64,000 nt of DNA. Origin: an uncultured Granulosicoccaceae bacterium (GTDB lineage Bacteria; Pseudomonadota; Gammaproteobacteria; Granulosicoccales; Granulosicoccaceae). The notes below the pieces were generated by a model, which saw only the letters and a list, made by a program, of their open reading frames with translations, made no database searches and was not told the origin of the DNA. A program made the position numbers and the translations under genes. The stretch lies in NCBI GenBank assembly GCA_937930305.1, contig CALGLE010000013.1:1-64000 (forward strand), read 5' to 3'. Every line of letters starts with the position of its first letter. Within the stretch, counting starts at the first letter, position 1. This document shows, one piece after another, positions 1 through 64,000 of the stretch.

Positions 1-245
1 GAGTCATTGGTTTCTCTCTCTTCATTAATTTAGTCGTTAACGAAAAGAATAACCGATGGCTCGCCACTCTAAAACCGGTGAGCGGCTAAGCCAATTTACA
101 GAAAGGATTTTGCACTACCGATAAAAACGAGACAGAATTCATCTAAAAATATCTCTCTTTTATAACACTACCTGTGTATCAGATCATGAGTCAAGTCGGG
201 TGTATCGCAAAATGAGCTTAAACTAGATAACTCATTGAAAGAAGA
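1..245. other. intergenic edge region, possible outgoing gene start
   Basis: No complete gene lies here. Read on the minus strand, an ATG at 7-5 is preceded by a purine-rich stretch (revcomp of 10-20, GAGAGAG-like) at reasonable ribosome-binding distance. A minus-strand gene may therefore begin at 7 and leave the window. Only two codons are visible, so this cannot be tested here. The rest is AT-rich and shows no strong hairpin. Confidence 0.25.
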
Positions 246-1352
246 TTATCCAACCTCTTTAGCAATCGTCATATACGCATGCACATACCCCATGCCATGT
301 TCTGCTGGCGCAGCAGCCACCTGATCTTGATAGCGCTGGTAATACGCTTCGATGATTTCCACACGTTCTTGTCGCGACCGATCATTAGACAAAGCACCGG
401 CAAATACACTTTCATTCCAGCTTCGAATAGTTGGAATGTAGGCCTTGGCAAATTGCTCAGCATTGCCATGAGTTTTATAGTCTTCAGCAAAAGGGCAAGG
501 CACGACCGCTGTTTGAATACTTTCCAGCCTTAACCCAGCTTTGTACACTTCACTGCTTTTGTCGAGTAGCGGTTCGCTGAACTCATCCACGCTGTTGTAG
601 TACTGCGGTAGTGTCATCGCTTGATACTCTTGTTCGGTAATGACGCCATCGGATAAAAAAGATTGCCAGTTAGCGTTGAAGTTATCAAACATGTTAACCC
701 CACCGGTGTTGCCCAAGTATCTGTCCTGCTCATCTCGGCAAAAGTTAATAAACACCAATCGGCCGCCGGGTTTAAGTTCTCGCGCGCGTTGCAATAAAAT
801 GGTGGCCCAATCTTCGCGGCCTTGTTGTTCAAATGCTTTAAGCTCTTCACCCTCGGCCCCCACCATGTGAACATGGTTGCTTATATTTCGGGGCGATCCT
901 CGTAGCCAGTGCATTGCTGTGGCAGAAAAGCCTAGATGTAAGGAATTTTTTGGCAATATCGGTTGGTAGAACGATGACCCCGATTCAATCGCATGCACAT
1001 CGGGTAATTCAGGCAAGTAGGATTTGAATTGCGTTAAACCATGCAGGATGCCCACCAAGGCATTGAAATCGTTTCTAGCTTGATCGGCATACACAATTTG
1101 AATGTCGTTTTGATTCTTTTCTCGGCAGTGTTGCGTTACTGAACGCCAAAGATCCAGTGAGGTACCTCCGTCAGCACAGCCCATATCGGAGAAACTCCAA
1201 TGCTCATCACCCTGCGGTTCGATGTGGTCAATGGCCGACAACACTCTGGGGATGGACTGATCAATGACGTCTTTTGCGCCAATGGTAGCTAAAGAGTAAA
1301 GCCCTCCGGCTGACATCGTCACATTATCGGCTTGAACGGGGCGTTTGCTCAT
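246..1352 (-). CDS. SABATH-family SAM-dependent carboxyl methyltransferase
   Basis: This 368-residue protein looks like a bacterial member of the SABATH family, enzymes that methylate carboxyl groups or ring nitrogens of small molecules using S-adenosylmethionine. The SAM-binding motif DMGCADGG is at residues 56-63, where plant members have DLGCSSGPN. The second diagnostic block, FSATAMHWLRGSP (about 142-154), matches the plant SSYSLHWLSQAP block. A third block, ELKPGGRLVF, follows near residue 190. Length fits the family (350-390). There is no signal peptide, so it should be cytoplasmic. It is transcribed alone, with about 115 bases before the next upstream gene on the same strand. The family and fold are well supported; the substrate cannot be read from the sequence. 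Confidence 0.85.
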   Translation of the reverse strand: MSKRPVQADNVTMSAGGLYSLATIGAKDVIDQSIPRVLSAIDHIEPQGDEHWSFSDMGCADGGTSLDLWRSVTQHCREKNQNDIQIVYADQARNDFNALVGILHGLTQFKSYLPELPDVHAIESGSSFYQPILPKNSLHLGFSATAMHWLRGSPRNISNHVHMVGAEGEELKAFEQQGREDWATILLQRARELKPGGRLVFINFCRDEQDRYLGNTGGVNMFDNFNANWQSFLSDGVITEQEYQAMTLPQYYNSVDEFSEPLLDKSSEVYKAGLRLESIQTAVVPCPFAEDYKTHGNAEQFAKAYIPTIRSWNESVFAGALSNDRSRQERVEIIEAYYQRYQDQVAAAPAEHGMGYVHAYMTIAKEVG

Positions 1353-1467
1353 AATCGTATGCGCTTTCCGGTGGATAAAAAAAGGTGGAAAAGGTATCTG
1401 AATGGTTTAGGTTAAACCGACGATATCAGAAATGTCTAGTCTTAAAGAAGGCTTAAAGAGTAAGAAC

Positions 1468-2427
1468 TTAATTTTCATCCTTGGCGATCGATTCACGATG
1501 TGCGATGTAACTAATGGAAACAACCAACACTGTGCCTCCGAGCACAACGAATCCATCAATGGTTTCTGCAAACAATAACCACCCAAACAGCGTGGCCCAT
1601 AACAGTTGTAAAAAACTGACCGGCTGCAATACGGCGATGGGCGCTAAAGAGAATGCTCGAGTCATGGTGTAATGGCCAGCGGTTGCGAGCACCGCGGTCA
1701 GTGAAAGCAAAAGCACCTCTGTCAGATCAGGATTCACCCAGTTCAACAGGGCCGCAGGCAATAAAGTGAGTGAACATACGAGCGACAGCCCAGCGACAAT
1801 AACTGAGATGGGTTCTGTGCGAAGCAATTTTTTAGTGAGCAGCATGGAAATAGCGAATAAAGGTGCTGTCGCTAGCTGGGCAATTTGACCAATAGAAATG
1901 GTGGTAAAACCGGGCCGCAAAATGATGAAAACGCCCACCAGGCCAAAAAATATCGCAAGGATGCGCCGGGCATACAACTTTTCACCAAAAAACAGGGCCG
2001 CACCAATCGTCATGAGCACGGGCGTGAGATAACTCAATGCGGTGACTTCCGCGATGGGGATTCTGGCCATTGCGAAAAACCACAGCAGCACCCCCGCCCC
2101 ATGACAAACGCCTCGCACGGCTAAGGTTTTCCAGTCGTGAACGTGCAATTCGCCTTTGTACAGACGAAAGAAAATGGGCGCTAGTAACAGTGTGCCCACG
2201 ACATAGCGTATGAAGGCGGCTTCAGCGGCCGGTATTCGCGTACCGATATAGCGCACCACAATCGTAACACCGACAAAGCAAAATCCAGTCAACACCATCC
2301 ATAGAATTCCTCGGGTACTGTCTTTGGCAAGCAGCCGCTGAGCATTCACTGATGGGTGTGGCCAGTTTTTAATTAGAAGCGCCAATGAATCTTTGGGTGA
2401 GGTAGTGTGCAACCCCATCTTCAGCAT
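1468..2427 (-). CDS. EamA/DMT-family inner-membrane transporter
   Basis: This protein of up to 319 residues has about ten hydrophobic segments in two repeats, the layout of EamA drug/metabolite exporters. Recognisable segments include GILWMVLTGFCFVGVTIVV near residue 40 and the internal-repeat helix FFGLVGVFIILRPG near 160-175. Members export amino acids, metabolites or toxic compounds; the substrate here is unknown. The annotated ATG overlaps the end of the upstream HAD gene by 59 bases. The first 35 or so residues are hydrophilic and atypical, so the true start may be a downstream non-ATG codon just before the first membrane helix. The two genes are probably co-transcribed. Confidence 0.85.
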   Translation of the reverse strand: MLKMGLHTTSPKDSLALLIKNWPHPSVNAQRLLAKDSTRGILWMVLTGFCFVGVTIVVRYIGTRIPAAEAAFIRYVVGTLLLAPIFFRLYKGELHVHDWKTLAVRGVCHGAGVLLWFFAMARIPIAEVTALSYLTPVLMTIGAALFFGEKLYARRILAIFFGLVGVFIILRPGFTTISIGQIAQLATAPLFAISMLLTKKLLRTEPISVIVAGLSLVCSLTLLPAALLNWVNPDLTEVLLLSLTAVLATAGHYTMTRAFSLAPIAVLQPVSFLQLLWATLFGWLLFAETIDGFVVLGGTVLVVSISYIAHRESIAKDEN

Positions 2428-3172
2428 GACTTAAAGTGTGCGCCGTGGATAAGGCTTTTAGTTTAGCGACCGCATTGCCCATAGCCACGGATTCACCGGC
2501 CCATTGAAACATCGGCATATCGTTAAAGTTGTCACCGAATGCGATGGTACGATTTGATGCAAACCCAAGTCTTGTTGCCACCTTCTCAAGCGCGGTGCCT
2601 TTATTGACTCCAGTGGCTGTAATTTCGACAAAAGGTACCCCTGATGAAGCAATTTCAAATTCATTATTGAATAGCTTATCTAGTGATGTGGCTAATTCTT
2701 CACCCTTTTGCTCCGGCGTTCGAACAAACAGTTTAATAATATCCATGTCACCTAATTGCTCATGACGGCCGCCCTGCTCTAGCGTATGAGCGCCACCGGC
2801 TTCGTCAATAAATTTATCCTCGTAGTTGAGCCCATTGACAGTTTCCCATCCAAAACTGGCACTGGGAAGATGAGTCAAAACGATTCGCCGAATCTCAATA
2901 GAATTTGAGGTAGACAACTTGTTGGCCCATAGGATGGTTCCACTGTCTCGATCGTATTCATATGCTCCGTTTGAACACAACATATGGATACCATCCGGCA
3001 TAGACGTTAATCTTGGTACCGATGAGTGCGAACTTCGACCGGTTACAATGACGATGCGATGACCCAGCTTGGCCACGTCATGCATTGTGCTCAAGGTTCG
3101 CTCTGAAATCTGATGATCTGTGTGAAACAGGGTACCGTCCAGATCAACCGCAATGAGCCAATTCTCTGGCAA
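2369..3172 (-). CDS. HAD-superfamily phosphatase, Cof-like (class IIB)
   Basis: This 267-residue cytoplasmic hydrolase carries the HAD nucleophile motif DLDGT at residues 10-14 (D10 nucleophile, D12 acid/base), the TGRSS motif near 45, and the metal-binding motif GDNFNDMPMF near 215-225. The order and the cap inserted between motifs II and III are those of Cof-type sugar phosphatases. Such enzymes dephosphorylate sugar phosphates, FMN or pyridoxal phosphate, and substrate cannot be predicted from motifs. The 3' end overlaps the EamA transporter gene by 59 bases, suggesting a two-gene operon. Length is typical for the family. Confidence 0.85.
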   Translation of the reverse strand: MPENWLIAVDLDGTLFHTDHQISERTLSTMHDVAKLGHRIVIVTGRSSHSSVPRLTSMPDGIHMLCSNGAYEYDRDSGTILWANKLSTSNSIEIRRIVLTHLPSASFGWETVNGLNYEDKFIDEAGGAHTLEQGGRHEQLGDMDIIKLFVRTPEQKGEELATSLDKLFNNEFEIASSGVPFVEITATGVNKGTALEKVATRLGFASNRTIAFGDNFNDMPMFQWAGESVAMGNAVAKLKALSTAHTLSHAEDGVAHYLTQRFIGASN

Positions 3173-3300
3173 CTGATATTCTCCAAGTTGAGTTTGATGA
3201 ACAAAAGACTATCGCTTCTACATACGGTTTGGAGAATGGATATCGACACCGATGAGGCGAATCAGTACGCAAGAAACGCCAAATAAAATAAGTGAGTTTA

Positions 3301-4266
3301 TCAATCATCCAATTCTGACCGATCAAGCACAAGTGGTATCGTTTGGCGGCGCGATAAATACGCCCAGATATCTCGTGTCAGCGGATTGGATGATAGTTTA
3401 TTTCGGCTCAAACGAATGTCCAATGGTATCGACCAACTGGGATTCTCAAGCTGACAGAGTAAACCTGCATTGATATCAGGTGCCACCAAACTGTGTGGTA
3501 ACCAAGCCAGCCCCAAACCATCACGTGCACGAATTCTCAACGCACCCGCCATAGAATTCTCATAGACCGTGCGTAATTTTCGAGTGGATAGTGCAGATTG
3601 GATAGAAGGCTTTATCACCGTGGCTAGATAGGCATCCTGGCCGTAGTTCAAAAACGGAAGTTCCACACTGGCATCATCTAAATCAAACAACGGTTTGCCG
3701 TCGTTGCGAGGTTTACACACGGGCACTAGCACATCGCTGCCAATGCTGATGGATTCCAATGGGGGTAAGGGCTTGTCTAATTGAGCAAAACGCTCAACCG
3801 GTTCACCCTGCTCTTTAGCTTGATAGGCAATCACATAGTCAACGTGTCCATCGCATAAGTCTCGCAAGCAATTGGGTAAGTCATCCGCTCTAAGTCTGGA
3901 CAATATCGGCTTATAAGCCTCTTCAAATGCTTGCAACCATTTGGGGTAAAAACGCCATCCAATGGAATGCTGGGCGCCGAATGTAACGATGTACTGATCG
4001 GGCACGGACTGCGCATCAAGAATCTGCTGCCGCTCGGAATCTAAACGACTGATGGCTTGTTCAGCGGCCTCCAGAATTTGTTTACCCGCATCGGTTAAAC
4101 AGACCGGTTGATGCGCGCGATCCACCAACGTTACACCCGCCCAGGATTCTAATGCCCGAATACGCCGACTTAAAGTGGGTTGACTGACGTTGCTCATCAC
4201 GGCCGCTTGACTGAAGTTGGCGGTCTTCGCCAAGTGCGTCAAATCACGAAACCAGTTCAGATCCAT
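3301..4266 (-). CDS. LysR-type regulator, likely controlling the divergent cuyA gene
   Basis: This 321-residue protein has a LysR N-terminal helix-turn-helix (residues about 1-60, with SQAAVMSNVSQPTLSRRIRALE) followed by a periplasmic-binding-protein-like effector domain. It is divergent from the CuyA-like gene at 4370, with 103 bases between the start codons. That is the classic layout of a LysR protein regulating both itself and its neighbour. In known cysteate-utilisation loci a LysR regulator called CuyR sits beside cuyA, so this may be the equivalent, but that role is inferred from position only. Confidence 0.88.
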   Translation of the reverse strand: MDLNWFRDLTHLAKTANFSQAAVMSNVSQPTLSRRIRALESWAGVTLVDRAHQPVCLTDAGKQILEAAEQAISRLDSERQQILDAQSVPDQYIVTFGAQHSIGWRFYPKWLQAFEEAYKPILSRLRADDLPNCLRDLCDGHVDYVIAYQAKEQGEPVERFAQLDKPLPPLESISIGSDVLVPVCKPRNDGKPLFDLDDASVELPFLNYGQDAYLATVIKPSIQSALSTRKLRTVYENSMAGALRIRARDGLGLAWLPHSLVAPDINAGLLCQLENPSWSIPLDIRLSRNKLSSNPLTRDIWAYLSRRQTIPLVLDRSELDD

Positions 4267-4369
4267 TTACAGTTATACGAAATTTGCATAATGCTATTGA
4301 AACATATCATTGGATTAAAATCGACAGAAGCCGCAACATGACAGCCATTAAATAAGCCCTGCGCCTGCT

Positions 4370-5404
4370 ATGACGAGCGAACAAGACCAAGCCACAATTC
4401 CTGATTTCAGCCAGTTCGCTACCGTGCCTCTTTGCCACCGGCCCACCCCTATAGAGCCGATGACCCGGCTTTCTGAGCATCTGGGTGGTCCCAATCTGTA
4501 CATCAAGCGTGACGACTGCACCGGTCTGGCATCCGGAGGCAATAAGACCCGAAAGCTGGAGTTTTTGCTGGGCGAAGCCCTGGCTGAGAACGCCGATATG
4601 CTAGTGACGCAAGGAGCTGTACAGTCCAACCATGTGCGCCAAACAGCGGCTGCGGCCTGTCATGCCGGACTCAAATGTCATGCTTTGCTGGAGCGGCGGG
4701 TTGATGGACAACCACCAGAATACGAGCAAAGTGGTAACGTTTTATTAGATAAATTGTTCGGTGCCACATACGAATATCGCCCCAGTGGTCTCGATATGAA
4801 CGCCGAAGCACAAACCGTATGTGACCAGCTAAAAGCCCAAGGCCACAAGCCCTACTTCATCCCAGGTGGCGGTTCGAATTCGACGGGCGCCTTAGGTTAC
4901 GCGCTGTGTGCGGCAGAAATTCAAGAGCAGAATCGCCACTCAGACACCCCAGCCAATTGGTTGGTTATGGGCACAGGCAGCACTGGAACACAAGCCGGTT
5001 TGTTAGCAGGATTCGCCGCTTGTCGCAGCAACCTACCGGTGCTGGGAGTGAGCGTTCGGCAACCCAGAGAAAAGCAAATCGCTGCCGTTCATGCGCTTAC
5101 TGTCGCAACAGCACGGCGTTTGGGCGTGCAGAAATTTGATGTTAACCAAGTTATTGTGGATGATGAGTACGTTGGCGAAGGCTATGGAATGCCAGCTGCG
5201 TCTACGGTTGAAGCAATTTCATTAACGGCCCGATTAGAAGGCATATTGCTTGACCCCGTCTATTCAGGTAAAGGCATGGCAGGACTGATTGGCAACGTGC
5301 GTAAAGGGTTTTTTAAACCTTCCGACAATGTCCTGTTTTTACACACTGGTGGCTCGGCGGCGCTGTTCGCGTACGAAAGCGTTTTGCTTAAAGCCATGAG
5401 CTAA
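4370..5404 (+). CDS. cuyA: PLP-dependent L-cysteate sulfo-lyase-like enzyme (CuyA clade)
   Basis: This 344-residue fold-type II PLP enzyme belongs to the D-cysteine desulfhydrase/ACC deaminase/cysteate sulfo-lyase group. The PLP lysine is K59 in GGNKTRKLEFLL and the substrate-anchoring block QSNHVRQ is at 85-91. Three blocks favour CuyA over E. coli DcyD: GGNKTRK rather than GGNKLRK, PGGGSNSTGALGY rather than PVGGSNALGALGY, and YVGEGYG rather than YFAPGYG. These comparisons are from remembered family sequences. CuyA cleaves L-cysteate to pyruvate, ammonia and sulfite. The gene leads an apparent operon with a betaine-type ABC importer and is divergent from a LysR gene. No sulfite exporter or oxidase is visible. 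D-cysteine desulfhydrase activity remains possible. Confidence 0.72.
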   Translation: MTSEQDQATIPDFSQFATVPLCHRPTPIEPMTRLSEHLGGPNLYIKRDDCTGLASGGNKTRKLEFLLGEALAENADMLVTQGAVQSNHVRQTAAAACHAGLKCHALLERRVDGQPPEYEQSGNVLLDKLFGATYEYRPSGLDMNAEAQTVCDQLKAQGHKPYFIPGGGSNSTGALGYALCAAEIQEQNRHSDTPANWLVMGTGSTGTQAGLLAGFAACRSNLPVLGVSVRQPREKQIAAVHALTVATARRLGVQKFDVNQVIVDDEYVGEGYGMPAASTVEAISLTARLEGILLDPVYSGKGMAGLIGNVRKGFFKPSDNVLFLHTGGSAALFAYESVLLKAMS

Positions 5405-5405
5405 T

Positions 5406-5429
5406 CCAACCGGTTAAAGAAACGGTTGG
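5406..5429 (+). terminator. short hairpin after cuyA
   Basis: Seven-base perfect arms (CCAACCG at 5406-5412, CGGTTGG at 5423-5429) lie immediately after the cuyA stop. No T-tract follows. It could be a weak attenuator or a processing site between cuyA and the binding-protein gene rather than a full terminator. Confidence 0.4.
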
Positions 5430-5475
5430 CAACCACACCGTATCGAATAATCACGACGAAGAGGAAACAAACCAA

Positions 5476-6441
5476 ATGAAACACTTTTACAAACCTGCAT
5501 TGGCGGCCGTTGCGCTGTCTCTTGCAACAGTTCCTGCCAGTGCTGCAGAGAAAGTTAACATCGGTGTGCCTTCCTGGACAGGTGCACAAGCGATCGCAAA
5601 CTTGCTAGCCGCAGTGGTTGAAACCAAAATCGGTGGTCAAGCTGAACTGGTGCCTGGGAATAACGCCACCATCTTCCAAGCCATGGATCAAGGCAAAGGC
5701 GATATCGATGTGCACCCAGATGTTTGGTTGCCGAACCAAGAGAGTTTCACCAAAAAGTACGTTGATGGCGCGGGTACGGTGCAACTATCTGGTAACCCCT
5801 ACGAAGGTAATCAAGGGTTTTGTGTGTCCAAAGATTTTGCCGGTGAAATGAATATCACCGATATCGCTGACTTAGGTCGTCCCGATGTGGCTGAGAAAAT
5901 GGACAGTGATGGAAACGGCAAAGGTGAAATGTGGATCGGTGCACCTGGCTGGGCTTCAGCAAATGTTAATGAAGTAAAGGTTCGTGACTATGGCCTGATG
6001 GATTTTATTGAACCAGTGCGAGCCGATGAAAGTGTCAAAACTGCACGCGTTAAAGACTCCATAACGAAAGGCGAAGGTTATGCCTTCTATTGCTATAAGC
6101 CGCACGCAATTTGGTTCATGTTCGATGTTGAAATGCTGTCTGAACCTACTTACGATCCGGCCAAATACGTCATGGTGCAACCGTCAGATTCTGATAAATG
6201 GTTTGAGGAATCCAAGGTAGAGACCAAAGATGCGTTGAAGCAAGTGCAAATCGCTTGGTCGAAATCTCTCGCTGATCGCTCTCCTGCTATTGCAGAATTT
6301 TTCAATAACTTTGCGCTAACGGCTGAAGACGTCAGTGGCTTTGCTTTCGAAATATCAGGCAATGGTCGAGACCCGGCTGAAGTCGCGGCGGAATGGATAG
6401 AGAATAACTCTGATCGTGTTGATGGCTGGTTGGGTCTATAA
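5476..6441 (+). CDS. ABC importer periplasmic binding protein, glycine betaine (OpuAC/ProX) family
   Basis: This 321-residue protein has a Sec signal peptide, MKHFYKPALAAVALSLATVPASA, cleaved after about residue 23. The mature domain fits the OpuAC family: it begins with VNIGVPSWTGAQAIANLL, includes GKGDIDVHPDVWLPNQ, and carries several tryptophans of the kind that form the quaternary-amine cage. It is followed by the cognate ATPase (6532) and permease (7617) genes. A strong hairpin in the 90-base gap would allow higher expression of the binding protein than the membrane parts, as is usual. The family transports glycine betaine, choline, proline betaine or related osmolytes. The cuyA neighbour raises the alternative that the ligand is a sulfonate. 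An RBS (GAAGAGGAA) precedes the ATG. Confidence 0.88.
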   Translation: MKHFYKPALAAVALSLATVPASAAEKVNIGVPSWTGAQAIANLLAAVVETKIGGQAELVPGNNATIFQAMDQGKGDIDVHPDVWLPNQESFTKKYVDGAGTVQLSGNPYEGNQGFCVSKDFAGEMNITDIADLGRPDVAEKMDSDGNGKGEMWIGAPGWASANVNEVKVRDYGLMDFIEPVRADESVKTARVKDSITKGEGYAFYCYKPHAIWFMFDVEMLSEPTYDPAKYVMVQPSDSDKWFEESKVETKDALKQVQIAWSKSLADRSPAIAEFFNNFALTAEDVSGFAFEISGNGRDPAEVAAEWIENNSDRVDGWLGL

Positions 6442-6465
6442 ACCTAGGTAGAGCGCTATCTATGA

Positions 6466-6498
6466 CTTAAGCGACGGTGTTTGCCACCGTCGCTTAAG
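6466..6498 (+). terminator. intra-operon hairpin between binding-protein and ATPase genes
   Basis: A perfect 14-base inverted repeat (6466-6479 and 6485-6498) with a 5-base loop is followed by AGTTTCTTTCC. It lies 25 bases after the binding-protein stop and before the ATPase start. It probably acts as a partial terminator and 3' mRNA stabiliser, giving more binding protein than transporter core. Confidence 0.75.
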
Positions 6499-6531
6499 AG
6501 TTTCTTTCCACTAACGTAAAAGATTCTCAAC

Positions 6532-7620
6532 GTGTCTTCCTCACCAGGCCCAACAGCTACAGCAACCCCAGGATCAACGGTTATCGAACTATCGAATGTT
6601 TGGAAAATATTCGGTAACAACCCTCAAAAAGCACTGGAAGCGGTACAGAAAGACGACTTACCAAAGGCCGAAGTACTAGAAAAATTCAACGCTGTCGTTG
6701 GGGTTGCCGATGTCTCACTAGACATTAAGCGCGGCGAAATTTTTTGCATCATGGGGCTGTCTGGCAGCGGCAAGTCCACTTTGGTTCGCCACTTCAATCG
6801 TCTGCTCGAACCTACGGCTGGAAAAATACTCATTGAAGGCATTGATGTTATGGGCCTTGGCCAAGCAGCGCTGCGAACCTTTAGAAATCAAAAAATCGGC
6901 ATGGTGTTTCAAAACTTTGCCTTGCTGCCACATCGATCCGTTCTCGACAACGTAGCGATGCCGTTAGAGATTCGGCAAATCAGCAAAAACGATCGCATGC
7001 GTCAGGCGGCAGCAATATTAGAAATTGTGGAGCTCAGTGCTTGGGGCAGTAAGTTTGCTCATGAACTGTCTGGCGGTATGCAGCAACGCGTGGGCCTGGC
7101 CAGAGCGTTGGCGGCAAATCCTGATGTTCTGTTGATGGATGAACCCTTTAGCGCGTTAGATCCTTTAATACGGCGACAACTGCAAGACGAGTTTCTTAGG
7201 CTTTCAAACATATTGAAAAAAACGACTGTGTTCATCACACACGATTTGGATGAGGCGGTACGAATCGGTCACCGCATTGCCATTATGCGAGACGGGCGTG
7301 TTGTTCAAATAGGCACAGCGGAGGATATCGTCATGCACCCAGCGGATGACTACGTGGCCGAATTTGTCGCGGGTATTTCTCGGTTAAAGGTGGTGCATGC
7401 CCATGCAGTGATGCAAGGCATTGAAGAATATGTGGCCAATCACCCAGCATTACCGGAAGACGCCCCGAGCGTTGATGAAGGCGAAACTTTAAGTAAAATT
7501 ATTGCTGTGGCTATCGATACCGATTCCCCGATTAAGGTCATTGATGACGGTAAGATTGTCGGTGTCATCACCCGAGAGGCCATACTCAAAACGGTTGTTG
7601 AAGGGACGGAGATGTCATGA
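6532..7620 (+). CDS. ABC importer ATPase, ProV/OpuAA-like
   Basis: This 362-residue ATPase starts with GTG. Walker A GLSGSGKST is at 75-83, the signature LSGGMQQRVGLARAL is near 180, Walker B LLMDEPFSALDP follows, and the switch histidine lies in FITHDLDEA. The extended N-terminus before Walker A (IELSNVWKIFGNNPQKALE) and a C-terminal CBS-like segment (about 290-362) are ProV/OpuAA hallmarks; tandem CBS domains in OpuA sense ionic strength. Only one clear CBS unit appears here. The stop overlaps the permease start in an ATGA junction, showing translational coupling. It energises import of the ligand bound by the 5476 product. Confidence 0.9.
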   Translation: MSSSPGPTATATPGSTVIELSNVWKIFGNNPQKALEAVQKDDLPKAEVLEKFNAVVGVADVSLDIKRGEIFCIMGLSGSGKSTLVRHFNRLLEPTAGKILIEGIDVMGLGQAALRTFRNQKIGMVFQNFALLPHRSVLDNVAMPLEIRQISKNDRMRQAAAILEIVELSAWGSKFAHELSGGMQQRVGLARALAANPDVLLMDEPFSALDPLIRRQLQDEFLRLSNILKKTTVFITHDLDEAVRIGHRIAIMRDGRVVQIGTAEDIVMHPADDYVAEFVAGISRLKVVHAHAVMQGIEEYVANHPALPEDAPSVDEGETLSKIIAVAIDTDSPIKVIDDGKIVGVITREAILKTVVEGTEMS

Positions 7621-9158
7621 ACTCATCGGCCAATAATCCGTTGGAAGCCAGCGACACCGATGCGGCAAGAGATTTTGCGAAGAATCGTGAACACGACATC
7701 TCTGAATTCGTTGACACGAATCCTGATTACTACGTCAAACAATTTAATAAGATTGGGGAGAGCGCACGTTTCACTCCAACGTTTAACCTGGCCGCCGGTT
7801 TACTCGGCCCAATTTGGTTCGGTGCGCGTGGACTTTGGAGCTGGGCAATCCCCTTTCTCATTCTGGAAACGTTGGGGCTGGTTCAAGTTGCTCGTGGGCT
7901 GTTTGGTGATTTAGCCTCGGATGCCTTTGCTCGAATTGCGTCCATAGAAGGCACACTGGAGCTACGTCAGCGCCAACTTGCGGCCGCCATTGAATCGGGT
8001 TCAGACAAAGCTGAAGTGTATCAACGATCTGTTGACTCATTAGAGGCATCGATCGGTGGGATAAGAATGGAAGCTCAGGCCATGGCTGAGCAAGGAACCA
8101 CCATTGCTTTAACGGGTCTTGCGATCTTGGTGGTTGTAAAACTGGTGCAAGCGGTGGTGGGGAACTGGGCCTTAGAGCACCGCTTTTCAGAATGGCTGTC
8201 AGACCACACCGTACGTTCTGGCATGCCCACTCAACAGCTGGTGTTTAGCGCCATTTTTATGGGGTTAATTGCCATAGCCGCGATGTTGCACTACAGCTTC
8301 CCGGGTAAATACACCCTGCTCACCGAGTTTCCCACCCATGCAGGAATTCGCAGCACAGCGATTGCTTGGGTAGAACAGTTCTTCGCCTATGCTGTTTCCC
8401 GAGGCGATACCTTATTTGATGCCATCACCTACGGTATTCGAACCATCCTCGACGCCTTAGAGCAAGTGTTTGTGGGTACGCCGTGGATAGTGATAGCCAG
8501 CTTTATCATTTTATTAACCTGGTTAACAGCTGGCATTCGAGCCGCCATTTACACCGCTGCCTTCCTGTCCTACATGGGGTTACTGGGGTTTTGGGAAAAA
8601 GCCATGACCACATTGGCGTTGTTGGGCACAGCGGCCTGTTTGTCCATTTTGATTGGTATTCCACTGGGTATGCTCTGTGCCAGGCGCCCTCGTTTGTATT
8701 CATTCATTCAACCGATCATGGATTTCATGCAAACCATGCCCGCGTTTGTTTTTATGATTCCTGTCATCGCATTCTTTGGAACCGGCAAACCGGCGGCCGT
8801 CGTAACCACCATGATTTTTGGTGGCACACCGGTTGTACGATTAACGGTGTTGGGGTTACGCGGTGTCCCAGACAGCGTGCGAGAAGCTGCCATATCGTTC
8901 GGTGCCAGTAAATGGTATTTGCTCACTAAAGTGGATTTACCCTTGGCCAGCCCTTCGATTCGAGCGGGAATAAATCAAACCATTATGTTGTCACTGGCGA
9001 TGGTGGTGGTAGCTTCCCTAATCGGCGCAAAAGGTTTAGGTGAAGATGTGCTTGAAGCGCTGCAATACGCCAATGTTGGAAAAGGCATTTTGGCGGGATT
9101 CTCGATTCTGTTTTGCGCCATGATTCTTGACCGATTGGTGCAAGGGGCACGTAAATAA
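7617..9158 (+). CDS. ABC importer permease, ProW-like with long N-terminal extension
   Basis: This 513-residue inner-membrane protein ends in a binding-protein-dependent permease domain, with the ATPase-contact loop FGGTPVVRLTVLGLRGVPDSVREAAISFGAS near residue 400-430 (EAA motif). The first 300 residues are an extension: a hydrophilic start, a helix pair near 60-90, a charged likely coiled-coil segment (about 100-150), and further membrane spans. E. coli ProW is about 354 residues, so this is clearly longer; similar long permeases occur in marine proteobacteria. It is the last gene of the cuyA-ABC unit and ends at a bidirectional hairpin. The ATGA overlap with the ATPase fixes the start. Confidence 0.88.
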   Translation: MNSSANNPLEASDTDAARDFAKNREHDISEFVDTNPDYYVKQFNKIGESARFTPTFNLAAGLLGPIWFGARGLWSWAIPFLILETLGLVQVARGLFGDLASDAFARIASIEGTLELRQRQLAAAIESGSDKAEVYQRSVDSLEASIGGIRMEAQAMAEQGTTIALTGLAILVVVKLVQAVVGNWALEHRFSEWLSDHTVRSGMPTQQLVFSAIFMGLIAIAAMLHYSFPGKYTLLTEFPTHAGIRSTAIAWVEQFFAYAVSRGDTLFDAITYGIRTILDALEQVFVGTPWIVIASFIILLTWLTAGIRAAIYTAAFLSYMGLLGFWEKAMTTLALLGTAACLSILIGIPLGMLCARRPRLYSFIQPIMDFMQTMPAFVFMIPVIAFFGTGKPAAVVTTMIFGGTPVVRLTVLGLRGVPDSVREAAISFGASKWYLLTKVDLPLASPSIRAGINQTIMLSLAMVVVASLIGAKGLGEDVLEALQYANVGKGILAGFSILFCAMILDRLVQGARK

Positions 9159-9162
9159 CCGC

Positions 9163-9186
9163 ATCTCTATTTAAGTAAATAGAGAT
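9163..9186. terminator. bidirectional terminator between convergent genes
   Basis: Perfect 10-base arms (9163-9172 and 9177-9186) with a 4-base loop sit between the permease stop and the convergent amidase stop, overlapping the amidase 3' end. The stem is AT-rich with A/T-rich flanks. This position suits a shared terminator for both converging operons. Confidence 0.6.
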
Positions 9187-10457
9187 TCGATTTCTTCCGC
9201 CAGCGCTAGTAACTCTATATCAAAGCCATTCGTTGCGGTAAGCATGACACCTATCGTGGCACCGTCGTGTTTATACGGTATCGATATACTGCAACCGTCC
9301 ATCACATTACCAATCGAGGGATTGCGTAATACCTGAAGATTAATCCGTGCGTACTCTTCATCACTTTCAAATACATCGAAGTTTGGTGGCAGAATGGGGG
9401 TGGTGGGTAAAAGCAATATTCTATTGTTCATATCGCGTGTAAATTCTTCAATTAAGTCTTGTCTTTGATTGAGGGTTTTTCTGTAAGAAACCGCATCAAC
9501 CTCATCGGCTCGGCCCATTCGCGTCGGGCCAGCTATGCGTGGGTCCATCAACTTACGATGGTGGGTGTAGGCATCGTCGTATTCGGCGCGTGATTCCACA
9601 GACGCGAAATGCCAGACGGGTAAGTTCTTAAGGTTTTCAAGACTGTTCAGCGAGTCCTCTTTTATTCGGAAACCGTGTGTCACTAACTTGGCACAAGCTG
9701 CAGAAAACGCAGCCTCCACTTCCGGTTGTAAATCACTCATTCCGTAGTTGCTTGGAATTATCAATTCTGTTTCCAAACTTTTATCGCAACGCTGCTTGAT
9801 GTCTGACAGGGTGTCGTACGCAACTCGGCATTCAGCAACCGTTCTCGCCATGGGGCCCACACTGTCAAGACTTCGTGAAAGCGCCTTACACCCCACACGC
9901 GATACCGTTCTTTGGCTTGGTTTGAAGCCCACGATGCCATTGAATGCGGCGGGTATTCGTAGTGAGCCACCCGTATCTGTTCCAATGGCAATATCGGCGA
10001 TGCCATGTGCCACCGATACCGCTCCGCCGGCCGTGGACCCGCCAGGGATGGCGTCGCTGTATAATGCGTTCTTGGGTGTGCCGTAGTGCGGGTTTAACCC
10101 GAGTCCTGAAAACGCTAGCTCGGTCATATTGGTGTGCCCGATAAAAACTGCACCGGCGTCTCGCAATTTCTTAATGGGTTCTGCATCAACTGTAGCTGCG
10201 GGGTCGTTGGCCATGAACGTTGAACCCGCTTTCGTCGTAAAGCCTTGAACATCGAACAGATCCTTTACCGAAACGATAGCGCCACACAGAGGAAATTCCG
10301 AATAAGCATTCAGCTTTTTGACTTGTTCGTGCGCTTGGGTAAAAAACGTTTGGGTAAATATTGCATTCAATTCTGGTTCATTCGAATTGATCCGATGTTC
10401 TATTTTGCTCAAACGAGTCGGTGTGGTGTGCACAGACCAAGAGTACGCAGACGACAT
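9171..10457 (-). CDS. amidase signature-family hydrolase
   Basis: This 428-residue cytoplasmic enzyme has the Ser-cisSer-Lys triad of amidase-signature hydrolases: K65 in SVKDLFDV, cis-Ser S141 in GGSTAGGAVSVA, and nucleophile S165 in GTDTGGSLRIPA. Length is typical. The family cleaves amide bonds of many small molecules, including indoleacetamide, urea derivatives, allophanate and nylon oligomers. The start follows the LysR stop by 3 bases, so it is the last gene of the operon that begins at 15762. In that context it likely releases ammonia or an acid from the compound imported by the TRAP system or from an intermediate. Substrate is not predictable. Confidence 0.88.
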   Translation of the reverse strand: MSSAYSWSVHTTPTRLSKIEHRINSNEPELNAIFTQTFFTQAHEQVKKLNAYSEFPLCGAIVSVKDLFDVQGFTTKAGSTFMANDPAATVDAEPIKKLRDAGAVFIGHTNMTELAFSGLGLNPHYGTPKNALYSDAIPGGSTAGGAVSVAHGIADIAIGTDTGGSLRIPAAFNGIVGFKPSQRTVSRVGCKALSRSLDSVGPMARTVAECRVAYDTLSDIKQRCDKSLETELIIPSNYGMSDLQPEVEAAFSAACAKLVTHGFRIKEDSLNSLENLKNLPVWHFASVESRAEYDDAYTHHRKLMDPRIAGPTRMGRADEVDAVSYRKTLNQRQDLIEEFTRDMNNRILLLPTTPILPPNFDVFESDEEYARINLQVLRNPSIGNVMDGCSISIPYKHDGATIGVMLTATNGFDIELLALAEEIESLFT

Positions 10458-10460
10458 GGC

Positions 10461-11330
10461 TCATTCCTTCAGATAGTGATTAGCTTCAGCAACCGCTAAT
10501 TTTGCGGCTCGCACATAGAGTTCATTGCGAGGCTCCCCAACAAATGATGCGGTAAAAGCGAGTGCTTTCAGTGTCCAACCTGGGTCAAATTCTAATAAGC
10601 GACCTTGTTTAATCAGTTCGTTGCCCAATTGTTTGGGAAATAAGCCCACACCAATACCCGATGCCACCATTTCAAGTCCGGCGTAGATTGAACTGGAAGG
10701 AAATATTTGTGTTTCATGTCCATAACGCCTGATCAGCTCGGCGCGTAATTCTCGATAGGGCCTTGAGCTTCGGTTATAGGTAATAACCGGTGTAACAGTA
10801 AAATCGGTATTGGGTTTTTCAGCGGATCGAAACCAAGTCAATTCGATATTCGGTAGTTCAATATTGTCAATAGAAGGTTCTGATACTGGGCCCATCAAAA
10901 GAGCAAAATCTAACGAACGCTCTAATAATTGCTGTCTGAGGTTAATGGTCACATCGACAACAATCTCTACTTTGATATTAGGGAAGGTTTCGTAAAGTTT
11001 AGACAGAAAGTTAGGCAGCCACAATTGCACAATGGTTTCAGCAACACCAATGCGTAACAAATTATCAACCGCTTCATCGGGAACAATGTTCGTTTTGATG
11101 TCTTCAATGATGTCCACTATTTTAGTGGCGTAGTCTCGTAGCAACACACCTTTTTTGGTTAAGCTAACCCCGCGCTGTGCTCGATCAAATAAGGGCGTAC
11201 CCAATGATTCTTCTAGTGCGGCGATTCGTCCCGACACAGCCGGTTGAGATACATTCATTTCTAAAGCGGCTTTACGTACTCCGCCCAAGCGAGCTACCCA
11301 AAGAAAGGTTTTCAGCTGATCAAGAGTCAT
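10461..11330 (-). CDS. LysR-type regulator inside the TRAP/DUF1445 operon
   Basis: This 289-residue protein has the LysR helix-turn-helix at residues 1-60 (MTLDQLKTFLWVARLGG, then NVSQPAVSGRIAALEESLG) and a shortened effector domain. It lies on the same strand between the DUF2848 gene (18 bases upstream) and the amidase gene (3 bases downstream). It is thus probably co-transcribed with the catabolic genes rather than divergent from them, which is less usual for LysR proteins. It most likely controls this operon from the promoter upstream of 15762, in response to the imported substrate. The target is inferred from position. Confidence 0.88.
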   Translation of the reverse strand: MTLDQLKTFLWVARLGGVRKAALEMNVSQPAVSGRIAALEESLGTPLFDRAQRGVSLTKKGVLLRDYATKIVDIIEDIKTNIVPDEAVDNLLRIGVAETIVQLWLPNFLSKLYETFPNIKVEIVVDVTINLRQQLLERSLDFALLMGPVSEPSIDNIELPNIELTWFRSAEKPNTDFTVTPVITYNRSSRPYRELRAELIRRYGHETQIFPSSSIYAGLEMVASGIGVGLFPKQLGNELIKQGRLLEFDPGWTLKALAFTASFVGEPRNELYVRAAKLAVAEANHYLKE

Positions 11331-11348
11331 TGGTGAGATGCCAACAAT

Positions 11349-12002
11349 TTATGCAACGATAGGCAGTGTACGGGCAGAATATTCTAAGGTTATGGTACGA
11401 GAGAGTACCGGATCCACCAATGTCATTTGATAATCTGTCGCTGCTCTTACCCCACCAATGGCTGACAAGGTGCCGCACAGCATGGCGCAATTATCCCCAA
11501 ATCCGGAAGATTCCATCAGTTCAGCTAAGGGTCGGATATTGGCTAAAGTACCTTGTTGATAAATCACCCAATCCCCTGCCTCTTTTATTGAACATTCCAA
11601 CTGCAAGTCATCCAGGTGAGGCTTCACGTCCTCGTATTTCCACAGTTCTTGAGCCGCTGGCTTAAGGCAAATCTGCTTGGAGGCAGCCACGGAATGGGCT
11701 TCTAATTCACGATCAGTATGATCTGAAGCCAACCCCAACCAAATCTCGCCATCTTGTTGAATGAGTAAGGGTTCCACTTCGCCTGAGGTGCCCTCTCCCA
11801 GCACCTCCACCGTATTCGTGTGGGTCAGTAAGCTATTCGACACCCGGTAATACAACGGCACCTGACTGGGCGGAGCAATGCCGATGGCTGCCAGCTCTTC
11901 AATATGGTGCTCAACAGCGTCTTTGTTTCTTCCAGTCCAACCCGCCACGTACAAGTGATCAATTCTCATGTTGATCTCTTGACCAGAGTTTATGAACTTC
12001 AT
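11349..12002 (-). CDS. DUF2848 family protein
   Basis: This 217-residue cytoplasmic protein matches the pattern I recall for DUF2848: MRIDHLYVAGWTGRNKDAVEHHIEELAAIGIAPP near the start, PLYYRVSNSLLT, EVEPLL, LGLASDHTDRELE and, near the end, NCAMLCGTLSAIGG. The architecture resembles fumarylacetoacetate hydrolase-like enzymes, but the reaction is not known to me. The ATG at 12002 has an AGGA ribosome site 8 bases upstream; an internal ATG 33 bases later also has a possible site. It follows the TRAP large permease by 10 bases and precedes the LysR gene, so it is part of the same catabolic operon. Confidence 0.75.
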   Translation of the reverse strand: MKFINSGQEINMRIDHLYVAGWTGRNKDAVEHHIEELAAIGIAPPSQVPLYYRVSNSLLTHTNTVEVLGEGTSGEVEPLLIQQDGEIWLGLASDHTDRELEAHSVAASKQICLKPAAQELWKYEDVKPHLDDLQLECSIKEAGDWVIYQQGTLANIRPLAELMESSGFGDNCAMLCGTLSAIGGVRAATDYQMTLVDPVLSRTITLEYSARTLPIVA

Positions 12003-12012
12003 TGGTTAATTC

Positions 12013-13293
12013 CTAAAGGTTAGAGGGAAGATAGAGTGCGATGGCTGGGAATATAATTAAAAGCGCCACCATGAATAACATGGCAATGGCATAGGGTATG
12101 ACACCAATCATGACATCGGAAAATTTCCCCGATTTTCGTGCGCCTTGCACAACGTACAAATTCAAGCCCACCGGTGGCGTAATGAGCGCCATCTCAACCA
12201 GGATGATCATCAAAATGCCGAACCACAGTTTGTCGTATCCCAGCTGCACAATGATGGGTACGACAATTGGAATGGTTGCCACCATTAAGGATAACGTTTC
12301 GATGAAGAATCCCAATACGATATAAAGGAGGACGATGACGAGCAGTGTGGCCAAGGCTCCCATGCCCAGATCTTGAAGAAATTCCTGCAATACGCGGCTG
12401 ACACCAGCGGCGGTTAATACAAAATTTAAAACATAGGCTCCGATTACCACCAGCATGATCATCGCCGTGGTGCGCACAGTACCTTTAAGGCTGTCTATTA
12501 ACATGGTGCGATTGATCGCTTTTTTGCTGGCAGCAATTAAAAATGCCATGGCCACACCAATGGCTGCAGCTTCTGTGGGTGTGGCAACACCTGCATAAAT
12601 AGAACCCACAATGGTGATGAATAAACCGAGTAATGGAATGAGGTCTGCAAGCCCTGTGATGCGTTTACTCCAACTCGAATTAACACCGGGGCCACCTAAG
12701 GAGGGTTTTATTCCGCAAAGAATAGCGGTAACCAGCATGAACAGTAGCGCGAGAAACAGCCCTGGCACCAACCCAGCCAAGAACAGTTTCGGAATTGATG
12801 TCTCGGTAAGAAAGCCGTAAACGATTAAGTTAATGGACGGTGGGATCATGATGCCCAGCGTGCCGCCAGCTGCGATGGCTCCCGAAAACAGTTTAGGGTC
12901 GTAACCGAGTTTATCCGCTTGCGGCATGGCCACAGAGGCCACCGTTGCCGCGGTAGCCACGGAGGAGCCAGACGTGGCTGAAAACAACGTTGCGGTGGCA
13001 ATATTGGCGTGAATTAGCCCACCGGGCATCCAAGATACCCAGGACTCAAGCGCTGCATAGGTGCGTTGCGCCACGCCACTACGTACCAGCAATTCGCCGA
13101 GTAGCACGAAAAACGGAATGGCAATTAAGGTAGCACTGTTAGAAGAAGACCAAACAATTTGCCCTAACCCACGCATTAGTGGAAACGGGCTAAAAAATAG
13201 ATCAATACCGAAGGCCAGTAGGAACAGTACGATGCCTACCGGTATGGACAATGCCAATAAAGCGAACAAGCCACCAGAGGTGAATAAAATCAA
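12013..13293 (-). CDS. TRAP transporter large permease, DctM family
   Basis: This 426-residue protein has the roughly 12 hydrophobic spans of a DctM subunit. Blocks such as VPGLFLALLFMLV, IMIPPSINLIVYGFLTETSIPKLF and PTEAAAIGVAMA are typical. It forms the Na+-driven membrane channel of a tripartite ATP-independent periplasmic transporter with the DctQ subunit encoded just upstream (4-base overlap) and the DctP binding protein. The DUF2848 gene follows 10 bases downstream. The system should import an organic acid or related anion; the companion enzymes suggest an amide or hydroxy/oxo-acid substrate. Confidence 0.92.
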   Translation of the reverse strand: MILFTSGGLFALLALSIPVGIVLFLLAFGIDLFFSPFPLMRGLGQIVWSSSNSATLIAIPFFVLLGELLVRSGVAQRTYAALESWVSWMPGGLIHANIATATLFSATSGSSVATAATVASVAMPQADKLGYDPKLFSGAIAAGGTLGIMIPPSINLIVYGFLTETSIPKLFLAGLVPGLFLALLFMLVTAILCGIKPSLGGPGVNSSWSKRITGLADLIPLLGLFITIVGSIYAGVATPTEAAAIGVAMAFLIAASKKAINRTMLIDSLKGTVRTTAMIMLVVIGAYVLNFVLTAAGVSRVLQEFLQDLGMGALATLLVIVLLYIVLGFFIETLSLMVATIPIVVPIIVQLGYDKLWFGILMIILVEMALITPPVGLNLYVVQGARKSGKFSDVMIGVIPYAIAMLFMVALLIIFPAIALYLPSNL

Positions 13294-13823
13294 GACTCAC
13301 CTCGTACACCAGCCACTTCGTTCACCGTATTGTATTGTCGAGATACGACAAAATAGACCAACGATACCGCTAGCAACACAGCCGAAACAGAAAACCATAG
13401 CCAACCGGCATACCAAAGAGACTGCGGTATCCACAATGGCGTTTCTAATGTGGTGTTGGCGGTGGAGCCATTTTCAATGGTTTTGGCTAGCACGGGCCAT
13501 GCGCGATATGAAATAACAAGTGCAACTCCCGCTAGGGAGAGCATGGCGATTAAGTCAAAGAACGCTTGCCCACGCAAGGCGCAACGTGACCGGATTAAAT
13601 CGATGCGCACGTGCGCCATGCTAGTGAGTGCATAGCTAACACCCCAACTCGTTGCAATGGCCATCGCATAGCCGGACAGTTCATCCGTACCACCGATTGA
13701 CTGACCAACCATTCGCGCAATGATATCGAACAACGTGACCGTTACACTAATAAGTAACAAAATACCAGCAGCCACAGCGAGTCGTTCGTTTGTGCGTTTT
13801 AGCCACGAGATGAGGTGTTCCAT
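13290..13823 (-). CDS. TRAP transporter small permease, DctQ family
   Basis: This 177-residue protein has four predicted membrane helices, as in DctQ: AAGILLLISVTVTLFDIIARM, then GYAMAIATSWGVSYALTSM, FFDLIAMLSLAGVALVISY and WYAGWLWFSVSAVLLAVSLVYF. I chose the ATG at 13823 (MEHLISWLKRTNERL) because the open frame upstream runs into the DctP coding region and lacks membrane character. The chosen start leaves a normal 19-base gap after the dctP stop. Its stop overlaps the DctM start by 4 bases. It partners DctM and DctP in organic-acid uptake. Confidence 0.88.
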   Translation of the reverse strand: MEHLISWLKRTNERLAVAAGILLLISVTVTLFDIIARMVGQSIGGTDELSGYAMAIATSWGVSYALTSMAHVRIDLIRSRCALRGQAFFDLIAMLSLAGVALVISYRAWPVLAKTIENGSTANTTLETPLWIPQSLWYAGWLWFSVSAVLLAVSLVYFVVSRQYNTVNEVAGVRGES

Positions 13824-13842
13824 AGCCTTTTCTATCCAGACA

Positions 13843-14880
13843 TTATTTAAGCGGGATTTCAATGCCTGTGACTTTACCGACTGTGTCGTTCCAGCGTTGT
13901 CCCCAATCACCACCGGCTCGTTCAGCCCAGTCTGGAAGTACTTTGGATACTAGAATTTCACGTGCGGTAGTAACGTCCGCATCCGTTGCGGCAACCAAGG
14001 TCATACCTCGTTTTTCGCCGGGGCAATCTCCCGTTCCTGTTAAACAGGCAACATCAGTGGCCAAAGCATTTTGCGCGGACTCCCAAGCGGGTGCTTCAAG
14101 CTCTGCGGTCACCGTAGCTTGCAAAAGATCTTGCTGTTCTGCGCTTAAAGAATTCCATTTATCAAGATTGATGGCTGTGACGACTGGGTCCCATCCGCCA
14201 AGAGGAATGGGCATTAGGTGCGTTGACACCTCCCACCAACCAGCGCTGTAACCTGAGCCCGCTCCGGTTACCGCACAATCGACAACGCCTTTTTGCAAAG
14301 CACCGGGCACTTCACCAAAACCTACGCTAACCGCTTCAGCGCCTAAGGCTTCTAAAAGCTTACCGGTCATGCGCCCTGATGCGCGAATTTTCTTCCCTTT
14401 AAGATCATCGAGTGAAGCGATCTCTGCGTTACAAAAAACCACTTGCGGCGGATACGGTGCCACCCCTAATACTTTCGCGTTAAATACATCTTTATAAATG
14501 TCATCGACTAAGGGTCGTGCCGCATCGACCATCGCTTTAGCAGCCGCAGCATCGGTGGCTATTAATGGCACATCCAACCCTTCTAGCGCTGGTGTGTCAG
14601 AAACGGCGTAGTCGGCCACCGTCATACCCACATCAAACACACCCTGGCCCAGCATACGAAATACGTCACCGCCCTTGATGCCCATTTGGTCGTGGGTGGT
14701 TAACGCAGCGGTTATATCGCCGTTGCTTGCTGCAGGCATTTTGGTTTCCCAAAACGGTTTTTCATATTGCTTATGCAGTGGTAAACCACTCCAGCTTCCT
14801 ACTACGGAAAGCTCTTCTGCTTGCGCGGCTGTGCCCACCAGCGCAATCGTAAAGGCCATCAGACCTGTCGTGAATTTCAT
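13843..14880 (-). CDS. TRAP transporter periplasmic binding protein, DctP family
   Basis: This 345-residue protein has a Sec signal peptide (MKFTTGLMAFTIALVGTAAQA, cleavage near residue 21) and a DctP-type ligand domain. The block LKGKKIRASGRMTGKLLEALGAEAV contains the arginine that normally contacts the ligand carboxylate. A cysteine pair near CLTGTGDCPG may form a disulfide in the periplasm. It is the binding component of the TRAP system encoded downstream and lies 33 bases after the DUF1445 gene. An RBS (GGGAGAGAG) precedes the ATG. The ligand is likely a carboxylate, but its identity cannot be read. Confidence 0.92.
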   Translation of the reverse strand: MKFTTGLMAFTIALVGTAAQAEELSVVGSWSGLPLHKQYEKPFWETKMPAASNGDITAALTTHDQMGIKGGDVFRMLGQGVFDVGMTVADYAVSDTPALEGLDVPLIATDAAAAKAMVDAARPLVDDIYKDVFNAKVLGVAPYPPQVVFCNAEIASLDDLKGKKIRASGRMTGKLLEALGAEAVSVGFGEVPGALQKGVVDCAVTGAGSGYSAGWWEVSTHLMPIPLGGWDPVVTAINLDKWNSLSAEQQDLLQATVTAELEAPAWESAQNALATDVACLTGTGDCPGEKRGMTLVAATDADVTTAREILVSKVLPDWAERAGGDWGQRWNDTVGKVTGIEIPLK

Positions 14881-14913
14881 TGGATCTCTCTCCCGCCGGT
14901 TAGTAAAGTAATC

Positions 14914-15762
14914 TTAAGTAAGCTCGGCGCACTTACTGTCAGAGTTCAAATTCTCATCGATCTGTGTGATTAGCATGGCGCCTGGGCTGTGTGTGATGCA
15001 CAACTCCGGGCGCGCGCGCTCCAGCGCATTTTGTGTGGTGACTCCACAACCCCAGAAAACAGGAATTTCCCCATCTTTTATGGATACGGCGTCTCCCCAG
15101 TCAGGCTGGGTTAAATCTGAAATTCCGATACTTTGCGCATCCCCGACGTGTATGGGTGCGCCATGGGCGTGTGGAAACGATGCGCATATGGCATCAACTT
15201 TTTCAACGTCTGAGGGCTTGATGGGCCTCATGCTAACAACCATTGGCCCTTCAAATTGACCAACAGCTTTTGTGGGGATATCGGTTTTAAACATCGGTAC
15301 CGTGGCGTTCTCCTCAATGTGCCGCATGTTAATTCCAGCAGCAATCAAAGCGCGTTCAAACGTAAAGGAGCACCCGATGGCAAACGCCACCAAATCCGTG
15401 CGCCATAGTGTTTTGATGTCTTGCACGGATGCGTTTAGCTTGCCGTCTTTGTAAACGTTGTAGAGCGGCAAATCGGTTCGAAGGTCAATGGCTTCACCGA
15501 GGTTATCAATGTGGTAGTCGCCAACAGGCGATTTCCCGAGTAGCGGACACGCAACCGTGTTGCTTTGACAGTAGGCTTCGAAATCGGCCGCGTATTGTTC
15601 AGGAAGAATCACCAAATTGCATTGCAACAGGCCATCACAAAGCCCAGCGGTGTGTCCGGCGTACTCGTTTCGACGAATCGCCTGCCTAACATCCTCGGCG
15701 GCAGCGGCTTTTAACGATGAAAAAGACTTACTTTCTCTTTGCGCAATCGAACTCATCGCCAT
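14914..15762 (-). CDS. DUF1445 putative hydro-lyase (D-glutamate cyclase-like)
   Basis: This 282-residue cytoplasmic protein matches the UPF0317/DUF1445 family: VRQAIRRNEYAGHTAGLCDGLLQCNLVILP, DLPLYNVYKDGKL, AFAIGCSFTFERAL and VFWGCGVTTQNALERARPELCITHSPG. The family is annotated as putative hydro-lyase, and the homologous domain of mitochondrial D-glutamate cyclase converts D-glutamate to 5-oxo-D-proline. It is the first gene of a seven-gene operon with a TRAP importer, DUF2848, LysR and an amidase. An amidase plus a cyclase/hydro-lyase suggests breakdown of a lactam, amide or hydroxy acid. That pathway is inference. Confidence 0.82.
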   Translation of the reverse strand: MAMSSIAQRESKSFSSLKAAAAEDVRQAIRRNEYAGHTAGLCDGLLQCNLVILPEQYAADFEAYCQSNTVACPLLGKSPVGDYHIDNLGEAIDLRTDLPLYNVYKDGKLNASVQDIKTLWRTDLVAFAIGCSFTFERALIAAGINMRHIEENATVPMFKTDIPTKAVGQFEGPMVVSMRPIKPSDVEKVDAICASFPHAHGAPIHVGDAQSIGISDLTQPDWGDAVSIKDGEIPVFWGCGVTTQNALERARPELCITHSPGAMLITQIDENLNSDSKCAELT

Positions 15763-16000
15763 GTTCCCGTAGTTACTACCGGAACGATGCTACGACTCAG
15801 ATATAATTGCAAGCTGTATTTTTTTATATTCTTTGATCGGAATAGCTGATACCCAAGCCTGTCACTTAAATTCGATCAGTATGTCGGTTATTGCCCTGGC
15901 TTTTGTCCCAGTACCAGCAAAAACCTCAGAAGTGCAAGGAATCTAATTCACTAGGCAAGTTTTGCTTGTATGACCTGCCGGTGTGCACAGAACACGAACA
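15763..16000. other. intergenic region with presumed promoter of the TRAP/DUF1445 operon
   Basis: No credible gene is present. On the minus strand this stretch lies upstream of the DUF1445 gene and must hold the promoter and LysR operator of that operon. An AT-rich block at about 15800-15840 is the most promoter-like part. I could not fix -35/-10 boxes with confidence. Confidence 0.4.
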
Positions 16001-16039
16001 ACTTTCCGGTCATTGCCATCCAAGCAATGACCGGAAAGT
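16001..16039 (-). terminator. strong hairpin ending the TAXI/Usp operon
   Basis: A perfect 16-base inverted repeat (16001-16016 and 16024-16039) with a 7-base loop lies 20 bases past the UspA stop on the minus strand. Only a short TTGTT stretch follows, so it may need Rho or act as a 3' stabiliser, but the position and stem strength fit the end of the transport operon. Confidence 0.75.
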
Positions 16040-16058
16040 ACTCACTGCAAACAACAAC

Positions 16059-16484
16059 CTAACGAGCAACCAACACACTGCAAGGTGCAGCTTCTGAAAC
16101 TCGAGTACCACAGGAACCGAGCATCAATTCACCGCCCACCGCATCTTTGGGACGACAGCCAAAAACGATCAGATCTGCGTTCCAGGAAGCGGCTTCATCA
16201 AGAATCTCTTGCGCACGCTTGCCATTTCTTACTTTAATTTCAGGAGCCGTTTTAAAGTATTGCTTGGCCAATTCCTGCAGCTCCTTTGACACTCTTTTTG
16301 TCATCTCTTCCACAGCACTTTCAGGGAAGAAGGAGGCCACCATCGGGATTTTATACCCTGGCATGACGGTCAATAGTTGCACCTGTGCTCCCCAAGCTTC
16401 CGCTAGTTGAGCAGCTTGTGGGCAGCTCCTTTGCCCGGCCTCTGGTGAAGACATATCCACCGGTACCAATATTCGCTTGTACAT
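16059..16484 (-). CDS. universal stress protein (UspA) family, TeaD-like by context
   Basis: This 141-residue protein has the Usp fold: MYKRILVPVDMSSPEAG at the start, ADLIVFGCRP near residue 107, and SCGTRVSEAAPCSVLVAR at the end. The ATP-binding signature G-x2-G-x9-G(S/T) is only partly kept (FGCRP, then LGSCGT), so nucleotide binding is uncertain. The gene overlaps the fused TRAP permease stop by one base. In Halomonas, the Usp protein TeaD is encoded after the TeaABC TRAP transporter and modulates it; the same arrangement here suggests a regulatory role for this TAXI transporter. That is analogy, not proof. Confidence 0.85.
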   Translation of the reverse strand: MYKRILVPVDMSSPEAGQRSCPQAAQLAEAWGAQVQLLTVMPGYKIPMVASFFPESAVEEMTKRVSKELQELAKQYFKTAPEIKVRNGKRAQEILDEAASWNADLIVFGCRPKDAVGGELMLGSCGTRVSEAAPCSVLVAR

Positions 16485-19117
16485 TAGCCAGCCTCCGCCG
16501 CAGTTGTTTCAGCTTTGGCATCGGCAACGAATTGCTTGCCTCGACGCCCTGATTGCAATTTCCAGATTAAACCCAGTAGTAACAATGCTGGGATGTAAAT
16601 CAGCTGCTTAGGCAAGGACGACTGCGGTATCGAAACTTTCTGAATAATTTGGTCGAAATCCAGTCCAGCAGCTTCTGCCGGGCTATCAAAACCAACACCA
16701 TCGACAACCAAATTACCGTCATCGTCAGTGATCAACTCAATACCCATAGATTCGAGCTTCTCTTCACCGCTGCTGCCCTCACCCACTTTAATGGGGGCCA
16801 CAAATGAGCGTTCACGACCGACATCGTCTTCACCTAATATGCGTAGGCGAAGTTCTGAACCGGGTTCAACGCTGGCCAATGTTTCAACCATATTGCCGGG
16901 CTCAGAATCTGCAAACGGGGGTGAGATTCTATCCATCAAGAATCCCGGTCGGAACAACATGAAGGCCACCAACAATAACGCCAGTGTTTCCCAAATACGA
17001 TTCCGAGTCAGAAACCAACCTTGCGTGGCGGCTGCAAACAGCAACATCGCAATCGTTGCAACAATGAACACGAATATGCCTTCAAGCCACCCCACATCGA
17101 TGAGCAATAAGTCGGTGTTGAAAATAAACAGAAAAGGCAACATGGCAGTACGTAGGCTATAGAAAAATGCCACGAAGCCGGTGCGTATTGGGTCCCCCCC
17201 GGAAATAGCTGCGGCTGCAAATGAAGCCAAACCCACCGGCGGGGTAACATCGGCCATGATGCCGAAGTAAAACACGAACAGGTGAACTGCGATCAGCGGC
17301 ACGATCAATCCCGACTGCTGGCCCAGGGTCACAATAACGGGCGCTAGCAATGAGGACACAACGATGTAGTTCGCTGTTGTTGGTAAACCCATGCCTAAGA
17401 TTAAGCTTAAGATCGCTGTGAACAGCAACATCAGCATTAAATTACCCATGGATACGATCTCAACCAGATCGGCTAACACTAAGCCAACGCCAGTTAACGA
17501 AACCGCACCTACGATGATGCCAGCGGTGGCAGTCGCGATGCCAATGCCGATCATGTTTCTGGCTCCGGTGACTAAGCCATCAATCAGTTCGTTAAAACCT
17601 TGCTTGGCGAAGGCACCCAATTTACCGTCGCCACGGAACAGCGCAAACAACGGTCGCTGGGTAATCAGAATGAACATCATCAGCACGGTGGCCCAGAAAG
17701 CCGATAAGCCTGGGCTTAGTCGTTCAACCATTAAGCACCAAATCAAAACGATCACCGGCAATAAGTAGTGCAGTCCGGACAAGATGGTGGGGCGTGGGTC
17801 AGGCAGTTCTACAACGGGTGAATTAGGATCATCTATTTCTAAATCAGGTTGCTTGGCACAAGTGAATGCCAATGCAACGTACACAAATCCTAATATGCCC
17901 GCGATCACCCAGCCTGCTGAATCACCGGCCAGCGGTTTCAGCCAACCCAGTCCGTAGTACACGCCAAAGCTGAGTAAGCAGACGAGAATTACGCCAGCGA
18001 CGAAACGCAGCAAAGCCTCTAGCAATGGACGAGGTACGGTTCGGCGCGGCAAGCCTTTCATATCGAGCTTCATAGATTCCAAATGCACGATATAAACCAG
18101 TGCGATGTAGGATATGAGAGCTGGGATAATGGCGTGCTTCACCACCTCAAAGTAACTGATGCCGACATACTCAACCATTAAGAAGGCAGCAGCTCCCATA
18201 ACCGGAGGCATGATTTGTCCGTTAACTGACGAGGCAACTTCCACCGCTCCAGCTTTCTCACCGCTAAAGCCAACCCGCTTCATCATGGGAATGGTGAAGG
18301 TTCCCGTGGTGACGACATTGGCGATGGACGAACCAGAAATTAAACCCGTCATAGCCGATGACACAACGGCCGCTTTGGCCGGACCACCTCGGTAGTGACC
18401 TAATAATGAAAACGCGACTTTGATGAAGTAGTTACCGGCACCCGCTTTATCCAGCAACGCGCCGAACAGAACAAACAAGAAAACAAATCCACTGGATACG
18501 CCCAAGGCGATACCAAAGACCCCGTCGGTCGATAACCATTGATTGTCAGCGATTGCGCCAAAAGACGCCCCTTTCCAGGCCAGTATGCCCGGCATGCTTT
18601 GGCCACCAAAACAGTAGAGTAAAAATAGCGTGGCAACGATAGCCAGCGGCGGACCGAGTGCACGCCAAGTGGCTGCGAGCAGCAGAGCAATACCCACTGA
18701 GGCGACAACGATATCGATGGTAATCGGGCTACCCGGTCGATTCGACAGCTGGTTGTAAAACAGGAATAAGTAGGCGGCACAGAATGCCCCTACAATCGCT
18801 AAAATCCAATCGATCGTAGGCACATAGTCACGCGGTGATTTTGCAAACGCGGGATAGGCCGTGAAGGTTAGGAATACGGAGAATGCTAAGTGGATGGATC
18901 GGCTTTCCGTATCATTAAAAATTCCGAAACCCAGTTCAAAGGGTAACGGGGATGCGATCCAAAGTTGAAACAACGACCAAACTAAGGCGACACCGGTAAT
19001 CAGCTTCGCAACAGAAGGATTGCTGGGGTTACGTCCACCGGTGTCGGATGAGGCAACCAGTGCCTCGAGATCGGCATCAGTGGGTGTGGAGGTGCTGGGT
19101 GAATCTGCAGAACTCAT
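16484..19117 (-). CDS. TAXI-type TRAP transporter fused permease with C-terminal DUF3394 domain
   Basis: This 877-residue inner-membrane protein fuses the small and large TRAP permease parts, the form that pairs with TAXI binding proteins. About 18-20 hydrophobic spans run to roughly residue 740. Conserved blocks include SGSSIANVVTTGTFTIPMM, PPVMGAAAFLM and GMGLPTTANYIVVSSLLAPV. A soluble segment near 745-835 (with LRILGEDDVGRERSF and a PDZ-like FDSPAEAAGLDFDQI) is followed by a last helix; this matches the DUF3394 tail of some TAXI permeases. The binding-protein gene lies upstream across a hairpin, and the Usp gene overlaps the stop. Substrate is unknown; characterised relatives take up glutamate or other dicarboxylates. 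Confidence 0.92.
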   Translation of the reverse strand: MSSADSPSTSTPTDADLEALVASSDTGGRNPSNPSVAKLITGVALVWSLFQLWIASPLPFELGFGIFNDTESRSIHLAFSVFLTFTAYPAFAKSPRDYVPTIDWILAIVGAFCAAYLFLFYNQLSNRPGSPITIDIVVASVGIALLLAATWRALGPPLAIVATLFLLYCFGGQSMPGILAWKGASFGAIADNQWLSTDGVFGIALGVSSGFVFLFVLFGALLDKAGAGNYFIKVAFSLLGHYRGGPAKAAVVSSAMTGLISGSSIANVVTTGTFTIPMMKRVGFSGEKAGAVEVASSVNGQIMPPVMGAAAFLMVEYVGISYFEVVKHAIIPALISYIALVYIVHLESMKLDMKGLPRRTVPRPLLEALLRFVAGVILVCLLSFGVYYGLGWLKPLAGDSAGWVIAGILGFVYVALAFTCAKQPDLEIDDPNSPVVELPDPRPTILSGLHYLLPVIVLIWCLMVERLSPGLSAFWATVLMMFILITQRPLFALFRGDGKLGAFAKQGFNELIDGLVTGARNMIGIGIATATAGIIVGAVSLTGVGLVLADLVEIVSMGNLMLMLLFTAILSLILGMGLPTTANYIVVSSLLAPVIVTLGQQSGLIVPLIAVHLFVFYFGIMADVTPPVGLASFAAAAISGGDPIRTGFVAFFYSLRTAMLPFLFIFNTDLLLIDVGWLEGIFVFIVATIAMLLFAAATQGWFLTRNRIWETLALLLVAFMLFRPGFLMDRISPPFADSEPGNMVETLASVEPGSELRLRILGEDDVGRERSFVAPIKVGEGSSGEEKLESMGIELITDDDGNLVVDGVGFDSPAEAAGLDFDQIIQKVSIPQSSLPKQLIYIPALLLLGLIWKLQSGRRGKQFVADAKAETTAAEAG

Positions 19118-19195
19118 CGAAGAATCCTTGTGTGTTTGGGTATTGGGGAGTTTGCTGCTTTTTTACATCGCGTCAGTGACTTCAATGGGTAAAAC

Positions 19196-19221
19196 CTCAC
19201 ACACCCTAATGGGTGTGTGAG
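19196..19221 (-). terminator. attenuator hairpin between TAXI binding-protein and permease genes
   Basis: Perfect 11-base arms (19196-19206 and 19211-19221) with a 4-base loop lie 17 bases after the binding-protein stop on the minus strand, followed by GTTTTACC. The position explains how the binding protein can be made in excess over the permease, as in many binding-protein-dependent systems. Confidence 0.72.
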
Positions 19222-19238
19222 CTACTGCCGGTTGGGTA

Positions 19239-20204
19239 TTACATCCAACCTTTTTCTTTGTAGTACTTCACTGCGCCATCGTGTAACGGGGCCGATATGT
19301 TATTGGTGATCATATCTTTCTCGTTGAGATTTTCGAACGCTGGGTGCAGTCGCTTGAAACGCTTGAAGTTGTCAAATACAGAAGCAACGATGGTGTAGAC
19401 CGTATCTTCAGCAACAGTCGAAGCCGTTACGAAAGTCGCACCAACACCAAATGTCGCGGTATCCGCATCCGTGCCGGTGTACATGCCACCAGGAATAACC
19501 GTTTGTGAGTAGTAGTCGTTGTCAGCGGCTAGCTTATCAATCACCTCACCAACAACAGGGATTAGCACCGATTCGCAGGATGTGGTTGCTTCTTTGATGG
19601 TTCCACTTGGGTGGCCTACGGTGAACACCATCGCATCGATTTTGTTATCACACAATGCTTGAGACTGTTCGGAAGATTTAAGCTCAGCTGCGAGTTTAAA
19701 ACTATCCATGGTCCAGCCCATGGCTTCCATAACCACTTCCATCGTGCCGCGAGCACCGGAACCTGGGTTACCGACATTAACGCGTTTTCCAACCAAATCT
19801 TCAAACGTCTTAATGCCAGAGTCAGCCCGCGCTACAACCGTGAAGGGTTCTGGGTGAACAGAGAATACCGCACGCAGTTCTTCGTACGCACCATCGGGGA
19901 ATTGCTTAGGCGACGTTCCGTTGTAACCATGGTATTGCCAATCAGATTGCGCAACACCCATATCCAAGTCACCAGCGCGTATACCGTTGATGTTCTTAAC
20001 AGAGCCACCCGTCGTGTGAGTACACTTGACGTCGTGATCTTTCGTGCCTCGGTTGACGAGCTTGCAAATTGAGCCGCCGACAACATAATAAACGCCCGTT
20101 TGGCCGCCTGTGCCGATGGTGACGAATGTCTCAGCACTCGCAACACCCGCTATGGATGTTCCAATAGCCAAAGTAGCAGCAAGTAGAGTTGGTTTAAAAC
20201 CCAT
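19239..20204 (-). CDS. TAXI-family TRAP periplasmic binding protein (transport partner)
   Basis: This 321-residue protein has a signal peptide (MGFKPTLLAATLAIGTSIAGVASA, cleavage near residue 24) and the TAXI domain: FVTIGTGGQTGVYYVVGGSICKLVN, ELRAVFSVHPEPFTVVARADSGIKTFEDLVGKRVNVGNPGSG. I chose the ATG at 20204, which has the RBS TTGGAG, over an in-frame upstream ATG whose 28 extra residues would precede the signal peptide. The fused permease gene lies downstream past an attenuator. It delivers an organic anion to that permease. A second TAXI protein (22924) lies in the neighbouring signalling operon. Confidence 0.9.
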   Translation of the reverse strand: MGFKPTLLAATLAIGTSIAGVASAETFVTIGTGGQTGVYYVVGGSICKLVNRGTKDHDVKCTHTTGGSVKNINGIRAGDLDMGVAQSDWQYHGYNGTSPKQFPDGAYEELRAVFSVHPEPFTVVARADSGIKTFEDLVGKRVNVGNPGSGARGTMEVVMEAMGWTMDSFKLAAELKSSEQSQALCDNKIDAMVFTVGHPSGTIKEATTSCESVLIPVVGEVIDKLAADNDYYSQTVIPGGMYTGTDADTATFGVGATFVTASTVAEDTVYTIVASVFDNFKRFKRLHPAFENLNEKDMITNNISAPLHDGAVKYYKEKGWM

Positions 20205-20430
20205 TGTTTTGTATCTCCAAGTCTTTGCCAATCGAACTCGATTGACATTGATAAGAATCGAGTGATTATGGGCGTTGGCCCTAATCATTTTTACGCACCT
20301 TTTTTCGAGCGTTTATTAACGCTGCGGCAAGGTTCAGACTAGATTGCTTGGAAATGAATGAATTGCCTATCCGTAAGCGTACGGATATTCGCGGTAAAGA
20401 ACTATAATTAGCGCCGATGCCTTGACATCA

Positions 20431-21060
20431 TTAACTCTCAGGCAAAAATACAGCGCACACTTTGGTCATTTCGACTAGTTCAACCAGAGAGCTGGCTTCC
20501 ATCTTCTTCATGATTTTTGCTCGATGATCATCCACCGTACGATGGCTTATGTTGAGTTTTCTTGCGATGGATTTGTTTGAAACGTTGGCGGCATCGGCAA
20601 CGAGCAACTGCAATACTTCTTTTTCTCGCCCCGTCAACGTTTCGTATTTTTCAGATATTTCGGCCTTCTGGCCTTGGTCTGATAGGAGTTTTTTACCGTG
20701 TTCTATGGCGAATTGAATTTTTATTAAAAGATCTTCAACCTGGTACGGTTTTTCGAGAAACTCATAGGCCCCCGCTTTTATCGCACGCACGGACATGGGT
20801 ATGTCTCCATGCCCAGTAATAAATATAATCGGGATTTGATGGCCGCTCTCAACCAAATTCTGTTGCAGATCCAGGCCATTCATCCCAGGCATGCGAACAT
20901 CGAGTACTAAACAACAGGGAACGTGTAAATCAGCTTGGTCAAGAAATTCGGTAGCGCTGGAAAAAGTCTCCGCCCGAAAGCCTGATTGTGACAGGGATCG
21001 AGTGAGTGCTTTACGAACGTCGTGATCGTCATCGACTATGTAGACCGTATCTTTTTGCAT
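20431..21060 (-). CDS. FixJ-like two-component response regulator (receiver plus LuxR HTH)
   Basis: This 209-residue regulator has a receiver domain with acidic pocket DDDHD (10-14), phospho-acceptor D54 in LVLDVRMPGMNG, a switch threonine in FITGHGD and the lysine in FLEKPYQ. A LuxR-type helix-turn-helix follows (LTGREKEVLQLLVADAANVSNKSIARKLNISHRTVDDHRAKIMKKM). Order and length match FixJ/TodT/StyR. The gene lies 3 bases after its kinase partner and is the last gene of the signalling operon. The nearest target on the same strand is the TAXI transport operon starting at 20204, whose promoter lies in the 226-base gap. Confidence 0.92.
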   Translation of the reverse strand: MQKDTVYIVDDDHDVRKALTRSLSQSGFRAETFSSATEFLDQADLHVPCCLVLDVRMPGMNGLDLQQNLVESGHQIPIIFITGHGDIPMSVRAIKAGAYEFLEKPYQVEDLLIKIQFAIEHGKKLLSDQGQKAEISEKYETLTGREKEVLQLLVADAANVSNKSIARKLNISHRTVDDHRAKIMKKMEASSLVELVEMTKVCAVFLPES

Positions 21061-21063
21061 AGA

Positions 21064-22920
21064 TCAATTGGACTCAATAGATAACGGCAGTGTGAAACGA
21101 AACGTCACCCCCGCTTTCGTATTTTTATCAACCCATAATTTACCACCATGGGCCTCGACTATAGAACGGCTAATCGCTAAACCCAACCCCATACTGTCAT
21201 TTTTTGTAGTTTGAAAGGTAGAAAATAGTGTGTTCTCCACCTCTTTAGACAAACCCGGCCCGGTATCCTCCACTGAAATGCACAGTTCATTCTTATCCGT
21301 TAGCGCCGTCGTAATCGTAAGATTCTTCGTTTCAGAGGTTAACGCACTCATGGCCTCAACGCTGTTTCTTTCCAAGTTAACTAAAACCTGCTGAATCTGC
21401 ACGGGATCGATTTCTATTTTCGGCACATTCTCAAGTAACACTAAACTGACAGCAACCCCTTTTTCGCGAGCTTCTGGTCGTGTTAATCGAATCGTTTCTT
21501 CGATTAAATGATTGATGTCAGTGGGAATTCGAACATCGGCTTCTTTACGGGTGAAGCGCCGCATGCTGCGAATGATGTTCCCAGCACGTTGTGCAATTCG
21601 GTAGGTGTCCTCCAGCGTTTCAACCAAATCGTGGTTGCTCGGAATATTCGTCATCACATCGGTTAATGCTGCATGACAGTTATGTGATATCGCCGTTAGC
21701 GGCTGATTGAGTTCATGCGCTAAGCCGGTGGCAAGCTCTCCCGCGCTGGATAGGCGGGATACGTGGGCCATATCGGCAATCAGTTTTCTATCGCGCGCTT
21801 CAAGGTGCTTTCTCTCAGTGACGTTCCTATGAACCAATAGCGTGTGGCGCTCTTCCTCACTGATGAAAGGCAAGGCAGATATCTCAATCCACTGCCTGGC
21901 TTCAGCCTGCCCTAACATGTATTCCTTCGAGCGAAGCTCTGTGCCGTGTTCCTTGGCAAAATTAATATTATCCAGCAGTTCCTGTCGTCCTTCTAAACCT
22001 TCATCGATAAGTAAATCGTAAACCTTATTAAATGACGTGCCTATGCCGCCATCGATTACCGTTTGATTTCTACTGTGAGCAAGGTCTCGCCACTGTTTGT
22101 TAGCCGTCACAATTTTTCCTTTCGAGTCAATCATGACGATATTTTCGGGCACAGCATCCAATATTTTACGCTGAATGTTGGCCGATTCTGATAATGCGAT
22201 TTCCGCTTTTCGTCGCCCCCTGGATTCAGCCTCAATGACGGATTGACTTTGCATCTGCTGAGTTCGAGTAATCTGAGCTTGTAAGTTTCTCTGTCTAATC
22301 AGTAGAAAAATAATAAGCGACATCAATACCGCAAAACTAAGCAGTAACGTTAATAATGAATCTCTAAAGCTACTGATCTCACCGCGTTGTTCAGAGATCA
22401 AGGACTGCGCGGTTTGGTCCGTATTTTGGGCAATCGATCGAAGGGTATTAATGCGATCAGCAAGCCGCTGCGAGGCGAGTTCTAAAATGTAATCCTGATC
22501 TTCATCGTAGTACCCAATGCCTAAGGTAACCCACTGATTCACATCTTCGATCACGGGTTTTACGTACGCGTGAGCGTTGGCAGCACCATCAAGTCGTTCG
22601 AAGCTGTAGTTTGAACGCATGATCTCAAGCTGGCTGGATACATTTTTCAAAGCAGCCACGACGAGGTCGCGTTGAGTATTGGACGGGCTGCGTTGATATT
22701 CTGATAACGACAACGATACCGCAGAATATTGATGCAGTAATTCTGCAACATCACGTTGCTGCTCAAGAACTTCCTCAGCTAAGGCTTCGCTAATGTTCGT
22801 CGTCGCTCGACTCACAAATTGATACAGTAAGATGCCTGCGAGAAGCAGAACCAAAATCATCAGGACAGTCCAAAAATGCCCGTTAATGGTTTGCTTATTA
22901 TTATTTGTGGAAGCAGTCAA
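21064..22920 (-). CDS. membrane sensor histidine kinase with PAS domain
   Basis: This 618-residue kinase has a first membrane helix at about 17-36, an extracytoplasmic helical sensor (38-188), a second helix at 189-208, a PAS domain (about 245-372), and a dimerisation/phospho-acceptor domain with H402 in LATGLAHELNQPL. A HATPase domain follows with N-box NLERNSVEAM, G1 EDTGPGL and G2 GLGLAIS. The H-box resembles DctB/FixL-type (HPK4) kinases. It is encoded between a TAXI binding protein (stop 3 bases upstream) and a FixJ-like regulator (start 3 bases downstream). The binding protein may dock with the extracytoplasmic domain and report ligand. Confidence 0.92.
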   Translation of the reverse strand: MTASTNNNKQTINGHFWTVLMILVLLLAGILLYQFVSRATTNISEALAEEVLEQQRDVAELLHQYSAVSLSLSEYQRSPSNTQRDLVVAALKNVSSQLEIMRSNYSFERLDGAANAHAYVKPVIEDVNQWVTLGIGYYDEDQDYILELASQRLADRINTLRSIAQNTDQTAQSLISEQRGEISSFRDSLLTLLLSFAVLMSLIIFLLIRQRNLQAQITRTQQMQSQSVIEAESRGRRKAEIALSESANIQRKILDAVPENIVMIDSKGKIVTANKQWRDLAHSRNQTVIDGGIGTSFNKVYDLLIDEGLEGRQELLDNINFAKEHGTELRSKEYMLGQAEARQWIEISALPFISEEERHTLLVHRNVTERKHLEARDRKLIADMAHVSRLSSAGELATGLAHELNQPLTAISHNCHAALTDVMTNIPSNHDLVETLEDTYRIAQRAGNIIRSMRRFTRKEADVRIPTDINHLIEETIRLTRPEAREKGVAVSLVLLENVPKIEIDPVQIQQVLVNLERNSVEAMSALTSETKNLTITTALTDKNELCISVEDTGPGLSKEVENTLFSTFQTTKNDSMGLGLAISRSIVEAHGGKLWVDKNTKAGVTFRFTLPLSIESN

Positions 22921-22923
22921 AAT

Positions 22924-23940
22924 TCAGGGTGCCGGCGCGCTACTGGTATCAATCGAAAGCTCTTCGTAAAACCGTTTAGCGCCTGGGTGAAGCGGAATAC
23001 TGACACCGACAACTGCATTCTCGATGGATATGGCTTTGCCCTTTGGGTGACCATTCTTTAGCAATTCAGTGGAGCGATCACTCCACAAGGTTTTGGTTAT
23101 TTGATAAACCAACTCGTTGTCTAAAGTTTCGCTTACAATAAATTGTGCCGATACCGCCAGTGTATTCACGGCAGGTTCATTTTGATAGGTTCCGGCAGGC
23201 ATCGTATCAACAGAGAAAAACGAATAATCCTCAATGAGTCCCATGACACTGGGGCCTTCAATGGCCACGATCGATGCTTTGCCCTCATCGACTAAATCAG
23301 TGATTTGCTGTACGGGATAACCGGCCACAACAATAAACGCATCCAGCTGATCTCTTCGAAGTCGATCAATAGAATCGTTGAGTTTTAAGTAAACCGGATT
23401 GATGTCATCCAGCTTGATATCAAATGCGGATAAAACCAGTCGTACATCGTATAGCGTACCTGAGCCAAACACGTCAATTGAAACGCTGCGCCCAATTAAG
23501 TCTTGAATTGTTTTGATGCCGCTGCCGGAACGCGCCACCAAATGAATACTCTCAGGGTATAGGGAGGCAACCGTTCGCAGCGATGTTTTGGGTTGATCAT
23601 CGGAAAAAGGGCCGGATGCGTGGTATGCCCAGTGCGCAACATCAGCCTGAGAAAGTGCGCCTTCAAGCAGCCCATTTTCTATATCGGTCACGTTAGCCAC
23701 CGAACCGTTGGATCGCTGTGCTATTGCAATCACATGCGAATCGGTGTTGGCAGCCCCCTCAATTTGCAGATTGGCTTGTGTAATGGAGCGAGACAATAGC
23801 GTTCCAATGGGAAAATAGGTTCCCGCACTGCCGCCTGTGCCGATTCTAAACGTTACCGGTTCTGCATTTGCCACCGCGGTTGACAATGCAAATAGCCATA
23901 AAAATATAAATTTCAATGGTAGAAACCTTGGAAGTTTCAC
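22924..23940 (-). CDS. TAXI-family periplasmic binding protein in a two-component operon
   Basis: This 338-residue TAXI protein has a signal peptide (MKLPRFLPLKFIFLWLFALSTAVANA, about 26 residues) and the domain start VTFRIGTGGSAGTYFPIGTLLSRSI, then TVASLYPESIHLVARSGSGIKTIQDLIGRSVSIDVFGSGT. It is related to, but clearly different from, the transport partner at 19239. No permease gene adjoins it. Instead it is packed 3 bases upstream of a histidine kinase gene. Two readings fit: it is a sensory co-receptor for that kinase, or a second binding protein sharing the fused permease. I favour the sensory role on gene order alone. Confidence 0.88.
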   Translation of the reverse strand: MKLPRFLPLKFIFLWLFALSTAVANAEPVTFRIGTGGSAGTYFPIGTLLSRSITQANLQIEGAANTDSHVIAIAQRSNGSVANVTDIENGLLEGALSQADVAHWAYHASGPFSDDQPKTSLRTVASLYPESIHLVARSGSGIKTIQDLIGRSVSIDVFGSGTLYDVRLVLSAFDIKLDDINPVYLKLNDSIDRLRRDQLDAFIVVAGYPVQQITDLVDEGKASIVAIEGPSVMGLIEDYSFFSVDTMPAGTYQNEPAVNTLAVSAQFIVSETLDNELVYQITKTLWSDRSTELLKNGHPKGKAISIENAVVGVSIPLHPGAKRFYEELSIDTSSAPAP

Positions 23941-23955
23941 ATAGTGTGTGGCTCA

Positions 23956-26007
<2,052 letters not shown>

Positions 26008-26207
26008 TTATAAACCAAAGAATACAGGAAATGCGCGCCGCACGACGTGGCCTTATCTGGGTACAAATGCAGATTCTAAGCGCTAAGATGGTTAGCTCAA
26101 TTTGCCACCCCCTCATGCGGCTCATGCAACGCCAAATCTGAGCCTATTCGTTGTCCTATGTAACTGATACCCTTAACTAGGGTGAGTTGTACTTTCCGAG
26201 GCGACAA

Positions 26208-27629
26208 TTGAAGCTTGATAATCTAATGCTACGTGATGTGCATGCTTCTGTAGAAGCAGGCTCCTACAGCTATGAGCAATTGATGCGTGACACGCTCGCT
26301 GTGATCAAAGACAAAAACGATTCGATCAATGCGGTTGTGGCGCTGCAAGAGGAATCCGATTTAATAGAACAAGCGAGTAAAGCGGATCAAATACCGGTTT
26401 CCGGTGCGTTGCACGGCATTCCCATTGCCTTGAAAGACTTGGTGAACACCGCTGGTATCGTCAGCACCAGTGGGTCTCCATTATTAAAAGATCATATTCC
26501 CATTCAAGACGATGTGGCAGCTCAACGTATCAAAGACGCAGGTGCGATTGTCATTGGGAAAACGAACACGCCAGAATTCGGTTTAGGCTCGCAATCGTAT
26601 AACACGGTCTACGGCACTACCGCTAACCCGTACGATCTGAGTAAAACATCCGGTGGCTCCAGTGGCGGTGCCGCGGCCGCTCTTGCATCTGGCATGCTGA
26701 TCGTTGCAGATGGTTCCGACATGATGGGCTCGCTGCGTAACCCTGCCGCGTTTTGTAACGTGTACGGATTTAGGCCAACTTATGGCCTAGTGCCGAATGA
26801 GCCACGTGGTGACGTATTCTTGCAACAGCTGTCTACCCTTGGGCCCATGGCGAGAACCGTGGATGATTTGGCGATTTTGCTTGATGTCATGGCAGGCCCG
26901 GATAGTCGGCACCCTCATTCTATTAATGGGCAATCGAATTTTGCCGCCATGCTGCCGCAATCGATTGAATCAAGCCAACGCATTGCTTGGCTGGCTGATT
27001 GGGATGGAGAGCTACCCATGGAAGCTGGGGTGCTCGCATTATGTGAAGACGCTTTGGAGTTGTTTAAACAAGCCGGTCATTCAGTGGAGTTGCTGGCGGC
27101 ACCGTTTAACAAAGAGCAACTCTGGCACTCATGGTCAGTGCTTCGTTCATTCACCATCGCGTCGTTGCTTTCTGATGCGTATGCCAACAAACAAACGCGT
27201 GAGTTATTAAAGCCTGAAGCCATTTATGAGATCGAGTCAGGGATGAGTTTGAGCTGTGACGACATTGCAAAAGCCAGCCAAATTCGTTCTGACTGGTTTA
27301 TGAAAACGGCTGAATTGTTTTCCACATTCGATTGTTTGGTGCTGCCCAGTAGCCAGGTTTTTCCCTTTGATAAAACGCTGCACTGGCCAAAACAGATCAA
27401 CAACGTATCCATGAGCAGTTACCATCGATGGATGGAAGTGGTGGTTCCCGCATCACTGATTGGGTTACCGGCCTTAAATGTGCCGGTGGGTTTTTCTGAT
27501 GAGGGACTGCCCATGGGGATGCAACTGATAGGAGCTCGCCACAGCGATTTGCCCTTACTGCAATTGTCGAATCAGTATCACCAGTGCACCCAGTGGCCAC
27601 AAAAACACCGACCACCTCATGCTCAATGA
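26208..27629 (+). CDS. amidase signature-family hydrolase
   Basis: This 473-residue hydrolase starts at the TTG at 26208, which has GAGG 6 bases upstream; an upstream TTG (26187) and an internal ATG (26226) are alternatives. The triad is K76 in ALKDLVNT, cis-Ser S151 in KTSGGSSGGAAAALASG and nucleophile S175 in GSDMMGSLRNPAAF. The usual GSDxGGS has MM here, a small oddity in the nucleophile loop. It is cytoplasmic and monocistronic. Its 3' end overlaps the convergent protease gene by 7 bases. Substrate is unknown. It is not a close copy of the amidase at 9171. Confidence 0.87.
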   Translation: MKLDNLMLRDVHASVEAGSYSYEQLMRDTLAVIKDKNDSINAVVALQEESDLIEQASKADQIPVSGALHGIPIALKDLVNTAGIVSTSGSPLLKDHIPIQDDVAAQRIKDAGAIVIGKTNTPEFGLGSQSYNTVYGTTANPYDLSKTSGGSSGGAAAALASGMLIVADGSDMMGSLRNPAAFCNVYGFRPTYGLVPNEPRGDVFLQQLSTLGPMARTVDDLAILLDVMAGPDSRHPHSINGQSNFAAMLPQSIESSQRIAWLADWDGELPMEAGVLALCEDALELFKQAGHSVELLAAPFNKEQLWHSWSVLRSFTIASLLSDAYANKQTRELLKPEAIYEIESGMSLSCDDIAKASQIRSDWFMKTAELFSTFDCLVLPSSQVFPFDKTLHWPKQINNVSMSSYHRWMEVVVPASLIGLPALNVPVGFSDEGLPMGMQLIGARHSDLPLLQLSNQYHQCTQWPQKHRPPHAQ

Positions 27630-28675
27630 GCCGTTGTGGACACCAGCGGGAAGTTACTTTGCATTGGCAAGCCGACAATGAGTTCCTCAATGGCACCCTC
27701 ACGAAATATTTTTATCGAATAGCTTTCTTCTTCGCTAAACGCCCTTGTTAACTGGTTTAATTGTTCAAAATCATGCGGTGATTGACATACTAAACCGTTG
27801 ATCTCTAGGATGAGGTCCCCGCCAAGGAGAAACGATTTGCCGGCAATTTCAATGGGTATGCTTCCCGCTTTCAACCCACCGCGCCCAACCACTGAATCTG
27901 CATTCACTCGCTGAATCAGTAAACCGGCTGACGGGAAATTTAAAGATTTTGCCAATGTTTCGTTTAGCATCACGCCTTCGAAGCCTGCCAACACACCGGA
28001 ACTGGACATTAAAGCTTGTTGGGCAGAATTACTGGACGTTGCGAATCCAATTCCATCAAATCCACCACTTTTCGACAAAATAAAACTGACAATCCCGATG
28101 ACCTGCCCTTGTGTGTTGAACATGGGACCACCTGAATTACCGGTGTTAATCGCGGTGTCCGTTTGTAAAAATTCAATTGGCGTACCACCGGCCATAATGC
28201 CTCGGTTCATTCGCCCGGACAATATTCCCACACTGAGTGTTTGTTCAATGCCAAACGGCGCACCAATGATAAAAACATCGCTGCCAGTGCGTGTTTGATC
28301 AGAATCACCCAGCACAGCAATGTGTGGATTATTAGGGCTACTTTTAAGTTTTAATAAAGCCACATCGCTAGATTCTACAGCCGCCATCACGTCAGCTGGA
28401 ATGCGCTCACCATTAGCGAATTGAACTTCAATTCTGTGGGCACTATCGACCACATGCGCTGCAGTCAAAATTTGATCTTCTTCGATGAGTACACCCGAAC
28501 CTACGCCGCTGGCCGTCTTCATCTGCCCGCCCTCCACTGCCACACTGACGGTATAAACGGTTACAACAGATTTGGCGTGCTGAGCATACAAGTCGGCAAA
28601 GTCGGGTTTGGCGAACGCAAGGTTTAAGGGCGTTACCAAGAGCATTAACATTACACTGTTCAATAATCGCATCAT
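27623..28675 (-). CDS. HtrA/Deg-like periplasmic serine protease with one PDZ domain
   Basis: This 350-residue protein has a signal peptide (MMRLLNSVMLMLLVTPLNLAFA) and a trypsin-like domain with catalytic H74 (LTAAHVVD), D104 (SSDVALLKL) and S181 (NTGNSGGPMF). A single PDZ-like domain follows (about 225-335, GLLIQRVNADSVVGRGGLKAGSIP and GDLILEINGL). DegS and single-PDZ HtrA proteases share this plan. DegS keeps an uncleaved N-terminal anchor, whereas this leader has an AFA-type cleavage site, so the protein is probably soluble in the periplasm. Likely role: envelope protein quality control. It is convergent with an amidase gene and not obviously part of an operon. Confidence 0.9.
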   Translation of the reverse strand: MMRLLNSVMLMLLVTPLNLAFAKPDFADLYAQHAKSVVTVYTVSVAVEGGQMKTASGVGSGVLIEEDQILTAAHVVDSAHRIEVQFANGERIPADVMAAVESSDVALLKLKSSPNNPHIAVLGDSDQTRTGSDVFIIGAPFGIEQTLSVGILSGRMNRGIMAGGTPIEFLQTDTAINTGNSGGPMFNTQGQVIGIVSFILSKSGGFDGIGFATSSNSAQQALMSSSGVLAGFEGVMLNETLAKSLNFPSAGLLIQRVNADSVVGRGGLKAGSIPIEIAGKSFLLGGDLILEINGLVCQSPHDFEQLNQLTRAFSEEESYSIKIFREGAIEELIVGLPMQSNFPLVSTTAH

Positions 28676-28844
28676 CGTTCTTCCTTATCGGGTGAGGTAT
28701 CATTAATCGGTTGATTAAGGAAACCTTGTGGCTTGACGCTAGAATCTCGCACGGGGTTTAACAGGACTTGGCTGATTATTTACAAATTTGTAAGTGACGA
28801 ACTCAGCGAGCTTTTTTAAATGACTTTAGCGACGGAACTCGCCC

Positions 28845-29183
28845 ATGCTGACTAAAACAGACCAAGCCGTGACGGGCAATCGATCCGATGCCATGGGCTA
28901 TGAGCCCACCTATTCCGGAGTTCTTAGTTTATTTCGGCGGGTGTACTCGCGGGATTTAACCGGCAGCGATATCGCTACCTGGGGCATTCCCTATGACTTG
29001 TCTGTCACCAATCGTGCGGGCGCACGGTTTGGGCCGCGTGCTATTCGTGCCGCCTCTAGCAACTTAGCTTGGAATGGTGGTCCGTGGCCTTGGGGGTTTG
29101 ATCCGTTCGAATCGTTGTGCATGATTGAATATGGGGACTGTGAAATCGACCCAGGGCACCCCTCCGACGAAAGAAGCGCCTAG
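28845..29183 (+). pseudogene. truncated agmatinase/guanidino-acid hydrolase (arginase family), N-terminal third
   Basis: The 112-codon frame encodes only the start of an arginase-family enzyme: GYEPTYSGVLSLFRRVYSRDLTGSDIATWGIPYDLSVTNRAGARFGPRAIRAASSNLAWNGGPWPWGFDPFESLCMIEYGDCEIDPGHP. Intact agmatinase-like enzymes of this type are about 310-350 residues. All metal-binding motifs (GGDHS, DAHxD, SxDxDxxDP) would lie downstream and are absent. The reading frame ends in SDERSA and a TAG, and only 27 bases separate it from the convergent flavoprotein gene, so the 3' two-thirds has been lost. The remnant sits beside a polyamine operon, suggesting a former agmatine-to-putrescine step. It cannot be catalytic. 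Confidence 0.85.
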
Positions 29184-29203
29184 ACTTAATTGCCTAAGCG
29201 CTA
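29174..29203. terminator. imperfect hairpin between agmatinase remnant and flavoprotein gene
   Basis: An imperfect inverted repeat (AAGCGCCTAG near 29174-29183 and its near-complement CTAAGCGCT near 29194-29202, one mismatch) lies between the convergent frames. It is a candidate bidirectional terminator for the polyamine operon end. Evidence is weak. Confidence 0.35.
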
Positions 29204-29210
29204 TTCGTCT

Positions 29211-31280
29211 TTAATTCTGTAACGCGGTTATCTCGCGTCGGAAAGGCAATGCATCCCCCATGTCTGGCATGTCCAATTCTCGCGCGTATCGATGACCAGC
29301 GTAGGTTGCCCAAGCAATGGGACCAGGCGCTTCTGCATCCCCTAGTACCTTGATAGTCTTGATGCCGTTGTCAGACCATTCATTGGCCCTGGCCTCCAGC
29401 TCACGCCACACATCATCCACTGGCACTCTCGCCGTCACGAGCACAACCGCATCACAGCTTAGTGGGGATTGAATGGAGGTGAAGGTGCATTCGGTTTGTA
29501 CTACAGAATCTTCAATCGATGCCACCGCTCGATTCAGAACAATGTTGACTCCCATCCCGGCCAAGCGCTTATGAATTTCTGCTTGCTCCAATGTGTTAAT
29601 ACTCCATTCGGATACGTACGCCGCCGGAGTCACTAAGGTTACCTTCGCCCCGTGTTGGACCAACAACTCCGCTAACACCCCGCCCATGTAGTAGTGATCA
29701 TCGTCGTACAGCACCACGTTACCAGAGGGGAGATTACCGGCCATCAAATCATCCGGGGTGTAGATGGGCATGGCCTGGTGCATCGGTATCGGTTTTACAT
29801 GATAGCGGGCCACACCGTCCCGCCGCCAAGTGGATCCCGTCGTTAAGGCCACATGTTCAAATCCAAACTCGAGAATTTCATCGGCGCTTAAACGACTGTC
29901 AAAATAAGTTTGTACATTATTTTGTTGGCTGATTTGGTATTCGCGATAGTCCTTAACTCGACCCCAAGCCGATAATCCAGGTAATTGGCTTTCCAACGTG
30001 ACTCGACCACCCACTTCGGTGCCAGACTCTGCCAGTGCCACATCGTAACCACGCTTGGATAAGGCGAGTGCCGCTTCAAGGCCTGCAGGTCCTGCCCCCA
30101 CGATCAATACGTTCTGGGAGCTGCCTTGCTTGTTCATTTGCTCTGGATGCCAACCCTTTCGCCATTCCTCCATAAAGGTGGGATTTTGTGTGCAACGTGA
30201 GATGGACATGGTCATGTCACCGGTGATGCAAATATTGCAGCCAATGCACTCCCGGATATCTTCAATGCGCCCTTCTTCCACTTTTTTTGGCAGAAACGGA
30301 TCGGCAATGGATGGGCGAGCGCAGCCTATAAAGTCTAAAACACCGGACTTCACTTGTTTGACCATGACGTCTGGTGAAGTGAATCGACCGACTCCAACCA
30401 CCGGTTTGTTGGTGAGTGATTTGATACCTTGAACCAATTCTTGTTGAGCCGCCTCTTCTTTAAATCGCGATGGCCCAGAACAATCTTCCCAAGCACCATG
30501 CGCTAAGTCCCAAAGATCGGGTAGATCTTTATGCATTTCGATAAAGTCACGAACCTCTGAATTAGCAAAACCGAGATCACCGATCATTTCATCAAGCGAT
30601 AAGCGTAAGGTGATGCCCATGCTGTCGCCAATTTCATCGCGTGCATCGGAAATTACCTCACGCACAAACCGGGAACGATTCTCTAAACTCCCTCCGTATT
30701 CATCACTGCGATGGTTAGTCGCGGTAGACAAAAAATGTTGAAAAATTCCAAAACCATGCGCGCCATATAGGCACACCAAATCAAAGCCCGCTGTTTTGCT
30801 GCGTTTGAACGCGTTAACAAACCAACGTCGTAAGTTTTTAATATCCTGCTTGTTCATGGAGCGCGCATTGACAGGATCATTGGTGAATGTGCGTATGGGC
30901 ATTGCAGTGGGCGCCAGTGGCACTTCACGGGTATACAGGTTCGGTCCGTTGATGCCGGAATAAGCCAGCTGAATCCCAGCCAGGGCACCATGCTCTTTCA
31001 TGCGATCGGCCATTTTTGCCAATTGCGGAATGTCTTGGTCCTCCCACAATCGCAGTTCAATGAAGGGCGTTATTTCAGAGGAATGGTGCATTTCACATTG
31101 TTCTGTGAAAATAACCCCCCAACCGCCTTGCGATTTAACACCCCGCATTTCAGCGGCGGCTGATGGGTCACGATAGCCACCGCCGTTGCAATGTGGGACT
31201 TGATAGAAACGGTTCTTCGCCGTAACGGGGCCAATCTTCACTGGCTCGAACAGAATGTCGTAACGTGGATCACGAGCCAT
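29211..31280 (-). CDS. TMADH/histamine dehydrogenase-family flavoprotein (polyamine operon)
   Basis: This 689-residue protein aligns end to end with trimethylamine dehydrogenase. It starts MARDPRYDILFEPVKIGP and keeps C31 (FYQVPHC), the residue that links 6-S-cysteinyl FMN. Y172 and H175 (LYGAH) match the catalytic Tyr/His pair. The 4Fe-4S cysteines are C345, C348, C351 and a later Cys before TQN. An ADP/FAD-like domain ([11 protein letters not shown]) follows. The amine-binding aromatic bowl is changed: Q61 stands at the Tyr60 position and D355 at the Trp355 position, the substitutions I recall for Nocardioides histamine dehydrogenase. It likely oxidises a primary amine, di- or polyamine and passes electrons to ETF. 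The start lies 2 bases after the aphA stop. Confidence 0.85.
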   Translation of the reverse strand: MARDPRYDILFEPVKIGPVTAKNRFYQVPHCNGGGYRDPSAAAEMRGVKSQGGWGVIFTEQCEMHHSSEITPFIELRLWEDQDIPQLAKMADRMKEHGALAGIQLAYSGINGPNLYTREVPLAPTAMPIRTFTNDPVNARSMNKQDIKNLRRWFVNAFKRSKTAGFDLVCLYGAHGFGIFQHFLSTATNHRSDEYGGSLENRSRFVREVISDARDEIGDSMGITLRLSLDEMIGDLGFANSEVRDFIEMHKDLPDLWDLAHGAWEDCSGPSRFKEEAAQQELVQGIKSLTNKPVVGVGRFTSPDVMVKQVKSGVLDFIGCARPSIADPFLPKKVEEGRIEDIRECIGCNICITGDMTMSISRCTQNPTFMEEWRKGWHPEQMNKQGSSQNVLIVGAGPAGLEAALALSKRGYDVALAESGTEVGGRVTLESQLPGLSAWGRVKDYREYQISQQNNVQTYFDSRLSADEILEFGFEHVALTTGSTWRRDGVARYHVKPIPMHQAMPIYTPDDLMAGNLPSGNVVLYDDDHYYMGGVLAELLVQHGAKVTLVTPAAYVSEWSINTLEQAEIHKRLAGMGVNIVLNRAVASIEDSVVQTECTFTSIQSPLSCDAVVLVTARVPVDDVWRELEARANEWSDNGIKTIKVLGDAEAPGPIAWATYAGHRYARELDMPDMGDALPFRREITALQN

Positions 31281-31282
31281 GG

Positions 31283-32311
31283 TTAAGTACCTTCAAACCC
31301 TTGCAGCACATTCACGGTATTAACGCCTATCTCACCGATGTCATACCCGCCTTCCATAACAAACAGAGTGGGCAGGCCCAGTTGCGCGATGTCCGCGCCA
31401 TAAGTGATGAAGTCAGGCGATTGCAACTTAAAAAAGCTAATAGGATCATTTTCGAAGGTGTCGACACCCAGCGAAATAACCAAGGCATCCGGTGCGAATT
31501 CACTGACCTGTTTGAGTGCATCGGATAACGCTTCGCGCCATTGATCGAAACCGGTACCCGACTTCATGGGGTAGTTATGGTTAAAACCCACCCCGTCTGC
31601 CTCGCCTTGTTCGTCTGCATAGCCGAGAAAGTGTGGGAAAGCGTCGGTGGGATGTCCGTGTAAGGAGGCGAATAGCACGTCCTGACGTTTATAGAAAATA
31701 TCTTGCGTTCCATTGCCGTGATGAAAATCCACATCGACAATCGCAACACGCCTCGCCCCGTTATCTAAAAATGACTGCGCGGCTATGGCTGCGTTGTTAA
31801 GAAAGCAATAACCTCCGTACATATCTATGGCCGCGTGATGCCCCGGCGGTCGGCACAGTGCGAACACACCCTTGCTCCCGGCTAATACCTTTTGCACGCC
31901 GGTCAGGGCGACTTGCGACGACCAGTAGGCTGCCTCCCAGGTTCCGTCGCTGATAGAGGTTTCGCCCGCCATGGCGTAGTACCCCAGTTTTCCTTCGATA
32001 AATTCCGGTACTCGGTGACTCATGCGTCGAGCCGGCCAAGTCGTGGGAATGGCCTCACCCAGAAATTCCTCAGCCTGCCACAGCTCCCAGGCACTTTGTA
32101 AAAATTTGACATAGTGACGATCATGGACTTTATAGATAGGTTCAAAACCTAAATCTTGGGGATCTAGAATTGGGCCCAACTGGGTTTCTTGCACCCTATT
32201 TAATATGTACTCTGCACGGGAGGGTCGTTCAAACGGCTCCACCAATTGACCACCATACAATTCCGTCTTGGAATTCCTCAATCGATGCTTTTCGGTGTAA
32301 ATCGTCTTCAC
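31283..32311 (-). CDS. aphA: acetylpolyamine amidohydrolase (class II HDAC-like)
   Basis: This 342-residue zinc hydrolase closely follows the Mycoplana ramosa acetylpolyamine amidohydrolase: MKTIYTEKHRLRNSKTELYGG at the start, CRPPGHHAAIDMYGGYCFLNNAA (catalytic His pair), VDVDFHHGNGTQDIFY (zinc ligands), SLGVDTFENDPISFFKL (third ligand region) and MEGGYDIGEIGVN (catalytic Tyr). It removes acetyl groups from N-acetylputrescine, -spermidine or -cadaverine. It sits between the polyamine ABC importer genes (across a hairpin) and the flavoprotein gene, which starts 2 bases later. Its job is probably to deacetylate imported polyamines before amine oxidation or transamination. Confidence 0.93.
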   Translation of the reverse strand: MKTIYTEKHRLRNSKTELYGGQLVEPFERPSRAEYILNRVQETQLGPILDPQDLGFEPIYKVHDRHYVKFLQSAWELWQAEEFLGEAIPTTWPARRMSHRVPEFIEGKLGYYAMAGETSISDGTWEAAYWSSQVALTGVQKVLAGSKGVFALCRPPGHHAAIDMYGGYCFLNNAAIAAQSFLDNGARRVAIVDVDFHHGNGTQDIFYKRQDVLFASLHGHPTDAFPHFLGYADEQGEADGVGFNHNYPMKSGTGFDQWREALSDALKQVSEFAPDALVISLGVDTFENDPISFFKLQSPDFITYGADIAQLGLPTLFVMEGGYDIGEIGVNTVNVLQGFEGT

Positions 32312-32364
32312 GTTGATGACCTTTATAAAACCTGCACGCCCGTGACGTTGCTAGGAAAATACAC

Positions 32365-32408
32365 CAACGCGATCGCCACAGCCCACAGACGTTGCGGCGA
32401 TCGCGTTG
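32365..32408 (-). terminator. hairpin between polyamine binding-protein gene and aphA
   Basis: Perfect 13-base arms (32365-32377 and 32396-32408) with an 18-base loop lie just past the binding-protein stop on the minus strand, followed by GGTGTATTTTCC. It could terminate the importer transcript or only reduce flow into aphA and the flavoprotein gene. Confidence 0.65.
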
Positions 32409-32418
32409 TTTACATCGC

Positions 32419-33456
32419 CTACTTCTTTAGTCGAGTCCAAACCGCATCGTATAACGCTTGTGCTTCTTGATTACACGCTTGGATAAAGGTGCCATCCGGG
32501 CTGCCGTCAGGGGCGTTCAACTCGGGTGAATTTTTAATCGTGTCTTCAAAAAACGCTTCGGCACCCGTAACTCCGGCTTTGTATTGTGCGTAGTTTGAAA
32601 CCGCAGCGGCGTTTTCAGGTTCAAGCATAAAATCCATAAACGCAATCGCTGACGCTCGGTTTGGCGCATCTTTTAACAACACGACGTTGTCCATCCAAGC
32701 CACGTAGCCTTCTTTAGGAAAAGCGTATTCCACATTTGCGCCTTCTTCGCGGGCTTTTGTGGAGAACCCATTAAATATTTGCCCCACCGCGGCATCGCCT
32801 GAAACCAGCACATCTTTCGCACCGTCTGAATTAAACGATGCCCAATGTTGTTTGGATTCTTGCAGTAGCGCATCCAGTTTTTTTACATCATCTCGATTCG
32901 TTGAGCATTGTTCCAAACCAAGGTGCAATTGCGCCATTAAGATGAGTTCGCCCTGGCTATCGAGCACGTTGATTTTTCCTTGCACTTCGGCCGGTGGGTT
33001 AAATAACATGTCAGTGGTGTTGATATCGCCGCTATACACATCGCGATTCACAGCGAAGCTGGTGGTGCCCCACTGATACGGCACCGAGTGCTTTCGGCCC
33101 GGGTCGAACGATGGGTCTTTCCAAGGGCCATCAATGTTGTCAAAGTTAGACAATTCTGAGCTTTCAAACGATTGCAACATGCCCGAATCTAACAATATCT
33201 TTACCATGTAGTCGCTGGGTACCGCCACATCATAGGAACCCATCGCGCCCGCCTTAAGGCTCGCTAACATGGCTTCATTTGAATCAAAGGTATCCATGGT
33301 GACTTCGATACCGGTTTCATCCGTGAACTTATTCAGTAGTTCTTGCGGGATATACTCAAACCAATGATATATCGATAACTTTTCAGCCGCGTTCGCGGTT
33401 CCAGCTGTGAAAGCGGCTGCCAGTAATACCGCACTTAGTTTTTTGGTGTGCTTCAT
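32419..33456 (-). CDS. polyamine ABC importer binding protein (PotD/PotF family)
   Basis: This 345-residue periplasmic protein has a signal peptide (MKHTKKLSAVLLAAAFTAGTANA, cleaved near 23) and the PotD/PotF domain: LSIYHWFEYIPQELLNKFTDETGIEV, SYDVAVPSDYMVKILLDSGML and YQWGTTSFAVNRDVY. I chose the ATG at 33456 (RBS GGAGAG) over an upstream in-frame ATG that would add 23 charged residues. Two cysteines (QCSTNRDD and QACNQEA) may form a disulfide. It binds putrescine, spermidine or an acetylated form. The permease and ATPase genes lie directly upstream. Confidence 0.92.
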   Translation of the reverse strand: MKHTKKLSAVLLAAAFTAGTANAAEKLSIYHWFEYIPQELLNKFTDETGIEVTMDTFDSNEAMLASLKAGAMGSYDVAVPSDYMVKILLDSGMLQSFESSELSNFDNIDGPWKDPSFDPGRKHSVPYQWGTTSFAVNRDVYSGDINTTDMLFNPPAEVQGKINVLDSQGELILMAQLHLGLEQCSTNRDDVKKLDALLQESKQHWASFNSDGAKDVLVSGDAAVGQIFNGFSTKAREEGANVEYAFPKEGYVAWMDNVVLLKDAPNRASAIAFMDFMLEPENAAAVSNYAQYKAGVTGAEAFFEDTIKNSPELNAPDGSPDGTFIQACNQEAQALYDAVWTRLKK

Positions 33457-33496
33457 AACATCTCTCCAATGGTGGTTTGTACAGATCTTTGTTTTC

Positions 33497-34321
33497 CTAC
33501 GACTGCTTATCTCCTGTTCGCTCACCCAGTTTATTAATCAAGTAGGAAAGCGAAACAAAGAAAATTGACACCAACAACATCAGTGTTGAAAGCGCCATGA
33601 TATTCGGCTTTATCCCTTGTTTTACGGAGCCGAAAATAGCGGTTGGCAGAGTCTCAACCCCTGCCCCTTTGACAAAATTGGTAATGATAAAATCATCTAA
33701 AGAAATAATAAACGCCAACAAAAAGCCTGACAAAATTCCTGGTGCCATCAAGGGCATCAGCACTTTGGTAAATGCTTTCCAGCGAGTGGCGTATAGATCA
33801 ATGGCGGCTTCTTCATAACTTTTCTCGATACCCTCAAGACGTGCCGCAATCGGTAGATACGCAAACGGGATACAAAAAACAATGTGCGCAAGCAAAATAG
33901 ACATGTACCCGCGTGTGAAGCCAATGGCGCTAAAGAATATGAGCGTGGCAACAGCCGAGACAATCTCAGGCACCATCAACGGCAAATTGATCAACCCAAA
34001 ACTTAATGATTTGCCCTTAAAAGGTTCACCCCGAATCATACCGATGGCAGCGGACGTTGCGATAACCGTTGCCGTAATTCCGGCCATCAATGCTATCGAA
34101 ATAGAATTCCATGCCGCGGTTTTAAACTTTGCGGCCTCTAAGCCATAAAAAATGTCTTGATACCACCGAAAACTGAATCCACCCCAGGTGGTAATGGATT
34201 TTGAATCGTTAAAGCTATAAATCGTAACGATAATTAGTGGCGTGTATAGAAGGAATAAACACAGGATGGTGAACGAGAAAAATCCTGGATAGCGACGAAC
34301 ATCGGTGGTATTTTTTGCCAT
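33497..34321 (-). CDS. polyamine ABC importer permease (PotC/PotI family)
   Basis: This 274-residue inner-membrane protein has six hydrophobic spans and the EAA loop [27 protein letters not shown] that contacts the ATPase. I chose the ATG at 34321 ([17 protein letters not shown]), whose first base overlaps the stop of the partner permease (TGATG); a longer frame upstream reads through the partner gene and is not membrane-like. It pairs with the 34321-35259 product to form the channel. The block [11 protein letters not shown] is typical of PotC/PotI. Confidence 0.92.
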
Positions 34322-35259
34322 CAGCGCGCTCCAGCTTGGGCGCGAGTTTGCTGGCGTGCATAAAACATCAAAACGATCAGAACCATCGACAGCAGTATCA
34401 TGGAAGCTGCAGCGCCGAAGGGCCAATTACCAGCATTGCCTTTAAATTGTTCCTCTATCAAGGAACCGATCATGAACGTCTTTGCCCCGCCCAATAAGTC
34501 CGGTGCTAGAAATGCGCCCAGGCTGGGTACGAAGACTAAAATGCACCCCGCAATAATGCCTGGCTTAACCACAGGAATGAGAATTTTTCTTAGCGTTGTC
34601 CAGCGGTCTGCATACAGATCCCAGGCGGCCTCAGAGAGCGCAAAATTATAGCGCTCAACGGCTGCGTAAATTGGCAATACCATGAAGGGTAAGTACGAAT
34701 AAAACAGACCCAATTGAACTGCAAAATTGGTATTCACGATGTGTATCGGTGAATCGATGACACCGGTGGACATTAAAAACTGGTTCAGTGGGCCTGTGTC
34801 GCGAATTAAAAATTTCATCGAAACCGTGCGTATGAGTAGGTTCACCCAATAGGGAATCGTGATGAGAAATAACCAAACGCTGCGTGATCGGGCTGAGCGT
34901 GTTGCGATGTAGTAGGCCGTGGGAAAACCGATGATCAAACAAAACAGTGTCGCCAGAGCGGCCTGCCAGATGGAGCGCGCGAAGATCGTTATATACGTCC
35001 ATTCAATCGTGGGCGGTTCGTCCCCAAACAACCCTCGATCAAACAGGAACTGATCATAGGCTGCCAGTGTGGGCTCCCAAATGACGCCCCCCCGAAACTC
35101 TTTCGTCAAAAAAGAGAAAATTAACATCATGAACACAGGCAGTAAAAGAAATACGCCGATAACGATCCACGAAGGTGAGAGTAACCACAGGCCTATGCCG
35201 TCAAACACACCGGCGTTTGGGTTTTTCTTGGCATTCAATGGCGCGATGGGAGCTGACAT
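34321..35259 (-). CDS. polyamine ABC importer permease (PotB/PotH family)
   Basis: This 312-residue inner-membrane protein has six main spans and the EAA loop [26 protein letters not shown]. The segment [26 protein letters not shown] is characteristic of PotB/PotH. It forms a heterodimer with the PotC/PotI-like subunit encoded next, with which it shares one base. The ATPase gene upstream overlaps its start by one base as well, so the importer core is tightly coupled in translation. Confidence 0.92.
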
Positions 35260-36365
35260 CAGTTCACTAACAACCGAGCTGCGCCCTGATCGATTTTGAT
35301 GGATGCGCGCTCGCCGACATCAAAATCGGTTGCCGAATCATGCGCATTTTGCACTCTGACATGGATTTCCGTGCCATCGTCCAATTCCACCATGCACTGG
35401 GTATCGGTACCCAGATAAATGAAGCGCTTCACCGTCCCGGTCAGGTTTGAGCCAGTTGCATCAGAGCCGGGTTTTGTCAACGTAATGCGTTCGGGTCGAA
35501 TGGAGATGATGCCGGTATCCCCAATGGAAATGCCGCCCGCTGAGGCACATTCCAATGGGGTGTGATTGCCCACTACACACACCGCATTCGCGCCTTGAAT
35601 CGACTCAACCTGCGTTGTTAGCAAATTAGTTTCACCAATGAAATCTGCAACAAACTTATTTTTGGGTTCTTCGTATATTTCTCTTCCCGTACCGATCTGT
35701 TGAAGCTCACCGTTTGACATCACCGCGATTCGATCGGACATAGTCAACGCTTCTTCTTGATCGTGGGTAACAAAGATAAACGTGATGCCGAGTTCTTCCT
35801 GTATTTGCTTGAGTTCCACACGCATCGCGTGTCGCAGTTTTAAATCCAGTGCAGACAAAGGTTCATCTAGCAATAATAATTTCGGTGAAGGCGCTAGTGC
35901 GCGAGCCAGCGCAACGCGTTGTTGCTGACCGCCTGACAATTGCGTGGGTTTTCGGTTTGAAAATTCCCCTAATTGAACCATATCCAGCATACGTGTCGCG
36001 ATGCCATTCGCTTCACGATCACTTTTACCCAGCATGGTTAAGCCAAAGGCGACATTTTGTAAAACCGTCATATGCGGAAACAAGGCGTATTGCTGGAACA
36101 CCGTATTAACCGGTCGCTTGTTTGCGGGTAGATTTTCGATATTTTCACCGAAAAGACGAATCGATCCTTCGGTAATGGTTTCGAAACCTGCAATCATTCG
36201 CAGTAAGGTTGTTTTTCCACAACCCGATGGGCCAAGCAGAGTGAAAAACTCGTTGTTGGCAACATCGATAGATACATCATTGAGCGCTTTAACCGCATTG
36301 GGTAAAGCCCCATATATTTTCACAGCGTGGCTTACTTCAAGCGCTAATGGTGATGAATCCGTCAA
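35259..36365 (-). CDS. polyamine ABC importer ATPase (PotA/PotG family)
   Basis: This 368-residue ATPase has Walker A GPSGCGKTTLLRMIAGFE near 45-55, signature LSGGQQQRVALARALAPSPKLLLLDEPLSALD, and switch His in FVTHDQEEALTMSDR. A C-terminal TOBE/OB-type regulatory domain (about 280-368, ISIRPERITL, then KRFIYLGTDTQCMVELDDG) is as in PotA and PotG. It drives polyamine import with the downstream permeases. The gap to the upstream aminotransferase gene is 123 bases and may contain a separate promoter. Confidence 0.93.
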   Translation of the reverse strand: MTDSSPLALEVSHAVKIYGALPNAVKALNDVSIDVANNEFFTLLGPSGCGKTTLLRMIAGFETITEGSIRLFGENIENLPANKRPVNTVFQQYALFPHMTVLQNVAFGLTMLGKSDREANGIATRMLDMVQLGEFSNRKPTQLSGGQQQRVALARALAPSPKLLLLDEPLSALDLKLRHAMRVELKQIQEELGITFIFVTHDQEEALTMSDRIAVMSNGELQQIGTGREIYEEPKNKFVADFIGETNLLTTQVESIQGANAVCVVGNHTPLECASAGGISIGDTGIISIRPERITLTKPGSDATGSNLTGTVKRFIYLGTDTQCMVELDDGTEIHVRVQNAHDSATDFDVGERASIKIDQGAARLLVN

Positions 36366-36488
36366 CTCGCTTTCAACTCCTAATTTGTGGCATTGAAATT
36401 TGTGCCGCTAAAGTGTATTGACTAACGCAAGTTCCGGCAAGCACAGTCGACCTTGCGTTTAACGCAATATTGAGAACTTCATTGGGAT

Positions 36489-37862
36489 TCATGCCTTCGA
36501 CATACCCATGTCTTTCGTGACAGCTAAAATACTGTCTTCTAAGATCTCACCGGTGGTTTGAATTTGTTCGGGTGTCATGATCAACGTAGGAGACAAGATC
36601 AAACTGTTACCTAGCGGCCGTGCAATTAAACCTCGATCTTGGGCCGCTTTTGCCACTTTGTTGCCAATTTCTATTTTCTTATCAAATGGCGTCTTATCGC
36701 TTTTGTCTTTAACCAACTCAATGCCCATCATGAAGTGACTGCCTCGCACTTCACCCACGATGTCGAGTTTGTTTAAGTCCCTTAATGTGTTTTCAAACAG
36801 CTTGCCCGTTGTTCGTACCCGTTCCGGCAATTTCTCTTTCTCCATCACCGCTATGTTTGCTAAACCCACAGCGGATGCTGCGGGGTGGCCGGAGTAAGTA
36901 AAGCCGTGTAGAAATTGTTCACCTGGCTCGGATATAACGTCATAAATATCATCAGAAATGATCGTAGCAGAAAGCGGTTGGTAGCCAGAGGTTAATCCTT
37001 TAGCGGTTGTTATAATGTCTGGTTCAATACCAAACACATCTTTGGACGTAAAGAAATGACCCAAGCGTCCAAACGCCGTCACGACTTCATCAGAGATATA
37101 TTTAATGTCGTTGGCCTGGCAAATGGCCTGCATTTTTATGTGGTAGCTGTCTGGCGGAACGATGACACCACCGGCACCCATAATAGGTTCAGCAATGAAT
37201 GCGGCGATATTTTCCGCGCCAATGCGGGCGATATTTTGTTCTAAGTCCAACAACAACGCATCCAGGAATTCTTCTTCGCTCATCCCTTCCCCTTCACGCC
37301 AATAATGCGGAGAGCGAAGGTGATGCACCAAATCGTTAGCGCCAGTCCAACACTCTGAGTAAGCTGGCGTCGTCATCGCAATGGAGAGGTAAGTGGATCC
37401 GTGATACGCACCAATTCGGCTCAGCACAAGACGTTTTTCGGGCTTACCCAAGCGATTATAGTAGTGGTGCAAAATACGAATGGCCGAATCATTAGCGGCC
37501 GATCCCGAATTGGCAAAATACACATGGTTAAGATTTGGCGGCGCCAGTGAGGTAATTTTCTCAGCGAGTGCTGCGGCACTAGGGTGCGTAAAGTTGTAGA
37601 AGGTAGAGTAATAGTCCAAGGTGCTTAGTTGTTCGGTGACGGCATTGATGAGCTCCTGACGCCCATGCCCGATGTTCACGCACCACAACCCAGCAATACC
37701 ATCGATAAGTTCGTTACCCTCACCGTCGTAAACGTAGGCACCTTGTGCGCGGTTGATAACGGTGCGCGCCTCATTCTGCTTCAAGGCGTCTAAATCGGCA
37801 AACGACTGGACCAAATGCTCGTCAGCGATTAGAACATCGTTCGTGGATGGGCTCTTACCCAT
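36489..37862 (-). CDS. class III aminotransferase, putrescine/polyamine-pyruvate type (SpuC-like)
   Basis: This 457-residue PLP enzyme (ATG at 37862 chosen; another ATG 9 bases upstream is possible) has the class III plan: GIAGLWCVNIGHGRQEL, YFANSGSAANDSAIRI, AEPIMGAGGVIVPP, the aspartate in YISDEVVTAFGRLG and the PLP lysine in ITTAKGLTSGYQPLSA. These blocks are characteristic of omega-amine:pyruvate aminotransferases such as SpuC. It would transfer an amino group from putrescine, cadaverine or spermidine to pyruvate. Location immediately before the polyamine importer genes on the same strand supports that role. Beta-alanine:pyruvate transamination is an alternative. Confidence 0.87.
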   Translation of the reverse strand: MGKSPSTNDVLIADEHLVQSFADLDALKQNEARTVINRAQGAYVYDGEGNELIDGIAGLWCVNIGHGRQELINAVTEQLSTLDYYSTFYNFTHPSAAALAEKITSLAPPNLNHVYFANSGSAANDSAIRILHHYYNRLGKPEKRLVLSRIGAYHGSTYLSIAMTTPAYSECWTGANDLVHHLRSPHYWREGEGMSEEEFLDALLLDLEQNIARIGAENIAAFIAEPIMGAGGVIVPPDSYHIKMQAICQANDIKYISDEVVTAFGRLGHFFTSKDVFGIEPDIITTAKGLTSGYQPLSATIISDDIYDVISEPGEQFLHGFTYSGHPAASAVGLANIAVMEKEKLPERVRTTGKLFENTLRDLNKLDIVGEVRGSHFMMGIELVKDKSDKTPFDKKIEIGNKVAKAAQDRGLIARPLGNSLILSPTLIMTPEQIQTTGEILEDSILAVTKDMGMSKA

Positions 37863-38036
37863 GAAAGGCACCTCAATTGGTCAAGACGATGATTAAAAGC
37901 GAAACAATTGACGCTGGCCTGGTCGCAGGTGTGGGCTCTTAAACTGGGTTCATCCTACAATAGGGAGTGATTTACAGGCAATAGGCAAGTAATAACAGGG
38001 CACCGTGGCACCAGGACATCAGCTCTCTCACAGCCG

Positions 38037-39311
38037 CTAGCCGAATATATCTTGGGTGATACCATCGTACCAACCCAGAGACTCAGCAAAAGTTGCCTTT
38101 CTAACCATTGCATCGTCATCAACCTGGCTGATGAAATTGGACGTACTTTCGATTTTCCCATCTATAGAGGCATATTGAGCACCCACTTTTACGCCATCAT
38201 CGGTGCCAATCATGCTCCAACAGGTATTGGAGTATCTAGCAGGGAACGTCCTGGCTGCGATGGTGTCGCCTAAGATGACCATTGCCGCCACTTTGGCTTG
38301 GCTGTTCGCTGAGAAAGCCGATTTAGGCATCGCACCCGCCACGCTGGCATCACCAATAATGAAGATATTTTCGTCCACGACGGATCGCATCGAATCACTG
38401 TCGATTTCACAGTAGCCCGATTCGTTGACGAGCTCAGCTTGATGAGCAATGGCCCCTGCTTGCTGCTTTGGAATGATGTTTAGCAACGTGCCTTCAAAGG
38501 TATCGAAATCGGTTTCAATCGTACCTGCATCAACATCCACACCCAAGACGCCGCCGTGGATATCAGGACCAATCCACTCGATCACGCCGGGATAGTGATT
38601 TTCCCAACCGGCGGTAAATAAACCCTGCTTGGAAAATTTAGGTTTGGGATCAATAATTGTTATCGTGCTGTTTGTCATGCCTTTGTTTTTGAATAGATGC
38701 GCCATCATGGACACTCTTTCATAAGGCCCGGGTGGGCAACGATACGGATTGGGTGGTGCAAGCATCAGCACATTGTCACCGTTACTCAGCGCATCCAGTT
38801 TGTCTTTTAATAATTTTGTTTGCGGGCCCGCCTGCCAAGCATGAGGCGCAATTTCTGCCGCTTGTTCAGAATAACCTGGAACACTATCAAACAATAAATC
38901 TATGCCTGGGGACAACACCAGTCGATCATAAGCAATGGAACTTCCATCCTCCAGCTTAACCATTTTTGCAGAACGATCAATTTCTGTGGCATACGCTTGG
39001 ACAATGTTTATGTCGTAGTCATTGGCCAGGGTGTCGTAGCGATGCGTTATGGAATCGTATTCTCTAACACCACCGAGATAAAGATTTGAAAAAAAACAGG
39101 TGGTGTAGGTTTCAGAATTTTCGATCAGGGTAATGTCTACCGCGCCTTTGCTGTTCATCGCTAAATAACGAGCGGCAGTCGCCCCGCCCGCACCTCCCCC
39201 CACCACAACCACTTTGGGTTTTGCTTGCCCCATCGCTTTGATGGGCATCGTCAGTGCTGCAGCACTTAAGCCTAAGACTCCAGCAAACTGCCTTCTTGTT
39301 AAACCGCTCAT
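38037..39311 (-). CDS. flavocytochrome c sulfide dehydrogenase-type flavoprotein subunit (FccB/SoxF-like)
   Basis: This 424-residue protein begins with a Tat-type leader (TRRQFAGVLGLSAAALTMP) and an FAD-binding motif KVVVVGGGAGGATAARYL. The cysteine that binds FAD covalently in FccB is matched in TYTTCFFSN. The redox-active cysteines are matched in NPYRCPPGPYERVSM and YSNTCWSMIG. The C-terminal FCSD domain is complete. FccB oxidises sulfide in the periplasm and passes electrons to a c-type cytochrome, FccA. Directly upstream, at 39336-39551, lies only a decayed cytochrome remnant. The flavoprotein may use another cytochrome, or act on a different thiol or persulfide. Confidence 0.87.
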   Translation of the reverse strand: MSGLTRRQFAGVLGLSAAALTMPIKAMGQAKPKVVVVGGGAGGATAARYLAMNSKGAVDITLIENSETYTTCFFSNLYLGGVREYDSITHRYDTLANDYDINIVQAYATEIDRSAKMVKLEDGSSIAYDRLVLSPGIDLLFDSVPGYSEQAAEIAPHAWQAGPQTKLLKDKLDALSNGDNVLMLAPPNPYRCPPGPYERVSMMAHLFKNKGMTNSTITIIDPKPKFSKQGLFTAGWENHYPGVIEWIGPDIHGGVLGVDVDAGTIETDFDTFEGTLLNIIPKQQAGAIAHQAELVNESGYCEIDSDSMRSVVDENIFIIGDASVAGAMPKSAFSANSQAKVAAMVILGDTIAARTFPARYSNTCWSMIGTDDGVKVGAQYASIDGKIESTSNFISQVDDDAMVRKATFAESLGWYDGITQDIFG

Positions 39312-39335
39312 CGTCCGATTCCTTTTTGTGCTTAT

Positions 39336-39551
39336 CTATTGACGACTGAAATATAAAGCGAGAGCCCCTATTTCCTCATCACCCATCGAGCTCGCCACCG
39401 ATATCATCGTCTCGTTAGATCGGATTTTCTCAATTGTACTGCCTGTGCACAAGGTGTGAGCACGGGTGGTTCGGTAGCGCTGATCGTTGTGCTCAGTTGA
39501 TGCTTCTGCTGGCTCATTGCCGAGAGCGGCAGTGTCTAAAACGAACGAACA
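39336..39551 (-). pseudogene. C-terminal remnant of a class I cytochrome c (FccA-like)
   Basis: Reading the minus strand, an open stretch ends at a TAG (39338-39336) just 24 bases upstream of the flavoprotein gene. Its last 20-odd residues, RSNETMISVASSMGDEEIG and then ALALYFSRQ, match the C-terminal helix of cytochrome c4/FccA-type proteins, including the axial-methionine region and the terminal AxYF block. There is no ATG before ETMIS, no CXXCH heme motif (only a TLCTGS relic), and a stop closes the frame upstream. Much of the gene, including the heme-binding part, appears deleted. It is too short for standard gene calling. Confidence 0.7.
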
Positions 39552-39770
39552 TCACTTAGACGGATACACGAACAATAGTTGCACCGCACAGGTTAGTTCA
39601 CCTCATCCAATATCGTCGTAAATCACGCCCATGACGACCTCAGATGACTGATTCGCTGTGGTGACATACGCCCTACTTGTGATTTGGTTTATCAAATACG
39701 CCGCACTATGCCCGACTACTGTCTTGGACAGCCGGAAATGAATGAGCAGCTCAAAGCCAACAATGCCTGG
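39552..39770. other. intergenic region, no gene seen
   Basis: Both strands are broken by stops. I see no promoter, hairpin or RNA that I can support. Older cytochrome sequence may have decayed here, but I could not recognise any. Confidence 0.4.
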
Positions 39771-40211
39771 TCAGGATTCAGCACCCACCATCTCGTTTAT
39801 CTCTAACAGATTCATCGACGGGTCATAACAGTACAGATGACGCATGCCAGGTATGGCAAAGGTACCGGTCAGAGAATATGGGATACCAGCAGCTTCCAGC
39901 CGTTGAACAACAGCATCTAGATCGGTCACCTGCAAAGCCACATGGCCCCCTATCGAGGGGTTGTGATCAAGTTGATTTTTTCTAGCAAATTCTGGATCGG
40001 GCCGTATGAGATGTAACCCCGCGTTCTCACCTTGGCTCATTGTGGTCGCTGGAAAAACCGTCAGCTTACGCGTGTCGGAGCTGATATGACCCACTTGTTC
40101 CGCGGGTGGAAACACCCAGCTGCCTTCTGACATACCAATGATTTCAGAATAAAACCTGGCCGATGCTCTCACATCGTTGGCGGGAAGGTTAACGTGATGA
40201 ATAGTGACCAT
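39771..40211 (-). CDS. VOC (glyoxalase/dioxygenase-fold) family protein
   Basis: This 146-residue cytoplasmic protein has the paired beta-alpha-beta-beta-beta layout of the VOC superfamily. MVTIHHVNLPANDVRASARFYSEIIGM opens the first module (metal His in HHVNL), GGHVALQVTDLDAVVQRLEAAGIPY opens the second, and MRHLYCYDPSMNLLEINE closes it with the metal-binding glutamate. Such proteins include glyoxalase I, fosfomycin resistance proteins and extradiol dioxygenases. Length fits a single-chain glyoxalase-like protein. No operon partner points to a function. Confidence 0.82.
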   Translation of the reverse strand: MVTIHHVNLPANDVRASARFYSEIIGMSEGSWVFPPAEQVGHISSDTRKLTVFPATTMSQGENAGLHLIRPDPEFARKNQLDHNPSIGGHVALQVTDLDAVVQRLEAAGIPYSLTGTFAIPGMRHLYCYDPSMNLLEINEMVGAES

Positions 40212-40268
40212 GATATTTTAGGCTCAAGATAGTTTGCGCGATCTCACCCAGAGCTTAGGCCAAATCCG

Positions 40269-40553
40269 ATGACAACGACTCCCTATCAACCTATTGATTG
40301 CCAGCTGTACGATTATCTCGAAATCGCCTGTATGGATGCTTACGACATCCAGGTAACGTTGCGCGAGGGACAAACGGTGCGTGGCAAAGCATCCACCACA
40401 GAAACTCGTAAGGACGGTGAGTATTTAATCATCAATACAGCGTCTGGTACTGAATCTGTGCGCTTAGATCAACTAATGACATTGGATGTGGAATCTGAGG
40501 CTAGACGTTTCGATTCTGTTTCCTTCCTTGATAAGGGACAAATCGATCAGTAA
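40269..40553 (+). CDS. rof: Rho-binding antiterminator (Rof/YaeO family)
   Basis: This 94-residue protein matches Rof: TPYQPIDCQLYDYLEIACMDAYDIQVTLREGQTVRGKAS, then EYLIINTASGTESVRLDQL, parallel to E. coli YQPINCDDYDNLELAC and EYLVVE...LRLDKI. Rof has an Sm-like fold and binds the Rho hexamer, reducing Rho-dependent termination. The gene is single, and is divergent from the VOC gene with 57 bases between starts. Length is close to the E. coli protein (84-86 residues). Confidence 0.88.
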   Translation: MTTTPYQPIDCQLYDYLEIACMDAYDIQVTLREGQTVRGKASTTETRKDGEYLIINTASGTESVRLDQLMTLDVESEARRFDSVSFLDKGQIDQ

Positions 40554-40606
40554 CAATTCCATTCCGGGTACAGCAAAAACGACCCGAATGTCAGGGCCTT
40601 TAACCT

Positions 40607-41479
40607 TTAAGAACATCGACTCACTATTTTTTCAACGAGCAGTTTTGCGGCCTTGAATTCATCATCTCGCGCTTTAAGCGATTCAGACATTCGAAACAAG
40701 GCTTTCCACAGTGCCCAGGCACGCGCCCTATTCCAAGTGGCATCGTCGAAACAAAGTGATGATTGAAAAATATCGCACTCGTGTTCGTCAAAATAGGTCC
40801 AAGCCATGACTAAATCGCAGGCTGGATCGCCCACGGCACAACACCCAAAATCAATAACGGCAGAAAGTTGCCCATCAATTGCTAACAGGTTTGACGGTTC
40901 CAAATCGCCATGCACCCACACAGGTTTGGATGTCCACGAGCTCTGTAACGAAGCATTCCAGATAGCGAGTGTTTTCTCAGTACATACTTCATCAGACAGG
41001 AGCCGAATGTAGGCTCTTGTGTCCTGGTCATACGTGAATAGGCTGCCACCACGAAAAAAATTGTGTAAGCCAGGCTGTGGCCCATCGGTGGAATCCACCT
41101 GATGAAGTTCTCCTAAGAATCGACTGAGTGATTGCGCCAACTTTACCGGCTCAACAATCGAACTTGATTCGACATCAGTACCTTCACGCCACTCATAGAT
41201 TGACCACACCCAAGGGTAGCCATGCCCAGGTTCACCCTGTTCGACGACGTGCGGGATTGGGGTTGATAGATGATTGGCTAGATACGGCAGCCATCGTTGC
41301 TCTTTTTGTACTTGCGGTGCATAGGATTCTGCGCTGGGCATTCTCACTAAAAGTTGTTCACCCAGCCTGAATGTTCGATTATCCCATCCACTGCGCGCAA
41401 CGGCTTCAATGTCCAACTTGGACCACTGTGGGAATTGTTCATCGATCAATTGACGAACAAGTGCTGGTTGAATATCCAT
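40607..41479 (-). CDS. APH-fold phosphotransferase (aminoglycoside phosphotransferase family)
   Basis: This 290-residue protein has the APH kinase fold: GWDNRTFRLGEQLLVRMPS (nucleotide loop with lysine/arginine position), the catalytic Brenner motif WVHGDLEPSNLL and the metal-binding VIDFGCCAVGDPACDLVMAW. Members phosphorylate aminoglycosides, macrolides, choline, homoserine and other alcohols. Blocks such as SAESYAPQVQKEQRWLP and VWSIYEWREGTDV are common in environmental relatives that need not confer resistance. It stands alone between Rof and a small unknown gene on the same strand. Substrate unknown. Confidence 0.85.
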   Translation of the reverse strand: MDIQPALVRQLIDEQFPQWSKLDIEAVARSGWDNRTFRLGEQLLVRMPSAESYAPQVQKEQRWLPYLANHLSTPIPHVVEQGEPGHGYPWVWSIYEWREGTDVESSSIVEPVKLAQSLSRFLGELHQVDSTDGPQPGLHNFFRGGSLFTYDQDTRAYIRLLSDEVCTEKTLAIWNASLQSSWTSKPVWVHGDLEPSNLLAIDGQLSAVIDFGCCAVGDPACDLVMAWTYFDEHECDIFQSSLCFDDATWNRARAWALWKALFRMSESLKARDDEFKAAKLLVEKIVSRCS

Positions 41480-41521
41480 TCATGTGCATTTGTGCGGGTG
41501 CAGAGACAGTATACGGATTCC

Positions 41522-41842
41522 TTACCGATACTTTTCTATGTGTTTTACGATGTCCTGCGTTGAAAGCTGAGCTTCTGGAAAATCTCCCCAAGTTGGCCAT
41601 ACGTGCCAAAGCCCTTGCGCCTCTATCAGCTTGACGACGCCAATTGATTTTTTGATTTTAGCGGCGAGCCGAATGGAGTCATCGTGAATGCAAGTTTTCT
41701 TTAAAACAATGTGCTCTGAGGTTTCAACTAAGCGAGCGCTTTCTTCCCAAGCAAGTCGTTTGTCTTCGATCGGTGTGTTATCCAAAGAATCGCGAACAAG
41801 GGAAGATTTTATTTTTTTTGCTTGTTCGCTTAATTCACTCAA
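41522..41842 (-). CDS. small hypothetical protein
   Basis: This 106-residue frame starts with ATG and is not recognised. It is hydrophilic and mostly helical in character, with no signal peptide or membrane span. The N-terminal half is rich in Lys/Glu; the C-terminal half contains IGVVKLIEAQGLWHVWPTWGDFPEAQLSTQDIVKHIEKYR, a tryptophan-rich stretch. It ends 42 bases before the APH-fold kinase start on the same strand, so the two may be co-transcribed. Its length and a credible start favour a real gene, but support is limited. Confidence 0.55.
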   Translation of the reverse strand: MSELSEQAKKIKSSLVRDSLDNTPIEDKRLAWEESARLVETSEHIVLKKTCIHDDSIRLAAKIKKSIGVVKLIEAQGLWHVWPTWGDFPEAQLSTQDIVKHIEKYR

Positions 41843-41939
41843 GGTAATTTTATAAGTCCGGTTAGTTCAATGCCTCCAATAGCGACTAGACGTTCGTGAG
41901 CATTAAATAGAATGTATCTCAAATTTAATACAGCCGGTT

Positions 41940-43277
41940 CTATTGATCAAGCTGAATATGAAGAAACTTAACTGAATATCCGTCCCAGTCGATTGGGCCA
42001 AAATTACAATCGGGTCGCTCCCCGATGGTCCAAGTCAAGGTATTTTCACCCGGTAGTACATGGTCCCTATTTAATGCAATTCGAAAGCTTTTCCAATCGC
42101 TGCTATAGCAGTTATCCTTGTCGTACTCGTAGGGGTTTACGACTTGATTGGGTTGCCCATTCACACTGAGCAGTACTTGACCTCGCTTAGGGTTGTGTAG
42201 TTGCCCGAACAGCACGGGGTTATTACTGATTTCCTCGGGCAGTTGTACGGTGGTTGTTTGCGATTCACCGATTTGTCGATTTCCGTTCGCTTGTAAATAA
42301 ATTAAATCATTGGCTGGGTAAGACTCATAGCGTGAACCGATGGGTCCGTTAAAACGAATATTATCCCAGTGAAATGTGTAGGTATCGAAATTGCCGTCTT
42401 TTTGTGGTGTGTAGGCGTGAGTTTTAAAAACGACTAAACCTTTGGTAAATGGAAGCCCGCCAGGCACCGGAACCTTAAACCAATCGAATGTCCCTTGAGC
42501 TGTTTTTATACCCCATGAAATAGTGTCATCGTCAATGCGTATTTTCATGGTACGACGAATTCTTCGATCCACTAAGGCAGGGTCACTGGGATGTAAGTCG
42601 CCCCAATAGGCCCAATCCCATTGGCCAAATTGCCTTTTTTCGACAATCAGCCCATCGGATTGCGCATCACGTCCGCCCACATTGACTTGCCTGACTAACT
42701 CTCGAAATTGCAAAACGATACGATCCTCAGGATAATTTTCATCGATGGCGGCCCAGGCGGGGCCAGCTGCAACTTTTAATTGATCTCTTGGCACGATCAT
42801 AATTTCCCACCAATGGCGCTGACGATGCCCTTCGTTTACGTTGACATCGAACATCAGCTCTCCACCATCAGAGAAATCAAATTCCTGCTTTGGCCAAAAG
42901 GCTGAAATCGAATAAGGTGAAACATCCCCCATTGATGACATCATGTGGTTTTTACAAATGAAAAAACTGGAATCTGGGGTGAATCCGTTATCCGCTTGTG
43001 AGGTGTACACATCGTGCTGGGGTATCGCACTGGCGGCGGGATTCGGTCCAGCGCAGTTCAGGGCATGATCAGCCGCATAGGGCTGAAAATTCTTTGTGAA
43101 GTGTTCTTTTGGGTGTGTGCGATGGGTAACCACATAGTCCATGGTTTGAGGTAGCAGCGTTTGCGACGGTGCTGATGGGTCTCCGTCGAACCCTTCTGAA
43201 AACGCCCAAGGAGCTGCATGAGCCACAGTGGCAGCATTCAAACCTACGAGAGCAAAAAATATCATAACGCTTTTCAT
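41940..43277 (-). CDS. secreted beta-sandwich protein of unknown function
   Basis: This 445-residue protein starts at the ATG at 43277, giving a signal peptide MKSVMIFFALVGLNAATVAHA; an earlier ATG would add 33 residues before the leader. The mature part looks like a concanavalin/jelly-roll fold: GELMFDVNVNEGHRQRHWWEIMIVP, RTMKIRIDDDTISWGIKT and the closing strand YTFHWDNIRFNGP. A second beta-rich segment (about 330-445) resembles a carbohydrate-binding module. No GH16-type ExDxxE catalytic motif is visible, so it may bind rather than cut glycans. It is divergent from the kinase gene at 43720, across a 442-base regulatory region, and is the likely output of that system. Confidence 0.7.
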   Translation of the reverse strand: MKSVMIFFALVGLNAATVAHAAPWAFSEGFDGDPSAPSQTLLPQTMDYVVTHRTHPKEHFTKNFQPYAADHALNCAGPNPAASAIPQHDVYTSQADNGFTPDSSFFICKNHMMSSMGDVSPYSISAFWPKQEFDFSDGGELMFDVNVNEGHRQRHWWEIMIVPRDQLKVAAGPAWAAIDENYPEDRIVLQFRELVRQVNVGGRDAQSDGLIVEKRQFGQWDWAYWGDLHPSDPALVDRRIRRTMKIRIDDDTISWGIKTAQGTFDWFKVPVPGGLPFTKGLVVFKTHAYTPQKDGNFDTYTFHWDNIRFNGPIGSRYESYPANDLIYLQANGNRQIGESQTTTVQLPEEISNNPVLFGQLHNPKRGQVLLSVNGQPNQVVNPYEYDKDNCYSSDWKSFRIALNRDHVLPGENTLTWTIGERPDCNFGPIDWDGYSVKFLHIQLDQ

Positions 43278-43719
43278 ATGTTCGTAAAGAGCGCTCGGAT
43301 TTGAAGGGATACGTTTTGTGTAGAGCGCTGTGGTCGGTTTATTACCTATAACCAAATCGCGAGTGGTCCAGTTCATGGTATTGCTCCCAAAAGATGCTTG
43401 TGTGGTATCACTTCATGACAGTTCATGAATGCATGGGTCAAACTATGCTCGACTGTGGTTAAAGTTAACAGATCGTTTACGGGGCGAAATGGGGTTGATT
43501 GCGTAGTTCGTTACTCGCTAGTAATGTCCATTCCAGTAACTTTACTTGACGTTCATGCAACTGCATTGCAAGTAAGTATCTGATCCCAGTGATGTATTTA
43601 AAGTGACGGTGAGAACAGAACGTTTTGCGTCAATTCCAATTTGTAAGTCAATTGCAATGTTTATTAATTTTCAAACGATATAGTTAGTGGTCTGCAAAAC
43701 ACGACGTTAGGCATTTCTT
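43278..43719. promoter_or_regulatory. large divergent regulatory region with direct repeats
   Basis: This 442-base gap separates the secreted-protein gene and the kinase gene. It holds a 12-base direct repeat with one mismatch (GTCAATTCCAAT at 43629-43640, GTCAATTGCAAT at 43647-43658; period 18) close to the kinase start. A TTCATGA repeat with period 10 occurs at 43412-43431, nearer the secreted-protein gene. An imperfect symmetric element lies around 43551-43575. Direct repeats are the usual binding pattern of OmpR-type winged-helix proteins such as the one encoded at 45353. I see no gene here. Confidence 0.55.
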
Positions 43720-45306
43720 TTGAACTCATTCGACCCTGAATTGGCCAAGCTGGCTGGTTTTGAAATAAATGCTGAATCCATCGTGGGTGGACAATCTGTT
43801 GTATACCGAGCTCACTGCGCTAGCACGTCGAATGCTGTGGCATTAAAGGTCTATCACGATAAGGAAAATACGCATCAAGTTCTAAAAGAGGCCGCTGCCC
43901 TAGCCACCCTGAACCACCCTAATTTGGCGAAATTTGTCTCTGTTGGGTATTTCAACGACCAGGCCTACGTAGCCACTGAGTGGGTAGAGGGTGAGCGCCT
44001 TGGCGACGTGATGCGCACACAGGGGCCGCTAACCGTCGATCGAGCGATAGGCATAGCGCGGGCCATGGCGGATGGCTTAAGTGCCGCCCATGAACTCAAC
44101 ATTATTCATGGGGATATTTCTCCAGCCAACGTTTTGATAAGGCCAGACGGTTCACCTGTAATTATAGACTTTGGCTTAGGCCAAACATATAAGTTGACAG
44201 GCGCTACTGCGAAAACCGATACCCTTGGAACGCTTCGGTATGTCGCTCCTGAAATCATCAAAGGTGAAGGTCCGAGCTTCGCCACGGATCAATACGCCTT
44301 AGGCGTTCTGATTTACGAAATGCTCACCGGCACTTGGCCATTCGATTCGCAATGCGATGACCTTATCTTACAAGCTGCGAGTGCCTTACATCATCATCTT
44401 TATTCCAGCGTAGACCCCTTGATTGAAGCCCGTCCAGAGATCAGTGCGCAGCTTGATTCGACGGTTAACAAGGCCATTCACAAGCGACCAGAATGCCGAT
44501 ACGACAGCTTAGCTGCCTTGGAATTGGCTTTACAAGAATCCCCATACTTGGGCAAAAATGCTCGATTAGATCGAACACAGCTCATTCATTTATTACCCGC
44601 TGATGGGGTTCCCTATTCTCAAACACACAGGCGTTACTTCCAAAAAACGACTGCGCTACTTGGGGTTTTTATAGGGTGCATTGTTTGCACAACGCTTTTC
44701 GTTGGGGTGGCTAATACGCAAAGTTCTGTGATTGTTGGCCCTTCGGTTGGTGCATTACAAATGTCGGCTGCTAGCTCTTTTAAGCGGCATTTGCATACGA
44801 TCAATAATCAAGATAGCGCGCGACATCAACGCGCAGTTTCGGCAGGATGTGAAAACCTGATGCCAAACCCAGCGTTTAATTCACCTGTAAAAAACAACTT
44901 TTATCAAGATCCAACTTATCCGGATGTCGTCGAGATCGTTCATATGCCGGCAACGCAAACGTCACCACTCATCCGAGTCGGTGAGAAGAATCGATACGGT
45001 CTTTACGGACAAATAGTACCTATCGATGCCGCTTTGCATTACACATTTACGGTGCACACTTACCCGAGTTCTGGGCTAGAGCACGCGGAATTGATTGTCT
45101 CTTGGCTAGACAAAGACTGGCAGCTGATGAACGATGCGCATCTGAGAATGCGAATTGAACAACACACAGGTCAAGCCGTGTTTGATTCAATCCAAGTGCC
45201 ACAAAACGCGCACTTTGCGGTTCCGTCGGTTTATAAAAACGCATCCGAAGGAACGTTGTTGGTGGACAATCTTGTGTTCACTCAAGCCGGTGGTGACTGC
45301 ACGTGA
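43720..45306 (+). CDS. membrane Ser/Thr protein kinase with extracytoplasmic CBM-like domain
   Basis: This 528-residue protein starts at a TTG with TTAGG upstream. The kinase domain (about 14-275) has K43 (ALKVYH), E57, catalytic loop HGDISPAN (D132, N137), metal D150 in DFG and the APE motif in YVAPE. The catalytic loop is HGD, not HRD, so it is a non-RD kinase, and the glycine loop is degenerate (VGGQSVVY). One membrane helix (about 311-331) follows. The outer domain (about 377-528) starts CENLMPNPAFNSP and ends LLVDNLVFTQAGGDC, like galactose-binding/CBM4-9 folds; its flanking cysteines could pair. The FHA-winged-helix gene follows by 46 bases. A glycan-sensing kinase is the inferred role. 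Confidence 0.85.
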   Translation: MNSFDPELAKLAGFEINAESIVGGQSVVYRAHCASTSNAVALKVYHDKENTHQVLKEAAALATLNHPNLAKFVSVGYFNDQAYVATEWVEGERLGDVMRTQGPLTVDRAIGIARAMADGLSAAHELNIIHGDISPANVLIRPDGSPVIIDFGLGQTYKLTGATAKTDTLGTLRYVAPEIIKGEGPSFATDQYALGVLIYEMLTGTWPFDSQCDDLILQAASALHHHLYSSVDPLIEARPEISAQLDSTVNKAIHKRPECRYDSLAALELALQESPYLGKNARLDRTQLIHLLPADGVPYSQTHRRYFQKTTALLGVFIGCIVCTTLFVGVANTQSSVIVGPSVGALQMSAASSFKRHLHTINNQDSARHQRAVSAGCENLMPNPAFNSPVKNNFYQDPTYPDVVEIVHMPATQTSPLIRVGEKNRYGLYGQIVPIDAALHYTFTVHTYPSSGLEHAELIVSWLDKDWQLMNDAHLRMRIEQHTGQAVFDSIQVPQNAHFAVPSVYKNASEGTLLVDNLVFTQAGGDCT

Positions 45307-45352
45307 GAACGTCGACCAATCCAATCCCATTCATAAACACTAAGGACAGTCG

Positions 45353-46006
45353 ATGACTCTAGCACTGGTTGACAATGTCTGTGCCACTCTGCAACTGGCA
45401 GCAAACGACACCGCTGTGAGCCCCGAGCGTTGGCCGATTAATAAACCACTTATTATCGGACGTGAAAACGCGGACATCCAATTCAATATTCACACCCTCT
45501 CTCGGCAACATGCTGAAATTAAACCAGTATCTTCAAACTATCTTATTCGAGATTTAAATAGTCGTAACGGGACGGCAGTTAATGGTCATTTCCTCACAGA
45601 AGACCCGGTCGCACTGAAAAGTGGTGATTCCATTTTGCTAGCGGGGAAAGTAGAATTCAGTTTTCTCATCCCACTAGCCACCCCTTCGGTTCCTAGGTTA
45701 GGTGCCACTAAAGGTCTTTGGATTGATCCGATAAGCGAGGCGGTGTGGATTAATGCACATCGCATCGATCCCCCATTATCAAGAAAACAATTCACCCTGC
45801 TTACACTCATCGCCGCAGCGGACGGCAAGCCGGTGAGCCGCGAAGAAATAGCATTGGCTATCTGGCCCAATGCCAGTCCCGGGCACATCAGTCACGACGC
45901 CATAGATTCTTTAATCAAAAGACTGCGTAAGAAACTTAAACCCTTAGAAGGCAAGAAACTCATTTTGGAAATGGTACGAGGGCGAGGCATTCGATTGATT
46001 AAGTAA
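45353..46006 (+). CDS. FHA-domain plus winged-helix transcription regulator
   Basis: This 217-residue protein joins an FHA phosphothreonine-binding domain (about 30-105: IIGRENADIQF with G36-R37, LSRQHAEI with S50/R51/H53, LIRDLNSRNGTAVNG) to an OmpR-type winged helix (about 128-217: LSRKQFTLLTLIAAADGKPVSREEIALAIWP and DSLIKRLRKKLKPLEGKKLILEMVRGRGIRLIK). No receiver domain is present. It lies 46 bases after the membrane kinase gene, with RBS-like TAAGGAC. The likely logic is that kinase phosphorylation creates or alters an FHA ligand and so changes DNA binding at the divergent region upstream of 43720. Both domains are clear; the signalling link is inference. Confidence 0.88.
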   Translation: MTLALVDNVCATLQLAANDTAVSPERWPINKPLIIGRENADIQFNIHTLSRQHAEIKPVSSNYLIRDLNSRNGTAVNGHFLTEDPVALKSGDSILLAGKVEFSFLIPLATPSVPRLGATKGLWIDPISEAVWINAHRIDPPLSRKQFTLLTLIAAADGKPVSREEIALAIWPNASPGHISHDAIDSLIKRLRKKLKPLEGKKLILEMVRGRGIRLIK

Positions 46007-46014
46007 CTGCCGAT

Positions 46015-46959
46015 CTAGTGGGGTTCTATGCGATAGCCCGCCCGTGGAAAATGCACACAAACCTTGACGCACGATTCATCTTCCCGTTCTATCGTGACGG
46101 TCTCTGCATCAGCAAATCGCACAGTGCCGGTAACAGACTGTTCACCTCCATCCACATCTGGTGTAATCGATATGACATCCGCTACGCGAAGCCCTTGCGG
46201 GTCGTTAGCGGCCACGCCGGTAGCACTCATAGACTCGTTGTTCCGTGCCGTTCTTATGGCTTCCTCAGGGCTTAACTCAGATGAGGTTCCGTGCCCTATG
46301 GACGCAACTCGCTTCTGCCAATGTTTAAGATGTTTAAATTCTGAAAGAAAGTTTGGCCCAGCGCTCCAGCGACCATCAATAAACCAAACAACATGATAAA
46401 TTTGCGCATCGATGAGTGTGGGTTCTGTACCCAGTAGATAAGGGCGATCGTCGGCTAATTGCGTGTCAAGCCAGGACATCGGTGCACGCATTTGTGCCGC
46501 TAGATGTGGCAATTGCACGTTGGCTTGCTTTAAGCCTTCGGCCCAATTCTTACCAAAGTAAAGTCTACCCCTATCCAATGCAAAATCCGCTGGAAGATTC
46601 TCTCCAGCGGATCCCAACACAATTTTTACCGCCAAATCAAACAAGGCTCCGTCAGTCCAACGACTTAAACCCCATAACAAACCGGCATCACCGACAGGCA
46701 AAACAGACGGCGAGGGAAAGCGGCGTTCCAATTCGCGAATAATGCATTGGCTGTCGCAATAAATGTCGGCACCGATTTGCATTACTGGTGTGCGCCGATA
46801 ACCACCGGTTAACGCCGTTAACATCGGCTTGGGTGCAAGCCGTGGAATTTCAACAGAACGCCAAGCTAAGTTCTTCATTCCGAACACCACCCGTACTTTC
46901 TCAGCTACAGGTGATTGCGGGTAATTGTGGAATAAAATATCAGTGGATGAATTCGCCAT
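46015..46959 (-). CDS. glutathione S-transferase family protein
   Basis: This 314-residue protein has a thioredoxin-like N-terminal domain (DILFHNYPQSPVAEKVRVVFGMKNL, RRTPVMQIGADIYCDSQCIIRELERRFP, with the cis-Pro and the glutathione-binding D-S pair) and an alpha-helical C-terminal domain. About 80 extra residues at the end (from near 230) include a beta-rich tail, VTGTVRFADAETVTIEREDESCVKVCVHFPRAGYRIEPH, longer than a usual 200-230-residue GST. Cytoplasmic. Convergent with the FHA gene, 8 bases apart. Substrate and whether it uses glutathione are unknown. Confidence 0.82.
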   Translation of the reverse strand: MANSSTDILFHNYPQSPVAEKVRVVFGMKNLAWRSVEIPRLAPKPMLTALTGGYRRTPVMQIGADIYCDSQCIIRELERRFPSPSVLPVGDAGLLWGLSRWTDGALFDLAVKIVLGSAGENLPADFALDRGRLYFGKNWAEGLKQANVQLPHLAAQMRAPMSWLDTQLADDRPYLLGTEPTLIDAQIYHVVWFIDGRWSAGPNFLSEFKHLKHWQKRVASIGHGTSSELSPEEAIRTARNNESMSATGVAANDPQGLRVADVISITPDVDGGEQSVTGTVRFADAETVTIEREDESCVKVCVHFPRAGYRIEPH

Positions 46960-47061
46960 AGCCAGTTTTGTTTTCTAATGGATCGAGTGCACTTCCATTG
47001 TGCACTAGCTCGCAAAGAAAATAGAAGCCACTGGGAGATTCTTGTAAAGAAAACGAGCCTG

Positions 47062-48768
47062 TTAAGCTGAAATTAATCCCATGCTGGCCAAGGTGAGTAT
47101 CACCTGATGTGCACAGTCATCCACCGACATGGACTCGGTCTGCAACACCAATTCAGCCGATTCTGGCACATCATACGGATCACTGATGCCAGTGAATTCT
47201 TTGATTTTTCCTTCCCGTGCCAGCTTATACAATCCCTTTCGGTCACGCCGTTCGCATTCTTCAAGCGACGTTGCCACATGCACCTCGATAAAAGCACCAT
47301 AGGTTTCGATGTCTTGCCTGACAGCTTTACGTGTGGTGGCATAGGGTGCAATAGGGGCACAAATTGCGATGCCGCGATTTTTAGTAATTTCAGAGGCCAC
47401 ATAGCCGATGCGCCGGATGTTCAAGTCGCGATGTTCTTTACTAAAACCCAGCTCAGATGAGAGGTTCTTTCGCACAATGTCACCATCCAATAATGTCACT
47501 GGCCGACCACCCATTTCCATTAGCTTAACCATTAATGCGTTGGCAATCGTAGACTTTCCTGAACCAGAAAAGCCTGTAAAAAACACCGTGAACCCTTGCT
47601 CATCGCGTGGTGGTCGAGATCGTCGCAGTTCTTCTACAACCGCTGGAAAACTAAACCATTCAGGTATTTCCAGCCCTTCAACTAAGCGGCGTCGAAGTTC
47701 GGTGCCCGAAATATTTAACACCGTCGCTTCCTTCTCTACTTCATCGGCAGGTTCGTATTGCGCCCGTTCCTGCACATACACCATGTGCTTGAAATCCACC
47801 ATCTCAACACCGATTTCTTCTCGGTGTTCGCGGAAAAGTTCTTGCGCATCATAAGGCCCATAGAAATCTTCACCTTCAGAATTTTTTCCTGGTCCAGCGT
47901 GATCTCGTCCAACGATTAAATGTGTGCAACCATGGTTGCGTCTGACAATGCCATGCCAAACCGCTTCTCTGGGGCCAGCCATACGCATCGCAAGATTTAA
48001 TAATGACAATGACGTCGTAGACTGTGGGTATTGATCCAGCACGGCTTCGTAGCATCGTACTCGAGTGAAATGATCAATATCACCTGGCTTTGTCAAACCG
48101 ACGACCGGGTGAATAAGTAAATTGGCTTTTACGTCTCTGGCGGCTCGAAAGGTGAGTTCTTGGTGAGCCCGGTGTAACGGATTACGTGTTTGGAACGCAA
48201 CAACACGGCGCCACCCCAGTTTTCTAAACTGGCTGCGAAGTTCATTCGGTGAATCGCGTCGAATACGAAAATCATAGTGTTGTGGCCGTTCAAGGCCCGT
48301 GATGCGCCCGCCTACATAAACATTACCCGCTGTTTCGTGCAAGTAGGCAACGGATGGATGGGCAGAATCATCGGCACCAAACACGCATTCAGCCTCTTTC
48401 GATTTATCCGGGGTCCAAATGTCACTGATTTCAAGCGTTGCTAAAATAACGCCTTCCAAGTCTCGCAGCGCTATCGATTGACCTTCCTTTATCTCATTGG
48501 AGAACTTTTCATTCACATCCAAAGTGATGGGAATGGGCCACAAGGTGCCATCGGCTAAGCGCATATTATCGCGCACCGACTCGTAATCCGCTTGTGTCAG
48601 AAAACCTGAAAGCGGGTAAAACCCCCCGTTCATTAGCAATTCAAGATCGCAAATTTGGCGTGCGGTGAGGTCCCAAGATAGGAGATCTCCAGCATCACGC
48701 TTAAGCGCTTCGACGCGATCAAAGGGCGCATATAGCTCGGGAACAGGGGCGAGGTTGGCATCAGACAT
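47062..48768 (-). CDS. bifunctional ATP sulfurylase/APS kinase
   Basis: This 568-residue protein (ATG at 48768 chosen) has an N-terminal PUA-like and ATP sulfurylase domain with QTRNPLHRAHQELTFRAA (HxxH active site) and VGRDHAGPG, followed by an APS kinase domain with P-loop GFSGSGKSTIANAL and LDGDIVRKNLSSELGFSKEHR. This is the sat-cysC fusion seen in Aquifex and some proteobacteria. It makes APS then PAPS from sulfate in the cytoplasm; PAPS feeds sulfate assimilation or sulfotransferases. No cysDN, cysH or sulfotransferase genes adjoin it. In sulfur oxidisers the sulfurylase part can run in reverse, but the kinase fusion favours assimilation. Confidence 0.92.
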   Translation of the reverse strand: MSDANLAPVPELYAPFDRVEALKRDAGDLLSWDLTARQICDLELLMNGGFYPLSGFLTQADYESVRDNMRLADGTLWPIPITLDVNEKFSNEIKEGQSIALRDLEGVILATLEISDIWTPDKSKEAECVFGADDSAHPSVAYLHETAGNVYVGGRITGLERPQHYDFRIRRDSPNELRSQFRKLGWRRVVAFQTRNPLHRAHQELTFRAARDVKANLLIHPVVGLTKPGDIDHFTRVRCYEAVLDQYPQSTTSLSLLNLAMRMAGPREAVWHGIVRRNHGCTHLIVGRDHAGPGKNSEGEDFYGPYDAQELFREHREEIGVEMVDFKHMVYVQERAQYEPADEVEKEATVLNISGTELRRRLVEGLEIPEWFSFPAVVEELRRSRPPRDEQGFTVFFTGFSGSGKSTIANALMVKLMEMGGRPVTLLDGDIVRKNLSSELGFSKEHRDLNIRRIGYVASEITKNRGIAICAPIAPYATTRKAVRQDIETYGAFIEVHVATSLEECERRDRKGLYKLAREGKIKEFTGISDPYDVPESAELVLQTESMSVDDCAHQVILTLASMGLISA

Positions 48769-49025
48769 AAAGAGTACAAGCACAAGGTTTGAATAAATGA
48801 GTCTAATTGTTACGGCAAAAAACGTTCCCGGTAGCGCTAGAACGGGGATATGGCTGCAGCTGCCCGCGCTAAAAATGGAACGATATCGCCTCGGAAAAGC
48901 CTAAACTCAAGCACTAATTTGGTATACCCTCTTCAGGTGCTGTTTATATATTCGACGTAGCATTGCAACCGAAATTTTAATTTAACCCACCCTATTTTTA
49001 GCCTCTTCAGACAATACGATTCACT
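48769..49025. other. divergent intergenic region
   Basis: This gap separates the sat-cysC-type gene (minus) from the aminotransferase gene (plus). It must carry both promoters. I see no gene, strong hairpin or obvious operator. Confidence 0.4.
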
Positions 49026-50348
49026 ATGTCTCACGTATTTCCTAGGCACTGCAAAACCCAATACCCCACCGCCGTTGCTGGTGATGGTTGTTTCCTCATC
49101 GATAGCCAGGGCAAGCGCTATTTCGATGGTTCAGGCGGTGCGGCTGTGTCCTGTTTAGGGCACTCCAACGAGCGAGTGCGTAAAGCCATCACCGATCAAG
49201 TCGGACAGCTGGCGTTCGCCCACACCGGGTTTTTCACGTCCGAGCCCACAGAACAATTGGCGACATTGCTCATTGAACAAGCGCCAGGGAAGCTGGATCG
49301 TGTTTACTTTGTGTCCGGTGGCTCTGAAGCGGTAGAAAGTGCGCTTAAACTTGCGCGACAGTATTTTGTAGAGCGCGGTGAGCCTCAGCGAAAAAAACTG
49401 ATTGCTCGACGGCAAAGTTATCATGGCAATACGTTGGGCGCGTTGGCCGTTGGCGGGAACGAATGGCGGCGAGAACAATTTGCACCACTTTTAGTTGAGG
49501 TGAGTCATATTGCGCCATGTTATGAATACGCGGAACGTCATTCGAATGAATCACTGGCAGATTACGGACAACGCACAGCGCAAGAATTAGAAGATGAAAT
49601 TCTTCGATTAGGCCCCGACTCGGTGATGGCTTTTCTAGCGGAACCGGTTGTGGGAGCCACCTTGGGTGCCGTCACCGCGGTGGGTGGGTATTTCCAGCGT
49701 GTGCGAGAAATTTGCGACACCTACGGGGTGCTACTGATTCTGGATGAAGTTATGTGCGGTATGGGCCGAACGGGACATCTTTTCGCCCACGAGGTGGAGA
49801 ACATTGAAGCCGACATCGTTTGCATTGCTAAAGGACTAGGCGCGGGTTACCAGCCCATCGGTGCAATGATGTGCACAGCTCAACTATACGACACCATCCA
49901 TGCAGGTTCAGGCTTCTTCCAACACGGCCACACTTATTTAGGTCATTCAGTCGCCACCGCCGCAGCGTGTGCCGTACTCTCCGAAATTTTAGATCACGAC
50001 CTTGTGCAACAAGTTCGAGATCGATCCGTCGTTTTGGAAAATCAACTTAACGAATATTTTGGGCAGCACCCGAATGTGGGTGACATTCGCGGGCGCGGGT
50101 TTTTCTGGGGGTTAGAGTTTGTCGCCGATCGTGAATCGAAAACACCATTTGATTCATCGTTAAATTTAGCAGCAAAACTGAAGCAAGCCGCATTTGCTGA
50201 AGGCTTAGTGTGTTACCCCATGCCGGGAACGCGTGACGGTAAAAATGGAGACCATATTTTGCTGGCCCCGCCGTTTATAGCATCAGAAAGTGAACTCGAT
50301 GAAGCCATCCAATGTTTAGCAAAAGCCGTGGATAAAACTCTAGCGTAA
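49026..50348 (+). CDS. class III aminotransferase
   Basis: This 440-residue PLP enzyme has GGAAVSCLGHSNERVR, YFVSGGSEAVESALKLARQYF, AEPVVGATLGAVTAVGGYF, the aspartate in LILDEVMCGMGRTG and the PLP lysine in CIAKGLGAGYQPIGA. The family covers omega-amino acid, ornithine, taurine and diamine aminotransferases. The segment HTYLGHSVATAAACAVL and the late block PMPGTRDGKNGDHILLAPPFI are typical of uncharacterised proteobacterial members often labelled aspartate aminotransferase family. It stands alone, so the amino donor cannot be assigned. Given the amine-rich surroundings, an amine or omega-amino acid is likely. Confidence 0.85.
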   Translation: MSHVFPRHCKTQYPTAVAGDGCFLIDSQGKRYFDGSGGAAVSCLGHSNERVRKAITDQVGQLAFAHTGFFTSEPTEQLATLLIEQAPGKLDRVYFVSGGSEAVESALKLARQYFVERGEPQRKKLIARRQSYHGNTLGALAVGGNEWRREQFAPLLVEVSHIAPCYEYAERHSNESLADYGQRTAQELEDEILRLGPDSVMAFLAEPVVGATLGAVTAVGGYFQRVREICDTYGVLLILDEVMCGMGRTGHLFAHEVENIEADIVCIAKGLGAGYQPIGAMMCTAQLYDTIHAGSGFFQHGHTYLGHSVATAAACAVLSEILDHDLVQQVRDRSVVLENQLNEYFGQHPNVGDIRGRGFFWGLEFVADRESKTPFDSSLNLAAKLKQAAFAEGLVCYPMPGTRDGKNGDHILLAPPFIASESELDEAIQCLAKAVDKTLA

Positions 50349-50417
50349 TTTTTACTGCGCGAAAATAGAAAAACTTAACCAGACCAGATCGCCAATGCGA
50401 GTGCTCCTGACAAAGGC

Positions 50418-50657
50418 TTACTCGTCGTCAGGATGTGCTTCAAACTCGCGACGCTTATTTGCCATGTATTCTTCCAACGCGCCCGGCTTCTCCATCAACG
50501 TTTTCATCTCCTCCATGATGGCTAAGTGCGCAGCATCTTGCTTTTGAAACATCTCCATACCGTGCGCTTTACTGAGTTCCGCCATTTCTTCAAATGTTTC
50601 AGCACTGAATGTCTCATCACAAGCGCCGCCCATCTGTTTGCAGGTCATGGTTTTCAT
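50418..50657 (-). CDS. DUF1059 family small protein
   Basis: This 79-residue protein matches the DUF1059 pattern: MKTMTCKQMGGACDETFSAETFEEMAELSKAHGMEM. Paired cysteines (C6, C13) sit in an N-terminal motif that could bind metal. The rest is helical and charged. These small cytoplasmic proteins have no known function. The gene is convergent with the aminotransferase (69 bases) and lies downstream of the broken flavoprotein gene. Confidence 0.75.
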   Translation of the reverse strand: MKTMTCKQMGGACDETFSAETFEEMAELSKAHGMEMFQKQDAAHLAIMEEMKTLMEKPGALEEYMANKRREFEAHPDDE

Positions 50658-50723
50658 AACGGTATTTTCCTAATGTGGTTTGTGCGCAATAGTCGTTTGC
50701 GCTTGAATCAGTCAATTAATTTT

Positions 50724-52766
50724 TCACGTAAATTGAATTTGATCTCTTTTCTGAGTCCATAAAACGTTTTCACCCGCCAATACACTTCTGGCCACACTGT
50801 GGCCAGAAAAAACGGCTGCCTGAATTATGCCAGGAGTTAAACAGTCACCTGCTTTCCTAACCACCAAATCCGGGTTAATGGTATGAATTTCGGCCTCTAA
50901 AGCGTCAACGGGCACTCTTGCTCCGACAAAAACCAAGTCGGTCAGCGGCACTTCGACGTTCTCTCCCGTAAGGACGTTAACAAAGGTTGCATTGTTTTGC
51001 AGCTGGGTATTCGGCAGTAACTTGACCTTTAATTGGTTGAGCTTGGCAATGATGGCAGCTTGCTCCAACGTGTTATCTGTCCAGGTGGCGATACTGGGCA
51101 AGGGCGTGACGTATGAAACCGAATGACCATCTAAGGCAAGTTTTTCAGCGATTGAACTACCCATATAAAAGTGATCGTCATCTTAGACAACCACCTGACT
51201 TGCTTCAGCAAGAGTGACCTCATCCAAAATATCGTCACAGGTATGCACATTAATCGCACCGAAGTTTACTGGCTCAGAATTACAGGAGCCCACCCCGTCA
51301 CCACGCCATTTTGCGCCCGTGGCTAACACGATACTATCGCACTCAAAATCAGAAATATCAGCGGCGCTCATGACGCTGTTTAAGTAAAGCTCTGCGTTTG
51401 CGTGTTGGTTGATGAGTTGAAGCCGATAATCTCGCACCCTTGCCCAGCTAGACAAACCAGGCAATCGGCTTTCTTTACTCACGCGACCACCGGGTTCAGA
51501 AGCTGCGTCTGCAATGGTGACTTGTTGCCCCGCTTTGAGCAGTGCGTGCGCACACTCCAATCCAGCGGGGCCTGCACCTATGATTATGTGGTGCTTAAGA
51601 TGCGACTGGGTTTGATGCAATGTCGCAGGTGCTTCAGGATGCCAATCGCGACGCCATTCTTCCGAAATCGTGGGGTTTTGTGTGCAACGGATTGGTAAAC
51701 CATAGCTGTCCATGCTGACGCAAATGTTGCAACCGATACACTCGCGAATGGTTTCGATCTCACCGGATCGAATTTTGTTCGGCATAAACGGATCAGCAAT
51801 TGACGGACGGGCCGCACCAATTAAGTCGAGTCTGCCTTTTTTTACAAGCGATACCATAGCGTCAGCAGAGGTAAAACGTCCGACGCCCACCACCGGTTTA
51901 CTTGTCACTGTTTTTACAAAATCGGTGTAGGGCAGTTGGAATCCTTCGTCCGCGAATCGAGCTGTAGCGCTGTCTTTTGCCCACCCGGATAGATTGACAT
52001 CCCATAAATCCGGCAGCTCAGCGAGTGCTTCCACGACATCTCGACCTTCCCCATCACTGGTTAGACCCTGCGCCCTACCCGGTTCTGCCACACTAAAACG
52101 CAAGGCCACCGCACGTTTTCCATCGGCGACCTCCAAGGTATCTTCGATGACTTCTCTCAATAAACGAATCCGATTTGAAAACGATCCACCGTATTGATCG
52201 TTACGTTTATTCGTGTTAATCGATAAAAAATGGCTCAGTAAAGAGATGTCGTGAGCTGCGTAAACGTACAGTATGTCGTATCCGGCTTGCACGGCGCGTC
52301 GAGCCGCAGCCTTGTGCGATTCACGAAACGCGTGAATGTCTGCAAGTGACATCGCTTTCGCTTGCACGGGCACTTCAGGGCGTAATACCGGATAAGCGCT
52401 TGGGCCTAAGACCGGTAACCCGGAGGTCATGTTTCTGGCCCGCATTCCACCGTGTCCTAACTCGATGGCCGCCAGACTTCCATGACGCTTTATCGCATCC
52501 ACTTGGGCTGCGTGTCTTGGGATATCGCTATCGTCCCAGATCCGTTCCATCGGATGGTTTGCCATATCCGTATCAGCGCTAATTTCCGAAATCTGAACCG
52601 CTACAGTACCCCAACCGCCTTCCGCTTTCATGGTGCGTAAGGCCATGGCACCGTTGGGCTGATTCCAACCGTGGCCGGTGGCGTGTGGAACCGCGTAGAA
52701 ACGATTCGGAGCCGTTACTGGCCCAATTTTTACGGGCTCAAACAGTATTTCGTAGGGAGAACTCAT
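50724..52766 (-). pseudogene. TMADH/histamine dehydrogenase-family flavoprotein interrupted by one in-frame TAA
   Basis: Two frames in the same phase (52766-51183 and 51180-50724) together encode a near full-length flavoprotein of about 680 residues, paralogous to the 29211 product. Start ATG 52766 overlaps the Tm-1-like stop (ATGA). The break is a TAA after QVVV and before DDDHFYMGSS. In the paralogue the same place reads VVLYDDDHYYMGG, so the stop replaces a Tyr codon by one base change. Other traits: Ala replaces the flavin-linking Cys (FYAVPHATGHG), Tyr/His are kept (YVYAAHD), and the Fe-S motif is CIGCNICVSMD. Possible explanations are a recent pseudogene, a split two-part enzyme, or a sequencing error. 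Confidence 0.85.
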
Positions 52767-54007
52767 TCGGACACCTGATTTGTAACTACGCCATCTTGCA
52801 CCCATTCGTCAAACAGTTCTAATACACGATCAGAAAATGCTTGATCATTAATGTGTGCATCAATCTCGACAAGCTCTGTTGGGGCTTTAAATACGCGACG
52901 CGCTTCGTCAATAAAGGCGTTCAGCCCCGCAGGGTCGTGAGCCGCTTCTCCCTCTCGATCCCATTCTTCCAAACCCTGTAAAGGTAACAGAACTTGCACC
53001 GGAGCGGATGCGTTTGAAAGACGATCCGCCATGGCGCGCGCGGTTTCACGTCTTTCTTCTTCATTAAGCGCCGAACTTTTGATCAATCGATTGTGTGCGT
53101 GGAATGGGCGATCAGCGTAGCGTTCAGGGATGTCCTGCCAACCGGCGAAATCAATTAAATCTAAACACCCTGGAGCAATCAGCTGCGGTATGCCTGCACG
53201 ACCGGCATTCAACAACCGATCTTCTCCACCATTAACAACCGATCCTGCTAATAGATTACCCAGCTCCGGTAAGGCAAAGTCCATAACGCACACAAACCCA
53301 CCCTGCGAGGCAATTTTTTCAAACGCCATTCCACCCATGCCTGTGGCATGAAAAATGGCCACTTCAAAGCCTCTTTCTTCCAGCGCAGGCTTTAAATTTT
53401 TCATATACGACAGACAGGAACTGCCTAAAGAAGTCATACCGATGACAGGGCGTGTGGTTGAGGGTAGCTCGACAGAGCGAGCCGCCCCTAACACCGCCCC
53501 GGCGGCTTGGCTAAGTGAGGCTTTACAAATGGAGCTTAAACCGTACAGGCCCCCTGCCCAAAGAATCATTTGAATGTCAGGAGATAGTCGATCCGGCGGA
53601 ATGAGCGCTGAAAACGACACCGTAGAGACGACGTATTTTGGTACACCAAGTGGTAACGCCTGACACACATCGAGCGCCAAATCCGTACCCATGGTGCCAC
53701 CCAGTATCAGCACGCCGTGTATATCACCACTTCGGTGCAGCTCTGCAGTCAGTTGCGATGCGCCTTTTGCCATGATCTGCATGGCCATATTCTCATCACC
53801 AGAATCTATCGCTGCTTTAATGCTACTTTGGGCCGCTTCTGCGACTTGGTGCTTGGACACATCACAGGCAACTGCTGCCTCTCCTAGCACACTGACATCC
53901 ATCGTTTTCACTTGCCCGTCTTGGCGTTGAATACACTGCGCTATGTACTCAAGTTCAGCCTGTTTTGTGTCGTAGGTACCGACTATTAAGATAGTTGGAT
54001 TATTCAT
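52763..54007 (-). CDS. Tm-1-like ATP-binding domain protein (UPF0261)
   Basis: This 414-residue protein (ATG at 54007, MNNPTILIVGTYDTKQAELEYIAQ; a TTG 39 bases upstream is the longer alternative) matches the UPF0261/Tm-1-like family. Blocks include VLILGGTMGTDLALDVCQALPLGVPKYVVSTVSFSALIPP, FHATGMGGMAFEKIASQGGFVCVMDFALPELGNLLAGSVVNGGEDRL and PLQGLEEWDREGEAAHDPAGLNAFIDE. The tomato Tm-1 homologue blocks a viral replicase; bacterial members bind nucleotide and have no settled role. The stop overlaps the start of the interrupted TMADH-like gene by 4 bases, so the two were translationally coupled, pointing to a role in amine or methylamine metabolism. Confidence 0.85.
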   Translation of the reverse strand: MNNPTILIVGTYDTKQAELEYIAQCIQRQDGQVKTMDVSVLGEAAVACDVSKHQVAEAAQSSIKAAIDSGDENMAMQIMAKGASQLTAELHRSGDIHGVLILGGTMGTDLALDVCQALPLGVPKYVVSTVSFSALIPPDRLSPDIQMILWAGGLYGLSSICKASLSQAAGAVLGAARSVELPSTTRPVIGMTSLGSSCLSYMKNLKPALEERGFEVAIFHATGMGGMAFEKIASQGGFVCVMDFALPELGNLLAGSVVNGGEDRLLNAGRAGIPQLIAPGCLDLIDFAGWQDIPERYADRPFHAHNRLIKSSALNEEERRETARAMADRLSNASAPVQVLLPLQGLEEWDREGEAAHDPAGLNAFIDEARRVFKAPTELVEIDAHINDQAFSDRVLELFDEWVQDGVVTNQVSE

Positions 54008-54142
54008 GTCGATTTCCCTGTGAAGAACAAGTTCAAGGCCTGTCAAAGTTCGAATTAGGAGCTGCGTTTATTCTAAAGCAGTATGGGTGTGTATTGATGA
54101 GACGTTTTTAGATGTCGCTATTGGCCCTTTCTACCGTTTGCA

Positions 54143-55078
54143 TCAGCCTAATCGCTCGTAATTGTTAATTGCCAACTCGGCCTCTGTGATGTATCTGGCG
54201 TTCCGCTCAGGACCCGAGGGTTCCTCGAAACGAGAGATATTCCAACCCACATAAGTGCAAGCGCGCAACGCTTCAAACAACAGCAAATCCGTTTCGTTGA
54301 TGTCTCGATGCTCGCTGTAGCCATTGATGGCAGCCTCAGCCAGTGAATTATCCGGTTTGATCACTCGACTGCGACGGGTGATCGTGGCCAAGTCAAACAA
54401 GCGATAGCCAAAGCCACCGTCATCGAAATCAATCAATTGCAATATCTCGTTGTGTAGCAGCACGTTGTCAGGGATTAAGTCGGCGTGAATTAAACCCACG
54501 TCAAGCGATTCCATGGATGAGAGCATCTCTTGCGCATGATCTCTGAACTCAGTCAATCGTTTAGCTTGCCCAACACGGAGCGTAGGGTTTTCCCAGAACC
54601 TATCCCAAGTGGGCTGCTCTCCAATCAAATTCCATGTGGGGCGATTAAACCCCGTAGGCAATGTCCAACTATCAGCAAGCGTGTGCATTTTCGACAGTGT
54701 TTGGCCGAGTTGGAAATACATGTCCGTTGTTAGAGATATTTGACTTAAGGGCGAGCCATCTAACCAGGACAGCACACTGACTACAGTACCGTTAAAACGT
54801 TTGTAATGACTTCCATCATGGGCTGGAATGGGTTGGGGCACGGGTAAACCGTTCTCCGACAACATACTCATCCACTGCAATTCCGATCGAATCTCTTCTA
54901 AGTTTCGGTATCCGGGTCGATGCACTCGAAGCGCTATCGAACCACTGGGCGTATCAACACGATAGACTTGGTTTTCACGAGCCGCGGCTAATGTGATGGC
55001 TGCATCATTAAGACACCAATGTTCACGGGCAGCGCTAATAATGAATTTAGACAAAAGCCATCCGCCTGAATCTATCAA
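54143..55078 (-). CDS. APH-fold kinase, hydroxylysine kinase-like by context
   Basis: This 311-residue protein has the APH kinase fold: RENQVYRVDTPSGSIALRVHRPGY (nucleotide loop and phosphate-contacting residue), the catalytic loop GLIHADLIPDNVLL and metal motif LQLIDFDDGGFGYRLFDLA. Similar kinases phosphorylate homoserine, hydroxylysine or ethanolamine. The adjacent gene (60 bases upstream) encodes a class III enzyme resembling phospho-lyases that remove phosphate from phosphoethanolamine or 5-phosphohydroxylysine. The pair mirrors human HYKK and PHYKPL. The kinase would activate an amino alcohol as its phosphate. That partner logic is inference; the fold is clear. Confidence 0.83.
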   Translation of the reverse strand: MIDSGGWLLSKFIISAAREHWCLNDAAITLAAARENQVYRVDTPSGSIALRVHRPGYRNLEEIRSELQWMSMLSENGLPVPQPIPAHDGSHYKRFNGTVVSVLSWLDGSPLSQISLTTDMYFQLGQTLSKMHTLADSWTLPTGFNRPTWNLIGEQPTWDRFWENPTLRVGQAKRLTEFRDHAQEMLSSMESLDVGLIHADLIPDNVLLHNEILQLIDFDDGGFGYRLFDLATITRRSRVIKPDNSLAEAAINGYSEHRDINETDLLLFEALRACTYVGWNISRFEEPSGPERNARYITEAELAINNYERLG

Positions 55079-55138
55079 ACCTTATCACAGGGTACCGTGT
55101 TTCTTTTAATACATTAGCCAAGGGGATGTGCCAACCGA

Positions 55139-56449
55139 TTACGCTTTTATGATTTCATTCGCGTGCTCGGAAAGCACCTCATCCAACGTATCAAATAATT
55201 GATTGGTGTTATCCAAGGAAAACGGCATTGGAGGGCGAATTTTAAGTGTGTTTTTATGTCGTCCCAATTTTGACAAGATAACGCCTTTTTCTCGCATGAC
55301 ATTAACCACACGATCTGTAAATTCTACTGCTGGCGTTTTGTCGCTCGCTGTATCATTAGGTCTATTGACAAACTCGGCACCAAACACTAAGCCCGAGCCT
55401 CGGACATCGCCAATAAATGGGAACTTCTTCTTTAAACTATTCAATCGAAGCTGTGCATAGTCGCCCACTGTTTTGGCGTGCTGTGTCAGTTGCTCCTCTT
55501 GCAATTCATCGAGAACCGCCAGTGCCGCAGCGCAACTGACCGGATTACCACCAAACGTATTGAAATAGCGGAATTTTTTACGGAACGTATTGATCGTATC
55601 TTCGCTAGTGACGGTAGCACCGACTGGGTGTCCGTTGGCCATAGGTTTTCCCAACACCATGATGTCCGGAATCACGCCCTGCTTTTGGTGCGCCCAAAAA
55701 TGCGAACCTACACGACCGAACCCTGATTGCACCTCATCGCAAATTAATAGTCCTCCCGATTTTCGAACCACGTCAGCTGCAGGTTTCAACCATCCCTCAG
55801 TTTGAGCCGGAAAGCCTTCATTTAGAAAAAGTGGGCAGATCAACAGCGCAGCAAATCCATGTTCACTTTTGTTGAGTTCATCAATGCGTTCGGCAACGTG
55901 ATCTGCAAATGCTTCACCGGAAACATCCTCAATTCGAAAGCTATCCGGTGCCGGCACGTACCGGAAGAAATGTTCTAATCCAAACCCCACCTCGGGTATA
56001 TTGCTTCGACTTAAGTGACTCACCAATGCCGTGTTGCCATGGTACGTGGCATCCGTTGCAATAATGCCTCGATGACCTGTCACCGCTTCAGCCATGCGTA
56101 AGGCGATGTCGTTCGCTTCTGAACCGGTACACGTTAGGATGGCTGAGGTAAGACTTGCGTCCATGGTGGCGGTCAATCGTTCGATATAATTTAAAATACC
56201 TTCATGCAAATAACGCGTGTGCGTGTTTAAGGTACTGGCCTGTTGGTGTATCGCCTCAACCACCCTCGGGTTGCAATGACCCACATGGGCTACGTTGTTA
56301 TAACAATCAAGATATTGTCGACCTTGCGCATCCCAAAGCCAAACCCCATCCCCGCGGACTAGGTGCAATGGGTCATCGTAGAAGGTGGACACGTGTCGGC
56401 CCAGCAGGCGGTTACGCCGTTCAATGAGTTGTGCATTCGAATCCGACAT
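55139..56449 (-). CDS. class III PLP enzyme, ethanolamine-phosphate/phosphohydroxylysine phospho-lyase-like
   Basis: This 436-residue PLP protein starts RRNRLLGRHVSTFYDDPLHLVRGDGVWLWDAQGRQYLDCYNNVAHVGHCNPRVV. The CYNNVAHVGHC block is the mark of the AGXT2L1/AGXT2L2 (ETNPPL/PHYKPL) group rather than ordinary aminotransferases. Further blocks are CTGSEANDIALRMAEAVTGH, LLICDEVQSGFGRVG, the PLP lysine in MVLGKPMANGHPVGA, and LKIRPPMPF. The group eliminates phosphate and ammonia from phosphoethanolamine or 5-phosphohydroxylysine to give an aldehyde. The APH-fold kinase gene follows by 60 bases. Aminotransferase activity (the usual automatic label) is possible but less likely. Confidence 0.78.
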   Translation of the reverse strand: MSDSNAQLIERRNRLLGRHVSTFYDDPLHLVRGDGVWLWDAQGRQYLDCYNNVAHVGHCNPRVVEAIHQQASTLNTHTRYLHEGILNYIERLTATMDASLTSAILTCTGSEANDIALRMAEAVTGHRGIIATDATYHGNTALVSHLSRSNIPEVGFGLEHFFRYVPAPDSFRIEDVSGEAFADHVAERIDELNKSEHGFAALLICPLFLNEGFPAQTEGWLKPAADVVRKSGGLLICDEVQSGFGRVGSHFWAHQKQGVIPDIMVLGKPMANGHPVGATVTSEDTINTFRKKFRYFNTFGGNPVSCAAALAVLDELQEEQLTQHAKTVGDYAQLRLNSLKKKFPFIGDVRGSGLVFGAEFVNRPNDTASDKTPAVEFTDRVVNVMREKGVILSKLGRHKNTLKIRPPMPFSLDNTNQLFDTLDEVLSEHANEIIKA

Positions 56450-56828
56450 TAAGATACTCTAAACCCGCCCCTACGTGATGTAAGCATTGCGGCACTCCTC
56501 GTCTGTTTCAAAAAGTCGACGCGAACACATTTTTGTTGAAAACGAACCATTTAGGTGCAAATTCACCCATCCAATTTGCCTTGCTGACGTTTAATTGAAT
56601 GGAAAAATGAGAATTGCGCGTGGCAAAGTCAGATGATTCGCCAACGCTTGGTCAGCAGACTTGCATTAAACCCAAAAATCAACGGCTTATGAGATCACAT
56701 TATAGTTCAGATCGAATGCGCTAAGCCGATACCTAAAAAGAATCAAAAGAAACCGAAAGGAGCCGGTTTATCTCCAATTGAGTTGTACTTTAGGGCCACT
56801 ACGGCGCACTGCGCTGAGAAAGATATGT
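56450..56828. other. intergenic region, no gene seen
   Basis: This 379-base gap lies between the divergent phospho-lyase-like and GGDEF-EAL genes. An AGGAG at 56757-56761 is too far from any good start to be useful as an RBS. The in-frame TTG at 56778 could extend the GGDEF-EAL protein by 17 residues. No hairpin or operator stands out. Confidence 0.4.
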
Positions 56829-59123
56829 ATGGGTTATGACTCTTTAAACAGAAGCGAGAGCATTCGCCACAACCAGAACGCTTTGCTGTACTCGGGTGTA
56901 AAGTTCTCAGCCATCGGTTCGTTTCTAGCATCTGTGGTCCTGGCTAGAACGTTTCAACCGATCGTTGAAAATGGTACGAGCCAACTATGGATGACCATTG
57001 TCACCCTGGTTTACCTGGCGAGGGTGTTTGACAGTGTTCAATTTTCGAAAGACCCCCTAGCAGAATCAAGAACTCTTTACTGGAGTAAACGCTTCAATCG
57101 ATTGGCTTTGCTTGCAGCAATGGCTTGGGGTAGCGCCATTTGGTTGATGTTCCCAACGGACAATCCCGCGTATCAAGTACTTCTTGTGCTAACCATCGGT
57201 GCCGTCGCGGGCGGTGCATTAGCCTCGTTACCCTACGACAACAGACTGAGCTTGATATTTCAAGTCATCTTATTTGTCTCCGTTGAAGCAAAGCTTCTTA
57301 CAGTGGGCACGCCATTCTCTATCGAGGTGGCTTTGTACAGTGCGTTTGTATTTGGATTCTTGATGATTTGTGGTGCGAAAGTGGGTGCTAACTACATCGA
57401 ATTACTCCGGCTTAAACAAGATTCTCAAACCAACAATATTGCGCTTATTAAAACGACGGAACAAATGGCACAGATGGGCCACTGGCAGTGGGAGAAGAAC
57501 AATAAAAACGTTGAATTATCAGAAAATTTATCGAAGTTGCTGGGCTTTGATAAGCGAATTGTTTCTGTTGTCCAGTGTCTGAATCAAGTTCATCCTGACG
57601 ATCGGTATTCGTTTCGTGCAGCTCTAATCAACACAATTAAAGATTCTGCTACCGATGAGGAAGAAACCGCCCTGGAATATCGACTAAGCGGTAACGATGG
57701 TTCGCCTTCTCGATACATGCGGCAACTGATCAAGCGAAAAACCGACACCGATGGTGCACAAAGTTTTTTCGGCTCAGTACAGGATATATCGGATATCAAA
57801 AAAGCCGAAGAAAAGATGTACCGCATGGCTTACTACGACAGCTTGACCGAACTGGCCAATCGCGGGCATTTTCACGAACATTTAGAGAAATACACTCAGG
57901 TGGACCCGGGAGTCGCCCTGACCTATTCGGTTATCTATATCGATCTGGATAATTTTAAAAGCATCAATGACTCTTACGGGCATGAATGCGGTGATCGATA
58001 CCTTGCTACATTCGCCAAACACTTGGTTAAGTCGATTAATCGAACACACTTTGTCTCTCGGCTGGGTGGGGATGAATTCTGCGTTCTGTTGCATGGGATT
58101 AGCGAACAATCTGAAATTGAACGGGTGGCATCGGCCTGTTTATCATTCACTGATCGGCCTATAGAAATTGGTAATCATCGTATTCATCCCAAACTCAGTT
58201 TGGGCATCGCCGTTTATCCCATGCATGGCTCCTCGCACGAACAGATCGTTAAGCGTGCAGATACTGCTATGTACCATGTGAAGCAACATGGAAAACAGAG
58301 TTTAGCCTTTTTCCAAGACTCTATGGAAGATGAAGCATTAGAAAGAGTTAGGCTGGAATCGGACTTACGAAAAGCGTTAGCAGAAAAAGAATTTGAACTC
58401 TGGTATCAACCCAAACTTGACACTCAAAACAACTCAATCGCGGGTGTAGAGGCTCTGATTCGTTGGCGCCACCCTGAGCGGGGGCTGATCCCACCCGATT
58501 TATTCATTACGACTGCTGAACGTGTCGGGGTGATTAAAGACATCGGTGAGTGGGTAGTGATAACCGCTTGCAAGCAACTGCGGGAATGGAACGAACAAGG
58601 CTACGAACTGACCATGGCCGTGAATGTTTCTAGTGAACACTTCGCATCGCCTAGCTTTACTAACTTTATAATGAAGTCAGTGGTAGAAAGTGGTATCTCT
58701 GCGTCTGATTTTGAAGTAGAAATAACAGAAAGTCAGAGCCGCGATACGAAGTCTCACATGGAAATCTGTAAAATACTTCGTAACGGTGGTATACGCGTCG
58801 CCATTGACGACTTTGGAACCGGTTACAGTTCCTTGTCCGTGCTGGGTGATCTTGAAGCGGATACTTTAAAGATCGACAAGTCGTTTATACAAAGAATTCC
58901 AGCGGACCAAAATTCCAAGTTAATCGTGTCAGCCATTACTGAGCTGGCGCTGAGCTTGGGTTATGAATGTGTGGCTGAAGGTGTAGAGACGAATGAGCAG
59001 CTACAATTTCTAAAAGAACATGGTTGCCCCTATGTGCAAGGCTATTTGTGCGCCAAACCAATGACAGCAGATAAGTTAGTCGCTTATCTTTTATCAATGA
59101 CTCAAGTAAAACGTGCCGCATAA
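56829..59123 (+). CDS. membrane GGDEF-EAL protein with PAS domain (cyclic di-GMP turnover)
   Basis: This 764-residue protein (ATG at 56829 chosen over an upstream TTG) has about six N-terminal membrane helices, a PAS domain (near 200-320, MGHWQWEKNNKNVELSENLSKLLGF), a GGDEF domain with intact active site RLGGDEFCVLL and an EAL domain with GVEALIRWRHPERG, EITES and IDDFGTGYSSLSVL. Both catalytic signatures appear intact, so it may make and break cyclic di-GMP, or one domain may act as a GTP or c-di-GMP sensor. It should control motility, attachment or biofilm. It stands alone. The membrane part is not an obvious MASE1/2 but may be a related sensor. Confidence 0.9.
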   Translation: MGYDSLNRSESIRHNQNALLYSGVKFSAIGSFLASVVLARTFQPIVENGTSQLWMTIVTLVYLARVFDSVQFSKDPLAESRTLYWSKRFNRLALLAAMAWGSAIWLMFPTDNPAYQVLLVLTIGAVAGGALASLPYDNRLSLIFQVILFVSVEAKLLTVGTPFSIEVALYSAFVFGFLMICGAKVGANYIELLRLKQDSQTNNIALIKTTEQMAQMGHWQWEKNNKNVELSENLSKLLGFDKRIVSVVQCLNQVHPDDRYSFRAALINTIKDSATDEEETALEYRLSGNDGSPSRYMRQLIKRKTDTDGAQSFFGSVQDISDIKKAEEKMYRMAYYDSLTELANRGHFHEHLEKYTQVDPGVALTYSVIYIDLDNFKSINDSYGHECGDRYLATFAKHLVKSINRTHFVSRLGGDEFCVLLHGISEQSEIERVASACLSFTDRPIEIGNHRIHPKLSLGIAVYPMHGSSHEQIVKRADTAMYHVKQHGKQSLAFFQDSMEDEALERVRLESDLRKALAEKEFELWYQPKLDTQNNSIAGVEALIRWRHPERGLIPPDLFITTAERVGVIKDIGEWVVITACKQLREWNEQGYELTMAVNVSSEHFASPSFTNFIMKSVVESGISASDFEVEITESQSRDTKSHMEICKILRNGGIRVAIDDFGTGYSSLSVLGDLEADTLKIDKSFIQRIPADQNSKLIVSAITELALSLGYECVAEGVETNEQLQFLKEHGCPYVQGYLCAKPMTADKLVAYLLSMTQVKRAA

Positions 59124-59400
59124 GAATTGACTGTATTGTAGGTAAAATCACGGATTATTGTTTTAGTCAATGACCCATAGTATCCATGCGTAGTTAGTCA
59201 GCGAGATAACACCTTTTCGCTACGCTATTTCATGCAACTATCCAACCCTATTATTTGTTTCATTTTATGTTCTTTGTAAACAATTTATTTCCTTTCAACG
59301 GTTGACCAGACGACGCTCTTCAGTGACTATACGAAAGATAAATTTTCACTAGTCATCGGTATAAGTTCGGAGTAATTCGCGCTTAGCCAGAGAAGAATTC
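59124..59400. other. intergenic region upstream of radical SAM gene
   Basis: No gene is seen in this 277-base gap. A weak 7-base inverted repeat (ATTGACT near 59126, AGTCAAT near 59165) follows the GGDEF-EAL stop. The AT-rich second half probably holds the promoter of the radical SAM/hydrolase pair. Confidence 0.35.
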
Positions 59401-60870
59401 GTGACCTATCATTTTTCGAAGCAGTATGTTCAATCCTTTATTGACAAAGAAGAATTCCGGCGTCAATCCAATAAAGTGCTTCACGGCCATCCCTCACCAG
59501 CCCACTGGAAGCCTTTGCAGGAGCCCATTGATTTTCTTTTAGATGAACGCTCAGGCTATGCCATGCGATCAGAATTTGAAGTCAATCTATACGTCGGCAC
59601 GCCTTTCTGTATAAAAACCAAACCAGCTCGTTGTGGGTTTTGCCTCTTCCCCAGTGAGGACTATGAGGGCAACAAAGGTGTCGAACGTTACATCGCCTAC
59701 TTAAAAAAAGAGTTCGAGATGTACAAACCGTTTTACGGTAGTGACACTTTAGCCAGCATCTATTTTGGTGGCGGCACACCAAACTTGTATCGTCCAGAGC
59801 ACTACGGCCAAATCATGGAGTATGTTGACACCCTTTATGGTGGCGTACCCGCAGATATCGAAAAAACCTTAGAGGGCATTCCACAGTTATTTAACGAAGC
59901 CAAATTGCGCGCAATCAGTGAAGCCGGATTTAATCGCGTCAGCATGGGCGTGCAGCAGCTAAACGATAACTTAATTAAGTACAGCGGTCGCAAGCAAACC
60001 CGTAAGCAAGTATTCGATGCGGTGGATCTTTGCCACAAATACAATCTAGCCAATAGCATGGACTTAATTTATGGCTGGCCTGAACAAACGATGGATAACA
60101 TGCTGCAAGATTTGAAAGATGCTATTGCAGCCGGTGTGCATCATTTGACGCACTATGAACTCAACGTGGCGGGGCGCAGTGATTTTGCATCACCAAAAAA
60201 ACGCGCTTTGTTGCCCACCATTGAAACCAATATCGAGATGTATCGAATGGCCAATGAGTATTTACACTCTGAAGGTTTTGAGCAAGTTACTGTGTACGAT
60301 TGGAGCCGGAAAGCCAATAGTGATGATGATGTGCGAAAAGCGTCTTATGACTACGAACATTCCATGCACGATTTTGTAGACCAAGAAAATGGCGAAATTC
60401 AAAAAACCCGTCAAGTGTGCGGCATTGGGTACTCAGCGGTAAACTTTCATCCAAACGGCCTTGATTCAGATGATCGCAGCTGGATATACATGAACCAAAC
60501 ATCATTAAAAGACTACTGCCAAGATATCGATGACGGTAAGTTCCCGATTGGCCGTGGCTTTATGTACAACCACCAAGACGTCAAGTTAGCTTGGTTGTTC
60601 CAGTCCATGCAAACCATGTCCATTAATCACTCAAACTACGAAAATATTTTTCACGAAGATCTACTTGCGGCGTATGCCGAAGTTTGGAACGAGCTCGCGC
60701 GTAGGCAGTGGATAAAGATCACCGATGAGAGTATTGAGTTTATCGACAAAGGCCAATATTATATTCCGATGTTGCAATCACTAATTGCCAGTGTGCGGTT
60801 GGAAGAAATTCGCAGCGTTAAAAAATTAACTGTATCCGACATTCCAGTACGAATCGAAGCTACCGCATGA
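59401..60870 (+). CDS. HemN-like radical SAM protein with CX7CX2C cluster motif
   Basis: This 489-residue protein starts with GTG and is related to coproporphyrinogen III oxidase-like radical SAM enzymes. The core reads VNLYVGTPFCIKTKPARCGFC with cysteines at 70, 78 and 81: a CX7CX2C spacing instead of the usual CX3CX2C. The SAM-contact motif GGGTP is at 123-127, and later blocks FNRVSMGVQQLNDNLIKYSGRKQTRKQ, MDLIYGWPEQTMDNMLQDL and ELNVAGRSDF keep the HemN pattern. The second HemN cysteine next to the cluster is absent. Its stop overlaps the alpha/beta hydrolase start (ATGA). I do not recognise the function; heme-related chemistry or SAM-based alkylation are possible. Confidence 0.8.
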   Translation: MTYHFSKQYVQSFIDKEEFRRQSNKVLHGHPSPAHWKPLQEPIDFLLDERSGYAMRSEFEVNLYVGTPFCIKTKPARCGFCLFPSEDYEGNKGVERYIAYLKKEFEMYKPFYGSDTLASIYFGGGTPNLYRPEHYGQIMEYVDTLYGGVPADIEKTLEGIPQLFNEAKLRAISEAGFNRVSMGVQQLNDNLIKYSGRKQTRKQVFDAVDLCHKYNLANSMDLIYGWPEQTMDNMLQDLKDAIAAGVHHLTHYELNVAGRSDFASPKKRALLPTIETNIEMYRMANEYLHSEGFEQVTVYDWSRKANSDDDVRKASYDYEHSMHDFVDQENGEIQKTRQVCGIGYSAVNFHPNGLDSDDRSWIYMNQTSLKDYCQDIDDGKFPIGRGFMYNHQDVKLAWLFQSMQTMSINHSNYENIFHEDLLAAYAEVWNELARRQWIKITDESIEFIDKGQYYIPMLQSLIASVRLEEIRSVKKLTVSDIPVRIEATA

Positions 60871-61811
60871 AAAAAGAAGCTGGGTCAGTTGTGTTCATTA
60901 AAAATGAATCTGGCACCCGGTTAGCACTCAGTCAAACACTGCCCAGTGGATGCGTGTCTGGCTATTCAGGGACTGAAGAGGTGCCTCTGAAACGGAAGGG
61001 GCCCATTTTGTTAGCACACGGTACCTTCTCGAACCATCGATCCGTGCGTGGTCTGGCCCAATTGCTGGCCATACATGGGTTTGATTGCTGGACATTGGAT
61101 TTTCAGGGGCATGGTCACAGCGACAATCCCGCAAAGGAACCTGACTTTGATTCTATGTGCATCGAGGATGCTGCCGCTGCATTAGATTTTTTGAAGCAGC
61201 GTTACCCCAAACAATCGATTGTATGGATAGGCCACAGTGGCGGTGGCTTAGCGGTTTTGACTCTACTGGCCAGAAAACCCGAATACGCAAGTGCCATAAA
61301 GTCCATTGTGACGCTGGCCAGCCAGGCAACCCATGCTGCCAAGGTGCCCAAGAATCGATTCGTTATACAAGTCTCTAACGTGATAACACGGTTACTGGGA
61401 TTTGCCCCTGGCAAGTATTTCAAGCTGGGACCTGAAAATGAATTTGGCGCTGTGATGGCGCAGTGGTATCGATGGAGCTTATCCGGACGCTGGTTAGGAA
61501 GCGATGGATTTGATTACTTCGAAGCGTTGTCGAATGTGAATCTGCCAACATTGATGTTGTCAGGCACCGGCGATACATTCATCGCACCGCCTGCAGGATG
61601 TCGTGCGATATTTGACAAACTAGGCAGTGATCAGAAGCACTATCAAGAATGTGGTTTGGAATCGGGGTTTCTAGAAAACTACAACCACGCTCGACTGGTG
61701 AGTTCGAGAAGCGCTGCAAGAGAAATATGGCCGGCGATTTTGAATTGGCTTCAAACCGATGCGAATGGACGCAGTTCTAGCAATGTGTTTTTTCGATCTC
61801 CGGAATCGTAA
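60867..61811 (+). CDS. alpha/beta hydrolase coupled to the radical SAM gene
   Basis: This 314-residue protein has the alpha/beta hydrolase fold: oxyanion block LLAHGTFSNHRSVRG near 48, nucleophile S124 in WIGHSGGGLAVL, acidic residue in LMLSGTGDTFIAPP and catalytic His in ENYNHARLVSS. No signal peptide is seen. Its ATG lies inside the 3' end of the radical SAM gene (4-base overlap), so both are made together. It probably cleaves or forms an ester, thioester or lactone bond in the same pathway. The first 45 residues are a poorly conserved N-terminal extension. Confidence 0.85.
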   Translation: MKKEAGSVVFIKNESGTRLALSQTLPSGCVSGYSGTEEVPLKRKGPILLAHGTFSNHRSVRGLAQLLAIHGFDCWTLDFQGHGHSDNPAKEPDFDSMCIEDAAAALDFLKQRYPKQSIVWIGHSGGGLAVLTLLARKPEYASAIKSIVTLASQATHAAKVPKNRFVIQVSNVITRLLGFAPGKYFKLGPENEFGAVMAQWYRWSLSGRWLGSDGFDYFEALSNVNLPTLMLSGTGDTFIAPPAGCRAIFDKLGSDQKHYQECGLESGFLENYNHARLVSSRSAAREIWPAILNWLQTDANGRSSSNVFFRSPES

Positions 61812-62078
61812 CGCTCATCTGCTTAGAACCCTCCCAGGGTTGGCTCTTAGATCCAACCAATTCCACCTAATACACTCTGGGGGCACGTTTAAGCTCCATT
61901 TAAAGAAGGCACCACGAGCAGGCTGAAAGAGTTTAAAAGTGCAAATCAAGGAGTTTTTTTAGCTCTCAAAATCAAAAAATATATTTGCGCGCGTAAAATA
62001 TATTCGCTATGGTGTTTTCCTTTTTCAAACACATTCCAATTCAGAGCATGGCCTAATTGGAGGGCAAGAGACGCATCC
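61812..62078. promoter_or_regulatory. upstream region of LacI gene with candidate operator
   Basis: No gene is seen. A small hairpin (6-base arms at 61827-61832 and 61836-61841) after the hydrolase stop may be a weak terminator. A 9-base inverted repeat, AATATATTT at 61978-61986 and AAATATATT at 61996-62004, flanks GCGCGCGTA about 75 bases before the LacI start. Its symmetry suits a LacI-type dimer and may be an autoregulatory operator, though AT-rich repeats also occur in promoters. Confidence 0.45.
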
Positions 62079-63110
62079 ATGAGTCAGACGAAGTTCAGTA
62101 ATATGGAGACCTTTGCGGCAGCTTGCGGCATTTCCAGGCCCACCATTTCCAAGTACTTTAACGACCCGGACAGCGTAAGGGAGTCCACCCGGCAGCGCAT
62201 AGAAGCGGCGCTGGATCAGTACGACTATCGCCCCAATATATTCGCCATTGACCAAAACCGGCGTAAAACGAAAAATGTGGGCATTGTGGTGCCCTATCTG
62301 GCTGATCCAGTGTTTGGAGAAATCGCTCGAAATCTAGAACGACGCTGCATCGAAGCGGGCTATCGAGCCACATTGCTTAGCGCCCATGGAGAGCAACAAC
62401 TCGAAATTGAAGCCCTGGATCGGTTAAAAGCCCTGCGACCAGCCGGTGTTTTACTGGCGCCTCTCGGAAGACAATCGAACATTGATGCGCTTGCCGCTTT
62501 TTGCGACGAGGTGCCGACCGTCTTGTTTGATAGGAATATCCCCAATATAGGTGAAGCGTTTGTGGGTTCTGACAACGAAAGCTTTGTCTCACAAAGTGTG
62601 GAGTATTTGGTTCGCACCGGTGAGCCGCCCTGCTTTTTCGAAATGACAAACCCCATGAACCCCAATTCCATTGCACGGCGCCGATCCTACAAAACTTCAA
62701 TGGAAGCGTTGGGGCACACACCGGTGTCCGTCCAAATCGACGGTGAGGGTTGGAACTTAGAAGAGATCGGCTACAAGGGCGCGATGAAAGCCTTGGAAAG
62801 TCGGGCATTTCCGAGCAATACCGTTTTGTGCAGTAACGATCGTTTGGCCATTGGATTACTCACCGCTTGCTATGAAAAAGGGCTTCGTATCGGGCGCTAC
62901 AGTGGATGCGCCATGCGTGTTGCAGGGCATGATGATCACCCGTTCTCTCGTTATACCAGCCCGCCATTGACTACTGTGGGGCATGACTACGATGTGGTGT
63001 CCGACTGTGGGCTCGAACGGCTGTTTGAATTGATCGATCACGACGGTCAGTTTGAGAGTCGAAATGAGACGGTGTTCCCATCCAAGCTGGTGCTTCGAGA
63101 ATCAGCGTGA
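62079..63110 (+). CDS. LacI-family transcription regulator
   Basis: This 343-residue regulator has a LacI helix-turn-helix (residues 5-50: FSNMETFAAACGISRPTISKYFNDPDSVRESTRQRIEAALDQYDYRPN) and a periplasmic-binding-protein-like effector domain (NVGIVVPYLADPVFGEIARNLE, GVLLAPLGRQ, TVLCSNDRLAIGLLTACYEKGLRIG). The usual hinge residues are slightly altered, and the recognition helix reads SRPTISKYF rather than SxxTVSRVL. It is encoded 95 bases before a sugar/polyol-type ABC binding-protein gene, which it presumably represses until the sugar or polyol is bound. Confidence 0.92.
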   Translation: MSQTKFSNMETFAAACGISRPTISKYFNDPDSVRESTRQRIEAALDQYDYRPNIFAIDQNRRKTKNVGIVVPYLADPVFGEIARNLERRCIEAGYRATLLSAHGEQQLEIEALDRLKALRPAGVLLAPLGRQSNIDALAAFCDEVPTVLFDRNIPNIGEAFVGSDNESFVSQSVEYLVRTGEPPCFFEMTNPMNPNSIARRRSYKTSMEALGHTPVSVQIDGEGWNLEEIGYKGAMKALESRAFPSNTVLCSNDRLAIGLLTACYEKGLRIGRYSGCAMRVAGHDDHPFSRYTSPPLTTVGHDYDVVSDCGLERLFELIDHDGQFESRNETVFPSKLVLRESA

Positions 63111-63205
63111 ACAAATTTTGTCTCGCGTAAAGTTTTTTCTTGACGGGAGAAAATTTGGTGTTTATCCTTGCCTGGCTACTTAAACCGAGGAAGGACTACT
63201 AACAC
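63111..63205 (+). promoter_or_regulatory. promoter and candidate operator of the sugar/polyol ABC operon
   Basis: A good sigma-70 promoter is visible: TTGACG at 63140-63145, a 17-base spacer, and TATCCT at 63163-63168. A perfect 8-base inverted repeat (CAAATTTT at 63112-63119 and AAAATTTG at 63150-63157) brackets the -35 box and could be an operator for the LacI protein encoded just upstream. A GAGGAAGGA ribosome site at 63187-63195 precedes the ATG at 63206. Confidence 0.65.
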
Positions 63206-64000
63206 ATGAATTTCAAGCAAGCTTTAACGGCTGTTGGCGTTGCATCGCTAATGGCAACCAGTGCGGCTCACGCCGACAACCTTGTTATTGCCACCGTGAA
63301 CAACGGCGACATGATCCGCATGCAAGGCTACACTGACGACTTCACTGCGAAGACTGGCCACACCGTTGAGTGGGTAACACTCGAAGAAAACGTACTGCGC
63401 CAGCGAGTTACGACCGACATCACCACAAAAGGCGGTGCGTTCGACATCATGACGATCGGCATGTACGAAACGCCAATCTGGGGCAAAAACGGCTGGTTAG
63501 TACCTCTGGATGACCTAAGCGCTGACTACAACGTTGATGACATCTTGCCAGCAATGTCTGGTGGCCTTTCTTATGAAGGCACTTTGTATGCTGCGCCTTT
63601 CTACGGCGAATCATCAATGATCATGTTCCGCACGGATCTCATGGAAGCCGCTGGCATGGAAATGCCTGAAGCACCAACATGGGACTTCATTGCTAAAGCA
63701 GCAGCGGCAATGACCGATCGTGACAACGAAATCAACGGTATTTGCCTACGTGGTAAAGCGGGTTGGGGTGAAGGCGGCGCGTTCATCACTGCCATGTCTA
63801 ACTCGTTTGGCGCTCGTTGGTTTGACGAAGATTGGAACGCTCAGTTTGACACAGAAGAATGGGCAAACACGCTTAACTTCTTTAACGACATGATGAGCGC
63901 TTCAGGCCCAGCTGGCTTTGCCACAAACGGCTTTAACGAAAACCTCTCTTTGTTCCAACAAGGCAAATGTGGCATGTGGATTGACGCCACTGTTGCGGCC
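63206..64000 (+). CDS. sugar/polyol ABC importer binding protein, 5' part (runs off window)
   Basis: The frame is open from ATG 63206 to the window end (265 codons, no stop). It has a signal peptide MNFKQALTAVGVASLMATSAAHA (cleavage near 23) and a family-1 sugar-binding domain: LVIATVNNGDMIRMQGYTDDF, FDIMTIGMYETPIWGKNGWLVPLDDL, YAAPFYGESSMIMFRTDLMEAAGMEMPEAPTWDFI. This resembles SmoE/MtlE-type sorbitol/mannitol binding proteins. About 430-440 residues are expected in full. It is controlled by the upstream LacI gene. Permease and ATPase genes, and often polyol dehydrogenases, should follow beyond the window. Confidence 0.9.
   Translation, partial: MNFKQALTAVGVASLMATSAAHADNLVIATVNNGDMIRMQGYTDDFTAKTGHTVEWVTLEENVLRQRVTTDITTKGGAFDIMTIGMYETPIWGKNGWLVPLDDLSADYNVDDILPAMSGGLSYEGTLYAAPFYGESSMIMFRTDLMEAAGMEMPEAPTWDFIAKAAAAMTDRDNEINGICLRGKAGWGEGGAFITAMSNSFGARWFDEDWNAQFDTEEWANTLNFFNDMMSASGPAGFATNGFNENLSLFQQGKCGMWIDATVAA

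Follow-up and report, generated by a model that had tools for sequence, protein, structure and literature searches.

Organization of the locus

The window, i.e., the whole 64-kb stretch of DNA that was analysed, carries a gene for a membrane Ser/Thr protein kinase, a gene 46 bases downstream that joins a forkhead-associated (FHA) domain to a winged helix-turn-helix (FHA-wHTH), and a divergent gene for a probable secreted protein (Table 1). The ORF list confirmed the gene positions, TTG start, intergenic distance and divergent arrangement given in a preliminary description of this DNA. The frame of the secreted protein can be extended to 43376 (longest ORF 41940-43376, minus strand), which would leave 343 bases to the kinase; the Met at 43277, judged by eye to begin a probable signal peptide, gives a divergent gap of 442 bases. 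A consensus scan of this gap found no sigma-70-like promoter.

Table 1. Features of the kinase locus and their positions in the window.
Feature	Position	Strand	Remarks
Ser/Thr protein kinase, membrane	43720..45306	+	TTG start, 528 aa, kinase domain N-terminal
FHA-wHTH regulator	45353..46006	+	217 aa; N-terminal FHA, C-terminal OmpR/PhoB-type winged helix
Secreted protein (probable), divergent	41940..43277	-	Probable signal peptide, putative ConA-like (lectin-like) region, C-terminal beta region
Divergent intergenic region, secreted protein/kinase	43278..43719		ORF positions
CBM16/CBM4-like outer domain of kinase, C-terminal	44848..45303	+	Residues 377-528; predicted fold
Candidate FHA-wHTH operator, degenerate 11-bp direct repeats reading toward kinase	43469..43501	+	Weight matrix

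Just past the secreted gene lies a 106-residue ORF without a Pfam match (41522-41842), and the contigs of two related genomes, G015 and G007, stop inside the secreted gene, before the position that would match it. Elsewhere in the window we noted a gene for ROF, a modulator of Rho termination (40269-40553; PF07073, E 3.7e-24), three separate fusions of Oxidored_FMN and Pyr_redox type inside 30 kb (23956-25980, 29211-31280, and 51183-52805), and a histone-deacetylase-family protein (31283-32311) between an ABC transporter cluster and an Oxidored_FMN fusion.

The kinase and its outer domain

The kinase matched Pkinase in a Pfam scan (E 2.8e-42), and Lys43, Glu57, His130-x-Asp132, Asn137, and Asp150-Phe-Gly were invariant in the five aligned kinases. 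The single membrane helix claimed earlier is borne out by a single hydrophobic stretch (~residues 309-334; best 19-residue mean 2.47, at residue 313), whose N-terminal flank is the richer in positive charge. The corresponding peak exceeded 1.6 in four of the five kinases compared and reached 1.52 in that of G038.

Pfam assigned a family neither to the outer domain nor to the secreted protein, no CBM match was found by Pfam in the outer domain of any of the five members, and searches of PDB sequences returned no significant match for either. Structure prediction of the outer domain gave a CBM-type beta-sandwich, with CBM16, CBM4, and CBM61 among its best structural matches; the same jelly-roll fold also matched meprin MAM, Cry, and phage fibre domains. 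The prediction thus supports a CBM16/CBM4-like fold, as had been suggested for residues 377-528. A profile of the five outer domains matched a stretch of a G015 protein (E 3.9e-5) that Pfam names CBM_4_9, and hhalign related the outer domain to the CBM_4_9-type module of the G015 protein with an E-value of 7e-6. At locus L055 of G015 (contig C137, 37-2214) we observed a galactose-oxidase/glyoxal-oxidase-like protein with two CBM_4_9-type modules, one of them related to the kinase outer domain.

The FHA-wHTH regulator

In the regulator, Pfam identified FHA at residues 34-96 (E 5.2e-17) and Trans_reg_C at residues 141-215 (E 3.6e-13; 49.8 bits against a cut-off of 26.2), and the sole further match was a weak one to Yop-YscD. 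The scan found neither a receiver domain nor a BTAD, and FHA occupies the position of the receiver, so that the protein is an FHA and OmpR-type winged-helix protein without receiver, as initially described. The phosphothreonine motif of FHA domains is given as GR, SxxH, and NG (PMC1262709); its counterparts here, G36-R37, S50-x-x-H53, and N77-G78, were invariant in four aligned FHA-wHTH proteins, that of G038 being left out of the alignment because its gene contains unknown bases.

Distribution and co-occurrence of the genes

We searched 48 genomes of the family, 143 relatives including those 48, and 369 genomes of the class, the last with only 4 of the family among the rows listed. The outer domain occurred in five of the 48 family genomes: G000, which is the window's own, G007, which belongs to the same genus, G015, G022, and G038, the last four all being drafts of at least 150 contigs. 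Both halves of the FHA-wHTH protein stood out in five of the 143 relatives, and these were the same five genomes. Profile E-values were 5.8e-63 in G022, 5.1e-59 in G007, and 6.7e-55 in G015, and the copy beside the G038 kinase matched in two pieces (E 5.2e-29 and 4.8e-16). The chance that two independent sets of five genomes among 48 coincide is ~1 in 1.7 million draws if kinship is ignored. Kinase and regulator genes were adjacent and on the same strand in all five genomes, so that their linkage is strict; 16, 20, and 28 bases separate them in G015, G022, and G038, and in G007 the stop codon of the kinase is overlapped by a GTG (1949) in the FHA frame, the two genes thus overlapping if the nearest start codon is used.

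Among the 369 class genomes, the profiles of the outer domain and of the secreted protein matched in the window's own genome alone, and that of FHA-wHTH (E <= 1e-12) matched there and in two further genomes, in the latter over the FHA part only. When the FHA protein by itself was used to scan genome contigs, 50 stretches matched, none of them relatives, and the outer-domain alignment gave 22 matches, four of which were relatives. Eleven FHA-type loci outside the five genomes were rejected as relatives: FHA was found in all 11 and Trans_reg_C (E <= 0.01) in none. G038 also has a further FHA-wHTH piece on another contig, with no such kinase within the 2.8 kb read. In G022, a second FHA-wHTH 3' end at a contig edge (L048, contig C211, 1-3109) is near-identical to that of the main copy as far as the stop codon. 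Beyond it the two differ, and a DUF1800 gene follows that is different from the one at the main locus; the draft genome could hold either two copies or a mixture of strains.

The secreted protein and neighbouring genes

Of the "secreted beta-sandwich" protein described initially, secretion stands as probable by the signal peptide recognized by eye, whereas the beta-sandwich is only a lead, provided by lectin-like structural matches to a model of pLDDT 48. A strong homologue was present in three of the 143 genomes (the window's own, G015, and G007), all among the five with the kinase-FHA pair, and in all three its gene is divergent beside the kinase. In G015, 145 bases separate the two; in G007 the first part of the secreted gene lies in the same divergent position, at the end of a contig, and the later part is on another contig. 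A weak homologue in G004 (E 5.2e-4) is a probable lipoprotein by eye, and no kinase or FHA frame was seen by eye among the ORFs of at least 150 aa in the 7.8 kb read around it.

The other two genomes have other secreted-type genes there. In G022 the gene divergent to the kinase encodes a DUF1800 protein and is followed by DUF1501 and then a discoidin-type protein; in G038 the kinase, FHA, GH44, DUF1800, and DUF1501 genes follow one another in this order on one strand. Co-occurrence of the three genes, which had been named as a check, therefore holds for the pair in five of five genomes and for the trio in three. Secreted proteins of glycan type do lie beside the pair, in the form of GH44, discoidin-type, and lectin-like neighbours. 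The DUF1800 proteins of the G022 and G038 loci share 74% identity; however, since a control search found DUF1800 in 47 of the 48 family genomes (G000-G047), at up to eight places each, its position beside the pair is modest evidence. The G038 GH44 protein and its DUF1800 neighbour have a common N-terminal module (40% identity over 145 residues, E 5e-31). This module, which has no Pfam family, was observed on the GH44 enzyme and on DUF1800 proteins (L042, 6027-8174 and 3335-5521; L043, 3480-5666). DUF1501 follows DUF1800 in both loci checked, and some DUF1800 places lie in open frames of more than 1,400 codons.

A candidate operator

Upstream of the kinase in G015, G007, and G022 are at least three tandem 11-bp repeats with the core GGTCG, oriented toward the kinase. 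When the best repeat score over periods of 8-15 was compared with 300 dinucleotide shuffles, the three-copy score was reached by 0 (G015), 0 (G007), and 3 (G022) shuffles and the two-copy score by 16, 118, and 40, respectively; the test found nothing in the window gap or in G038. G015, G007, and G022 each contain the exact triple pattern a single time, always before this kinase, and no copy was found in the G000 or G038 genomes. Since the pattern was derived from these very sites, the point is that G015, G007, and G022 hold no further ones. By way of comparison, PhoP of Mycobacterium tuberculosis is reported to bind direct repeats of 7 bp set 4 bp apart, so that its sites have the same 11-bp period (PMC4832192).

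We then scored the window with a matrix built from 11 units of the three other genomes and none from the window. The best place on either strand of the 64 kb was 43469, inside the 442-base gap and directed toward the kinase, with a two-copy score of 14.5 (next 12.1) and a three-copy score of 12.5 (next 7.8). In 400 kb from other stretches of the same genome, one place (two-copy) and two places (three-copy) scored as high; therefore, chance would put ~0.001-0.002 of them in the gap. With leave-one-out matrices, the left-out site came first in its contig in all three runs (28.9-32.2), and 43469 ranked first in the window by two-copy score in all three. Since its score is far below that range, the window site is at best degenerate, and the repeats at 43469-43501 weakly suggest a candidate operator of the FHA-wHTH protein. 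The candidate falls within the stretch 43278-43719 proposed earlier for gel shift. For G038, shuffles, exact pattern, matrix, and leave-one-out scoring all failed to find an operator. Matches with one mismatch were not used, since the pattern with up to one mismatch gave 6 places against 21 for a reversed control in the five genomes, so only places with no mismatch count; we also set aside a 10-bp TTCATG repeat of the window, whose score was reached in 62 of 300 shuffles.

Comparison with known systems

The preliminary description knew of no described pathway with this set of genes. This does not hold for the pair, since M. tuberculosis has a described kinase and FHA-wHTH pair, PknH-EmbR, whose genes, embR and pknH, share one operon (PMC9239209). 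As there, a membrane Ser/Thr kinase gene adjoins that of a regulator with FHA and OmpR/PhoB-type domains, here in five of five genomes. EmbR consists of an OmpR/PhoB-like domain, a BTAD, and an FHA domain that is required for interaction with PknH and for phosphorylation, and this 2022 paper reports that EmbR phosphorylation was not detected in vivo under normal growth (PMC9239209). Unlike EmbR as it is described there, the present regulator has FHA first and wHTH last, with no BTAD found, and unlike PknH the sensor is CBM-like by predicted fold and has no Pfam family. The type of pair is thus known, and the CBM-like sensor and domain layout are what appear to differ.

In plan, the kinase as predicted here resembles the RsgI anti-sigma factors of Clostridium thermocellum, membrane regulators whose outside C-terminal CBM is reported to bind polysaccharide and to control secreted glycan enzymes; there, however, the route is a sigma factor (PMC4711584), whereas here it would be a kinase and an FHA regulator. 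With PASTA kinases of the PknB/PrkC type it shares a Hanks-type kinase, one membrane helix, and a C-terminal outer part, but its best NCBIfam match, NF033483 over residues 19-274, missed the cut-off (199.5 against 450 bits) and the Pfam scan found no PASTA repeat, unlike in PknB, StkP, and PrkC. The regulator differs from OmpR/PhoB-type response regulators in having FHA instead of a receiver ahead of the winged helix. Among the matches listed from the open-licence literature, none described a bacterial Ser/Thr kinase that carries a carbohydrate-binding module and has an FHA regulator.

Proposed mechanism and alternatives

The anatomy alone is demonstrated, namely gene order and its conservation, the predicted fold, intact catalytic and phosphothreonine-binding residues, and operator-like repeats. 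We propose that the CBM-like domain, outside the inner membrane, meets an extracytoplasmic ligand, with a polysaccharide as the likeliest candidate, and that binding would alter the association of the kinase, which would then autophosphorylate. The FHA domain of the regulator would dock on a phosphothreonine of the kinase, and the kinase would phosphorylate or reposition the regulator, whose OmpR/PhoB-type winged helix would act at the tandem 11-bp direct repeats before the kinase gene. In this way the regulator would control the kinase-regulator operon and, where one is divergent there, the secreted gene. Detailed topology, ligand, phosphorylation, DNA binding, and sign of regulation are what we infer. 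We regard such a relay, from glycan ligand through kinase and FHA regulator to the 11-bp repeats, as the best explanation, and hold it with a little more conviction than doubt.

The same relay could instead serve an outer domain that senses the bacterium's own envelope (peptidoglycan or lipopolysaccharide) or a protein, the secreted proteins then being envelope or matrix factors. The generic fold, with its MAM, Cry, and phage fibre matches, would allow this, and there are precedents in PknB, whose outer domain is reported to bind lipid II (PMC6428115), and in PknH-EmbR, which has been tied to the bacterium's own cell-wall arabinogalactan (PMC9239209). However, CBM16, CBM4, and CBM61 are among the best structural matches, and GH44, discoidin-type, and lectin-like proteins are among the neighbours, and we consider envelope sensing rather unlikely. 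We give less credence still, as distinctly improbable, to the idea that the pair regulates only itself and has no link with the secreted gene, which would face it by chance. It would fit the uniqueness of the exact triple pattern in the three genomes, the direction of the repeats toward the kinase in all of them, and the variation of the adjoining secreted gene between genomes, but among the 143 relatives strong matches to the secreted protein were confined to pair-bearing genomes and faced the pair in three of three, and the G022 repeats are closer to the DUF1800 start (79 bases) than to the kinase start (228 bases).

It is also conceivable that the FHA-wHTH protein serves another kinase of the genome, which has four more kinase-like places, or acts without phosphorylation, adjacency then reflecting shared transcription only; for EmbR itself, several kinases are reported to phosphorylate it in vitro, with no phosphorylation detected in vivo (PMC9239209). 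Against this, kinase and regulator were inherited together in five of 48 genomes and the phosphothreonine-site residues were invariant in the four aligned proteins, and we consider this explanation very improbable. Returning to the glycan relay, a broader reading would see in it a Gram-negative, alga-associated polysaccharide receptor kinase whose dedicated FHA-wHTH protein takes the phospho-signal straight to 11-bp-repeat operators before interchangeable secreted glycan genes, i.e., the Ser/Thr equivalent of a two-component system. This reading is tentative, and we lean slightly toward doubting it.

Biological significance

To our knowledge, it is rare for a bacterial Ser/Thr kinase to have a credible class of ligand as well as a dedicated transcription factor whose binding site is predicted. 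Here everything from sensor and kinase to docking protein and candidate operator lies within ~4 kb and, therefore, three genes and one promoter could suffice to reconstitute the entire path. Alginate lyase genes have been reported in kelp-associated Granulosicoccaceae (PMC9238374), which would suit a glycan signal without pinpointing one. If the proposed relay is true, it would bear on how marine, alga-associated bacteria such as Granulosicoccus respond to kelp polysaccharides, since Granulosicoccus is described as a common alga-associated genus (PMC9238374).
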